Source of the DNA: Bolinopsis microptera
Lineage: Eukaryota; Ctenophora; Tentaculata; Lobata; Bolinopsidae
Length of the DNA stretch: 64,000 nucleotides
Assembly (NCBI RefSeq): GCF_026151205.1
Contig: NC_087078.1
Location: forward strand, 15,703,118-15,767,117
Direction: 5' to 3'
The notes below the pieces were generated by a model. It ran no database searches, had not been told where the DNA came from, and saw only the letters and a list, made by a program, of their open reading frames with translations. Below are positions 1-64,000 of the stretch, piece after piece. The position numbers and the translations under genes are program-made. The stretch's first letter is position 1. Every line of letters begins with the position of its first letter.

Positions 1-148
1 AAAACTTATGCTCTTGAATGAGTGCACTTAATTTGATGTGATGCATTATAAATGAATTTCCGTGAAAAGTGAAATATGTAAAGTGAAATTATATGGTGAA
101 GTGAAATTAAATGTAATAATATCATAGTACCCTCTGCTTGATCATTAC

Positions 149-3100
149 CGAATCGCAGTGGTTTCGGCTCAGGTTTCGCTTTGAACTTGGCATTCTTTTT
201 GTGGACGAGTTGAGCCTCCTTGGCACAGGTCTTGCAGCACCCACAGATTGAACAGCCGGAGTCTCCTGCACCGCACCCACACTCTCTGAAAAGTGGGTGA
301 CCGGTATAATTAATGTAATCGGTAATAACTTACAGTAGGATTGACTATATGAGCTTATTTGGATTGGGCTTCTTGGTCATTCGGGTCCGGACTCTACGAT
401 GTGTGACTTGTATTGTCGGCGCAAAAGATTAGGGTTAGGACTAGGATTATAGTTACGGTAAGGGTAAGGGTAAGGGTAAGGGTAAGGGTAAGGGTAAGGG
501 TAAGGGTAAGGGTAAGGGTTAGGACTAGGATTATAGTTACGGTAAGGGTAAGGGTAAGGGTAAGGGTAAGGGTAAGGGTAAGGGTAAGGACTAAGAGTAA
601 GAGTAAGGGTAAGGGTAAGGGTAAGGGTAAGGGTTAGGACTAGGATTATAGTTACGGTAAGGGTAAGGGTAAGGGTAAGGGTAAGGGTAAGGACTAAGAG
701 TAAGAGTAAGGGTAAGGGTAAGGGTAAGGGTAAGGGTAAGGGTAAGGGTAAGGGTAAGGGTAAGGGTAAGGGTAAGGGTAAGGGTTAGGACTAGGATTAT
801 AGTTACGGTAAGGGTAAGGGTAAGGGTAAGGGTAAGGGTAAGGGTAAGGGTAAGGGTTAGGACTAGGATTATAGTTACGGTAAGGGTAAGGGTAAGGGTA
901 AGGGTAAGGGTAAGGGTAAGGGTAAGGACTAAGAGTAAGGGTAAGGGTAAGGGTAAGGGTAAGGGTAAGGGTAAGGGTAAGGGTAAGGGTAAGGGTAAGG
1001 GTAAGGGTAAGGGTAAGGGTAAGGGTAAGGGTAAGGGTAAGGGTAAGGGTAAGGGTAAGGGTAAGGGTAAGGGTAAGGGTAAGGGTAAAGCCAGGGTAAG
1101 GGTAAGGATTAGAGTTAAGGTTAGGGTTACTGTTAGGGTTAGGGTATGATAATTTTGTCTCGACCTAACCCTGACCCTAGTTTTTTGCGCTGAAAAAAAA
1201 TCCCACGCTTTCGAGTCTCCCGCCTTCGAGTCCAGACCCTGCCAGTCTGAGCGAGATAACGTTATACTCAGTTACTAATGCTTGCACCAGTTACAGTATC
1301 ACGCATTTTGTTATGGAAGTGATGGTATCAATTCATAAAGTCACATATAAGTTTGTCGAAACAATTGTTAAAACCAAAGTTTAAAAGCTGCAGAGTAAAG
1401 TTGCGGCCAGAATTATTAAAACAATCGGATTAGTTCTAGCTCTATTCTTCTGTGTGTGCTACAATCGGAAACATAAAAACATAACAATGAAAGCAGTGAG
1501 AAAGTGAGAATTACAACAGATCTAACTCTATTTATTGAGAGGAAAAGAAAACAGCTGGAAAACAATTCCACTTACAGTCCGGGATCTCGGCCAGGTTCAC
1601 CGTTCCTACAACACCCAGCACCATACCCTGTACACTCGCCACAGAAGAAGCAAATCATACAGAGGATATTCCTCCAAACATGGGTCCCCGGCTCACACAT
1701 ACCATCATCACTGTCACTCTCCTCTTCTTCTGAGGACACTATTTTGAGTATTATTTACAGAAAGTGTAGTTGAGAAACTTTCAAGGACTGCACATCACGT
1801 GACACGGTCTGACGTGCTAGCTAGACGGCACGTACTGCAAACAGACCGCAGTACGAGATGTTGGAGTGTCTGGTCCGAGCTAGACGGCACGTAATGCATC
1901 TCGTAATGCACTACGTGACGTCTAGCTGGGGTCTTAACAACGTACTGCATGTTGGGATCGTTTGTAACGCTGGAGAACAAAATGTTCATGGAACAGGATT
2001 CCAGATAAAAACATGTCTTACATCTACCACCCGCACAACTTACAGGGTGTCCCAATGAGTTAAAACTGAGAAAATTAGGAGGGTTTTCTTATTACCCAAT
2101 AAGAAACCCTCCTAATTTTCTCAAAAAAGACTAGTCTTTTTTGGGACACCCTATACTACGAGAGTACCTGGGTTAAGGTCAGGGTTGTGGATGTAGTTTC
2201 TGCCGCACTGTCCTTGAGTGTTGCTCCCCATCGTGTACACGGTTCCCGCAGTGGTGAGGATAGCAGCGTGGTTGTGCCCCAGGGCCACGCTCTTCACTGA
2301 TACCACACTGAACTGTGGTACTAATCCTGCTGAAATAATGGTTTTATTTTTATCTATTATTTATTTGTTTTGACACGTGATTCTTGGGTTTGATTGGTCA
2401 ATGCTGGAAGTTTATTGGTCAATTATTGTTTATTTTCAGTCAGGAGACGCTCCTCACTGATACTGTTGAAGGGTTTTAAATAAGTAAATACTAAATAGGT
2501 ATATCACTTTGGGAACACTCAGTTGATACCTTACTTTTTAATGACGATGGAACGTCGAATTTTATGATTTTTTTCATAAACTCATCCATGATTTTACCGG
2601 TTGTCACTCTAGTCAGACTTCCAAAACTTTAGCTTAATCTCAATGAATATCATTCAGAATAAGATCTTCGTTATAATCTAGAATAGACTTTCAATGACCA
2701 TTATTGTTACTCTTTCGTCACGCATCCCACTTTTTTATATATCTTCTCGGACTGATATCGGATGATCAACAAGTAAAACAAGTAAACCTATTGTGTTTTC
2801 TAAAACTCTACCTTAACACCACTTGATTGGAAATAATGAGCCAGTATTCGCCAACTTAGACGTTTTAAGGAAAATTATAACTTATATGATTTTCACATGC
2901 TTTGGGTTTGCCAAATTTTAGGATTCAATTCAAAATGTAGAGGAGTTATTACTCTATTCAAATGTTTTTTGCTAGGCGACATTTCCGATTGAGTTTAACC
3001 TCGTTGAATCATGGCAACAAAATCTTCTCAATGATCGAGAATAAACTTTCGATCACCGATACTAATTGAAAATCCATTCTCGAATATCGAGAATACTGAC

Positions 3101-6100
3101 GGATAAGTTGGTGGTCATTAACCACACTAACTCGCACGTCACGCAACCTACCTTTTCTGTATCTGATCCGACTGACGTCGAACGCTCAACAAGTAATTAA
3201 GCAACCACACATTGCATCGTTAGTCTAAAACTCAGCCTGACCACTAGAGTCGGAGGATTGAGCTAGGCGTTTTTACTCACCACTAGATTCGAATGATTGA
3301 GCCAATAGTCCGAACATATAAAGTTGACCACACTCCGTTACAAAGGCGCTGGTCGTGTTCCCCGCCGCGCACCCTACCACTCTGTCCTTGATACGGTCGA
3401 TTAGTTTCGGTTTCGAGGGGGTGGGTTTCTTCTTGGGTTTAGCTGTAGTGTTTTGATTGGTTAAAAATATGTATGTGATGGAGATTGTGATCCAAAAATA
3501 GATTGAGGTGTGAGGTTTAAAAACTCGTGACTCAAATAGACATTGGTTGATGATTTCGGTTATATTTGATTCGAAATAGACTGTTCGACAATGATCACGA
3601 CTTTCATCACGTTATTTGGGAGAAGTTAAAAACTGGGCTTGTGAACAAAAACACGAGTTTTCACCATCCCACAGATCCTTAGTGGTCGGAATTTTAACGC
3701 TCCGACGTTTGTTCTAGACCAAATTGGTTTGACTCCAACTGATATAAAACCGCGTTCATATGTAAAAGTTTGTGATATGTATTGAAGCGTTGTTGAAGTT
3801 TGCGTTTTCAGCTAAGTTACGCCATGCAGCTTTGTTAAACACCAGGCTGTTCATCAATTACGATCAGCTGACGTTAAACTTCCTTTATCTCACTATCCAC
3901 TGTTAAGCAGATCGTCATTGAACTTTTAATTTATGAGAATATGTTTAGAATTAAGCATTATTCATGTGAGATAACTGTAACTATAAGATTTGCATATTAT
4001 TTGACAAGTTTCGTTCTTTGATCTAAACAAGTTGGCTTCTACGGGCATTCAAAAGAAATTCTTCATTATAGTCGATATCGTTCTAACGCATTTGCTTTGA
4101 TACTTCTTGATCATCGGACGAAGATCGCACACTTTTAACAGCAACTATTACAAGCAGAGACACATTGCTACCATGGTGAGAAAAGACTTTTCTATGAGTT
4201 AAACTTACAAGTTCAAATCATCAAATGAGAATTCAGTGCATGTCATAGCTTTTTTGGAACTTTCTCTGTTATTCTTTTTGAGAATACAGCGAAGCTATCA
4301 ACTCCGAACAAGTTTAACTCTGATTCAATTGATCTTTTGTCGAGAATGAGTTTGTCCAAAACAAGATGATTGACGCAATCTTATCTTGTCGGCAGGTTTG
4401 CAGTTGAGCTGGCCCGGCTCCATTTTAGTAGAGGAATTAGCTGATATTGTGTTTGGTGTTAAACTGTTATCTATTACTATAATCTCTGAGCATTATCAAG
4501 TGGCATCTTTTTATCCTTTAGACATCATCTCAGGGTTTCTACAAATTGAAAGGAATCAAAGACCGTAGCAACAGACTCGATGATTGTGCCAAAAAACAAA
4601 ATGGCTACCAGGAACGCAGACTGAACAAATACCTGGTAAGTGAGCAAGTAAAAACGAAAGTGAAAATACAAAATAAAGAGTAAATGAAAGTGAAAGTTAA
4701 CTCGAAAATGAATCCATATCAAAATTAGGAGTTATACTTAGGACATTCTTACAAATTCGCCTAGCTGTATTGATGATTTCCTTGAATGATTTGTATCCGT
4801 TTCTTAAGGTTAAGTACTGCAGGTTTGTATAAAAAAGGAGCACGAAGGCACAATGGACAAGTTGAAGATACAAGAACGCGAACTTAACCAAAGAAATTCC
4901 ATGCTGTCGGAGTACCTGCAGAAGGAGCAAGAGAGAAAGGAACTAGAGGAGCTTCAGAGACAGGAGCTGATCAGTAATCCGGTGACAGTAGCGTTCCCCA
5001 GCATCGACGAGAGGAGAGGTGGGACAGCTGAGGGGAGGAAAGGAAATAAGCAGGAGAGACGAGGAAGCAGAATGGAATCGAAAACCTCGTCTCCCAAAAA
5101 CAGGAACAGAAAAGTACCGATGAGGATGCTCCAGCGACGAGGAAGTGTTAATATTCAGCTATTACACGTTGTCGGTTCGACTTCCTCCGGAATGCTTATG
5201 AGAGAGCAATCCGATGAGGATATAAGTAGGCCCAGTACAGGCGGGTTAAAGCTACCACCGCTCAGGGAGGAACTGGCTACTAACAGAAGATGAACTCGCA
5301 GGTGTGTCATTAATCAATCTGCAGTTCTTCAGTGTATTGCGACTGAATTTAATGAAATATAACTTTAAGTCGGGACGGAGGTGGACACAGTTTCAAGTCC
5401 TCAGATTTTTAATATTCTGTCGAGAAAAACGCTGAATCCGTCTTTCTTTTGATAAAGAAATGAATTGCTGAACAATTCATAAGGTTTGTGATTGATTGGG
5501 ATCATTATGGGTTTCCATGGCAACGATTAATTGCAAGGACGTGTACGTGGTTGAGCGATTGATTGTTAATTGTTTTCAAAACAATCATGAGCGTTTTTTA
5601 ACTTTTTATGATTTAAAGGCTTTCGCCTTGGCCAATGATTATTTTTAAACATCCTTATTAAAAATAACTTTTCGGTAAGCTTAGCTTCATTGATAGTTGT
5701 CCAAATAAAATTGATGTATGCATGCGTTTCGATTTATCAATTTATTGAGTCACAAGATCTTTAGATCTCCATCTCATTCTAACTAATCTATAAGATTTCT
5801 GCAGAAACACAGATACAATACTATGCAACTTAACAATTTCTGGTAAAAGAGGTAGCAACTTAACCACAACGGGCACCAACTTCTATGGCTGATGTTTCTT
5901 AACCTTTGTAGCGTAGTAAGCTACATAGTACATACGGCATGGTGTGATGCTTATTATACTAGGCTCGCATACAGAGTCTGTTTAATTCTAACCACTGATA
6001 CCATTTGAAGATAGTGTATAGGATGCAAAAATTCTATCGAATGCCCGCAAAAATTCAACTAATCCCCGGGACATTTACGAAAATGGGGGTTGTTACAGAA

Positions 6101-9100
6101 GAAGTAACAGCATTCTTCTGGGAATCTGGGTATTTGAAAAGATGTACGAGTTCAGTGGCTTAGTGGTTTGTTGGTTTAGTATTGACAAGGTGGTTTTTAA
6201 CGTGAGGAGACAGGATGGCTTGAGTGTTATAACAGCTTAGTTGGAGTAGCCATGCAGTGGCTGGCGGCTCACGATGGCACTGGTATAGTGCCATATAGTT
6301 CTTATATAGTGGTAATTATTTTAGTGGTTTAGAAGTTTCTCAGATCGATCAGAAAAACCAGCATGGTTTAGTGGTCAGCTGGTTTTTCTGCTGAATTCTA
6401 TTTCGAACTAGCAGTTCTATTTCGAACTAGCAGATTTTGCTGAGAAATTTGATAAGAACACTGAAAATAACTCACAAGAATCGCCGTCCACCCCACGTTT
6501 AATGTGGCCAGCAATGTAGGGCTTCCCATCCTCGGACAAGAGAATCACGTACTTTTCTTGGTGTGGACACGCTATCGCTGTAAACCTGTCCGGAGTTAAG
6601 TTACAATTATTATTTTGTTCTTCTTTACATAGAATTTACCTGGACTTTACTGAGACTTAACCTAGAGTTTGTTATGAAAATTAGGAAAAAAACGATATGA
6701 TATCAACGTTTTAAGAGTGCGTTTATTCTGTAGCAAATTTCCAAAATATCGTGACCATTTCACCCCGACGTTTTTGGATCTCTCGGGATTATGGTGAAAA
6801 TGCTGATTTACTTGCTAACAGATCCAATGGGAAACTCCACCCATTTGTCAATCAGACCCTGACCGGTTCCTATCTCATCAGCATTTCCACGGAACTTCAA
6901 CTGCAATAATTACATTACCAAGCTATAAATATAACGTAATAAACGATACTTTACTTCATACTTGACTTCATTAAAAAATAAAATTATACAACTTGGGTTA
7001 TATTATAAGAATTTAACAAAATGTAGAAATTACAAATTCAGATTCACAAAGCTTTCAAAACGAGCTCCTACCTTGCCGTCCATGTTTATAGTAAGTGTGT
7101 AAGAATCTGTTCCGGATATGGCCATCACGTCCTGTTTCACTGAAACGGACAGGATAAGGAGACTACATTTTCCATTTGAATAATGGCTGATACAATATTG
7201 GTAGAGAAAGGAGAGAAAAAGAGAGTAAACGCCTCTTCCACACTAACCGACAGCATGACACATCTTCTCGCTATCACAACCAGTAGACCCAAAAGCCAGG
7301 ACTGCAGGGTTAGTTACAGACAGAGTTTTTTCGGACAGTTCCACTTTGGGTGGAGTCACGGACAAGTCCACACTTTGAAGTGTAACAGCGGACCATGTGC
7401 CCTGAGCTAGAAGCAGGTTTCCGGAGTCTGCTATACACTTCGTGTTTTGTCCGATATCTGGGGAGGTGGTCAGGTGGAGGTAAATAGAATATCTTATGAG
7501 AAAACGTATGAAATTTAATCACCATATTATTATGTTATGATAAAACATATGAGAAAAATGTAAACACTTTTAATTTTTATTTTGACTCCTGTTTTGTACT
7601 GGACCATCTAGAAAACAAAAACAGCAGATTGATTATGTTGCATTGTACCAATTAACTCCGGGTAATATGATCATCGGCAGTCTATGGAAAGTAATGAACT
7701 TAATAATTCTAATACTTCCTGACTAGTTAAGTGCGTCAGGAATGCACCTAACAGCGCATGCTACACTTCTCCGAGATTTCATGTTGCCATGGCAACAGAT
7801 TACCTAGCTTATGGGTCTTCTCAATGACGAGAGTATCTTTATTGATAGAGACAACAGAGCGAGAGAGCTTTCCTGTCTTTACAGCTAAAAGGACTGTAGT
7901 TGCTGAGATCAACTCCAACTTTGTAGACGGTATAGACACTTTTTTGACACATTTACCCTGACAGAAAGTTTGTTTATATCAAATATATTTCTTCATATAT
8001 TTACCTAATAAGCTTCGATACAGGGAATATAATGATGAACAATTATGAATAATGAAGTCTCCAGTTTTAAATATGATAAGTAGAAATAGTTACCAAAAGG
8101 GAACCGCTGATACCCGACGTGAACTTGTATAGATCACCAGAGTTATAGACAAAGACATGTAACCCATCGCTTGCCATGCTGAAACGTATCTGAAACACAG
8201 TGAGATCGTGAATCATATAAAACAAAAGTATTGTAATGAGTCAAAGACTTTAAGATCAAAGTTCAATGCAGTTACAATACACCAAACTTGATTAGTGACC
8301 GAACTACAAGGCTAGCTCACTCTTTATTGTATCTTACCTGTATCAGGAATAAATCCACAGTTGAATTTTATCATCACATTTGTGAGGTTAGAAGTGCTCC
8401 AAGAAGACGAATTTAGTTTTCTGTCTGTTCTGTAGCGACTAAGTGATCTGGTTTGAAGGTCCGATAGCACTCCGCATGTCTGAAGAAGGTCACTTTTTGG
8501 TAATGTAGATGTGTGTACATTGTACAATATGTACTATTTATCAATTAATAGTAATACAATATGTAGTATTACATTAACAATTCGTTACCAGCTAAAAAAG
8601 TTCAAGTTTTCACTTATCATTAAGATGTACACTCAAACATAGTGTCAGAAATCTAATAAGAACATGACAGGCAGTGACATTATGAAATGAAACGCATTTA
8701 CATTCAGTACATGGAATGTACTTCATTTACATTCCATTTCTATCTTTACCTCAATATCAGAGATTTTAGCTTTCAGTGTATGTCTGATGGCTGACAAAAT
8801 GAGGTCAGCCCGGTTTTGTAGAATAGCAACACATAACAAAACTTTAAAAGTTGTTTTGTCAGTCGATGACAAGCTTATATCTTTGAGAAAACTCAGCCAA
8901 CTACCTGTAATTAATGAACAATTACCGTGATTTTTGAAGACGATAAAATATGTTTCATGCATTCAATAGTAAATACCGAACTATACGGTTTCATTTCTTT
9001 ATAACACAAACATCATGTACTCTGACACCTCACCAATAATATCCTACAAACCTGCAGCTAAATCGTTTCCCGAGAAACATTTTTGGGGTAAATCTTTAAT

Positions 9101-12100
9101 GCACTGATCGGTAGTGGATACCACACTCGACAGCAGTGCCGGAGCAGACAGGCTAACTTGACGTAGAAGTTCGAACACCGAATGTAGGCTTGCCACAGAG
9201 ATCTGAAACGGAATTGTCACTTACAAGTTTAAGAAGTTGAATAACGGCGGGTCAATACGGAAAAGCAGTTCCATCTCACATATACACACGTGCGCGCGGC
9301 GCGTAGATGTTATAGAAGGTACCTAAAATAAGTGCCTTTTTATAATTAAATGTAGCCGCGCCACACGTATCCAGTAACGAAAACTAACTTTCTTTGGAAA
9401 CCAACATTTTGGATACGTTATACAGTAAGCTGTACGAGATCAACAGGGTTCACTTTCCGTGGAAATGACGATTGATTGCAGATTGCTCATTTTAATTGTG
9501 ATTGGCGTCTTATTGAAATAATGAATTACTTACTAAAGTACTTACTTTATTCAAAACGAGCGACATCTAAAAAGTATATTAAATGATTTCAAGTTAAATA
9601 ATTGCATGAAAAAAACGCAATAGAAGAGCTAAGTGTAGATAGTAAATTATAAACAATAATAGGGGCCAGCTGAACCTTTTTACTGTGTAGTGTCGGGTTA
9701 CAGTACATTTACAAAATAAATATTTCCATTACTAATTCACTTTGCTCATTTTGTAAACTTTTAAATAGACTTGGTTTTCTTCTGTCTTATTATTGTTAAT
9801 AGTCATATGGCGTGCATGAGGAATACTTGGAATGGGAAAACAAAAGTAAGTGTAACCGAAGTGGACAGTGTGTAAAACGTTTTAAACCCGCGGACAAACG
9901 ATATAGGATTTTGAAATAAAAGTTCTTTCTGCCATCGTTACAAAGGGGAGAACCGAGAAATTATAATCTTGGTTTATTCTCAAAAATTATATTCGTTCTG
10001 TATTGAATCGGTAATTTAGCATACAACAATAGATATTGGAAAAAGTAACTTTTTTTGAAAGATTTTTTATCTTAAAATTAGCGAGCGTGCTAAATAACTC
10101 TAAACTGGAACTTCGAGATTTTTCAAAAGGGCCCCCGGCAGTTGAGACCAACGTTGTTCGATGTATTTTTGAACGCTGATTCCGAATCACATGACATAGG
10201 GTTAAAATGTTCCCCTGACGAATAATCAGCGAAAAAACTGTTTTGATCACGTCATATATATAAGGAAGTAAGTCGATTTTCTCGTTCTAGGGTTACGATT
10301 TCAGCAGTAGCTTGAGTTGGGGATCGGGTTGGGGCCAGAGCACAGGGTTTGTGTTTTGAATTATCCGTCAGAGCCATCTAGAGAGCGTGTTAAACTTAGT
10401 CACGTGATAGTCCAGTGCAGTTTAGAGTCGTATTTAACCTCCTCATGTTTAGAGCTTTTATTCAATTAAATATTTAATAAACTTCTTTTAAATCGCACAT
10501 ATTCGTGGGAAAATCAGACACCAAACTTGACACATATATAATATAATACATACATAAAATAGTATATACATATTACAAAGGGATGGGATGATATCATATG
10601 CGAAACAAGTCAAATGGCCCCTTTTATAACAAAACTTGTGACGAAATACCAGTATTATACAATCTATATTCGATACAATGTTGAGAGACATGTTGGCGTA
10701 CACTGTACAGCTGTCCTGTATAGCACCTTGGCAAACCACCGATGTTAAGTTAAAAGCTTATAACATCATTTCTCCGCCGCTGCAACGGTTACTGGGATTC
10801 TTCCTGTGCAGCTACGGCAAAACCAAACGAAAATAACCAACGATCAACGCATCATCACTGGCCAATCATTGTCTGAACAACAAAACTTATCAATCGATGG
10901 CTACCAATTATGTACATGGATTTATTTGTGGTAGAACAACCTTGCTCCACTTGAAATTAGCAGAGCCCTAAAATCAATCAAAATATCACTGTTCAAATTC
11001 CAAATGGAATTTCCTTATATCCAGTTATTCAAAGACATATGTAGGTTACATTTCCATAACTTTATTGACAAAGGAATTTGTAATCATCGAAAGACTGGAC
11101 CCTAAAATTTGGGCTTTAACTTAAATTCTATGGGAAGGTAAAGAATAAATAGTTAAACTATTCCAAGATATTTCGTCAGAAAATCAATGAGACTAGCAAA
11201 ATTGGAGATTGACAAATGTCAACATTCAACAATTCTATTTTTACTTATTTCACCCCAGTTTGTACAGCCACAGCCACATTTAGCTACTGAGTACAAAACC
11301 GGCTAATTTTGGGAACCCGAAATACAAGGCCATGTAGCAATGTCACTTCGTTTGCGGTTTAACTACACAAGTGCAGTATATCACTTCATTTAGCTCCCGA
11401 TTATAGTGCAGCGTGGGTTCGAACTCGCAACCTTTCGATCTTGAAGGATGCACCCCACCAACTCACAAAACACCACCGTCACACAGCTATGCCCTTAATT
11501 TTGAATCATAAAAAAGATCGCACGACATCATCGCTATTTTAACTAAGATCAGTCCAATCTAAATGCCACTTGTAACATCCACAAAAGCTACGATCTTATA
11601 ATAAGATACTGTGCGTCTGTTATTGAGCTTGTATGTGATATACTGTGATGATGGTATTATCTAGATCAGTTGAAAACGATTCTACAGAAGTATGCTTTTC
11701 GTCTGAATTAAGATCAGACAGTTTAATCCACAACATGCATCCAACATCAACTGTACTTTTGAGTTTCGAGTAATCTGTTGAGTTTGATTTATCAATATCA
11801 TTCAAATTGGTATATATCACAACAATGAAAATTATAAAAGTTGAAACCACTAACAGTCATAGGATACTCAAATTCCTGGACTAATGACACAAACATGTAT
11901 TGTTCGATAACAATTTAGGACGTCAAAACAGAACAAATTGATACCAAGCTACCCTTACCAACTAGATTAAATGCAAGACCTAAATGACTTTAAATGCAAA
12001 GAGACGAAAGAGTTCTATTTCAGGGTAGGTCCATCTCATACATGTCGGTCTGAATGATGCCAAATTCTACTAAATTCGGGATGCAACAAATTAAAATTAC

Positions 12101-15100
12101 AAGAATTCTGTTCCCGGATTTAAACGGTTAAAACAATTAGAACTTAATTTGATGCTTATACTTTTTTCTCCGATCCATGACTCTTGTGCCGTAACAAAGT
12201 AAAAATTCATTTTACTTTGTGCGATTTTAGGGATTTGTTAATGTCTGTGCACGGCGTTAGAATGGTCAAGAGCCTTTTTGTCAGGGGGATCTTAAAACTT
12301 TATTCAGAGTTTTATAAAAAAAGCACTTGATACTTTCAAAAGAATGAAGAACGGGCTCAGGGCTATTGGTCGTAACAAAAGTTACTTAAAATATTGTGTT
12401 ATGTTTATTGGTAGACTTGTTATTGGCCAGTCATCAGCTGTAAGCCGAGCAGACACGTACACTTCACATGATACAGACAGATCAACTTAGAACATGTAAA
12501 CATAGTGATTTAACACAGCCGTCACAGCATTAATGTTCAGCAGTTGTTTCACAGAGTTTCACTGATGAAGCGGTCCAGCAATCAGCAGCGATACAATATA
12601 AATATATATTGTATAATAGTGAAGTGAACTGTCTCTACAGCCGACTGTAAATAAAATTATACAATAACATAGTACTTTAAATATAATATTATAATTATGC
12701 GTTATATCATAATAATGCGCTACTTTTATTTTACGGCTTGGACAAAGGATCATACATAGTTACACGTTTAAGAAGTCCACCAAGAGTTATTCATCTGTGC
12801 TATTCATCTTTATCAAGCAATGAGCCGCAGGTTACTATTTAATGTGGCCAGGGTTGGAATAAAACCAGGTTAAAAGTTCCCATCTCATTACATATTCAGT
12901 TATTATTCTCTCAGTAAATTCGATTGTTTGCAGTTTTTAAGTAAATTATTATATAAGTTTATGGGAAGATCAGGATGGCCGGAGATGGAGACAATGAAAT
13001 GAAACAAATGTGCAATATAGAATCAGAAGTTGATGAACTGTACTCCTCTACACCAGATTTCACAGATTTTCACACAAAAGCTTCGATTAAATAATTATAT
13101 TTGATTCACTAATTATAACATGAGTCTGTGTCTGATAAACCAGAGACTTTTGTAAGCTTATTATTTAAACCGTGGTTTGTGAGCGCCACAATAAATTCAA
13201 CGAAATTATAATTTCGGACAAAGCAATGTGTGTCGCTTTGATTAAATAATGATTATTATTGATTAGATCAAGCCAGGCCGTCCTTGATTTTGTATTGTTG
13301 TTCGTCCTTTGTTCGTTCAATTAAACTCCCAACAATGAACAATGCTATGATTAAAATATCAATACTGTTTTCGCTATCTATTGTACTGTATTATTGATTA
13401 TCGGTTGAGTCTAGCCGAATAATGATTGGTTTTGAGAGAGATGCACGTACGTTTTATTATTAAGTCGCCTGACCAGAACCAGAAACCTCACCCTACTTTC
13501 TCTTATTATAATTTATGAAGAGATAATAGGGCGAGGTTTCTGGTTGCACGCTTCGAAATTAAAAATATACCCAAAGAAGATGTAGAATGTAGTTTTAAAT
13601 CATTCAAGTGAGACTGAGTATGGAAGTACTTCCAAATCAGTTCAGATTAAAACATTCACTTTTAAAACATTTTATATTTGATAATGCTCTAACAAGTGGG
13701 TAACTTACCATATTTTGGCGCCCCAGCTGAATTTTTTGGCGCTCCTACAAAAAAATTTTAAGGTCCTAAAAAAACTTTTTCCGTAAAAAAGACCAAATAT
13801 ACGGTAAAAAGCGCCCCCCTTTTGAATGACATGACAATATTTTTATTATGTTAATTTTCTTCAGCTCAAAGGGTAGAGCTTATAACTCTAAAAATATAGC
13901 AGTGGTTTCTATGGCAGCACATTATATGTGAAAGAAGTATGTACGCGTGTACAAATTTATGTACATAATACAGTACATTAAGTATAATTGATACGCATTC
14001 CAGGAATAACAAGATTTGAAGTATATAAAAATATGCACATAATCGTTAGAACATAAAGTTGAACATTTGACGGTGCCCTGTTAAAACTATGTGTATGTGT
14101 ATGTTGTATGTCATGTCATCGATCCAAAACAAACCAGCAATGACAGTAAACATTTATGCAGTAAAATAGTTTGAAATAATGCAGTGATTTAATATCAGAA
14201 CTTAAAAAGAAGAAGTTAAACCCCTTAGTTATCACTTTTTGCCGGTGCTCTATCCGATTAAATTCACATATATTACATAAACACATTATAATAATAGGTA
14301 TGATATAACATACATGTACATAGTTTAATAGTACAAACTTGTATTGCATGATGGAATCACTCAGAAATTGGCTTCGATCAACTTTAGTTAAAGAAGAAGC
14401 TAAAGAAGCACACAAATTTGCGATTTAAAGCTTTCAAAATTTACATTACCGAGTACCGACTAAAGATATAGAACAGAGGTTTCGAAAGATGATTATACGC
14501 GACACGGCGAGCCTTAACCCTGGTTCTGCGAACTTAGGAACCAAAACAAATGAATGTTTTAACCGTTAAATAAACTTACTTGGTTTAAAGCAGGTTTATC
14601 CTCGTCTTCAGTTTCAGGCAGGATAAACGGAACATCTGGTGTGACAATAGGGAACTTGGTGAGGGCTGTCTTCTGTATGTTCTCCTGCTTGACAATGCTA
14701 TAAAGGGACTGGGTGTGGGGGTGGGACGCTATCTGTATCAGCGACCATAGCACCTCCTGATCCTTTGGTTCTCTGAAACACAAATAGAGGAATTATTTAA
14801 TAATACTTCGTGGCTAATAAACAGTGGCATTAACAGTGGCATTAAATATGAAGTTATACAATTTGTTGTATAGTACACTTGGTTAGTAATGCAGGAGTAA
14901 TGCTCTGATGACTGATGGGAAGGTGAGCCATGTTTGTTTTGACACGTGAAATTTGTTCATGAGTATGAATTTTTGCTGCTGGAAGCTTGTAGAGTGTCAC
15001 ACGCTCACCTATCTGATATTCGTAGCCCATTTTAAAACATGAGATAATATTTTGACAGATTTTAAGCTTGATAAAGTTTAACAAGACGATGACAAAATAT

Positions 15101-15709
15101 ACATGATGAGGTCACGTATAAGTTCAATGTGACAATGCTTGTCATAGTCAATAATCATCTGTATTGAATGAATTTGTTACACATTTCATCAATCATTGAA
15201 CCAGCTATAAAACGAACTGCAATTAAATATTAATTGTAATATATCATATAGATGATACTGCTTACGTTACCATGCGCACCGTGCAGTAACGGAATTCTTG
15301 TATAAAGGTAAATTCAATTCCTAATTTCCAAGTAGGATGAAGTTTCGATTTACACTGAACACAACATATTATATAATACATGTCATGTACATTGTACATT
15401 GACACTTTTGGGATCTGAGAAACTCCCACTAAATTGGGATTCCCGTTATCCCATTATCGGGATTAAACTTGATTAGTATGATCAATGATCTTGGCATTAA
15501 ATTCAACTTCTAAGTTGCAGCATAGATGGAAATCAAGGGCTCACCCAAAAAACAGGAGTCATTACTTAGTTTCAGCATTGAAGCCCAGCAATGTGTATAA
15601 ATATACAATATACAAGCAATTTGTATAAATATACTACAAAATTTAAATACAAATACCTCTTGTTTGGGTCAGATAAAACGTTAGCACGTTTTATCTTCTT
15701 TTCTTCCAT
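149..15709 (-). CDS. MYCBP2: MYCBP2 (PAM/Highwire/RPM-1) orthologue, N-terminal 15 exons, 3' part outside window
   Basis: In known animals MYCBP2 is a giant neuronal RING E3 ubiquitin ligase that controls synapse and axon growth. Exons read on the minus strand: 15657-15709 (ATG at 15709), 14580-14772, 9052-9202, 8750-8904, 8338-8479, 8094-8189, 7804-7957, 7248-7457, 7072-7139, 6812-6900, 6476-6585, 3281-3442, 2168-2329, 1576-1729 and 149-285. All have GT donors and AG acceptors, and phases agree except at one junction (8338/8189). The product starts MEEKKIKRANVLSD. Diagnostic stretches are DKWVEFPIGS, then KYVILLSEDGKPYIAG, then CGQLYMFG, then GHNHAAILTTAGTVYTMGSN with GQCGRN (RCC1-like blades). 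These are followed by CMICFCGECTGYGAGCC and CGCGAGDSGCSICGCCKTC, the Cys-rich insert that follows the first RCC1-like block in MYCBP2. The acceptor at 1729 could instead lie a few bases upstream. The PHR domains and RING finger would lie beyond base 1. Confidence 0.88.
436..1142. repeat. Intronic telomere-like (GGGTAA)n block with interspersed modules
   Basis: About 700 bp of the hexamer GGGTAA is interrupted by a recurring module containing GGGTTAGGACTAGGATTATA and a second module GGACTAAGAGTAAGAG. The block ends in GGGTTAGGG-like units. It lies between the last two MYCBP2 exons in the window. GGGTAA is one base different from the metazoan telomere repeat in any register. Runs of GGG every six bases can form G-quadruplexes; the G-rich strand is the template strand for MYCBP2. 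Confidence 0.9.
1800..1935. repeat. Short repeated CTAGACGGCACGTA motif cluster
   Basis: The motif AGCTAGACGGCACGTA recurs at about 1819 and 1879, with a degenerate inverted form near 1910-1926. Nothing coding is supported on either strand; it lies in a MYCBP2 intron. Confidence 0.4.
2043..2153. mobile_element. 111-bp palindromic MITE, TA-flanked, mariner/Tc1-like ends
   Basis: The ends are inverted: CAGGGTGTCCCAA at the left and TTGGGACACCCTA at the right, each next to TA. The interior also folds on itself: GAGAAAATTAGGAGGG near 2068 pairs with CCCTCCTAATTTTCTC near 2107. TA flanks and these termini fit the mariner/Tc1 type. It sits only about 15 bp from the donor side of MYCBP2 exon 2168-2329. 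Confidence 0.7.
3443..6475. other. MYCBP2 intron outside the nested gene
   Basis: Apart from the nested gene at 4173-5293 and a 19-bp tandem duplication (TTCTATTTCGAACTAGCAG twice, 6390-6429), I see no coding exon or recognisable element. The 5.7-6.4 kb part is AT-rich single-copy-looking DNA. Confidence 0.5.
4173..5293 (+). CDS. Nested gene for a small charged coiled-coil protein (unrecognised)
   Basis: This gene lies inside the MYCBP2 intron between exons 6476-6585 and 3281-3442, on the opposite strand. Two exons are well supported: 4534-4635 (starts GFYKLKGIKDRSNRLDD, ends LNKYL, donor GTAAGTGAG) and 4823-5293 (acceptor CTGCAG, in phase, stop TGA at 5291). The second exon continues VCIKKEHEGTMDKLKIQ into a Lys/Glu-rich coiled coil (KEQERKELEELQRQEL), then a basic, Ser-rich tail ending ATNRR. 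The 5' end is uncertain. An ATG directly followed by a GTGAG donor at 4173-4175 and a possible exon at 4404-4448 or 4404-4455 (LSWPGSILVEELADI) could supply the start. An AATAAA lies near 5705. I do not recognise the family. Real coding status is supported by splice sites and phase, not by homology. Confidence 0.55.
11385..11480 (-). mobile_element. tRNA-derived SINE-like head
   Basis: Read on the minus strand, a box-A-like GTGAGTTGGTGG is followed about 35 bp later by a good box B, GCGAGTTCGAACCCACG. Spacing fits an internal RNA polymerase III promoter. The acceptor arms pair poorly, so a SINE or tRNA pseudogene is more likely than a working tRNA. Confidence 0.5.
13468..13547. repeat. Short inverted repeat (hairpin)
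   Basis: ACCAGAAACCTCACCCTA at 13478 is mirrored by TAGGGCGAGGTTTCTGGT near 13526, with an AT-rich loop. It looks like a small hairpin element in the MYCBP2 intron. Confidence 0.55.
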
Positions 15710-15984
15710 GTCAAACGTTCATTTGAAACTCTCATGTCATAGCTGGAATGATACATTATTTTAAAGATTTTGATATTTGAGAACTAACAAGAGATTGTAG
15801 AGAGGTGCAAAATATGAAAACTTCAGATTATCAGGCTAAATACAACATGAACAGTTTTAGCATAACACTCTGAAAGTGTAGAACTACCAATAATCATAAT
15901 TAACAACTACAGTTAAAACCCCTGATTTATAACACACTGTTTTACTGTAATCACTGATTTACTGTAAACCTGGACTGTGCAACA

Positions 15985-16022
15985 ACAAACCACGTGACAT
16001 ACCGCGTGACAAACCACGTGAC
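15985..16022 (-). promoter_or_regulatory. Tandem E-box cluster upstream of MYCBP2 start
   Basis: Three spaced copies of a CACGTGAC-type motif lie 280-310 bp upstream of the MYCBP2 start codon: CACGTGAC near 15991, a variant GCGTGAC near 16003, and CACGTGAC near 16014. CACGTG with a flanking AC is the class of site bound by USF/MITF/TFE-type bHLH-leucine-zipper factors. Promoter function is inferred from position and motif spacing only. No TATA box or transcription start is evident. Confidence 0.4.
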
Positions 16023-16029
16023 TGGGTGA

Positions 16030-17570
16030 ATCACCCTGATGAACTGTTCTATTTTCCTTTCCCCAAAGTGTAGGGTAACTGAGGGTTTAATTGTATGTGA
16101 TTATGTATCAGTCAGACAATTTTTTAAGCTACTCAGTTATACACATTTCTAAGCTCATTTGTTGACAAAGGCTTTTGTGACACAAAGGAAAATATAACAA
16201 ATAATCCAAAATTATAATATTTCTCTATGCAAGAGGTGTGTATTGTGATGGGCGTGGCTGTCCTGCGGGAACTAGTGGGCACCCAGAGTCCAGAACCTCC
16301 TCAAAAGTTCGGTCAGAGGCCCTAGTTTGTTGGTCAATTGCTATCTTGAAATCAAATTTCACAAAAAAATCAGGGTGATGTGTTGGAATAATTTAGAAAT
16401 ATTATATTATGCTAGTTAAAAAATAAATTGAATTTGTGGAATTCAATTTTATTTTGAGGTGCTGTAAAGCATTATACACTGGCCAGTGTTTGAGTGGAAA
16501 TCTGGGCTCTTATAGTAGGCTGTACATTGTTTGTTCACAGAGATAATTGAATGGATTGCTCTTGCTGTGGCAGTAAATTTGGTAGAGTTTTATTTGAGAG
16601 CAAACCGGAAAGTCAGTGATATTTTTGGGATGGATGTTACATTTTTTCCTAACTGAGGAGTAGAGTAAACAGTCAGTTAAAACATGATTTTCGTCCTCAA
16701 TAAGCTCAAGCCCCTTGCTGAAAAAGAAGTAAGTGTACCATCGATCTTGTCTTGGTACTAGGGGGTTTCGTATCGGCCCCTCTCAATGTACAGGTTGTGG
16801 CAGCTAATACGAAACCTTCTTAAGCTTTTAAGAGCATCAGGGATCTTCACTACTCCTAAATATGTTTCTGGTTCAAAGTCATGTTTAATTTGATTGTAGA
16901 ATTCTAATTTTGGCGAGGTCTTATTAATGCTTTGTAGATAGCTCTAATCACAGATTTCTCCCAAATATTCAAATTTCTTACAATCTAATATACCCTTTTA
17001 ACTTTAGCTATCGAATCTTCAATCTGTTCATTCCAAATGAAAGCAACTCCATCATCTCCACTAATAGAATAATCTGGGGTTGTAAATAAAGTCTAAATGC
17101 ATAGCTGAACATCTTGTAGGATTGAACTGTAAAAGTCACATGCTTTTATTTCACACATTTCTAGTTCCTTTGCATATTTAATTACAGCATAAAATGTCAT
17201 ACTGAAATGCATTTCGTATAAGTTTAAGGTCATCAGAAAATAATTCGATATAATTATACAAATTATTTTCGCAATAACCATAAGTCCTTTGGTCCCAATC
17301 GCAAATCGATACTCATACATCATACTATAAAAATATTGATTCACAATTATTCATATTTGTTTATATCCCTTGCATTTGCATTTTTACCATGCTGTAAGAT
17401 ATTTTTACCATGCTGTAAAATATCTGCAAAATATTATTTCACAACCGTCAACGCGTCCAACACCAACTCAGCTCGGCACACGTTTTGATAGTAAATAAAT
17501 TTACAAGTACAATGATCATACTTTTTAATTTATTACATGCATGATAATTAATGATGCCATTTTGGTTGTA
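16030..17570. other. Intergenic DNA upstream of MYCBP2
   Basis: No open frame with coding character, RNA gene or transposon was recognised between the MYCBP2 promoter region and the hairpin element at 17582. A 15-bp direct repeat, TTTTTACCATGCTGTAA, occurs twice near 17382-17418. Confidence 0.5.
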
Positions 17571-17581
17571 GCGTGATGCAC

Positions 17582-17801
17582 TTGTATCACGTGGTGACCC
17601 CCACGGTCGCTATACACTATACTGTATCGTCTTCGACGATACAGGGGGAGCCGCGCACTTCGTGCGCGGCGGGTCATACAACGTATGACAATGCAACTTG
17701 TCATACGTTGTATGACCCGCCGCGCACGAAGTGCGCGGCTCCCCTGTATCGTCGAAGACGATACTATAGTGAAGCGACAGTGGGGTCACCACGTGATACA
17801 A
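17582..17801. mobile_element. 220-bp head-to-head dimer of a ~110-bp hairpin element, 8-bp target duplication
   Basis: The element begins TTGTATCACGTGGTGACC and ends GGTCACCACGTGATACAA. It is flanked on both sides by TGATGCAC (17574-17581 and 17802-17809), an 8-bp target duplication of the hAT type. It consists of two inverted units, 17582-17691 and 17698-17801, around TGCAAC. Each unit carries nested GC-rich hairpins: GTATCGTC/GACGATAC, GCCGCGCAC/GTGCGCGGC and GTCATAC/GTATGAC. No transposase is encoded. Confidence 0.85.
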
Positions 17802-17827
17802 TGATGCACTACTGAGCCAGCCGCGCG

Positions 17828-17872
17828 CATCAAATAATTATCTGCGCGCATCAAATAATTATCTGTTTTAAT
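17828..17872. repeat. 22-bp tandem duplication
   Basis: CGCGCATCAAATAATTATCTG occurs twice in direct tandem just before the 5' region of the CR1-like LINE. It may mark a target duplication or a promoter repeat of that element; neither can be decided here. Confidence 0.6.
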
Positions 17873-17960
17873 ACTTTCAACACTACTATATAACAAATAA
17901 TTTGAGGACCCGAAACCGCTGAGCAGTCTCTATCTTGAACTTGCTCAACCCCATCTCACT

Positions 17961-19237
17961 TTGAGAATGGTGGAATCCGGTCAAACCGATCAACAGCCAG
18001 TGGGGCTGGGTACCTCAAATTATGTCTTTCAGGAAGATAACAAAGGAAATGACAATGAAAGGCATGATTTGGGGTCCCAGATTAAAGACAATCAGACATC
18101 AGCCCCTGCTGCACCTGAATCCTCAGAAGCTGTTGCAGAGAACAGAACCCCTGAGGACTGTGAAGCAGACGTAAGCAGTTTTGTTTCATTTTGTACCAAT
18201 GCTTCAACACCTTTTGATACAATTCTTTTGGCCCATTCAAAAAACTTACGATCTGAAGTAGACAATATCAAACTGAACTTTTGTAGTACTTTGAAAGTAG
18301 AAGTAGACCAATTTGCAACGTTGACCCCTACAATCATCAAAAACTGTTCAACACTTAACAAATATACCCTGGCAGACGGCCTTCTGTCCCTACTTTCTCT
18401 GTCAGAGAAAGTATGTGCAGTAATAGGGGGTAAAAGGTTGTCTATCGGTGACAACCCCATCGATGAAGCAGCAGTTGCTTCTTCCGTAGCTGCTGACTCC
18501 ATTTCTGGAAATGCTACCCTCCATGAATCCCTTCAGGCTATTCAAAATAGCATTCTTAAGAGAGATAAGGTGCACAATGACACTCTCAAATCAATCAGTG
18601 GCCAGCTTAACACCCTGACTCTCTCCATTGATCAGTACATGAAACCATCAGATATGTCAACTCCAGATGTACCACGTAACACTGCATTTCCTTCTTTCCC
18701 AATAGGCCTTCCTAATATCAATATCGAAAAACCAGATCCTAAGATTGACTTACATACAGTGCAAAATCCTATAGACACCTCCATTGGTCACATTGAGTCA
18801 TTCACACCAGATTTTGTTGCCCAAGAACTTTCGGATAAACTCACTGAATACCTTGACACATTCAGTGAACAGTTTGATGCAAACTCAGAAAGAGGACATG
18901 GTGTCATAAGCTTTGGGGATGCATACAACTATCCAGGAGCCAAAGCTGCAAAACCTATATCCAAAAACATCCCTAGCCTGAACCCCTAACTGAACTTGTT
19001 TCGCTCATCCAGGCCAAATTCCCTGAAAGTGTCATTAATCAGTGTTTAGTGAATCGCTACCTTGACGAGAAATCAGAGCTGCCGAAGCATTCGGACAACG
19101 AAGCCTCACTAATGTTTGATAGTAACATCTTCACTATATCACTAGGCAGTATAGTACCTGTGATGTTCTATTCAGTAAAATCGAAGGATCTGAAACCAAA
19201 ACTGTATCAGCTACTGGAAAAAGTCTATATGTTATGA
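17961..19237 (+). CDS. LINE ORF1, Ser/Thr/Asp-rich protein, frameshifted near 18985
   Basis: The first frame (17961-18989, 342 aa) begins MRMVESGQTDQQPVG and is rich in Ser, Thr and acidic residues, with no recognised RNA-binding fold. It stops right after LNP. The minus-one frame continues without a stop from there (ELVSLIQAKFPESVINQ) to 19237, about 82 residues more. The break lies in CTGAACCCCTAAC; one extra C or programmed slippage on the C run would explain it. Its stop codon overlaps the next start as ATGA at 19234. Its role is inferred from position: LINE ORF1 products usually bind the element RNA. Confidence 0.65.
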
Positions 19238-19950
19238 GTAAGCAATCTCAGTCTGTTTGGCAACATCAAATAGATCAATCTCCAACCACACGTGAGAAAA
19301 GATATAGTGTTACATTTCGTTATGTTACATCTAACAACGAAAATGCAACAATAATAATAGGAGACTCCAACACCAGATTCTTGAAATTCGGTAGTGGGAA
19401 AGGACGTTTCGGTCATAGAATGCCAGGGAAAATGGTAGAATGTTTTACTATTGATATGATTAACCCAAGTTTGTGTGAAGGTTACAGAAATATTTTTATT
19501 CATTGTGGAGTAAATGATATTAAGAAACGGAGCTCAAATATCGAGCAGTGTGCCAGTGATCTCAAGGTAAAACTTGATGATATATGTCGTAAATGTCCAT
19601 ACTCCAAGGTTACCGTTTCGCCAGTACTACCCACTAAGTTTGGCTGGTTGAACGAGAAAGCATTATATTTTAACAAACTTATATTTCAATATGTTGACAT
19701 GAACCCAAGGGTGGGAACTCTAGATTTTAATGAATTTGTTGGTGAAGATGGTAAACTAGCTGACCAGTTCGGTCGTTTCAAGGATAAAAGTGATGCCATC
19801 CATCTTGGGTCTACTGGTATCTTTAAGTTGTCTAGGCTAATAGTGGATAAAATACAGCGCAATCCAATAGATGGGCGCCAATTTAGTGATATTGCTAGGA
19901 GTAAAGTTGGGATGTTCAATTCACGTGTTCAAAGAGCTCCGAAACCATGA
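19234..19950 (+). CDS. LINE-encoded SGNH/GDSL-type esterase
   Basis: The 238-aa product shows the SGNH hydrolase blocks in order. IIIGDSNTRFLKFG (about residues 40-55) gives the nucleophile Ser. The Gly is less certain. IFIHCGVNDI (about 86-95) gives the conserved Asn, and DAIHLGSTG (about 188-196) gives the Asp-x-x-His pair. Esterase domains of this kind occur in CR1-like LINEs; the substrate is unknown and lipid or RNP handling has been proposed. The start overlaps the upstream stop (ATGA at 19234) and its stop overlaps the start of the RT ORF (ATGA at 19947). Here it is a separate ORF, not fused to the RT. Confidence 0.8.
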   Translation: MSKQSQSVWQHQIDQSPTTREKRYSVTFRYVTSNNENATIIIGDSNTRFLKFGSGKGRFGHRMPGKMVECFTIDMINPSLCEGYRNIFIHCGVNDIKKRSSNIEQCASDLKVKLDDICRKCPYSKVTVSPVLPTKFGWLNEKALYFNKLIFQYVDMNPRVGTLDFNEFVGEDGKLADQFGRFKDKSDAIHLGSTGIFKLSRLIVDKIQRNPIDGRQFSDIARSKVGMFNSRVQRAPKP

Positions 19951-22900
19951 ATAGAACAAATATATGTGAGAACTGTATCTGCTGCAGCAAACCTATTCGT
20001 GCTGGACACCCATTTATAAATTGCAATAAGTGTGATTGCATCATTCACAAGAGATGTAAAACACAGGAAAACATTGCCACTTTTAGAGAAAAAACTTACT
20101 GCTCAAATTGTATTCAAAATCATGATATAATTCGTTATAATCCATTCTATCAAGCACCTCACTTTTCAAACAACGAACTACTTGACAATGAACCTCACGA
20201 CTATATAGACTCAATAGGTACAATCTCAAAAACTCTTGAGAACTGTCAATCATATTCTACTAAAAACTTCAACAACCTCATAAAGCAGATTCCTCAAACA
20301 ACATCAAAGCGCATATTCTCACACTACTTTCGAAATATTGATGGAAATGGTACTAACTTTGACAAATTGGCCTTAGAATTAGCCTGCATAGACCACAAAT
20401 TTTCTGTGATAGGTTTAGCAGAAACAAACATTGATCCCTGTAATAGTCAGCTGTACCAAATTAAAGACTATACTTCATGTTACCAAAAACGCTTCGTTTC
20501 TAATAAGACACAACAGGTAAAAAGTAAAGGAAGTGGAGTTTCTCTCTACATTCACAACTCCTTTAACTTTAGTGTGATTGAAAAGTTATCTGTTTGTACA
20601 GAGCAATTTGAGTCCCTATTCGTAACAATAAGTAATGCTCCAGAACCAGTAACAGTTGGAGTTGTATACCGCTCACCAAGCAATCCACTTGCTAACTTCA
20701 ATGCACAGTATAAAGAAGTTCTTACTGCACTGAAAGGACATAAAGCATACATATTAGGGGACTTCAATGTTAACATAACCAATTTATCAGGCCCAGATGA
20801 AGATATATTCGAAGAAGTTATTTATAGTCACGGGTTCACGCCCACAATATCCATTCCCACACACCAAATGCCCCACTGCTCAAAAACGTGCATTGATAAC
20901 ATACACACTAATGACATTCACTCATCAACTATATCTGGAGTAATTCAGGATAGTGCTTCACATCACCAGCCCATTTTCTGCCTTCAAGTAATGAATTCTG
21001 ATACTAGTTCGGAACAGAAAAAATCACCGGAAAAAACAACCATTTATTATAACTATAGTAATGCAAACCTTAATAAGCTCTGTGAAGAAATTGAAAACGA
21101 CATAGATACATTTTACCACAGATGTGACTCTTTTGAATCCTTCATGGATCTGTTTCAAGAAAAGATAGATATATCTTGCAAATTGGCTTCACCAAAAACC
21201 ACCAAACGAAATAATATAACAAATCCATGGATCACAAACGGCCTTATCAACTCTGTGGAGAAAAAAGCCAGACTTTATTTTGAATGGAAAAAAACAAAAA
21301 CATTGTTAATTCCAGATGGGGATCTGGAAAGACATAATGTTTACAAGGACTACTCAAAATATCTTAAAATTGCCATAAAAACTGCCAAAACCAGGTATTA
21401 TGCTGAAAAGTTTGAGAAAAATAGCCATAACTCCAAAAAAACCTGGCAAATAATTAACGAGCTTCGTGGCAAAAAGGAGAATCAGCTAAAAGATGACTTC
21501 ATTATAGATGGAACTAGAGTAATTTGTAGGCGGACAATTGCAAACAAATTCAATAGTTACTTTACATCTTTAGCTAGTAATTTAAATGAGAAGGTTTTGT
21601 CCGAGAACCAACTGTCTATCCAACCAATGCAATCATTTGTTGAGTTTATGTCGAAATCAGTCAACAGTTCAATACATCTAGAAGAAACTCATCCTGAGGA
21701 GATTCTTGAAATAATTCAAGAATTCGTTAACGGAAAAGCCAGTGATATACCAATAGCAGTTATCATGAAACCGGCTCATCTCTTATCCAACATATTAGCA
21801 AATTTGTATAATACATGTATTCAAAAAGGCACGTTCCCATCCATATTCAAAATAGGCAAAGTAACTCCTATCCATAAAAAAGATAATAAAGAAAATATTG
21901 AAAATTATAGACCTGTGTCAATATTGCCAATCTTTGGTAAAATATTTGAAAAAATAATATACAAACGGCTTTATACCTTTTTCACTGCTAATGACATTCT
22001 CAGTAATGAACAATTTGGTTTTCGAAAAGGCCACTCAACCTCACATGCACTCCACAAATCAGTTCATTCAATCACAACATCAACATCCAGTGGTAATCAT
22101 GTTCTAGGAATCTTTATTGACCTAAGCAAAGCTTTTGATACTCTTGACCATGGCATTCTCCTGAGGAAACTGGAAAATTATGGGGTTAGAGGTCTAGCTC
22201 TAGGACTTCTAAAAAGCTATTTATCCGATAGATCACAGTATGTTTCATTTCTCAACACTACATCAGAGACTATGAATGTAAAATATGGAGTTCCCCAAGG
22301 TTCCATACTAGGCCCTCTACTTTTCTTATTATATATGAACGACATAATAAACTGTTACAAAGGCGATGAATGCAAATTTGTGCTCTATGCTGATGACACA
22401 AATATATTTATCACTGGACCGTCCAAAGAAGCAACATACTTGAAGGCCAATAAAGTTCTTGATTTCGTATGCAAATTCATGAGAAGTAATCTCTTACATA
22501 TAAATATGTCTAAATGCTGCTACATACATTTTCTACCTGCATACGAATCTGATGAAACCTGCGCCAGGGTTAGGCCGTATGCCAATGAACATGACAAATC
22601 ACAAGGAATATTTATAAATGGACACAAAATTGTCAAGGTTAGCAACACCAAATTTCTTGGTGTAGTAATTGACGAAAAACTTAGCTGGGGCCCACATATA
22701 GAATATCTAAGAAAAAAAATTAGATCCACTACAGGAGCACTTAACAGGATTAAACATTCAGTTCCAGGGGAACACTACCAAAAAATATACTCTGCATTAT
22801 TGGAATCACATCTTGCTTACGGAATAAGTGTTTGGGGCTCAGCTCTCAAAGACCAACCAAACGATAAGCTGTTCATAACTCAGAAACGTTGTATAAGAAT

Positions 22901-23450
22901 CCTTTTTGGAGACCTAAATGCATACCTCGACAAACATGCCACTTGTGCACGAGCCAGACCTTATACAAAACAGAGGTTAGGAGCTGCTTTTTTCGAAAAA
23001 GAGCACACCAAGCCCATTTTTAATCGACTAAAATTGCTTACTGTTCAAAACTTGTACAAATACCACTGTATATCTGAGATATTTCGAATTATGAAATTTC
23101 GCACTCCATACTCGTTGTATTGTACTATAGACTCATCAAAACGTGATACAAGCAATGTCATAATCCTCCCAAGAAAAACCAACACTTTTCTTTATATAGC
23201 CTCCAAATTGTGGAATAGCATACATAAACGGATTCTAAATGAGAATGGGGAAATCCTCACTACTTCTGTAGCTTTGGTTAAATTACGCTGTAAAAGTATC
23301 ATCCTGGGATCTCAATCCATCAACAATAATAACACCTGGACTTACCACAACTTTCACATCGCCCCTCACTCAATCACAGACCAAACCATTTCATCACTCA
23401 CTCACCAAATTGCCGACCCAATATCTATTGAAGTGGCGAAAATTTTCTAG
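19947..23450 (+). CDS. LINE ORF2: PHD-like finger, APE endonuclease, reverse transcriptase
   Basis: This intact 1167-aa polyprotein drives target-primed reverse transcription. A Cys/His-rich PHD-like finger covers about residues 7-55 (CENCICCSKP, CNKCDCIIHKRC, YCSNC). The APE-type endonuclease follows (about 128-350), with GLAETNID, VGVVYRSPS, LGDFNVN and a SHHQPIF variant of the usual SDH. The RT (about 600-900) has IFIDLSKAFDTLDH (motif A, about 722), GVPQGSILGPLLFLLYMNDI (motif B) and LYADDTNIF (motif C, about 812). TKFLGVVIDEKLSW marks the thumb-side motif, and a long C-terminal region follows. There is no RNase H domain. The start is fixed by the ATGA overlap with the esterase ORF. The SASHH form of the last endonuclease motif could weaken nicking. 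Confidence 0.9.
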   Translation: MNRTNICENCICCSKPIRAGHPFINCNKCDCIIHKRCKTQENIATFREKTYCSNCIQNHDIIRYNPFYQAPHFSNNELLDNEPHDYIDSIGTISKTLENCQSYSTKNFNNLIKQIPQTTSKRIFSHYFRNIDGNGTNFDKLALELACIDHKFSVIGLAETNIDPCNSQLYQIKDYTSCYQKRFVSNKTQQVKSKGSGVSLYIHNSFNFSVIEKLSVCTEQFESLFVTISNAPEPVTVGVVYRSPSNPLANFNAQYKEVLTALKGHKAYILGDFNVNITNLSGPDEDIFEEVIYSHGFTPTISIPTHQMPHCSKTCIDNIHTNDIHSSTISGVIQDSASHHQPIFCLQVMNSDTSSEQKKSPEKTTIYYNYSNANLNKLCEEIENDIDTFYHRCDSFESFMDLFQEKIDISCKLASPKTTKRNNITNPWITNGLINSVEKKARLYFEWKKTKTLLIPDGDLERHNVYKDYSKYLKIAIKTAKTRYYAEKFEKNSHNSKKTWQIINELRGKKENQLKDDFIIDGTRVICRRTIANKFNSYFTSLASNLNEKVLSENQLSIQPMQSFVEFMSKSVNSSIHLEETHPEEILEIIQEFVNGKASDIPIAVIMKPAHLLSNILANLYNTCIQKGTFPSIFKIGKVTPIHKKDNKENIENYRPVSILPIFGKIFEKIIYKRLYTFFTANDILSNEQFGFRKGHSTSHALHKSVHSITTSTSSGNHVLGIFIDLSKAFDTLDHGILLRKLENYGVRGLALGLLKSYLSDRSQYVSFLNTTSETMNVKYGVPQGSILGPLLFLLYMNDIINCYKGDECKFVLYADDTNIFITGPSKEATYLKANKVLDFVCKFMRSNLLHINMSKCCYIHFLPAYESDETCARVRPYANEHDKSQGIFINGHKIVKVSNTKFLGVVIDEKLSWGPHIEYLRKKIRSTTGALNRIKHSVPGEHYQKIYSALLESHLAYGISVWGSALKDQPNDKLFITQKRCIRILFGDLNAYLDKHATCARARPYTKQRLGAAFFEKEHTKPIFNRLKLLTVQNLYKYHCISEIFRIMKFRTPYSLYCTIDSSKRDTSNVIILPRKTNTFLYIASKLWNSIHKRILNENGEILTTSVALVKLRCKSIILGSQSINNNNTWTYHNFHIAPHSITDQTISSLTHQIADPISIEVAKIF

Positions 23451-23630
23451 ACAAATGATATTTCGATATTATTGCTGCAGCAGATACAAATACCAACATT
23501 ATTATATTCCCAAACGTTTAAACCTTTAAATTAACTAGGAAAGTCAATCCTCAACTTGACTTTTACTGTTTTAAACAGATATGATGATATTAACTTAATT
23601 TATTATTATTATTATTATTTTTTTTTACAT

Positions 23631-24196
23631 ACTCCTTCTTAGTGTGGTGACTTGGGGTCCATAAATATAACAATACAAGCTGATAAACCAAAAAGAACAA
23701 CTGGGGTAGGTAGGTAGCCCTGGTGGGTGCGTAAACTTTACGGTCTGCTCTCTCCAAGATCAGCCTGCTTCTCCATTTTACCGTGAAGCCTAATTTCTAG
23801 TTTTTATAAAATATACAATGCAAGTGCAGGTTTACTAATCTTAATCTACTTAACAACTCAATAGCCCAAGTCACCATACCCGTAGTATATTCCATGGTAA
23901 TAGAAGAGCTTTAAAGTTTTTCAAATTGTTGCTATAATTGATTTAAATAAAAATTTGTTGTTTTCTTTGTTGTTTTCTTGATTATTCTCGTAATCTCGAA
24001 ACCACATTAGCGAAATGCATCACTGGGTCACTGGGCTACGAGCTCAAAGCTGCGAAGGGTTGATGTCGCATGAATCAACTATTTTGGCTTTCATGTTTCA
24101 CAATTTTGCTCACCCGAAAATTTTTATTGTCACTTGACGGATCACAGGGGGAGCTGAAACCAGGTTTTCGACCAAACGCTGCCATGTGTAGTCAAA
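23631..24196. other. Sequence between LINE and hairpin element
   Basis: No coding frame is supported. The part up to about 23.9 kb could still be LINE 3' UTR if the (TTA)n tract at 23.6 kb is internal. Confidence 0.35.
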
Positions 24197-24318
24197 TTGT
24201 CATACGTTGTATGACCCGCCGCGCACAAAGTGCGCGGCTCCCCCTGGCCCTGTATCGTCGAAGACGATACAGTGTAACGACCGTGAGGGGTCACCGTGGG
24301 GGTCACCACGTGATACAA
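24197..24318. mobile_element. Single copy of the hairpin element, 8-bp target duplication
   Basis: It begins TTGTCATACGTTGTATGAC and ends CACGTGATACAA. It is flanked by TAGTCAAA on both sides (24189-24196 and 24319-24326). It corresponds to one unit of the dimer at 17582-17801, which shows that the single unit can transpose. Confidence 0.8.
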
Positions 24319-24357
24319 TAGTCAAACGTCGCCAAAAGTTTTGTAGGTTTACAACCT

Positions 24358-24397
24358 ACCAGGACGCGCGCCGAGTTGGACTCGTCGACGGTCCAAT
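24358..24397 (-). repeat. Repeat shared with 30140-30176 (inverted)
   Basis: The block around GAGTTGGACTCGTCGACGGTC matches, in reverse complement, the block at 30140-30176 containing GACCGTCGACGAGTTCAACT. This is a short dispersed GC-rich repeat in an otherwise AT-rich region. Confidence 0.55.
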
Positions 24398-24570
24398 ATA
24401 TGAAACAGATATTTTACGAGTATCATACGTTAACCAAAAGTTGCTCTCGTCCAACCCAGAAAATTTTACCGCCTATTGGGCTCACTAGAGGTGATAAATT
24501 TTTACAGCACGTTTGGCGTCGCGCGTCACGTCAAGTTCACCTTTCGCACGCTGTATTGAGCCAAGTAACC

Positions 24571-24729
24571 TTGTATCACGTGGTGACCCCCACGGTCGCT
24601 TCACTATAGTAAGTAAAACAAAATTTACCCCCACTATAGTGAAACCCCTATAGTGAAACCCCTGTAGAGTTTCGACGATACAGGGTGAGCCGCGCACTCG
24701 TGCGCGGCGGGTCATACAACGTATGACAA
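24571..24729. mobile_element. Diverged copy of the hairpin element with internal insertion
   Basis: It starts TTGTATCACGTGGTGACC and ends CATACAACGTATGACAA, like the unit at 17582. An extra AT-rich segment with CACTATAGT repeats lies inside. No clear target duplication is seen. Confidence 0.7.
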
Positions 24730-25110
24730 TAGTAATAATGACAACGACATTACTTTGCAAAGTTTAAAAGCTGTGACCTTTTTTTTAGCCCAAAATCAAA
24801 CTTTTCGGTTTAATTCAGAATCTAAGTTGTCCCAAATTTGGCTCCTCAGGATCTAACTTTAAATTTACGAGACGGAAATGTTGTTGAAAACCGGAAGGTT
24901 AGCTATTTATTTTACTTTTTGAGATACACCCCAGCCGGTAGGGTTTCCTGTTGATTGACGATGTCAATCCGTCGAGATCGTTGCTCTGCGAAGCAGAGCA
25001 AATACCGTCGATGCGAACGATCGTCGATGCGAACGATCGTCGATGCGAAGCAAAAATGCTAGTAATTCGCGTGGCGCGTCGAAGCGGCGAAGTCCTCCAA
25101 GGTTTCCTGG

Positions 25111-25203
25111 GAATGAAATCGCTGCATTATGTAAGCCAAGCTCCGCATATGAATATATGTAATTCAATTATGCATACTGACTTGCAAAATGCAGCGATTT
25201 CAT
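25111..25203. repeat. Short inverted repeat
   Basis: AATGAAATCGCTGCATT near 25111 is mirrored by AATGCAGCGATTTCATT ending near 25203. Just upstream, GTCGATGCGAACGATC is repeated about three times (25007-25045). Confidence 0.6.
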
Positions 25204-25375
25204 TGGACGAGAGCAACTGTTGGCGACGTTCGACTACAAATGGCAGCATTTGATCGAAAACCTGGTTTCAGCCCCCCTGTGGGATGTTACTCGTCTAAAT
25301 TTCTTCGAAGTAGCGCGCGCCGTTATCTTCTGCCCGCTTTCTTCTGGCCTGATGGCAAGAGCTACGAAGTTAAAC

Positions 25376-25450
25376 GGCTTAGTGGCTCAGTTGGTTAATC
25401 TGCATGGCCATGGCATTGCTTGAGCTAGGTACCCGGTTCGGTTCCCGACT
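25376..25450 (+). mobile_element. tRNA-like sequence (SINE head) just upstream of the second LINE
   Basis: A box-A-like AGTGGCTCAGTTGGTTA and a box-B-like CCGGTTCGGTTCCCG lie about 45 bp apart, the spacing of an internal RNA polymerase III promoter. A weak GAGCGTCGTCGACGCTC hairpin follows at 25477. It could be a SINE into which the LINE inserted, or a chimera. Confidence 0.5.
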
Positions 25451-25559
25451 TTGTCACTAGCCGTTGGGTGATCTGAGCGTCGTCGACGCTCAGCTCAGCT
25501 AAGAATCACATGAGCAGTGAGTGGTCGGTCTATGTAGCCCCCCGGTCCACTCAGCCAAA

Positions 25560-28500
25560 TACTCGAAGGGCCCTACAATGAGGGTGCAGAAGACACCCTC
25601 ATCCAAAAATTTTGTCATACCCTCGAGAGCTGTAAACGTTATTCCAAACGTGAATTCACAGAAGTAGCTACAAAAATCAGCAGTGGTGATGGGTCCTTCC
25701 TCTCAGCACTGTTCCTCAACATTGATGGCAATGCCAGTAATTTCGATACATTCCAAGTTGAACTCAAACGATTATCTCATCCATTTGATGTTCTTGGACT
25801 TGCTGAAACCAACGTTGGTAGTAGCTTACAAGAATTATACCAGATCCCATCTTACACCAGTTTTTATCAAAATACCCTCCCAGATAAGAAAAAGGGCACT
25901 GGGGTTGCGCTTTATGTCTCAGACAACCTTAACACTGTTGTCCTAGAAAAGTTATCCTACTGTACTGTAAACATTGAATGCTTATTCGCCGAAATCACTG
26001 ATAGCACTGGTGTTGGGGTTGTCTACGGAGTTGTATACCGTCCCCCTAGTGGCTGCCTTGAGGCTTTTTGTGAAATTTTACAAACCATTGCTAAGCAGAT
26101 ATCCGGCAAGCCCTTTCGTTTGCTTGGCGACTTTAACTCAGACCTCTTCAAAGTTTCGTCACACAACCAGTTATTTGAAGACACTATAATTAGTAATGGT
26201 TTGTATCCATCCATCTCAATTGCTACCCACTTCCGGCCTAATTGTAAAAACTCGTGTATAGATAACATCCTAGTTAGTGATATTGATAATGTTTTGCTCT
26301 CTGGTGTACTTCAGGATAGATTAAGTGAACACACGTTCATATTCTCCTTCACCTCAACCCCGGCCCCAAGAAATAAGAACAATGAAAAACATGTCCGCTA
26401 CTACGACTACTCAAGTACCAAGCTTAAAAATTTTGTTTCTGACCTTGAGGTGAAGGTGAATCAGCTGTCCCAATCTTCAGATTTTTGCGAATTTGTCGAT
26501 TGCTTCAAATCCACCCTTGACAAGCACTGTAAATTAGAAGTACCGAAAACGACCAAAAGAACACCAAAGCTTAATCCTTGGATTACAGATGGAATCATCC
26601 TCTCAATTGACAGAAAACATGAGCTTTGTAAAGAATGGTCAGATACAGTAACAAATAAAGATCCATCTGGCAATGTCCTTCTTTATAAGATATTTAGTGA
26701 CTATCGTAGGATGCTTAAGGGTATCATAAAGGCAGCCAAACGCTCCTATTACTGTAACGAAATCTATAAAAACATTGAAAGCAGTAAGAAAACTTGGCAG
26801 ATAATAAATGAGCTTAGGGGCAAAAGAAAGAAAACAACCAAACCACCTTTCATCATCAATAATGAAAGAATCTCGAACAGGAGAGCAATTGCCAATGGTT
26901 TTAATTCCTGGTTCGTATCAATTGCTCCCAAGCTCAATGAAACTATCACAACTGACTTGTCTTCTGGTATTCCAATTCTCCCCATGAAAACATTCCATGA
27001 CTTCCTTAGCCCTAGTAACTCTCGATCTATTATGTTAGAGGACAGCACTCCTGAGGAGGTTCTAAGAATAATCAAAGAATTCGAGAATGGAAAGGCCAGT
27101 GATATTCCCATAACCGTTATTAAAACTTCGTCCCACGTTATTGCACCAATTATCAGTAGATACTTAAACAAGCTTATGTCAAATGGTATATTCCCTGATA
27201 TACTTAAGACTGGCAGAATCACACCTGTCTTCAAAAAAGGTAATCCAGAAGAAATAGAAAACTACCGTCCTATATCCACCTTGTCCATATTTGGCAAAAT
27301 ATTTGAGAAAATCATATATTCTAGGATTTATTCGTTTGTCAGCTCTCAGGGAATAATATCTAAGACTCAGTTTGGTTTCAGGCAATCGCACTCAACCTCC
27401 CATGCAGTAAACTACTCTGTTGACCTCATATCTAAGCACATCAAATTGAAGCACCATGTGTTAGGCATATTCATCGACCTCAGCAAAGCTTTCGATACTA
27501 TAGATCACTCAACATTACTTACCAAACTAGAAAGGTATGGCATCCGTGGCGTGGCAAACGATCTGATCAAGAGCTACCTAACTAATCGATTTCAGTACAC
27601 TGATGTTGTAGGAGAAAAGTCCGACCTACTTCCAATAAAATTTGGGGTTCCCCAGGGGTCAATTCTCGGACCCCTTCTATTCCTACTTTACATAAATGAT
27701 ATCTCTAATAGCTCTAGCTTGGGATCGTTTGTCACCTTTGCGGATGACACCAACATATTTGTTGTTGGTAAAACTGCACAAGAAGCATATGAACGCAGCA
27801 ACGCCCTACTTTCAAACCTTCAAACATACATGCGGGCTAACAAGCTTCACATAAACATGTCAAAATGCTGCTACATTCACTTTAGACCTAAGTCACGTAC
27901 TGAAGCAAACGTTGAAGAAGAATTCATAATGAATATAGACAACTACCCCATCAAAAGAGTAACGTCAGCTAGATTTTTAGGAGTCGTCATTGACGAAAAT
28001 CTAACATGGGAAGAACATATAATAGCCCTAAAACGAAAGCTTAACCATGCCACCTCAACTCTGTGTCGTCTACGCTGCTCCCTCCCAGAATTTCTCCACA
28101 GACAGTTATACTACACTCTTTTTGAATCCCATCTGTCGTACTGCATATCAGCATGGGGTGGGGCAGCTAAAAATCGTATAAGCTCAATATTCACTGCACA
28201 GAAGTGCTGTCTGAGGGTCTTGTTTGGTGATAGAGCAGCCTACCTGGATAAATTCAAAACGTGTGTTCGAACCAGACCATTTACTGACCAGAAACTTGAT
28301 AGTAAATTCTATAAAAAGGAGCACACTAAACCTCTGTTTAAAAACAACGAGATACTCACTGTACAAAATCTTTATACTTACCATAGCTACATAGAATTAT
28401 TCAAGATCATGAAGTTTTCTACTCCTATGTCTATGTACGAAGAGTATTCTCGTTCTTCCAGGAAACCAATGCTTATTATCAATAAACCGGATCCCCCAGA

Positions 28501-28860
28501 CAACCATAACACGAGGTCAACGAAAATATGGAATATAATAACCCCTAACCTTAAAATCTTTGATTGTTCTGTTAGTATTTCTTGCCTGAAATCCAAACTG
28601 AAATCTTCACTACTTTCCAACCAGCATTGTCATGCCGTGTATGACTGGACAAATAAAGACTTTGATATTTGTAACCTTAAATTTTCGTAGGCTCCTGCAG
28701 GGATTCCACCTGACCTCCAAAATTTCATGACCAAATCGACATACTCTGCCAGCGTATTCCTCTGTCAAGTTAAATGTGATGTGTGAGTGAGTAAGTGTAG
28801 TGTAAAGAGATCCTATTTTTATATCCAATTTGAATTCTAATAAAGACCCTAAGCATTATG
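25560..28860 (+). mobile_element. Second CR1-like LINE, 5'-truncated
   Basis: It contains a single open frame for endonuclease and RT, with no ORF1, esterase or PHD finger upstream. A 3' UTR of about 160 bp follows the stop, with AATAAA near 28839. Its protein is clearly related to the LINE at 17.9-23.6 kb, but diverged enough to be a different family. Confidence 0.85.
25565..28690 (+). CDS. LINE ORF2 (APE endonuclease + RT), N-terminus missing
   Basis: The frame is open from about 25565 with no natural start and can be read to the stop at 28688. Endonuclease motifs are VLGLAETNVG, YGVVYRPPSG and LLGDFNSD; the last motif region reads DRLSEHTFIF. RT motifs are IFIDLSKAFDTIDH, GVPQGSILGPLLFLLYINDI, TFADDTNIF and RFLGVVIDENLTW. 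Compared with the other LINE, the N-terminal PHD finger and the first ~120 residues are absent, as expected from 5' truncation during reverse transcription. Motif C is FADD rather than YADD, which is known in active LINEs. No frameshift or stop is seen inside the 1041 codons. Confidence 0.85.
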   Translation, partial: EGPYNEGAEDTLIQKFCHTLESCKRYSKREFTEVATKISSGDGSFLSALFLNIDGNASNFDTFQVELKRLSHPFDVLGLAETNVGSSLQELYQIPSYTSFYQNTLPDKKKGTGVALYVSDNLNTVVLEKLSYCTVNIECLFAEITDSTGVGVVYGVVYRPPSGCLEAFCEILQTIAKQISGKPFRLLGDFNSDLFKVSSHNQLFEDTIISNGLYPSISIATHFRPNCKNSCIDNILVSDIDNVLLSGVLQDRLSEHTFIFSFTSTPAPRNKNNEKHVRYYDYSSTKLKNFVSDLEVKVNQLSQSSDFCEFVDCFKSTLDKHCKLEVPKTTKRTPKLNPWITDGIILSIDRKHELCKEWSDTVTNKDPSGNVLLYKIFSDYRRMLKGIIKAAKRSYYCNEIYKNIESSKKTWQIINELRGKRKKTTKPPFIINNERISNRRAIANGFNSWFVSIAPKLNETITTDLSSGIPILPMKTFHDFLSPSNSRSIMLEDSTPEEVLRIIKEFENGKASDIPITVIKTSSHVIAPIISRYLNKLMSNGIFPDILKTGRITPVFKKGNPEEIENYRPISTLSIFGKIFEKIIYSRIYSFVSSQGIISKTQFGFRQSHSTSHAVNYSVDLISKHIKLKHHVLGIFIDLSKAFDTIDHSTLLTKLERYGIRGVANDLIKSYLTNRFQYTDVVGEKSDLLPIKFGVPQGSILGPLLFLLYINDISNSSSLGSFVTFADDTNIFVVGKTAQEAYERSNALLSNLQTYMRANKLHINMSKCCYIHFRPKSRTEANVEEEFIMNIDNYPIKRVTSARFLGVVIDENLTWEEHIIALKRKLNHATSTLCRLRCSLPEFLHRQLYYTLFESHLSYCISAWGGAAKNRISSIFTAQKCCLRVLFGDRAAYLDKFKTCVRTRPFTDQKLDSKFYKKEHTKPLFKNNEILTVQNLYTYHSYIELFKIMKFSTPMSMYEEYSRSSRKPMLIINKPDPPDNHNTRSTKIWNIITPNLKIFDCSVSISCLKSKLKSSLLSNQHCHAVYDWTNKDFDICNLKFS

Positions 28861-28913
28861 ATCAAATTTTTAGTACAATAGTTATATCAGGGTTGACATC
28901 TATGATTAATATT

Positions 28914-29430
28914 ATAATCAAAGTTTTAGCACATTTTACAGCATAAAATTTAAACAAATGAAAACATATAATGCTCTTAGTGGTAAATGGCCGTTTGTTC
29001 TGAGCTGTATGATTTTTTGACAATCAACTAGCGGGGCAAGGAATGTACTGGCTGGTACCCAATATTCATTTCTTTTTCTCCCTTAAATTTAAACCCCCGG
29101 CCCCCATTGAACACCCAAAATACCTACCGTCCTTAATAATCGTAAAGACCATTTGTTACAAAATAGCTGCTAGAATAATGCATGCCAAATATTCCCTCTT
29201 ACACCCACAAATTATAATGCCTTCCTATCAACGCCTCTAATTTGGTCATTAATCAACCAGACTAGCGTTTTGGTGTGTACAAAAGCTACCAGCCAGTACA
29301 TTCCTTGCCCCGCTAGTTGATTGTCAAAAAATCATACAGCTCAGAACAAACGGCCATTTACCACTAAGAGCATTATATGTTTTCATTTGTTTAAATTTTA
29401 TGCTGTAAAATGTGCTAAAACTTTGATTAT
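28914..29430. mobile_element. 517-bp foldback element with ~143-bp terminal inverted repeats
   Basis: The left arm (28914-29056, starting ATAATCAAAGTTTTAGCACA) is almost perfectly complementary to the right arm (29287-29430, ending GTGCTAAAACTTTGATTAT). A 230-bp spacer with no coding capacity separates them. No unambiguous target duplication was found. Confidence 0.85.
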
Positions 29431-31166
29431 TTGTTTAATTGATTATTTGTTTAATTGAGAAATCGGGTGTGAGGGTTATATAAATGAGGAGCTGCCCATT
29501 GCAGCAAAGTCTCGGGCGAAAAAAGTATGGTACACACTACCTTAACCGCCACTGGCCTAATTGCTAATGTATAATTGAATCCTTCGGCTTCCTGTAATTG
29601 GCTGGTTAGTACACACTTGTGTAACAATCTGGCTGTTGGAATGTCCAAAGTAAAATAAGTGTCGACTGTCGAGATAAAAAAGCGCGCGCCGGACCAAACC
29701 ATTAACAATGGTCAAATTGTTACATGAACTAAAAACTCATTTTATGCCTATTGACAGTTTATTTCATGCTGCACTGTATGCTTAATTTTCGAACGAATGC
29801 CATTACAAACGAATGCTCTTTTTGAAAGCCAAACTATTTTCTCAAGAAACTTGTCCAGTATTAGTTGCGGTCGGCTTATAATCTTGTTTTGACACACACT
29901 GCAACCCCTTTTAATCGCGCGCCTCCACAGCCGGCCGGCCGGCGTGCACGCGAAGCGAGCAGGTATACAACGTGTATGGTGTAGCAAATCTTGTAGTACG
30001 GTCAATTTTCCTTCTATCACATTTGTCAAAATTGTCATTAATTATTTTTAATTTTATAATATTTTAGTGCATTGCATTATTGTGCCTTAACAGGTGATAC
30101 TCGTAATATGTTAGTTCCAAATATTAAATATTTGTTCCAAGACCGTCGACGAGTTCAACTCGGCGGGCGTCTTAATAGGTCATAAACATACAATACTGGG
30201 CCATGCCGTGTGCATCGAACATGTTCATCACTATCCGAAATTGTAGCAATGCAATATTGGGCTACTACATGCAATATTTAAAAGTTTAAAGGATTGACGT
30301 GACATCGTCAATTAAGTACCGTTATTAAAAATCCAAAAGGATTGAACAAAAACCGATATTGGTAATTTATTTTCATTAAACTCTCGTGAACTTACTATCC
30401 AGAAGGTTTCTGGAACTATAGTACTACCATAAACATTTCCTGCCGAGAAAGAAAATGGCCGATGAACTCTGAAATGAAATTCCATTTATGGCCTTGAACG
30501 GAATTGGGCCATGATATAAACAACCAACAGGGGCCGGGGGGTGGGGTTGGTAATGTGATCTAGTTTTACATAAAAACCTCCTGGGAAGGAGTTCTGGGTG
30601 CTGTATTCTCCCAATGACTTGGAAATTATGTTACCTCCCCAGGAGGAAAATTTAAGAAAACGTAGTTGTTGAATAATCTCAAAATCTCCAGAAAAGTCTC
30701 ATTTTGGGCCAATCAAAAGTTTGCAACCTTAACTTTGCGGATTCCTGTCCTCTGATTGGCTGAATTGTGACACGTGCTGGCCGCTTGAGGATTGGAATGT
30801 GGCACACGTACAAATCACTTAATGTCGCGCCTGGTCAAGCCATCTGTTTAAATTAAACCACCTCTAATAACACCGTTAGCCAGTAACGTTTGCTGGGTTA
30901 GATATCATAGACGTCATTCTTACTCAGTTAAACAAGTAACTCATGTATTCCGGTAGAGTTGGTGCCCATTGTTTCCGTTTTTCCGGTATTTGTTGACACT
31001 TGACTGCATAAATTATAAAGAAAATATTGGTATGTATCGTAGGGTTTTGAAATACAGTGGATAACGATTAATCACACTACACTCGACATGGCTATATTGA
31101 TCATTCAAAAGTGAACGTTTAAGCTTTCCTTGCAAATACATCACACTCATGGTTAATTTAGCCATT
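29431..31166. other. Intergenic DNA
   Basis: No gene was recognised. A GC-rich patch with CCGGCCGGCCGG at 29931 and GTGCACGCGAAGCGAGC resembles the GC-hairpin module at 33594-33665. A repeat shared with 24358 lies at 30140-30176. Confidence 0.5.
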
Positions 31167-31678
31167 TTAAGGGGGCAAACCCCAAATCTGTCCAGACCTA
31201 ATGACCTCATAGGCAGTTCAGTGACCTTCTAGCGCACCGTTTCCACACAAAAAAAAATCATTTTGAGGATTCCCATTTTTGTAATCGACCATTTCCTGGT
31301 TAAGAGTGCAATTTTCGGAAAAAATTATTTTGTGGTTGAGACGCTATAAGTTAATCATTTCTTGCGGTATCGGATTGAAATTTTGCTCGCCCTTTATTCA
31401 CATCTATTTCAATGTGTGTGTAAAATCTTGATATCGTATCTAAAAAGGCTGGTGTGTTATGAATTTTTAAAGTCAAAAAGCTAAAATTGTCCTTTTCAGG
31501 CTTATTTTAACAAAAGGTCAGTCAGGGAAGATCGGATTGATTTGATGCTTGACATCAAATTGTTCTCTGAATTCTGGCGCAGTTTTTGATGCCCTCAAAA
31601 ATGTTTTTACTCATTCCCCTTCAGATCTATTGGACCTCAAAGCCAAACAACAAATTTAGGCACATTTTTCGTTTTTAA

Positions 31679-32190
31679 TATTTTACCAAAACCCATAATC
31701 ATGGGTAGAGTGGACCGCTGCCAGTGTCTCTCTTTCCCAAACAAAAGGACATGATATTAATTTGATTGACCGTTCTCAAATGCAAAATGATACCGAGAAT
31801 GAAATCGGTCGCTCGCTTTTCCCATTCATTTACAATTGTAATAGATTAAGAAGAACTACCCAAAGGCAGCTGTACTCGGCAATAAAGATTCAATAAACTT
31901 CAGCTAATGCAATAAGTGATAACTACCACCCTTACCCCGAAATACTAGGTATCGACCCGAACGCAACCCAAAGAGATTTTTACAGCATCTGATTGACATG
32001 TAATCAATCGAAAATTATTACAATTCGTAAGCCGTAATGAATGGGAAAAGCGAGCGACCGATTTCATTCTCGGTATCATTTTGCATTTGAGAACGGTCAA
32101 TCAAATTAATATCATTTCCTTTTGTTTGGGAAAGAGAGACACTGGCAGCGGTCCACTCTACCCATGATTATGGGTTTTGGTAAAATATCA
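31679..32190. mobile_element. Nested foldback element inside the 3.2-kb foldback
   Basis: The left arm 31679-31832 (ATTTTACCAAAACCCATAAT onward) is the reverse complement of 32036-32190 (ends TTATGGGTTTTGGTAAAAT). A 203-bp spacer separates them. The arms are near-identical, which implies a young insertion into the host element or recent gene conversion. Confidence 0.8.
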
Positions 32191-33437
32191 TCTCTTTTTG
32201 ATTATAATTTGTCAGGGTACTTTATAAAGTCGAAATATAAACTGATATCTTCATTATAATAAGGAGGAAGTTTCAACGATTTCGAAATTTTTCCTTTAAA
32301 AACATTTCCTTGTGTTTAGGTAAGCATATCGGTCCATCACTGACTGAATATACCACTTAATACTCATTCAAGTTGACATTAAATTCATATATAATGACAT
32401 TAAACTGTCGTGGCAAAGCAGAATTTGTTGGAAATCACGAATGAGCAAAATTCTCACCTTTCGCACGTGCAAACTTTGAGCGGACGTTGCATGCGCATCC
32501 AATATTGAATCGCCGTAAATTTTTGCATGTAATTGTTTTATATATAGCTTGATAAGCATGCAAAGTTTCAAAGTATTTCAAGAAGAACTGTAATCACAAC
32601 GGCACTCTAAAGTTGACAGAAAATGACGAAAACAGCAATTTTCAGTGATTTTAGCAATTTTCTATCAATTTGGGCGTGTCCCCACGTGTGCAACTTTTCG
32701 ATTTTCAACTTTAAAACTAGCCTAATGCACAATTTATACCTATAGGAAGCAGAACTGAGCTCCACAACCCAAGGCATGGCCCAACACCAAAGAATACTAA
32801 ATCGCAAAATTGACGTTTTTATAAAATAATTCTTCAAAAAAGCACAAACTTCAATGACAAATATCTTTATGAAGGAGCAAGCTAGAAAAACTTTCCGGTA
32901 GATTTTCAGAATGCTTGAACAATTATCTAAGATGAAAATTTCCTCAGATTTTGAATAAAATTACTCCTTAATGGGTTAAAATTAATTTTAAAAGTTATTA
33001 CTTTGTCAAAAATCAAGTTTTAAAAACGGTTAACTTGATGACGTCATCAAGGGGTGTTTATGACGTCAAATAAATTTTGTATACAATGTAAACTAAAGTG
33101 TAAATAATTATTTGCAAGACCTGTGGTCGGAAATGGCTGTATCTTTTATACTTTTGAATCTATGGACACTTAAATACAGGCTACAATTGACTGGCAAAGC
33201 GTCTATCCCTGAATATATATGTATGTATATCTGTATGTATATGTCCCGACAATCTGTCGTAAAACAGGGGTTCTAGAAAACCCATTTCCCGATGCTCCTG
33301 AAACCTGAAACTTTTTTTGCAGTCAATTTGGTCAACATCTAGACGCCCTGAAAAATTTCAGATCTCTAACTCGATTTTAACATGGTTTTTAAGGCACCTG
33401 AATATGGCGATTTTGGGTTTTTTACCAAATTTCGTAT

Positions 33438-33782
33438 AACAGTGCTGGCGAGTATTTTATGCAAATTTCTTAAAAATCTCAACATAACTATTTTTTATTC
33501 CTGTCATCTTTGACATCAAATTAGAATGTTTTGAACTAAAAATAAATCTGCTGAACGACTTCCGATGAGTCTTAATGCCTGAAAAACTCCTGCCGGAGGC
33601 GGCGGCCTTCGGCCGCCGCCTTCGGCCGGAGTGCACGCTTCGCGTGCACGAAAGAGGCTTGTAACGTGTACCAAAGGGGGTATAATAGTAAAGGGGGTAT
33701 AATAGTAAAGGGGGTATAATAGTAAAGGGGGTACATAGTATACCCACAATAAATGCACCGGTCGTGCTTGCCAGCACTGTGA
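33438..33782. mobile_element. Nested element with CAGTGCTGGC ends and GC-rich hairpins
   Basis: The ends ACAGTGCTGGCGAG and CTTGCCAGCACTGT are inverted. Inside are GC hairpins, GGCGGCGGCCTTCGGCCGCC at 33598 and GTGCACGCTTCGCGTGCAC at 33632. A 17-bp unit AAAGGGGGTATAATAGT is repeated about three and a half times (33674-33730). The GC content contrasts sharply with the AT-rich surroundings. Confidence 0.6.
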
Positions 33783-34367
33783 TATACCGATTTTTCTAAA
33801 ATTTTGATAGGAATGTGCTAGTGACTTTTTGAAGGGTGCAAAATAACCGCAACTAGCACATTTATATATGAGTTATGAACAACAAAACACCCTAAAATGC
33901 TTCCCTTTGAAGTTATGGGAGAAAATGTGATTTTGGCTTTGCAGATGAAAAATCACATTTTGATGTCAAGCATCAAATCAATCCGATCTTCCCTGACTGA
34001 CTTTTTGTTAAAATAAGCCTGAAAAGGACAATTTTAGCTTTTTGACTTTAAAAATTCATAACACACCAGCCTTTTTAGATACGATATCAAGATTTTACAC
34101 ACACATTGAAATAGATGTGAATAAAGGGCGAGCAAAATTTCAACCCGATACCGCAAGAAATGATTAACTTATAGCGTCTCAACCACAAAATAATTTTTTA
34201 ATTCCGAAAATTGCACTCTTAACCAGGAAATGGTCGATTACAAAAATGGGAATTCTCAAAATGATTTTTTTTTGTGTGGAAACGGTGCGCTAGAAGGTCA
34301 CTGAACTGCCTATGAGGTCATTTGGTCTGGACGGCACAAACCACTGTTTTGGTGTATGCCCCCTTAA

Positions 34368-35220
34368 GCTTTGGGGTTTTCGTGTTGAATATGTTGGTTG
34401 ATTTTGTATTGTGGTTGTCACATGTCAAAGTACAAATGTTACTATTGTCCAGCAAAGGCAATAGTAACATTTGTAAATAATGCAGCCATTAGGTACTCTC
34501 AGGTTATATTATTTAACAGCGTAGTATGTATCGTTGCATTACATAATGGTTAAGTTTAACACATCGAATTTAGTAATCTAGTTTGACAACTTGAGTTTTC
34601 CAGAAATACCCCTGTCAAACTTCTGTGTGACAAATATTTCCCCTCAATTTTCTGCTTGTGATCAAATGGCTCATGTCATGAACGGATCATGTGATATTAA
34701 TGAGAACCTATTTTCGTGTTCTTTTGTGATCCCATGGCAAGCACTGGTGCTACTCATATATAACTGTTGCTGCATGCTATAAGATCACTTAACTGGGATA
34801 ACAAGTTCGCATAGTATTCTCCCAGTATACTAGAAGTTATCTTGTCCAACTTTAGTATGTGTTGAACTAGAGTCCAGGTAGCGCACTCAAATTCAACTGA
34901 GTCGAACTTTGGGGTTTGTCTAACTACAGTACGTGTCTAACTAAAGTTTTCTGATAATTCCAGCTATAAAATTCAATTAAATTACCCTTATATGAGCTTT
35001 TACAATTAGATGGGCAGAATGACTGGGGTTAGTTGAGCTGGCCATGGGCATAATTGAGGCAGGGTATTCAATATTGTAACTTAACAACCTTTGATCGCAA
35101 CACTATGTGTATATAAGCTAATATGCAAATTATATTATCTAATCGCAACTTAAGTGAGTCAATTTCAATCTGTTAAGAGATTGCAAGTGTTTCACTTGTT
35201 TATATATATATATATATATA
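34368..35220. other. Intergenic DNA
   Basis: No coding frame or RNA gene was recognised. ACATTTG/CAAATGT arms around 34430-34472 form a small hairpin (GTACAAATGTTACTATTG and CAATAGTAACATTTGT). Confidence 0.45.
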
Positions 35221-35223
35221 TAT

Positions 35224-35961
35224 AATAAGCACCTTCTCAACCTTGATCCGGCCTTGAAGAAGCTGGTACGTGCGGACAGTGTATTCGTGAGTCATCGAAA
35301 GAATCAAACTATCGGTGGCATGCTTGTACACAATAAGTACCGTGCCAGTGGAACTTTAAACTGTGATAATGAGAGAGAAACAACTGCAAGTCAGATCCAG
35401 GAACCAGACTCCGAAAGTCTAAGGGCGGTTCCCGGGGCTGTCGACCCAGGGTGCCATGCTTGTGGTAAATGCTATGTTTGTAAGCAAAATTTCCTGTCCC
35501 CCTGTTCCAACTTTAGTAGTCACCATTCTAAACAAGTTTTCCCTATAACTAAGTATATATCTTGTCAGAGTTATAACCTCATTTATTTAATGGAGTGTAA
35601 GACTTGTAAACAGTCGTATGTCGGTTATACTACCTCAAATCTCCCTAAGAGATTCTCTAACCATAAGAGTCACATAAAGAAAGGTATAAGAAGTTGTAAA
35701 TTAGTTAACCATTTTTTAGATATTGATCATGATTTAGATTTGAGTACCATAGCCTCCTATAATTCCTCACTTAGTAAGCACCTTTCTGTCATTATAGTAG
35801 ACGCTTTAGTATTTGAGCCTAATATTAGTAAAGCAGACAAAGAAAAGGCTATGGAAGCTACAGAGGGGTTCTACCAGACCCAATTGAAAACCCTTGAACG
35901 GTTTGGGGGTATGAACACCCTTGATAGTAACCATATACTTTTTAAATCTGCCGGAGCTTAG
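35224..35961 (+). pseudogene. C-terminal GIY-YIG endonuclease fragment of a Penelope-like element
   Basis: The frame opens out of the (TA)n run as HLLNLDPALKKLVRADSVF and ends FKSAGA. A Cys cluster (CHACGKCYVC) precedes the GIY-YIG core LIYLMECKTCKQSYVGYTTS, with the catalytic-type Arg in LPKRFSNHKSHIKKG. Penelope-like elements use this domain to nick the target. The N-terminal RT is absent, so the copy cannot move by itself. The remaining frame is uninterrupted. Confidence 0.8.
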
Positions 35962-36194
35962 TTTTAGTTTTAGTATATTTTGTAGATTTTATTTAGTTAT
36001 ACCATTATTCCAGAGACTTAAGTATAAATTTTACAGGTTTTTTGTTGTGATTTTAAGTGATTTTCCGAGAATCAGTTATCAGTATTTAGATAAGAGATAA
36101 GATAAGAGTACATTTTTAACGGCTTTCAGTTTCTTTTTTAAATTTCAGTTCATCAGATTTTCCCACTGCTTTTAGTTTGTATTTATTCTCAATT

Positions 36195-36590
36195 GTATAT
36201 GATTCGTATTTGTTGTAGTTACTTTAGTGAAAGAGCTGGTGACCTAGTGAAAGTGCTGGTGACGATGAGAAAGACCATAAACCAGGGATTCCTTCGGGAG
36301 CATGTAAGATTATATCCAAAGTTTGTTCGCCAATGGGGTGTGTCTGGGTGTCAAAGATCTTCAAGGTGGGTGCTACTTGTGATGAACTCTAGAAGGATGG
36401 GATGGTAATACTCGGTCTGGCCGTCTGGAAGCCCATAGAATTCCAGTTCAGAAACCGAGTAAGGAGGTGCGGCTACTGATGAGAAGCCTCCTTAAAGTTT
36501 ATTTGGGTTAGAAACGACATCTGGGTCCCTACCCTCGCACAAGATTATTCTCAATTTTCTTGTTGTGTCCACAACTATATAATTTCTCAG
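36195..36590 (+). repeat. Penelope-associated 3' repeat, copy A
   Basis: This copy lies just downstream of the GIY-YIG fragment, in the same sense. It includes CTGATGAG at about 36476 and GAAAC at about 36511, the spacing of conserved hammerhead-ribozyme core segments. Penelope-like elements are known to carry hammerhead motifs in their terminal repeats. GTGCG (36465) and CGCAC (36535) could close an outer stem; inner pairing is poor. Confidence 0.6.
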
Positions 36591-36683
36591 AATTGATGTA
36601 AATAAACGATGCAAAGACTTTCGAAGATCTAATCACAACCGCTTTCTTTTATTGTGTAGAAGTCCAGCCATGAAATATATATA

Positions 36684-36829
36684 TATAGATACAAGTTGAA
36701 ACGACCAGTTAATTCAAACAATTGTTTCAATCATGAAAGCATGATATCATCAGTTGTCACTGATGATATCATGCTTTCATGATAGAAACAATTGTTTGAC
36801 TAAACCAGTCGTTTCAATTTGTATCTAGC
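36684..36829. mobile_element. ~145-bp palindromic MITE
   Basis: AGATACAAGTTGAAACGACC at 36688 is mirrored by GTCGTTTCAATTTGTATCT. The interior repeats AAACAATTGTTT and GCATGATATCATCAGT in inverted order around the centre near 36759. It is non-coding. Confidence 0.75.
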
Positions 36830-36896
36830 TCTCGGCTTGCCAATTGAGCACTGTCAGCAGACGACGCCACCCACAATTAATATAATTTATGGATAT

Positions 36897-37075
36897 TATA
36901 TATCACAACAATCTGTCTAAAAATTTGGTCAACTTCTAGATGCCCTGAAAAATTTCGGATTGCTGACTCAATATTATGGTTTTTTAGGCACCTGAATATG
37001 GCAATTATGGGTTTTTTTACAGAATTTGATTTTACAGAATTTTAATATTACTAAGTATACTGGCGTGTACTTAGC
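36897..37075 (+). repeat. Diverged copy of the 33.3-kb repeat segment
   Basis: The text around TGCCCTGAAAAATTTC and GGCACCTGAATATGGC matches 33318-33460, a segment inside the 3.2-kb foldback. It is a fragment of the same repeat family. Confidence 0.55.
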
Positions 37076-37282
37076 ACAAAAACAGCTTCCACCTGTGTTG
37101 GTAACTGCTAAAACATAATTACGTATAAGTTTAATATTTTCATGAACGAATAATTTTATATGAATGAATCAGTAACTATATTATAATATAACTTTATTCA
37201 AATCAAAAATAGAACATACGTAAATTAATATCTTAAAGATCTGATAAGTAGCCAGAAAAAAAAAGAAATACGGATACATAAA

Positions 37283-37742
37283 CTAAAACAATTTCTTCCA
37301 TCCCGCTCTATCAGAGGCTAAAAATCTTAAACTGTACAAATCGTCTGTATTTACAAATGGAATGTTCCTACTACCTAAATCAAATTTTATAGTCCTGAGC
37401 AAGTTCGACTGGTGTCTGCCTACTCTACCCTTTTTAGTACTCTGACTCTCTACTGCAAAGTGTAATGTAAGCTGTGCAGTCGAGTTGTTATCACTGCGAA
37501 GGATGTCCGAGCATCCTCCATCGTGCACATGCAACACGCTCACTGAGTGGAACCACTTCACATCTCTTGTAAAGGGTGTCGTTTTTTATTATATTAGGAG
37601 TCATTCTGATTATTTGCCTCAGATGCTTTCTGTGGCAAATATCCAGTTTATTCACTAGCTGCTTTGAAGCAGCCAAGCAGCTACAATTGTACATTAAGAC
37701 GGTAACTATAACCGGATCTTTATAATATGCAGTCCTTATCAA
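37283..37742 (-). pseudogene. 3' tail of a LINE reverse-transcriptase ORF
   Basis: Two overlapping minus-strand frames (37742-37491, then 37561-37283) together read like the C-terminal part of a LINE RT protein. The first has KLDICHRKHLRQIIRM and ARWRMLGH, where the usual form is RRLRWLGHV. The second has KGRVGRHQSNLLRTI and LASDRAGWKKLF. A frameshift near 37500-37560 separates them. It is 5'-truncated, belongs to a family different from the two CR1-like LINEs, and is clearly dead. Confidence 0.7.
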
Positions 37743-37819
37743 CCTGCTAGTGATGTGACCTAAATAATTATGTATTGCAAGTCAATGATCAGATCACCAT
37801 GAGCTTGTAAGAGATACAA

Positions 37820-37890
37820 GAATTGCTGGGATTGCAAGGATTGTAAGGATTTCAAGGATTGCAAGGATTGCAAGGATTGCAAGGATTACA
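37820..37890. repeat. 9-bp tandem repeat GCAAGGATT
   Basis: About seven imperfect copies of GCAAGGATT/TCAAGGATT occur in tandem. Confidence 0.75.
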
Positions 37891-39682
37891 AATTAGAAGT
37901 TTTATATTATCACAAAAATGCTGACAATTACGTAAAAGTTTGGAAACGTGCGACGATCCGTGTAAATGGGCCTGGTTTTCACTGGGGACCAAATTTGTAA
38001 AATGGTAAAATTTCTAACCGATGTGCACTGATGTGTAGAGTGTAGACGGGTGAGGTTGACTCTATCGAAATATTTGGACCTTGTCAAGATAATTTTCCGT
38101 GGAGAGCTCATGTTTCACTTTTCCGTAGAATTGTAGTTTATAATATTATAATAATAGTGTTGAAAGTATCTAACAATTGTATGCTTTATTGAAGGTATCA
38201 AATAACGACATACCATAATATGGCCGAATATCAGGCATTTGATTTGTTGACGACTTGTTATTGTTCCCACCTTAGCATGTAATTTACACCCGTCATAATA
38301 TAAACGTTCTGCTGATATTTCAACAAAACAACACTTCTTTAGGCCAATAACAAGTAACAACGCTAAACTTGTTGTAGAATGTTCACTAGGCCGGTCCATA
38401 TTTTCAAAATTGGTCACAAGGTATTTCCAAATATTCTTAATACCCAGGATCGTCGGAATGAGTACTCTTGAACTTGATGTTCAGTGTTGTGTAACTTTTG
38501 TTTCCATAATCATACTTCGTTTCCAGGTCCACCCCACATGGAATGCGATGTTGTTTTGTTAGATCTTTTTCTTGCAGTTGGAAAAGTTAGACGTACTTCT
38601 TAAACCCTCGAAAGTTTAGTTAATATCAATTGGTATTTAGCTTACTTGAGTTGAGATTGCTAAGTTATGGTGAAGTTTTTTAATGTGTTTATTCAATGAG
38701 CTATTTATGATATTTGTTGGTTAGTAATCTATTGTAGCAGCTCCTTGGCATTTGGACGAATAACACGTCGTACTTACTAATGATAAAAATGAATGTCGAA
38801 TAATAAAATAAAATTATATAAATAATAATAATTCTAGGTGGCAACATATCATTGCTCACACACAAACACATCATTAGTTACTTATCATTATTATTTGTTC
38901 CATAGCAGTTTTGAAAGTATTAAGTCGTATAAATAGTCGTATTCATCATACTTGACACGGTTATATTAGCAAATGGACAAATGAGCAAAATGTAACTCAG
39001 TGACTAGTACTTTGTTGTTCTAAAGAATATTTTATTTCTTTATTTTCTTCGTCAATTGGTTAATTTATCGATTTTTTAAAGCTGTCGCCGTTTAGAACAT
39101 ACTGTGCAGGTAAAAGTTTCTGCATATATCTGTGTTTTGGCAGCCGTCCATAGTTATTTAAAGATGATATTATCAATTCAAATTGTAACTTTACTTTCGA
39201 TCTATTTGACGGCCACTGATATTTTTCATAATCGCACCAGATATTTTTCTTTGTTTTCTAACAATACAATGCTAACCTAATTATGATTTACCTATGCAGT
39301 AATGGGAGAGAGAGCGAGTAGGGAGAAAAAGTGAGCCATTTTATGTCACATTTGTGATACAAAACCATCAATTAAACCTTACCACCAGCCGATTGAAAAA
39401 AAATTGCTTATTGGCTTCCTCAGAGTTTTCTCGGCACTATACCGAAAAAACCAGTCCCATAACTCTTACCGTTATCTTAATTAAGCCACTCGGAAATTTC
39501 CCACACACACACACACACACACGCACACACACACACAGATTTATTGGGATTATTAGTATTGATAATGCGTAGTTATTCATGTTTGAACTGATTTCCCATA
39601 TTATAATTCTGCTATTATATTTAAGATTGTCAAGTTTTTATACATTTTAAAGTTATTTACTGATACTGCACTGTATGCAGCT
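37891..39682. other. Region upstream of CRIM1
   Basis: No gene was recognised. It includes a (CA)n microsatellite at 39502-39538 and presumably the CRIM1 promoter and 5' UTR, but no TATA box or other core element can be assigned with confidence. Confidence 0.4.
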
Positions 39683-42600
39683 ATGACTACAAACAGAAAA
39701 ATAATGAGAAACGCAGTGTTCACCATCACTCTGGCTGGATTGTTCGTTGGGTCCCTCTCGCTATGTGGGGAGTGTGATAACTCGTTGTGTCCTGATAATG
39801 GTTCTTGCAATGTTACCACACTTGATGAATGTGGCTGCTGTAATGTCTGTGTCAGGTTAGATTTACAGAATACCTACAAAATAATTTATTAAAATAATTA
39901 ATAAGTAAAAGTAATAAGAAATAATTTCTGGGGAAACTTTTATGAAAACCCTTACAATGATATAACAGGATTTTGTACGTTTTCTACATATTTAACGTAT
40001 GATATTTTATCTTTGTCCATTTTAATTAATGCCCACTGTCTAATACTATCTGATATTAATTAATGCTGTCTGATTTTATAGTCTATTTATTATTATTATA
40101 TTTAAAGTTATATATTATTATTTATTTATAGTCTATTTATTGAGAATATTATTTCAGAGGTATTAATGAGAAGTGTGGCGGTGCCTACGGTAAATACGGA
40201 GTATGTCAGCGTGGATTAGAGTGTGTTGAGGAAGCTGAGGAGATTGCTTTTGTTGGCATCTGCAAAGGTATTTACTAATCACTATCCAACATACAGCATT
40301 ATTATATCCCACCTCCTACTCTACCAGATTTATTTTGATTGTTCAAACTTACTTTTATCAGAGATAATTTTGGGTAAACCTTGATGCCACTTTTAATGAT
40401 AAAATAATGATTATTGATGAAATAGTTCAGATACGTGTAATAACCTAATCAAGTTATCCGCCATATCCGCCATATCAATAATTTACATTCCATTCCTTGA
40501 TGTAACCTTAAGTGAAAAAAAAACAATTATTGATAAAATAGTACAGATTCCAATACGAGATTTGTCTAGTTAAGTCATCAATATTGTAACAACCTAATCA
40601 AGTTATAGTAACGCCAGACTTATTAATTTACATTCCATGGTTAACTGGCAAAAATGTACTAGTTACTTAGTTAGTTAGATGTACACGTAAAGGCACAGTT
40701 TACTGCAACATTTAATTGGATAACAGGTTTGGACCATGTCGAGGTATAGAGGCGTTTTTAATTGCATTCCACACATTTGGAGCTGTCCGGTAATCCATTG
40801 TACGGCATTATGTTGGACTGCTGTAATAGGGCAATTCATAAAATTTATGGTAATAAATTTAAGTTTATTCATTTATATATTCTTCACAAACGGCCGCAAA
40901 ATCATTAATTATTTTCACAGATAAATTACTGTTTACTCTGACGTATAGTACCCTGACGTATGGGATTGCATTTTTTTCCAATTCATCCATCCGAGTCTGA
41001 CAAGAAAACACCAAATTAGGTATTTCAAACCATTACACTGCAATGCAGAATATGTTTCGCTCGTAAGTTCACTTCCGTTTGGAATTAACACTAATTACTG
41101 CGTAATCAAGAATTGTGGCTGAGGGTTATTGAGTGTTAACTTGTTGGCTTGTAGACCAGTAGAGCTTAGAAAAAAAGTGATTAATTCGGGGAATTTTACT
41201 CAAAAATGTTGAAGGATACTCACATATTTCTGACGCAGCCCTAGAATATTTCAAATACTAGAGCTTCTTTTGGAACAGACGTATCAGTAATTTCCAGTTA
41301 ATCATTTCATATAATACAACGATAGAATATTGACTAACACTTTAGAATATTTAAGAAAAATAGTTTCGGGCAGCTACGCACCAGTGTTACAGTGCCGTAA
41401 AAGTATATTTCAAAACACAACTTGTCATTTACAGAAATTTGCGCAATTTGAAAGGTATCCTGGATGTTTCAACACCATTATATTTACCTATTAAAGTATA
41501 GTAAATACTGTATCAATCTCGAGGCATACTAATGATGGTATCATGGAACTTTGTGTTCCATCAACGTGACAATCTGAACTCAGCCTGCCGTGACACTTGT
41601 AAGGTAAATTCTGGAATTTAATCTTATCTCTACCTAAAATCTGCAGAGCGAATAAGGCTCTCAAAGGCTTCAATGCTGCAAACGCAGAGTGTGGCACCGT
41701 CACAACGCAGAGTGTGGCACCGTCACAACGCAGAGTGTGGCACCGTCACAACGACAGTTTCTGGGATTCTTGCGTTTTAAAGATAGTCTGATAGTCAGGC
41801 ATGTGAAGATTTACTTCGCTCTGAACAGGAGGGGTAATCCTGTACATTCTTAAAATATGATAGTAGAAGATTGACAGTCGGGCACACTCTAGACTAAAAA
41901 GGTTTAACAAGCTTGCTATCTCGGTATTCCGGGGTGAAGGAAACAGGAAACATTCCACACAATGTGACAGTGTGACAGTATGCGCTACAGTGTGTGTTAC
42001 ACACGATATAGTCTGGTATGTAACATGTATATTGTATATGATGTGGTGGACTGCTCGTTTTCTCTGTGAAGTACCCATGCTAAGTATGATATATTTTTTT
42101 TATTTGAAAATTCAATTAATTATTATATATAAATCAAGCGTTCCATTTCAGCCATGCAAAATTACAATGACATATGTTGATAAACTAATTGATAAATGGA
42201 ACTGCAATATAAGTTGCTTAATGTTTGGCCGGATGACAACTAACTGAAAGAGAAAAATAAACTTGATTACATAATAATTAATTCGGCTGAACCAACACAT
42301 AGCAAGAGCCACATTAACGTTGGGGCCGTCTATGACAGAACACAATCGGCTGATTGGAGACCCCCACTGTAGTTCTACTTCAGAGACATGAATTTAATCA
42401 AACTTTCTATGATCTATCCCATACCGTATCTATCAGATGATGCCACTCACTTTCTAACTAGCAGTCAACATGCTTACCTGGAATAAAATTCGAGGAATTT
42501 AAATGCAGATTTAAAATTTGTCAAAGTTTGCAGTTGCAGAGTTAAATTACTCGCTACAAACTGTGAGATATCAGAGATATACTGATATAGAATGAATGGA

Positions 42601-45600
42601 CAATTGTTGTGACTAGTATAATTGTACTGCCATGCATTGACAATTGTGAAATTTGAGTAATAATACTTTCCACAGAAAACTAGGAATAGCATTAGTGGAG
42701 ACTGTAACTCTTGGATTATTACACGTGCTCATATGGCACGACTAGAAAAATGCCAATTTCCTGAATATTTCTGCGACTTTATCAGTCTCACGCCCTAAAA
42801 TGTTATCTTTATGTCCTCATCCCGGATTAAGATTTGCAAGTTAGGGTTTTATTACAGTCGAGATCGCACCTGATAAGTCTTTTTCGCACTCTATTAGAAG
42901 AATTGCCTGACGGCATTTAGATTAGTAGATTAGAGTAACGGATAATCTGGAAAATTACCTGCTCCTTTTTGGTATAACTCAGTCTTGTGCTCAAAGAACG
43001 ACATACTCATTATTCTTGTCGAAATTTAAGTAGGTCACAATATTTAATTAGCACTTAAAATCTTGATAAGGTTGCCGGGGCTCGTCTTTAAAGTACTTAC
43101 TTTAAGTTTAGGTACTTGAGGAATAAGTCAATTAGGTTTTAAACATTCAAGTCTAACATTTTAAAAATACAAATTTAATGAGCCTCCACTTTAGATAAGG
43201 TATCTTTCAAAGATTTCCAATTCTGTTACTCTTGAAATTTTAAGAATTAATATCGTTAAACAATGAAAGATAACAACAGCCTTTACTTAAAATATAATGA
43301 CAAGAAAACAAAAATAAATTTCAGTTGCCAGAGACTGTTCCCGAGTGAGGTGCTCCATACCCTCCCAGCCTCACTGTCCCCAGGACTCGCTAGTCCAGCG
43401 TGGGGAGGTCCTGTCCGGAGAGTGTTGTCCCCAACCGGACGTGTGTGTGTGTAACGAGTGCCGAGAGCGTGCGCAGTGTGACGGTACTTTCTTCAGAGCG
43501 CAGATGGTTTTTAGAGGGACTCAAACCCCTGGTCACTGTTGTGATGTGCACGAGTGTGTGGGTGAGTTAGTACAGTGTGCACGTGCGTTTGCGCAGTGTG
43601 CACGTGCGTTTGCGCAGTGTGCACGTGCGTTTGTGTAGTGTGCACGTGCGTTTGTGTAGTGTGCACGTGCGTTTGTGTAGTGTGCACGTGCGTTTGCGCA
43701 GTGTGCACGTGCGCGAAAATGTGTGGGTACGTCTGCAAGTCCGTCCGTGCGTATACGTGTCTGTGTGTTCATGTGGGAGGGCTGAAGATATGTCAGAATA
43801 TGGTACCCACGTTAATATTTAATTAGTGCTGATACATAACACTGTCGGTGATATGAATGGTTCAAACGTTTTTACTCTTATAATTATGAAATTTGTACCT
43901 GTGCTGGAAAGCGGTGGGAACAAAGACCGATTTTATAAAATTATCCATAAATCAGACCGACTCATTAATTTCTGCGGTGTGCCCGTCTTAACTTGTCACA
44001 TTTCGGTTACCGGACAACTGAACCCAATTACTTTCAGGGAGCTTATTTTACGGTGTAATGGAGGTTTATTGATTGCGTTGTATGGGTAAAAAGAGGACAA
44101 AGGGGACAAATATTGGGTGGATAAGTTGTAATCTTGATAAAAAACAGTGCTGTAGTTGAGCCTGTGGGAGGGTGAGGGATTAGAAAGAACTTCTGGGGAT
44201 CATTTTAAGAAGATTTGAGGAATGCTGTCACGAGAGGCTAGACATTAAATTCCTTCGGTATAGAATTCCTCTACATTAATGATAATTTACTAAAAAATTA
44301 ACAGTCGGATGGTCACCAACAAATATGACAGTGGTCCTTGGTGATGTTTGTCATGAAATTCCCGGAAATTCCTAATTGCATTGTTTGGTTTAAATATGTT
44401 TCTTATCGGCTGAAATTTAATTTGTCGCTGAAAGCGAACGGAAAATTGTGAATATTTTGTATTTTACGTAGAATAGAATGAGGGACAGGGTGAAAGTAGC
44501 GTGCGTAGAGGGACCAAATAGTTTCGATATTTCAAACTGTTTCAAATAACCACACAAAAGTTTCATATTTAAAATTTCACTTTTAAACTTTGGTCTTTAA
44601 AACAAAAGCAAAACCTCAGATCAAAAAATATAATTATCTGTGAAAATCTAATTATAACAGACAACAATGAGCATTTTGATAAAAATCAAAATTGTTCTGA
44701 AATTTTAGCCGCTTTAAACGTGATAAGTTTTAACACGACTCTTTCCATCCCAGACAACACAGGTAACCCTGACTGTAGCAAGGTATCGTGCCCGGAGATA
44801 ACGTTTGAGTGCCCCTGGGACTCCCTTTACATACCCAGCCCCGACTCCAACTCCAGTAACAGGTAATTGAAGATATCAAGTAGAGCGTGTCACAATGCAG
44901 AAGTTTAATTATTCATTTTATATTTTATTATTCAGAAAGATATATTTTTGCGTAAATTTGTAATAAAGCTTGATACGAATATTTTTCAAAGAGTGACAAT
45001 GATCTCGAAAAAAAATCTTATTGAACTTTTAAACTGTTATGCCCCCATTTATTTAGAATTAATCGCAACAATCTCTGTTAATGTGGGGGAGTAAATGTGA
45101 GTAGGGGGATTTATTTTAAATTGTAGACAAATTATTACATTTTAAAATACGTATCAATAGTATTCGAGTCTCATCAAGGGTGGAGAAGGGTGGAGATGCC
45201 ACATGATGTTAATGCCGTTGCGACTAATCAGCTCCGCGCTTGATACTACCTGGTGTTACAACATACCCACTCATAAACACATCGGCCAAAATAGAACCAG
45301 TTATTGGTCAAAGTAGTGGTGAAAAATTATGTAATCGGGTTAATGAAATTTGGAGGCGATAAGAATAGCCATGTTTTACGGGGAGAGCGCTGACGATCGT
45401 GACGTCACAGTCCCAGTAACCAGACCACTTTTAGCTTCTTTTTAAATTAGTTCTATTTTTACCGCTACATGTCTAACACGTCCATCATTAGCAGTCGAGT
45501 TGTGTGTCCCCCACTCCTCGTAACTTACCTGGGGACCCCAGTGTTTTATACATGAAATATTGGAGTGACAGGGTGAGTGCCGCCCAGTATCCGGTTAAGT

Positions 45601-48600
45601 AACCGGCAGTTATTTTCAGTTGCTGCAAGATTCCAGGCCGGTGCGAGTGCGACCACACAAGGTGCAGCGATGTAGTGTGTCCGGCTAAGTACACCAAGAA
45701 ACTACAGTCCGCCGCGGAGAACATGCCTGGAAAGTGCTGTGACATCTTCGAGTGTGTGCCAGGTAAGCTGTGGGGAGGGGATGCACGTGTGCACTTTGAT
45801 TTGTACCATTTGCTCCATGTCTTTGAAATGTGGTGACAAAGTAGTTTGTAACATTCTGATAGTCTGTTAGTGTTAAATGAACACACTACCCACTGTATGA
45901 TTTCGGACCCTACAATTCTCGGCAGTATCGAGATAGCCCGACCACGGTCCGCGGACCACTGTCCGCGGACCACTGTCTGCGGACCACTGTCTTAAAGGCG
46001 ATATGTCTTAAAGGCGATATGTATCGTGATATGTATCGTGATATGTATCGTGATATGTATCGTGATATGTATCGTGATATGGATCGTGATATGTATCCTG
46101 ATATGTATCGTGATATGTATCGTGATATGTATCGTGATATGTATCGTGATATGGATCGTGATATGTATCCTGATATGTATCGTGATATGTATCGTGATAT
46201 GTATCGTGATTTGTATCGTGAATCGAGTTAGTGAGCTTGAAAACGAAAGTTACTATTAATAAACTCAAATTGAATTATTTTTGCATATATTATAATAATA
46301 TAATAAAGTAATAAGGTCTGATTACTGATACGGTTCAACGAAACTAATCTTATTTTCTATCGTGATATGTCCCTAAATATAATGATATTCATTCCAAATT
46401 TATCCAATCCTGCACGAAGTAAGGACTAAGTTAAATTTAATCTATAGAACTAATAAGACTTAGCTGGATTCCAAAGAATCTTACCTCTGAGCCACTAAGT
46501 TCCTTGCTTTTTTAATATTCTAGAATGATTTGCTTGAACAGAATATAATTATTATATTTCCAGCTCTGTATAAAGCTTTATTTTTTCACGTAAAAGATTC
46601 TAAATCAAGAAATACATTATGAATACATATATATTATATAACGCTTGATTGATTTTGGACACGAAGGGAAACACACAAATTTGGCTTGGAAACTTCGTTT
46701 ATTACATCGCTAGAGCCTACAAAAAAGAAATAAATTAGTCAGATAAAATCAATCATAATACTCAGTCAAAGAGATTCAAAAATTTATAAAAAGGTCATGA
46801 TTAGAGAATATCATGAAAGTCGATCAGAAATTGGAATACGATAAAATTGTTTCACTGATAGCGTGGTAGATAAAATTTATAAAGAAAAATGACGCAAAAT
46901 TGGCACAAAATTGTTAAAATTAATTAATTACAGATATTGGTAAAAACCACAAAAAAACTACCTTTTAATTTCCATCCTATTTAAACCCCAAACATTAGTT
47001 CTAAACTTTGCACAAAATCTAGCCTCTTCCCTATCTAATAGGGAAGGTTTAGTCTTTTTCACAATCCCGAATTTGAAACAGTCAAAACTGAAAGTGTCCT
47101 TGTGTACATCGTAACAATGCATTGATAAGGCTGAGTGCTCGTAGAGGGCACGGTCGTCAATGTTGAACTTGTTCCGGTGCCCATTGAGCCTAATGTGGAA
47201 TGGAGTCAACGTCTGCCCAAAGTAAGTGTCCTCAGATCCCTCAATAGCCCTACACTGCTGGCATTGTGCAACGTAAATAATGTGCTTATCTTTGCACGTG
47301 AGGGATTCGTCTAGATTAAGCTCCATGCCGTTGACCATGATCTTAGAGTCAAGATCGAACAATACCGGGCAAGTCTTGCATCCAGGGGCTGAGCACTTCT
47401 GTGATGTTTTTTGGGGACATTCAGCCTTATTTCCAAGTTGTCGATTCTTCACTACCCTGTTTCCGATTGAAGGATGTTTTCGTGTGGCAAATATCACACG
47501 TATATCTCCACATATCCTCCTGATGTCCGGTCCAAGTTCGTGAATCAACTTCTTCAGCTGAATGTTGTCCGAAGAGTGTTGTACTGAAAAGACTAAGTTA
47601 TCAGCGTTCTCACTCTCCTTAGACCTGTTGGCTCCGTGGGTGTTCTCCAGTACTCTGACAACTGCTCTCGGCTCGATCTCCTCTAACTTAACGCTGTTAT
47701 GTCCGCTTTTAGATAAATCTGCTTTCAGCTCCATTAAGTCTTCTACACAGGTTGAGTCTTGCGAGTTCCTTTCTATGATTCGTATCATCTGGGAAAACGC
47801 CACAGATTCGAATACATGGTGAGGATGAAAGCTATCCGTTCGCAAGTAATTCCTAGCATCTGTCTCCTTTCTGTAGAGTCTATATTGGATCTGGTTGTAA
47901 GTATCCAAGGTTAGAGTGATGTCAAGGAAATTAACAGTTTTACCGATTTGTTGGTCAGCAAATCTGATTCCAAATGGTTCTGCCAGTTTGTTCAGTTGCT
48001 CCACGAATAGATTGAACTGTCGGACTGTTCCTAACCACACCCCAAGTACATCATCAATAAATCTCCTCCAGAGGTCTACCAAACTCCAGTTTTTCATCTT
48101 TCCTTTGATCTGTTTAAACAATAGCCAATGCATCGTCACATCTGCCACTTGTCTTGAGATACAATTTCCCGTCGGGATACCCTCCTTGTTAATGTATCCC
48201 TCTCCCTGATAAGTGACAAAGGACTCCCGGAAAATCAGGTCAGTGAACTCATGCAAAGCCGCTTTTAGCTCTTGTGAGAAGTTGGTATCACTATTGAGGG
48301 CATCCTCAAGAGCAGTAAGCGCTAGTTCAGGCCTGATGCTAGGATATAATGCTGCCACGTCTAGAGTAAAGAGCTGCAAGTTTCTAGAAGCGCCCTTTAG
48401 CGTCTCCTTGTTGTAGCTGTTGATCTGAGAAATAATGTCTGGGGTATCCAAGATGAACTCCTCCTCACAGTATTTTCTGCTGATCTGAGTGACGTACGGG
48501 CTCACAAACTTCTCTAAACGATAAAGGGGCCCTCCTTTAGTTGCGTGAACTAATCTGACAGGTGGTATAGTCTTTGCCTCGATTTGTTCTTGAGATAGTT

Positions 48601-51600
48601 TGTGAACCTTGTATAAAGGGTACGCATATGGTATTTCAGGGCGGATTTCAGGTGCGTGGACCATGTTCCCCTTGTCATTTATACCTGTGATTCGCTTCTT
48701 TACCTCCTCAGAGATGATGTTCAGATGATGATGTTTGAGGACTGCTTCCTTCACTTTCAATTGAGTCTGCTCCATTTTCACTCCTACACTTATCTCCAAT
48801 TTTGTAAATTTTGTCTCCTTCTCCAGTTCAGATTTAACTGTATCCATCACGGTCCTATAGTCCAAAAGCAGCGTAGCTCCACCTTTGTCCGCACTCGTGA
48901 CGAATATACTTTGATCCTCTATTGATTTCAAGACCCAGCCCTTTCCTCTCTGTTCGGCATCAGTAAGGTTTGAATGTGGTTCGTCAGGATTTGGGTTTGT
49001 GACGAATCCCGTCAATCTTGTTTTGATTTCATCGAACAGGGGATGACTGTAGTCTTGCGGATGCCTTCTAGACCGTAGTCGCAAATCCTTGTGGATATCT
49101 TCAGTATCACCGGCTGTATCTGTTTGGGTTTGGTGGAAGTATGCTTTCCATTCCATCTTTCGCAGGAACTCTTTAACGTCAAAGAGTAAATCTTCTTTTG
49201 CTACTGGTCTACTCTCAACAAAGTTGAGACCTTTTGCTAAATACATGTACGCGATGTCCGGTACTTCTTGTGAAGAAAGGTTTATAACCAATTTACCCTT
49301 GATGTTCCGTTCCACATGGTTTTTCATCCACTCAACCTTTTTGGCGGCTTTTGATGCACGATATTTCTTTCTTTCCGCTCCTCTTTGGTCAGCATTCCGT
49401 TTCCGTTTGCTGATCCTGTTAGTGTTGGGTTGAGGATGAGAGTTTTGGCGCTCTTGTTTTGCCTTATCAAGATGGAATTTGACTTTCTTGTCCGCATATA
49501 ACGCATTATTTCACCGGATTAGTACATCCATATTTAATATAAGTACAAGTATTAGTATATGATCGACGACGAAGTTTTCTTATTTCCATGTGGTCTTTAC
49601 TACATTTCCAATTATTTGTAATCTCACTTATTTATTAAAGAATAAGTTAACACCATATTAATTAGTGAATACAGGTCTTTGACCATTAGTAGTCACTAGT
49701 CATTGGTTTAAGTAATCACGCCGGCGAACTCTGCACTGGTTGTTGGTATTCAATGTAAGCTTACTGAATTTTTTATTACAAAAATTAATTTATAGCAAGC
49801 TTAGAATTCTTTACTGTATTGTAACAAAGTAATATTAATAATTACTTTAACTTACTATAAATAGTAAGGAATTGCCCGACGTAATCTTACTATATATAAA
49901 GTGAGACGATATATATATATATTTATTTATATATCCGTACCATTTTACTGATACCACGGCATCAACTTTAACACGACTTTCCGCAAAATCCGTAAAAGAT
50001 ATACAGCTAAAACTTTTTTGACTGGTGCAAATGCTTTAATGGCCTTCAAATCAGCATGAAGAAATAAAAAATTGGCTAAGGAATAAGAATTTTAGTGCCC
50101 AAAATTTGGACCCCCAAGTGGTGTAAAAACGCGAATTAAATAGGTAATAATTATTTTAGTCTCTTGAGTATTGACACCACTTTAGAGTTAAACGGGTTCC
50201 TGTTAGTACTATTAGAGTGCGAGACAATTCAAGACTTGCAAAAAATGTTTGTTTAGACTTAATAAATAATATTAACTATAACCCACGCACCGTCCCCAGA
50301 CGAAGGGCCCTCAGATGTATGTGTAGACCCTCAAACCGGTCTCAAATACGACAGTGGTGAGTTCTGGCAGCGCGACCCGTGCACTCCCTGCACATGCTTT
50401 AGTGGCGCGCCACAGTGCTATAACAACCCCTGCCCACGTGCGACCTGCGCTAATCCTGTCAAGATGGAGAATGAGTGCTGCCCCAGATGCCCTGGTATGT
50501 TTTACTGTATTTACTATTTACTGTAATTAAATTTATAATTATCTATAAGATTTATGTAAAATTCTATTGGGGCCCATCGCGGGTTTACAACTCAACAGTA
50601 AACATAACTTCTGTGGTTGCTCTCCACTCACTTTTCAAGCTGATCATTAATCACAACTCTGTGATAATTCATAAACGTGTTACCAGCTGAATTGTAATTT
50701 GTCGATATTAATCAAAGATATTTGTCGGCCCCGAGCTTCAGTTTAGCGTGACTGGTAAAACTAAAGATGTAAAGTTGTGCGTGATTTATTACAAAAGTTC
50801 TGATCGAATCGTTGACAAGCACTTTTAATCTTACCGCTCCAATAAGCTTTTCGACAGTTACAAAAGTCGTAAATGTCAGAAGTAATTTTAGGACCATGTT
50901 TTAAAATCAGTAGCGCAATGATTAACGATTCTTTTCTTTTCAAGTTTTTAAAACTTCTAAATTTACGATGCTTAATTTTTTGCAATCGATATATCGTTAT
51001 ATATATATTGTTTGAAAAATATATTGATTAATAAAAACATGGGTATCATGGATTACCAAAGTAATCTAATTTATTTTCGAACGATTGGACTGGAACGAAA
51101 CTCTGTGTTCAAGACAACATCCAGTAATATGAAATATATATCTAATCGAATCAAATAGGGCCTACAAGACCGCAGACCTAATCACTGTCCCGAATTAGAG
51201 TTATTATCAGGTGGGAATGTTCCACCCTGCTCCTAACGACAGGTCGGATACAAATATTCGCGTTTAAACCTGAGATCCTGAGAATATGAGCTAAATTCAA
51301 AATTATATTTCAACCACAAAGAAGAGGTCTGGTTACAGTGGATACATTGTTGCAGCGTTTGTTTTAGGATTTATAGAAAATAACCAACATATCAACCCTC
51401 CTGCTGGTATACTCACATCTGACAAACACTAAATAGCTCAGTGATGTTTTTAACTACTGAGACAAATTTCATTATCACTATATCATTTAGTAATTACCAT
51501 TCAATTATGATTGTTATTCTGTTAAAACCTTTGGACCCACGTACTCAAGTTTATTTTCTATTCCATGGAATTCTGTAAATGAGATCGAATGAGCATCGGA

Positions 51601-54600
51601 CGATAACAGTCCACAAATAAATCCTGGCAGTTATCACTAATGATAAATCCAATCCAAATTATAGACGTGAAAATTGATCAATTAACAGATCCAGTGTTAA
51701 TGAATTGTGTAGCAAACCCCACCCTTTTCTCACTCCTCCTCCGAGGAATGTACAATTTACTGCTAACACCATTTATTTTTTAAAAGTACTAAAACACCAA
51801 TTATCAGGGTCTACCTGAAAATAAAAATGTCGTATCAGACAGTGTATTCATTCTTGAGCTGTCTAGATTTAACTATTTAAGATAGAGTCCAGTTTATGAG
51901 CGTACTTATCATCCCGTCCTTGATGAGTTCATCAGAATTCTGGTTAGTGGTCTGATATAACCTCAGTCAAATGATAAGACCAATAATCACCTCCCTCTAA
52001 TTCTAAAATCGAATTAAGTGGTGCTATCTACTGTATAATACGGCAAATTTGAAGGTACACGGTATATCAGTTATAGGGTTTGAAAGTAGCCTGGTAGCCG
52101 GATTTGATACGTCAATAATCACCTAGATGGTGCTTAAAGACTTAATTCTACATTAATTGTATGGTTTAAAATTACAGTAGCCCTGAAGATATGTTTAGTT
52201 CGGGGGCATTACTGTGGTAGTCTCCGAACATTCCAGTCTATTACCATTCACTCAAATTGTCATATCTGTAGCTGGACAAACACAGCACGCAGCTACAAAA
52301 ATCTAAAATAAAGCTATAAAAATTCAAAATAAAGTCAGTAAAAAAGTCACGTCCCAGTAAGAAGAATGTTCTGGTAAGAATGTCTCGCATACCAAATAAA
52401 CCTGACAGTTTTAACTTAGTGATCTAATCGACAGATAAACTGTAGCTCCTGCAGCATGAGATCATTACTGTAAAACCCTCTACCTAAAGAGACTTCACGG
52501 GTTTCGCGTGCTCTGGCGGTCAGTGGTCAGCCCAAGTTGTTATGAATCTCTACATCTACTTTTGATAGTAGCTGCCATAAATAATTCCCCCTTGTAAGGT
52601 CCAACAGACCAGCCTTCCCACGTACGTTTAACTCTTCTAGGAAGTCCACAAGTGCGCGGCTGGTAATGAGGTTGTTGTATTGAACAGCTGGTCTCCCCTC
52701 ATTTTCCACCAAGGTTTCCCTCTCCTGTGTCGACAGCTTTCTTGCTGTTATTGTTGGGGTATTATCAAGCATTATTATCACCATTAATTTCCAATCAGAA
52801 CACATTTTCTGGTGGTATTCTCATCTTTGCCATATGAAAAACGTTCACAGTGCTAATGACTACGCCTACAAAATAAAAAATATTATGATATGACTCATAG
52901 TAAATAAACTTTGAGATGATAATTCTGGACTTTTAGATGATAGTTCTGATAACTTTGTTTTATCAACTTATTGTTCTGACAAAGTTATCAGAACTATCAT
53001 CTAAAAGTTATAAATAACTTTTTTAAATAAAAATATTGTGATATGACTCATAGTAAATGAATTTTAAAATAATAATTCTGGACTTTTATATGATAGTTCT
53101 GATAACTTTGTTTTATTAACTTATAAGTTAATAATTGTTGTGCCAATTTAAGGGGGCCGGGGGGGTCTTCATCAAAATTCTCTCGAAATTGATTTTATAG
53201 TTGTTTCTGATAGAGGGGAGTGAAAAACCTCGGTCAAAGGTCAGAGGTTTTTTCAGGGTGATTGCTCAAAAAATGTAGGAGAAGATAGATTTTTAGACTC
53301 GATTTTCAGGGCGCGCAATTGAAAACCGCTCGCGCACTACAATTACACATAAGCGCTGACCTTTGACCGGCGATAATTTCGGCTAGGAACAATATTTTTC
53401 CATCGGACCAAAAGCAGCTGATAGATATCGCTCCACTCTATCAGAAACAACTAAAAAATCAATTTCGAGAGAATTAATTTTGTTGAAGACCCCCGGGCCC
53501 CTTAACTTATAAGTTAATAAAACAAAGTTATCAGAACTATCATCTAAAAGTTATAAATAACTTTTTAAAAATAAAAATATTGTGATATGACTCAGTAAAT
53601 AAATTTTAAGATATAATAATTCTGGACTTTTATATGATAGTTCTGATAACTTTGTTTTATTAACTTATAACTTGTGAAACGTTTTTAAAGATAATTAAAA
53701 TTTCCCGCAGCTAGCAACCAATATGGTTTCAGGCCTGTTATTATGGGGCCTGTCCAGTGTAGGGCTCTTCAAGCATTACTCTTAGATTTCAGCTGATAGT
53801 TTAAATAACTTTGTTTTATAGCATAATGCTGACAATTAAAACTCCCCTCCCAGATGAAGAACAGTGCGGTGCATTCAAATGTGATCTGGACTGCAGTGCC
53901 GGGTACACTCTCGACTCAAGGGCATGTCCTCTGTGTCACTGTCAGAACGATTCAACCTGCCCTAAACTCAACTGTGAAAAAGACTGCCTCTTTGGATTCA
54001 AGGTCAGTTTGTGAGTTTTAGGACATGTACAGTTTAAATATGTTATCGCTCGATGTGATACGTGGGTAACAACCCACATACCACAACTTGGAATAGCAAT
54101 GCAATGGCCGGTAATCGAATTGACCCACTTTTAATTGTAAGACCAAAGGATAATCAGCGAAATTAATCTTTTCCTTGAACTCTAAATACAGTCCAGTCCA
54201 GTGCTACCCATTTATTTATGTTCACTGAACGGCAGTGAACTCCTGACTTTATAATCTTACTTTCTGTGGAAGGCCCTCGTTAAATGAAAATCGCTGACAA
54301 ACTTGATGAAGGGTGGGGATATCACTTTGAACAAAATATGATATCGAGAGGAAATAGTGTTGGAAACGATATAACTAGAATTTGCAAGTTTTCCATAGAC
54401 TAGGTGCTGAGTGCTGAAAGATATAATCAACATTTCATACCACGATATAATATCCTGATGGAATACTTAACACTGTAATATCCTTTGGTAGGAGCGGTTA
54501 TAAAACATAAACGTCAGGGTGTGAGGGTGTGTTCGCCAGGCTCTCTCTCTCTTAGAAAATAGATACTGTCACATGTGCAGCAATCAGAGAGGTGTTAAGA

Positions 54601-57070
54601 AAGTTAACTTTGAGTAGCTTCTGGGTAAACTTAGAAGTTAGTTAACATTTAAAAACGACAAGATGTCTCAGATGTTTTGACTCCAGACTAACTAGGTGGC
54701 TAGTTGGTTAACGCCTGATTTCGGATAAGTATTTGGAGGGGGTCCCGGGGTCTGGCCATCGTCCCGACCAGATCTTGTTGTGATTCTCATGCATTTTTGG
54801 ACGCTTTTCTGGGAAATTGATGGCCTTTTAACATGCGTGACCGGAAGCGGGGAAGCAGACTGGTGAAGGTGAAAGTAGTAGTGTGGAAAAAAGGAATACA
54901 GACAGGGGAAAAAAAGGAATACAGACAGGGGGAAGGTAGGGTGAGGACAGGGGAAGGTAGGGTGAGGGCAGGGGAAAAAAAGGAATACAGACAGGGGGAA
55001 AAGGAATACAGACAGGGGGAAGGTAGGGTGAGGGCAGGGTGGGTGGAGTATTTGTATGCCTTTTAAGTGCCTGGCAAATTACCAAGATGAAACACATAAT
55101 TGAAGAAGATAATGTTAATCTGATTGAATTGGTAGATAAGAAGATTAACTTGTTAGGATCGAATTTGCTGAAGTAGTATTATTACAAGGGGGGCCCTTAT
55201 TTCATATTACCTATTTTATCAATTATTTGTAAAGTAACCCAATAAGTAACCAAATAAGTAACCAAATAAGTAACCAAATAAGTAACCAAATAAGTAACCA
55301 GATCCCCCTCCACAGACAGGCAGTGATGGTTGTGAGAAGTGCGAGTGTCACACCTGCCAGGACAACATGAAGCACTGCACCCTGTCTTGTGGGTACGGGT
55401 TTGAGAAGGACACCAGGGGGTGTACTCTCTGCAAGTGCAAGAAAGGTGAGCTTTCTTTATATTTAAATATACAAAAATACGAGTAGACTATTTTCTTTAA
55501 ACTTGCTGACGACTTTCCGTCAAAAATGTTTTAATAGTTGATGTTTTAAAGTCTTATTTTGGATTTGAAACAAACGAGCTTCTTTGAACTTGACTTTTAA
55601 AGAATTTTGAAAGATTTTAAAATTTATTAAATCTGTGGTTTATTTCCAGATAGTTTTGGGTCTACAATGCCACCAGAGAGAAGTAGGTGCTACGAAAACG
55701 GTGAAATCCACGAGGAAGACGACACGTGGCACCCAAACCACTGCACTAGTTGCACGTGCTACAGTGGTCAGTGTTTACTTCTTTTGTTTACTAATATTAG
55801 TTGATTTATGAGTGTTAGTATTTGTTAAGTTGTAAGCAAAAACCGGAAGAAAGAAACCGGAAGACTGACAAATCGACAAAAATGTGAGACATTTCCAAAG
55901 AATAGGCCTAATTGACGACAAAAACCAGAATATATTTTCCCTTATTATACTAATAAAGCAATATTATGTTTTTACTAGCATGTTTACATCCGAGTCCTCC
56001 TCGGTCTTTAGTCACTACTCCAACCAGCTCCAGGAAGTAGAGATCTCGCTCCCTAGCAATCAGCTCCGTCGTATACGACCATCTTGAGCTGCTCTCCTGC
56101 TTCTCTCTCTCTCTTGTTATTGTAGGCTTCTATAACTTTAGTGTTATCACGGTTCTATAGGGCGTGTCCCTTTGATGACTGAAGAGACTTGTATTGTTGT
56201 GGAACACAACAAGAAAATTGAGAATAATCTTGTGCGAGGGTAGGGACCCAGATGTCGTTTCTAACCCAAATAAACTTTAAGGAGGCTTCTCATCAGTAGC
56301 CGCACCTCCTTACTCGGTTTCTGAACTGGAATTCTATGGGCTTCCAGACGGCCAGACCGAGTATTACCACCCCATCCTTCTAGAGTTCATCACAAGTAGC
56401 ACCCACCTTGAAGATCTTTGACACCCAGACACACCCCATTGGCGAACAAACTTTGGATGTAATCTTACATGCTCCCGAAGGAATCCCTGGTTTATGGTCT
56501 TTCTCATCGTCACCAGCACTTTCACTAGAGTCACCAGCCCTTTCACTGGAGTCATCAGCCCAATCACTGAAGTATACAGAAGTATAGTTGTGGAAGACAA
56601 CAAGAAAATTGAGAATAATCTTGTGCGAGGGTAGGGACCCAGATGTCGTTTCTAACCCAAATAAACTTTAAGGAGGCTTCTCAATAGTATTATAATTATA
56701 TAGTTTACTGCAAATAGTGAAATAAAATGACCACTCAACGCTCAAGCATCCTTTTGTCACAGTTAACCCGGACATTAGTCAAGCTAGTCATATGCCAAGA
56801 ATTTACGCTTTTCTATAGAAGAACAGATCTATTATTAAGTTATCATTAACGTATATCCTGCACTAACTGTTTGCTTTCTGATGAATTGTCGTCTTTTGTA
56901 ACATATTTACGTCGCCTCCCGACCGGTAGAAACGCCCATTGTTCACAGTTTTTGGCTAAAATACTGTTTCTCCTCAGGAAGGTCAGTTTGCTCGTTCATT
57001 GACTGTGAACACCTACTGGGATGTAAGAACACTGTTACTCTGCCCAAGACTTGCTGTCCCGTCTGCAAAG
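39683..57070 (+). CDS. CRIM1: CRIM1 orthologue, ten exons, 3' end not seen
   Basis: CRIM1 is a membrane-anchored Cys-rich protein that binds BMPs and other growth factors. Exons: 39683-39855, 40158-40267, 43334-43561, 44754-44862, 45620-45762, 50300-50494, 53854-54002, 55316-55445, 55650-55766 and 56978-57070; all junctions agree in phase. Exon 1 encodes a signal peptide (NAVFTITLAGLFVGSLSLC) and, with exon 2, the IGFBP N-terminal module (DECGCCNVCVR, then CGGAYGKYGVCQRGLEC). Exons 3 to 5 encode Cys-rich repeats (CSRVRCSIPSQPHCPQDS, GHCCDVHEC, GKCCDIFECVP). Exon 6 is a classic VWC (DSGEFWQRDPCTPCTC, ECCPRCP). Exons 7 and 8 give three antistasin repeats (CDLDCSAGYTLDSRACPLC and others). Exons 9 and 10 encode a VWC (CTSCTCYSG, TCCPVC). 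The order matches vertebrate CRIM1. The transmembrane segment and tail must lie beyond 57070, probably outside the window. Confidence 0.88.
40268..43333. other. CRIM1 intron 2
   Basis: It contains a three-copy 23-bp repeat at about 41688-41752 (GCAGAGTGTGGCACCGTCAC unit). I see no exon or transposon. Confidence 0.5.
43574..43716 (+). repeat. 21-bp minisatellite next to the CRIM1 exon 3 donor
   Basis: GTGCACGTGCGTTTGCGCAGT and its variant with TTTGTGTAGT are repeated about 6.5 times, starting 13 bp after the splice donor. The unit is CpG-rich with alternating purines and pyrimidines. Confidence 0.9.
43717..44753. other. CRIM1 intron 3, remainder
   Basis: No exon, RNA gene or transposon is recognised. 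Confidence 0.45.
46016..46218 (+). repeat. 12-bp minisatellite ATGTATCGTGAT with higher-order pattern
   Basis: About 16 copies of ATGTATCGTGAT. Variants ATGGATCGTGAT and ATGTATCCTGAT occur side by side twice, about 72 bp apart, so a block of six units was duplicated. Confidence 0.9.
46958..49327 (-). CDS. Penelope-like reverse transcriptase with C-terminal GIY-YIG endonuclease
   Basis: The intact product of 789 aa has a typical Penelope N-terminal motif (YLAKGLNFVE, about residues 29-38) and TSADKGGATLLLD. RT motifs follow: LFTLDVAALYPSI (A, 319-331), GIPTGNCISRQVAD (B, 383-396), RRFIDDVLGVW (C, 421-431, FIDD in place of the common YxDD) and VNFLDITL (465-472). A CSAPGCKTCP cluster precedes the GIY-YIG domain: HIIYVAQCQQC, then TYFGQTLTPFHIRLNGHR (about 679-718). 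The domain order RT then GIY-YIG is the Penelope signature. The start ATG overlaps the stop of the small upstream frame as ATGA (49324-49327). No internal stop is present, so the copy may be recent. Confidence 0.9.
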   Translation of the reverse strand: MKNHVERNIKGKLVINLSSQEVPDIAYMYLAKGLNFVESRPVAKEDLLFDVKEFLRKMEWKAYFHQTQTDTAGDTEDIHKDLRLRSRRHPQDYSHPLFDEIKTRLTGFVTNPNPDEPHSNLTDAEQRGKGWVLKSIEDQSIFVTSADKGGATLLLDYRTVMDTVKSELEKETKFTKLEISVGVKMEQTQLKVKEAVLKHHHLNIISEEVKKRITGINDKGNMVHAPEIRPEIPYAYPLYKVHKLSQEQIEAKTIPPVRLVHATKGGPLYRLEKFVSPYVTQISRKYCEEEFILDTPDIISQINSYNKETLKGASRNLQLFTLDVAALYPSIRPELALTALEDALNSDTNFSQELKAALHEFTDLIFRESFVTYQGEGYINKEGIPTGNCISRQVADVTMHWLLFKQIKGKMKNWSLVDLWRRFIDDVLGVWLGTVRQFNLFVEQLNKLAEPFGIRFADQQIGKTVNFLDITLTLDTYNQIQYRLYRKETDARNYLRTDSFHPHHVFESVAFSQMIRIIERNSQDSTCVEDLMELKADLSKSGHNSVKLEEIEPRAVVRVLENTHGANRSKESENADNLVFSVQHSSDNIQLKKLIHELGPDIRRICGDIRVIFATRKHPSIGNRVVKNRQLGNKAECPQKTSQKCSAPGCKTCPVLFDLDSKIMVNGMELNLDESLTCKDKHIIYVAQCQQCRAIEGSEDTYFGQTLTPFHIRLNGHRNKFNIDDRALYEHSALSMHCYDVHKDTFSFDCFKFGIVKKTKPSLLDREEARFCAKFRTNVWGLNRMEIKR
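49324..49506 (-). CDS. Small basic frame upstream of the Penelope RT ORF
   Basis: This is a 60-codon frame, very basic (MLTKEERKERNIVHQKPPKR), whose stop overlaps the RT start as ATGA. It may be a separate leader ORF or the true N-terminus of the RT protein broken by a one-base frameshift; both occur in such elements. Confidence 0.35.
   Translation of the reverse strand: MRYMRTRKSNSILIRQNKSAKTLILNPTLTGSANGNGMLTKEERKERNIVHQKPPKRLSG
49507..50299. other. CRIM1 intron 5, distal part
   Basis: AT-rich, with a (TA)n-type stretch near 49908-49930. No exon is seen. Confidence 0.4.
52527..52805 (-). CDS. Possible 92-aa antisense frame of unknown nature
   Basis: The frame lies in CRIM1 intron 6 on the opposite strand. 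The product contains ARKLSTQERETLVENEG and RALVDFLEELNVRGKAGLL and ends VEIHNNLG. Composition is protein-like (acidic and hydrophobic helical heptads), unlike the AT-rich shadows around it. No splice sites or family could be assigned; it may be a processed pseudogene or a retroelement remnant. Confidence 0.3.
   Translation of the reverse strand: MCSDWKLMVIIMLDNTPTITARKLSTQERETLVENEGRPAVQYNNLITSRALVDFLEELNVRGKAGLLDLTRGNYLWQLLSKVDVEIHNNLG
52925..53690. repeat. Array of inverted and direct copies of an AT-rich repeat
   Basis: TAGTTCTGATAACTTTG and its complement CAAAGTTATCAGAACTA recur at about 52942, 52980, 53094, 53524 and 53638. They are linked by AAAATATTGTGATATGACTC at about 53030 and 53574. 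Copies stand on both sides of the TTAA element at 53152-53501, so that element inserted into an older palindromic repeat. Confidence 0.75.
53152..53501. mobile_element. 350-bp foldback MITE with TTAA flanks
   Basis: TTAA at 53148-53151 and 53502-53505 flank an element that starts GGGGGCCGGGGGGGTCTTCA and ends TGAAGACCCCCGGGCCCC. Inverted arms extend about 70 bp: CTCTCGAAATTGATTTTA pairs with AAAAAATCAATTTCGAGAG, and GTTTCTGATAGAG with CTCTATCAGAAAC. The interior has no ORF. Its flanks and G-rich ends match those of the 3.2-kb foldback. Confidence 0.85.
54868..55042 (+). repeat. Purine-rich minisatellite
   Basis: Modules AAAAAGGAATACAGACAGGG and GGAAGGTAGGGTGAGG alternate four to five times in CRIM1 intron 7. 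One strand is almost pure purine apart from the T and C of each unit. Confidence 0.8.
55226..55300 (+). repeat. 12-bp tandem repeat just upstream of CRIM1 exon 8
   Basis: AATAAGTAACCA is repeated about six times, ending 16 bp before the exon 8 acceptor. The pyrimidine tract CCCCCTCCACAG directly follows. Confidence 0.85.
56199..56686 (-). repeat. Penelope-associated repeat, copy B, with ~97-bp direct terminal repeats
   Basis: Read on the minus strand it matches 36195-36590. A 97-bp segment occurs at both ends (56199-56297 and 56589-56686), each starting GTTGTGGAA-AACAAGAAAA on the plus strand. The one at higher coordinates stops within the CTGATGAG motif. It lacks any RT or GIY-YIG frame, so it resembles a solo terminal-repeat structure in CRIM1 intron 9. 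Confidence 0.75.
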
Positions 57071-57424
57071 GTAAGAGACTTCCATACTCCATAGAGCTCT
57101 GAAAATCTTGATGTTCTGTTATTGTTAAGTTACGTTGACATATTATGTTGAAATATGTTGAATTCTGTAGATGTGATCCTGTTGAATAATAATAGTAATA
57201 TGTTGACTTATATGGACTTGTGTTGACTTATGTTGACTAAAGTTGAATTAAGTTGAGTAATATTGACTTATGTTGACTTAATATGTTGACTTAATATGTT
57301 GACTTAAGTTGAATAATATTGAGTAATATTAAGTTATTTACCACAGAGCATTGTTAAACATTGTAGTTCCACATGATGGATAAATAGTGACAAACAACAC
57401 GCATTCTTTTAAACACTTCTCACA

Positions 57425-59851
57425 TAAAGCGAGGGCTATTGGCACTCCCAGCCTATAAATAGGAACCTAACCTGCCCACTCCCAGCCTATAAATAGGAAC
57501 CTAACCTGCCCACTCCCAGCCTATAAATAGGAACCTAACCTGCCCACTCCCAGCCTATAAATAGGAACCTAACCTTGGCTGCCCACTCCCAGCCTATAAA
57601 TGGAAAACCTAACCTACTGAGTATTGGCACTCCCACCCTATAAATGGAAAACCTAACCTACTGAGTATTGGCACTCCCAGCCTATAAATAGGAACCTAAC
57701 CTACTGAGTATTGGCACTCCCAGCCTATAAATAGGAACCTAACCTACTGAGTATTGGCACTCCCAGCCTATAAATAGGAACCTAACCTACTGAGTACTGG
57801 CACTCCCAGCCTATAAATAGGAACCTAACCTACTGAGTATTGGCACTCCCAGCCTATAAATGGAAAACCTAACCTACTGAGTATTGGCACTCCCAGCCTA
57901 TAAATAGGAACCTAACCTACTGAGTATTGGCACTCCCAGCCTATAAATGGAAAACCTAACCTACTGAGTATTGGCACTCCCAGCCTATAAATAGGAACCT
58001 AACCTACTGAGTATTGGCACTCCCAGCCTATAAATAGGAACCTAACCTACTGAGTATTGGCACTCCCAGCCTATAAATAGGAACCTAACCTACTGAGTAT
58101 TGGCACTCCCAGCCTATAAATAGGAACCTAACCTACTGAGTATTGGCACTCCCAGCCTATAAATAGGAACCTAACCTGCCCACTCCCAGCCTATAAATAG
58201 GAACCTAACCTTGGCTGCCCACTCCCAGCCTATAAATGGAAAACCTAACCTACTGAGTATTGGCACTCCCAGCCTATAAATGGAAAACCTAACCTACTGA
58301 GTATTGGCACTCCCAGCCTATAAATAGGAACCTAACCTACTGAGTATTGGCACTCCCAGCCTATAAATAGGAACCTAACCTACTGAGTATTGGCACTCCC
58401 AGCCTATAAATAGGAACCTAACCTACTGAGTATTGGCACTCCCAGCCTATAAATGGAAAACCTAACCTACTGAGTATTGGCACTCCCAGCCTATAAATAG
58501 GAACCTAACCTACTGAGTATTGGCACTCCCAGCCTATAAATAGGAACCTAACCTACTGAGTATTGGCACTCCCAGCCTATAAATAGGAACCTAACCTGCC
58601 CACTCCCAGCCTATAAATAGGAACCTAACCTGCCCACTCCCAGCCTATAAATAGGAACCTAACCTTGGCTGCCCACTCCCAGCCTATAAATGGAAAACCT
58701 AACCTGCCCACTCCCAGCCTATAAATAGGAACCTAACCTGCCCACTCCCAGCCTATAAATAGGAACCTAACCTGCCCACTCCCAGCCTATAAATAGGAAC
58801 CTAACCTTGGCTGCCCACTCCCAGCCTATAAATGGAAAACCTAACCTACTGAGTATTGGCACTCCCAGCCTATAAATGGAAAACCTAACCTACTGAGTAT
58901 TGGCACTCCCAGCCTATAAATAGGAACCTAACCTACTGAGTATTGGCACTCCCAGCCTATAAATAGGAACCTAACCTACTGAGTATTGGCACTCCCAGCC
59001 TATAAATAGGAACCTAACCTACTGAGTATTGGCACTCCCAGCCTATAAATAGGAACCTAACCTACTGAGTATTGGCACTCCCAGCCTATAAATGGAAAAC
59101 CTAACCTACTGAGTATTGGCACTCCCAGCCTATAAATAGGAACCTAACCTACTGAGTATTGGCACTCCCAGCCTATAAATAGGAACCTAACCTACTGAGT
59201 ATTGGCACTCCCAGCCTATAAATAGGAACCTAACCTACTGAGTATTGGCACTCCCAGCCTATAAATAGGAACCTAACCTACTGAGTATTGGCACTCCCAG
59301 CCTATAAATAGGAACCTAACCTACTGAGTATTGGCACTCCCAGCCTATAAATGGAAAACCTAACCTACTGAGTATTGGCACTCCCAGCCTATAAATAGGA
59401 ACCTAACCTACTGAGTATTGGCACTCCCAGCCTATAAATAGGAACCTAACCTACTGAGTACTGGCACTCCCAGCCTATAAATAGGAACCTAACCTACTGA
59501 GTATTGGCACTCCCAGCCTATAAATAGGAACCTAACCTACTGAGTATTGGCACTCCCAGCCTATAAATAGGAACCTAATAGGGCTATTGAGTACTGGCAC
59601 TCCCAGCCTATAAATAGGAACCTATTAGGGCTACTGAGTACTGGCACTCCCAGCCTATAAATAGGAACCTAACCTACTGAGTACTGGCACTCCCAGCCTA
59701 TAAATAGGAACCTAACCTACTGAGTACTGGCACTCCCAGCCTATAAATAGGAACCTAACCTTGGGTGCCCACTCCCAGCCTATAAATAGGAACCTAATAG
59801 GGCTATTGAGTATTGGCACTCCCAGCCTATAAATAGAAAACCTAACCTAAA
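57425..59851 (+). repeat. 2.4-kb minisatellite, ~43-bp unit, with higher-order structure
   Basis: The unit CACTCCCAGCCTATAAATAG followed by GAACCTAACCTACTGAGTAT and TGG is repeated about 58 times, right after CRIM1 exon 10. Variants are TATAAATGGAAAACC, a short ~33-bp unit starting TGCCCACTCCC, and a TTGGCTGCC variant. Their order recurs in blocks starting near 57470, 58175, 58590 and 58690. Every unit carries TATAAATA or TATAAATG. Confidence 0.95.
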
Positions 59852-60087
59852 ATTACCAGCTTCACTGTCGGGAGTGCTGTGCTCTAATTACCTGCACGTT
59901 CCACTGTAATTATAATATTGATTAACAGGACTCAATGTGTGGTATTTCTAGTTAATTTGGAACCAATTTCTCGGTATAATGCTGGAATTAATGAACGTAG
60001 ATGTTATTTACACAATGGATAGACTGACTGCTAAAACGAAAATATTCCTTAAAATTGCTAAAAGTGGCTATAATAATAATGCCACTG

Positions 60088-60130
60088 CCAGCCATTCTGC
60101 CAGCCATTCTGCCAGCCATTCTGCCAGCCA
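60088..60130 (+). repeat. 12-bp tandem repeat CTGCCAGCCATT
   Basis: Four imperfect copies of CTGCCAGCCATT. Confidence 0.8.
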
Positions 60131-61048
60131 TACCGTATACTGCATCATACTGTGACAATGATATAATGTATCAGCGATATACTGGCTCAATAATATAAGT
60201 TATGTAATATGTTAAATGTTATACTATATAATATTTAAGATCTCTACGTGATCGTCTAGCAGTCAACATGGACACTTGAAGCCACGTGATGTATAGGTTT
60301 CACTTTTGCTGGAATAAGAATTGGTTCTGTTTCGCTTTTTGGTGGAATGAGGATTTGTCCTGTGTAATAAAACAAAATTGTAAAGTATTACTCCCGAATA
60401 AGTTAGTTTTTATGTGAGTAAAGAATGTTGATGAAAAGGTCAGGGTTAGAGTGGCGTGACTAATCAGGCAGGTGGTATTTCCTGTTAAAAATAAAACATT
60501 CATATCATACTTGACATACCAGTATAATGTAGACCACACGGTCACGGACCTTCTAATTAGATTTGTCTTTAACAAGGAACAAATTAATTAGATCGGCTAG
60601 CACAGTCCTGAAACGGGTTGAATTTCCACCGGAATTTACGTTGAAACTCACATGTTAAATATTTGTTAAAAAGTGTAAAATTCCTAACATTAATTAGCTG
60701 GCATGGTGGGCATATCTTGAGATATGCCCATAACTTCACTGATCGTGTCCCTGAAGTTACCTTTACCAACTTAGAGGGCTGTTATATCAAATTTCGCAAC
60801 TTCCAGTCATGACAGTAACTCTGGTATCTAATATAGCATTTTAAGCGATAACTTGTCACGTATAATTCGTGGGAACAAAGTGTTACGATCTGTTATGTAG
60901 AGCACATTTAAGCACAATATGTTAAAGTTATAGCGGATATTTTTAGATAAGTTTACTTGTGTTTCAAATCTTATAGGCTATTGAGCTTCACACAAGATAT
61001 CCTAGATTTACACGCTCCGTAAAATATGTTTTCTAATGAGTTTAAACC
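60131..61048. other. Non-coding DNA
   Basis: No exon is recognised. A hairpin GGGCATATCTTGAGATATGCCC lies at 60708-60730. Confidence 0.4.
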
Positions 61049-61460
61049 AACCCCGCCTCCCCCTCCCCCCCCCCCCCTTCCTCCCCCCTTTCCTCCCCCC
61101 TTTCATCCACCCCTTCCCCTTCCTCCGCCCTTTCTCCCCCCCCCCCTTCCTCCTCCTTCCTCCCCACCCCCCTTCCTCCCCCCTTTCCTCCCCCCTTTCC
61201 TCCACCCCTTCCCCCTTTCTCCCCCCCTTTCTCCCCCCTTTCTCCCCCCCCCCTTCCTCCCCCCTTTCTCCCCCCCCCCCTTCCTCCCCTTCCTCCCCCC
61301 TATGTCCCCCTTCCTCCCCCCTTTCTCCCCCCTTTCTCCCCCCCTTCCTCCCCCTTTCTCCCCCCCTTCCTCCCCTTCCTCCCCCCTTTCTCCCCCCTTC
61401 CTCCCCCCTTTCTCCCCCCCTTCCTCCCCCCTTTCTCCCCCCCCCCCCCTTCCTCCCCAT
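61049..61460 (+). repeat. ~410-bp polypyrimidine tract
   Basis: The tract is nearly pure C/T, made of (C)5-14 runs separated by TTCCT and TTTCT, with only a handful of A or G interruptions. The reading frames across it are low-complexity proline- or glycine-rich and are not genes. It can form triplex DNA, i-motif and G-quadruplex on the complementary strand. Confidence 0.95.
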
Positions 61461-62857
61461 ATTTTCGCTAAATAAGCTAATGTCAGAGGTATCCGTTATG
61501 CTTATTTGAATATATGGAATGATTTTTAACATTCTTTACAATACCTGTACAGTAACACAACATTTCTATACAGCTATTTTACACGCCTAATTTGAATACC
61601 GTTTTAGGTATTCCGAAATAACTCTGCAAATACCAACGTTTTCCAATCCTCCAACTTTTTACCTTACACATAGTAAGGTATAATCAGTCACAGTAAGATA
61701 TCTCTATCTCGCTTTCCAAGAAAAACGACCTAATTCTGGGTCAAATTCCAATCTCATCTTATTCAGTAAGAAGATATATGTTGACAGTGTTGTGAAATTA
61801 TACGCCTTCTTTCAATGCACCCCTCTTTTCATTTTTGGCTACATTCCAACTTGAGATAAGATCAACATAATAGTCTGCATTTCTGTATCCCATGAAATAT
61901 TTTAAGTCCTGAAATTCCTCGTTTGGTATGCAGATTCTCATCGCTCACAAACGTAAAAAGTATGCGCAGAAGATTATAAAACCTGGCTTCACTGCCCTTA
62001 AAATTTTAATCATCTCATATCTCCTCTGACTTACCATGTAAGGCAACAAATCCTTCGTTATTGATAAATTCGCAGTTAAACATGTTTAGTTGATGTCTGT
62101 TGCAAATTCGCAGTTACACAATGAGTTGAACAATGAGTAATCATAACACTATTTTAACAGTGTAGTATGGTACTTTTAGTAATAAACATCATCAGTACTA
62201 ATTATGTAAAGGAATTCAGGTTTGCACAAATTTTAAAGAAAAATACAGAGCCTGAGAAATGCAAGGAATAGCCCTCCGTTATTGACATCTCTTATTAGGC
62301 AATTAACGGATAACAGCATTCCAGCAGCCCACTGAACCTCACAACCTTTCTTTTTATAATGTCTTTGAGCTTCTCTATACTACAGAGGTACTGTTCACTG
62401 CTAAATAGAAATATAAATACAATAAAACTTTAACCCTGTTTTACCATACTATTTGGGATAAAGAAGAGTTGTGGGATAATAAATCTGACATTTGCTACAT
62501 TTCCTTATTCAGTTATTCAGTTTCGATCGAATTCAATCGGGGATCACCCGAGTGTGCATCATATCAATTATCCCTGGCCAGTGGGCCTATTATTCTTTCT
62601 AACAGTATTCGGGCCCCTTCAGACTGTTCTTCAGTAGATGTATGTGACTTCACTGACTTGATACGCTGCCAAGGAATCAACACGGTAACTGTAGTGCAAC
62701 AAACTGATGACATTTCTTAGACACATACCGATTACCGGGACGTGGAGAGTCAAATCTGGGCGGTGCGTTTGCCGGCTACATATGTATGTACTCGTTTTAA
62801 GAAAACCTTTCAGTGGTTTACTCCCATCAAGTCAGAATCATTTACACAAACTTCGCC
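61461..62857. other. Non-coding or unrecognised DNA
   Basis: An 83-codon plus-strand frame (62469-62720) has a segment rich in Cys and Ser (APSDCSSVDVCDFTDLIRCQ) but no matching splice sites or family. I see no CRIM1 exon. Confidence 0.4.
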
Positions 62858-63118
62858 TTGAATTTTTATGTCTTCGGCAAGTTGTACGTTGAGTAAGTAT
62901 TCAAAATAAAAAAGTGTATGTAAAGAGACAAAATAATTGCAGTGAACAGAACTTTCCTTAAAGCTTTGATCGAAGAATTTTTCAATTTGTCATGATATGG
63001 CCTAGTGACCAGAATATCCTACTTCCCCATCACATACACTTATTTATTTTGGAAAGGTACTTACTCATTACTCAACGTACAACTTGCACTTTGCAGTTGC
63101 TGAAGACATAGAAATTCT
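62858..63118. mobile_element. Short inverted-repeat element
   Basis: TATGTCTTCGGCAAGTTGTACGTTGAGTAAGTA near 62868 is mirrored, with gaps, by TACTTACTCATTACTCAACGTACAACTTGC onward near 63058, ending GAAGACATA. The spacer is about 150 bp and non-coding. Confidence 0.65.
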
Positions 63119-64000
63119 TCATCTATTTTTGTTTGGGGCTGTGTCTTGGGGAGTTTCAAGTTATGACTTTTCAGTTATTGCAATTTTAAGTCTTTAAGAG
63201 GCGGCGGGGTATATTTTAAGTTTTCAAATTGAATAATTACTCTCTGGTTGCGACCAATGACCATTTAGGGTGTTTTAACGCCACTTCACAACATATTTTT
63301 ACCAAAATTCTTCATTTTCTAACCCACATCAAATTGTAGGGATGATAAGTTCGCGTGATCTCATCAACTGGCCCTTTTTCAATACATTTTAAGAGTTTTA
63401 ACACTTAGAAGACACGTACTTTTTCTACAACGAGTATTAAAAACTCACTGGAAAGTTCTAAAACCAAATATTTGCACCGCGAAAGTAATGTAGTATCTCA
63501 CAAGGAACCTTGTTGATAACTAGATCAGTAAGTAGTAAGTACTGGTACCCACGTGGTACGGTGTTATCCCACGCATGTGTTGTTGACGCAACTCTGTTGT
63601 GATCTCATGAGAATACACAAATATTTGTCGACACTCTGTACTTGCAATATTAATGTAGGTACTTGCTTTAATACAATAAAACTTTATTTTATCATCCACC
63701 TTAAAATTCGGGGATTTTTTCTCTTGAAAATTAGGTAGAAATCAGAAGGTTGCATATACACTATACAGTAGTTGTAACGATGATGAGAACGCACACTAAA
63801 TGTTCAGTGCGTATTACATTTTATTCGGCTGTGTCTTCGGTTGTGATGGATATTTCTGATGCGATAAAAACTGACTTTGTATCAAATAATACTATTAGCT
63901 TCCTCCCTATGACAACAGGCTTCCTCCCTGTGACAGCGGACGTTAACGGGCTACTCACTTTTATACAATGAAACTTTAAATTATCATTACCTTATTAGAT
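63119..64000. other. Non-coding DNA to window end
   Basis: No exon, RNA gene or repeat is recognised beyond short AT-rich stretches. It may be CRIM1 intron. Confidence 0.4.

Follow-up and report, generated by a model that had tools for sequence, protein, structure and literature searches.

Introduction

The genome of the ctenophore Bolinopsis microptera harbors a LINE copy that raises the question of how many proteins the element specifies and how its reverse transcriptase comes to be translated. The copy is located within a stretch of 64,000 nucleotides (NC_087078.1, positions 15,703,118 to 15,767,117 of the forward strand) that was analyzed as a whole and is referred to here as the window. 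The preliminary description of the locus, from which the label CR1-like derives, depicted three successive cistrons, namely ORF1, a stand-alone SGNH esterase and the reverse transcriptase, with ORF1 and the esterase ORF each stopping on an ATGA sequence where the next ORF starts, and read these overlaps as sites of termination-reinitiation. Stop-start translational coupling is established for the non-LTR element SART1 of Bombyx in which the two ORFs are linked by UAAUG (PMC5972666, PMC2881922). Overlaps of the AUGA and UAAUG forms, as well as close spacing, are associated with termination-reinitiation (PMC5972666).

Results

Organization of the LINE copy in the window

The LINE in the window belongs to a family, designated family A, in which a 5′ UTR of ~100 nt is followed by ORF1, ORF2 and a 3′ UTR that ends in TTGTTGTTTTCTTGA-type repeats. 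The features of the copy are collected in Table 1; its 5′ end is placed to within ~7 nt. The putative APE-type endonuclease region of ORF2 matched PF14529 (E = 1.6e-4) and PF03372 (E = 0.004), both under the curated cut-off. The finger at the N-terminus of ORF2 matched no Pfam model at cut-off. As Pfam gave weak C1 matches only, a full PHD assignment was dropped, and we take the finger to be PHD-like from its C4HC3 spacing.

Table 1. Features of the LINE copy, in window coordinates.
Feature	Position	Strand	Basis or remark
LINE copy, family A (locus L009)	17866..23982	+	Extent of the match between L009 and L010
ORF1 piece 1, frame 0: N-terminal region, first part of AlkB-like domain, premature TAA	17967..18989	+	Alignment to the uninterrupted ORF1 of L010
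AlkB-like 2OG-Fe(II) dioxygenase domain, in three frames in the window	18918..19329	+	aa 318-451 of intact ORF1; PF13532 in L010, L025, L043; PDB ALKBH3/ALKBH2
5-nt insertion 1 relative to L010, within AlkB-like domain	18976..18980	+	Placement ambiguous by a few nt
ORF1 piece 2, frame 2: middle of AlkB-like domain, including HSD iron motif	18977..19237	+	
ORF1 piece 3, frame 1: C-terminal part of AlkB-like domain and SGNH esterase	19126..19950	+	
5-nt insertion 2 relative to L010, within AlkB-like domain	19148..19152	+	
First ATGA, internal Met codon (M420) of AlkB-like domain	19234..19237	+	
SGNH esterase domain, motifs GDS, GVND, DAIH	19348..19866	+	Approximate boundaries
Second ATGA, true ORF1 stop/ORF2 start overlap	19947..19950	+	
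ORF2, 1167 aa, uninterrupted: PHD-like C4HC3 finger, putative endonuclease, reverse transcriptase with YADD	19947..23450	+	
C4HC3 (PHD-like) Cys/His-rich finger, ORF2 N-terminus	19965..20111	+	Sequence; Cys/His pattern seen in other families too
Reverse transcriptase domain	21870..22670	+	PF00078, E = 5.1e-40, over cut-off

Short repeats rich in palindromes (GCCGCGCAC...GTGCGCGGC and TATCGTC...GACGATA) are located at 17600-17790 and 24195-24310, just beyond both ends of the LINE. Elsewhere in the window are another LINE ORF2 fragment, distinct from the first, that includes a reverse transcriptase (26120-28690, + strand; PF00078, E = 1.7e-36), a 235-aa ORF with a GIY-YIG domain (35254-35961, + strand; E = 1e-7), and a 789-aa ORF (46958-49327, - strand) that matched no Pfam model at E ≤ 0.01 and has a Penelope-like look.

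Sibling copies and the intact ORF1

When the genome was searched in six frames using the esterase ORF as query, at least 150 scored matches among 560 candidates were obtained. Near-identical esterases in several copies resided in open frames of 679 aa, compared to 274 aa in the window. Family A was sampled as 16 copies, comprising the window copy and 15 others. An uninterrupted ORF1 of 657-658 aa that includes the esterase was present in six of the others (L010, L012, L014, L016, L019, L020); ORF2 was open for 1167-1169 aa in four of these six and interrupted in L019 and L020. The L011, L013 and L021 copies are 5′-truncated with ORFs of 433-500 codons that extend through the site of the first ATGA, and L015, L017, L018, L022, L023 and L024 are truncated or broken elsewhere.

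The window copy is closely similar to L010, with two substitutions and two 5-nt insertions over the 1971 nt of ORF1 and 11 mismatches in 6107 aligned columns over the whole element. When 11 other copies were aligned to L010, none showed either insertion (the site of insertion 1 is not covered by L015 and L017; L018, L022 and L024 lie outside the alignment). The two insertions shift the reading frame twice, so that three frames were taken for separate cistrons. The separate appearance of the esterase is an effect of these insertions in this copy, whereas the siblings have the esterase inside one ORF1. The three-cistron layout proposed at the outset, with a stand-alone esterase between ORF1 and the reverse transcriptase, was instead a product of mutation in the window copy. 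The LINE in the window very probably is one mutated copy of a recently active LINE with two ORFs, and ORF1 of family A is a single protein of 657 aa that consists of an N-terminal region, an AlkB-like 2OG-Fe(II) dioxygenase and an SGNH esterase.

Copy-specific insertions of 5-9 nt in young copies were noted both in the window (Table 1) and in L023, L013, L016 and L020. They resemble tandem or near-tandem duplications (GCCTG, AGTAT, CAGTG, TACATG, CTCTTTG, CTTACAAGT).

The ORF1/ORF2 stop-start junction

The second ATGA is present as described, with the TGA of the 238-aa esterase ORF (19234-19950) overlapping the ATG of the reverse transcriptase ORF. The sequence ATGA was found at the ORF1 stop in 15 of the 16 family A copies, the exception being the decayed fragment L024. 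Among 20 junctions from families B and C, 13 were ATGATAG, five were ATGGTAG, and the remaining two (L031, L033) were disrupted at the site or ahead of it. Another 20 junction pieces were inspected, of which all except L045 were informative. The ORFs overlapped as ATGATAG in L046-L048, as ATGGTAA in L049-L055 (in L055 this no longer is read as a stop), and as ATGA in L058, L060 and L064, and were separated by gaps of 5 nt in L061, L062 and L063 and of 13 nt in L056, L057 and L059. The L069 junction is ATGA and that of L068 is a 5-nt gap. When 12 lineages were considered with one representative each, seven had ATGA, two had ATGGTAR and three had gaps of 5-13 nt, and the ORF1 stop was located no more than 13 nt from the ORF2 start in all 12. 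The lineages were hand-picked and are related, with B, B3 and C ~86-89% identical in DNA, and the overlaps in nine of the 12 therefore do not represent nine independent events. The ATGA overlap of the ORF1 stop and the ORF2 start is conserved and real, and is of a kind already known. As the junction is conserved both in family A and in diverged families, the comparison supports coupling of ORF1 and ORF2.

Single-sequence RNA folds upstream and downstream of the junction gave no signal (z from -0.8 to +1.6); on the downstream side, 11 of the 12 lineages had sufficient sequence and gave z values between -0.79 and +1.24. The TURBS-like 18S motif UGGGA was present in four of 12 lineages (A, B, C, I) and, not being conserved, was rejected as a coupling element. 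Thus, with neither a fold signal nor a conserved motif, it is the position of the stop relative to the start that argues for coupling. As in SART1, the ORF1 stop overlaps the ORF2 start, and AUGA is a named form of overlap (PMC5972666). Unlike the UAAUG of SART1, the overlap here mostly is ATGA or ATGGTAR, and whereas SART1 needs a downstream RNA structure (PMC5972666), no fold signal was apparent in the ctenophore LINEs. The junction pattern agrees with termination-reinitiation as in SART1: ORF2 most likely would be made by a ribosome that re-initiates at the overlapping ATG after ending ORF1.

Alternatively, ORF2 may be translated by leaky scanning or internal entry, in which case the overlap would reflect compact coding only. 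The lineages in which the overlap is absent (three of 12), as well as the lack of an RNA structure signal at the junction, fit such a route, but scanning ribosomes would have to pass 39 ATGs in 17967-19950, both start codons counted. We regard this route as unlikely.

Recombination at the junction

The L028 and L030 loci combine ORF1 of family B with ORF2 of family A. When examined in bins of 100 nt, both were 96-100% B-like through ORF1 to its stop. The first bin past the stop, which contains the switch, was 90% A-like, and those that follow were 92-100% A-like to approximately +4000. Read by eye, the alignment places the switch ~13-16 nt downstream of the first nucleotide of the ORF2 ATG. 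The 5′-truncated L029 copy has the same chimeric structure, with an identity of 99.3% to L028 and of 99.1% to L030; L028 and L030 share 99.5% identity, and all three copies have different flanks. Both ORFs are open in L028 and L030 (661 and 1167 aa). The same chimeric junction recurs in L065-L067, giving six examined loci in all. The shared junction, the open ORFs and the different flanks indicate that one recombination event generated a working-looking element which then spread. The chimera retained the stop-start overlap as it spread, which counts in favor of the overall reading of the element. A locus with an esterase of family A and an ORF2 of family B was not found by eye among the matches listed. 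The chimera provides a located crossover for the exchange of whole ORF1s that earlier authors proposed (PMC4120745, PMC3905857).

The AlkB-like domain and the SGNH esterase of ORF1

The PF13532 model (2OG-FeII_Oxy_2, AlkB-type) matched aa 318-448 of the L010 ORF1 with 59.9 bits (E = 4.9e-16), and matched family B (L025) and family C (L043) with 67.2 and 61.2 bits, respectively, against a cut-off of 31.2. The bacterial AlkB equivalog NF011930 (NCBIfam) gave 16 bits against a cut-off of 267, and the domain thus is a relative rather than the bacterial AlkB protein itself. Among solved structures, a profile of the domain from two families matched ALKBH3 best (E = 3.3e-8), with ALKBH2 at 8.5e-7. 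The iron ligands H373, D375 and H430 (HxD...H) and the 2OG motif R442-x5-R448 (RxxxxxR) are present in L010, their roles being assigned by the known motif of the family (PMC9289625). In the window copy, HSD occupies a different frame from the arginines and the second His. The AlkB-like domain of this copy therefore is broken.

Of 36 fetched copies, 29 hold the full set of iron and 2OG motifs in a single frame. The other seven (L009, L017, L018, L022, L024, L042, L044), which include that in the window, would be in keeping with a decaying relic or with a structural role without catalysis. However, dN/dS of the AlkB region (Nei-Gojobori method) was computable for three of six pairs, with values of 0.122, 0.094 and 0.068, and was undefined because of saturation for the other three, and the motifs are kept between families A and B, whose domains are 59% identical. 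A relic or a purely structural domain accordingly is quite improbable.

The sole solved structure matched by the esterase profile at E ≤ 0.05 was 4c1b, the esterase of ZfL2-1 ORF1p (E = 1.4e-4). A search with a single esterase sequence placed the putative PAF-acetylhydrolase 2hsj (E = 0.0073) just ahead of 4c1b (E = 0.0088), and the PF13472 match to the esterase was below cut-off. The GDS, GVN and D..H columns are invariant across the three families. The dN/dS values of the esterase were 0.120, 0.121 and 0.093 in the same three pairs for which AlkB values were computable. The synonymous divergence between the ORF1s of L025 and L043 was ~1.1-1.6 in the N-terminal and AlkB parts and 0.32 in the esterase, and this unevenness suggests that the esterase segment underwent recombination or conversion between families B and C.

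Spread of AlkB-esterase ORFs in the genome

Of the 150 esterase matches listed, 133 start within the first four residues of the query and the other 17 were dropped. Among the matches listed, an AlkB match was in the frame of the esterase at 108 of the 133 loci and, where open frames were at least 440 aa, at 94 of 102; as these counts derive from the matches listed, a missing pair is not evidence of absence. The in-frame AlkB match spans the C-terminal part of the domain only at two of the 108 loci, the window and C6:8439530. A genome search with PF13532 gave at least 151 matches, with host genes presumably included, often in recurrent open frames of 551, 593, 611, 646, 676 and 707 aa. When the 600 nt downstream were sampled for the 551-, 593-, 611- and 646-aa frames, the AlkB frame stayed open in all four cases. 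The PF13472 matches there had E values of 0.008, 1e-4, 6e-5 and 0.22, all below cut-off, and the last of these is at chance level. No esterase was retrieved from the PDB with the sequence of the 611-aa frame as query. Matches to PF13532 also were located within open frames of 2459-3388 aa (C10:16875843, C3:14441692, C12:8338315, C9:15868177, C12:2469580).

Reading frames across the two ATGA sites

Ribosomal frameshifting by -1 before the ORF1 stop would generate an ORF1-ORF2 fusion, leaving the ATGA incidental. In the overlapping lineages, ORF2 occupies the -1 frame, and a stop-free frame crosses the junction in two single copies among the matches listed, L055 (1611 aa) and L074 (845 aa; C7:7365059-7365520). 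However, when each is compared with a close relative, an indel is seen next to or upstream of a start site that is itself unchanged. Relative to L052, L055 carries a 1-nt insertion upstream of the ATGGTAA, which is unaltered, and L074 is short of a few codons immediately ahead of an equally unaltered ATGA, which is retained in its close relative L075. These indels look like copy-specific mutations, and a genuine ORF1-ORF2 fusion family was rejected on this basis. Moreover, in six of 12 lineages the ORF2 frame is open for just 12-18 nt upstream of the ATG, so that a frameshift would have little space in which to occur, gaps separate the ORFs in three of the 12, and a slippery heptamer was not seen by eye in family A. 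Frameshifting consequently is highly improbable.

The first ATGA also is present in the window, but ORF1 does not stop on it as had been described. Instead, the ORF1 frame, with its ATG at 17967, ends at the TAA at 18987-18989, 245 nt upstream. The TGA at 19235-19237 closes a different frame, an open stretch of 86 codons (piece 2 in Table 1; first ATG at 19112) that is out of frame past insertion 2 and terminates on the first ATGA. The same ATGA is present in L002, L005, L006 and L008, the four siblings examined in sense orientation besides the window copy, in which the esterase frame is open upstream through the site and the TGA is in another frame. In a pairwise alignment, a Met of ALKBH3 pairs with the Met encoded at 19234. 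An A follows 34 of the 98 ATGs in 17967-23450, and ATGA by itself therefore is expected by chance and carries no signal.

Three cistrons joined by two ATGA re-initiation sites in family A are barely conceivable: although ATGA is present at both window positions and L018 also has an ATG-started esterase ORF of 238 aa, ORF1 of the window stops at 18987 rather than at 19235, an ORF of at least 433 codons spans the site in nine of the 15 other copies, the site is within the AlkB domain with the third iron ligand and the 2OG arginines downstream, and L018 is a truncated copy as its family match starts 5 nt before the ATG in question. A three-cistron LINE with a stand-alone esterase was ruled out by the sibling copies. 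Thus, the re-initiation role first suggested for both ATGA junctions holds at most for the second, which is conserved and at which comparison supports coupling; the first is an internal Met codon and is refuted as a junction by the carriage of the esterase in frame with ORF1 in other copies, the very observation named at the outset as refuting it.

Discussion

The data are best explained by a damaged copy of a two-ORF LINE with an AlkB-SGNH ORF1, in which ORF2 would be translated by re-initiation at the ATGA and the AlkB-like domain would act in demethylation. We assign a probability of approximately 0.85 to this reading as a whole. The three cistrons that the damaged copy appeared to contain are a warning against inferring translation signals from single genomic copies.

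Esterase ORF1s are assigned to only two vertebrate groups of the superfamily in the available text of one study (PMC4120745), and are recorded also in cnidarian and sponge elements (PMC3905857). As in the Type IV ORF1 of zebrafish ZfL2-1 (4c1b), the SGNH esterase is C-terminal in the ctenophore ORF1 and is followed by ORF2 (PMC3905857, PMC4120745). Unlike the Type IV ORF1, an AlkB-like dioxygenase directly precedes the esterase; the available text of these studies includes no AlkB-like domain among the ORF1 domains described (PMC3905857, PMC4120745). A PHD finger after a stop-start at the beginning of ORF2 is described in one L2 subgroup (PMC4120745). The known elements that share a PHD-like finger at this position have an ORF1 of the transposase-22 type, in contrast to the AlkB-esterase ORF1 here.

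An AlkB domain with m6A activity in vitro has been reported in Ty3/Gypsy elements of Phalaenopsis which, like the ctenophore LINEs, are retrotransposons with an AlkB-type domain that keeps the iron and 2OG motifs (PMC9289625). The Phalaenopsis domain is ALKBH5-like and is encoded by a separate ORF of a plant LTR element (PMC9289625), whereas the ctenophore domain is part of a LINE ORF1, is fused with an esterase and has ALKBH3 and ALKBH2 as its nearest solved relatives. The mention of AlkB in PMC8857917 concerns gene loss in arthropods. Judged by title and abstract, no AlkB-bearing LINE or other non-LTR element was found among the open-access matches listed (Repbase and most subscription journals are outside this set). 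Domain surveys may mention AlkB in retroelements. As far as the open-access matches listed show, the AlkB-SGNH ORF1 is new, which is not a proof of novelty.

More broadly, we suggest tentatively, and at somewhat less than even odds, that a large and still active group of LINEs in this genome may carry its own AlkB-SGNH nucleic-acid demethylase, and that ORF1 and ORF2 may be swapped between families, each as an entire module, at the stop-start junction. The AlkB module most likely would act within the ORF1p-RNA particle where, to judge from its motifs, it would strip methyl groups from the RNA or cDNA of the element. Such groups would otherwise block reverse transcription or flag the element to the host. 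If this is correct, marks on the first-strand cDNA or RNA of the element, such as those on the Watson-Crick face at which reverse transcriptase stalls, are erased by the AlkB-SGNH ORF1, and a LINE-borne eraser counters host methylation or damage. With an AlkB domain in ORF1, a LINE would bring along its own eraser of methylation on nucleic acids, in parallel with the AlkB of the orchid Ty3/Gypsy elements, and this would offer a testable tie between nucleic-acid modification and retrotransposition.
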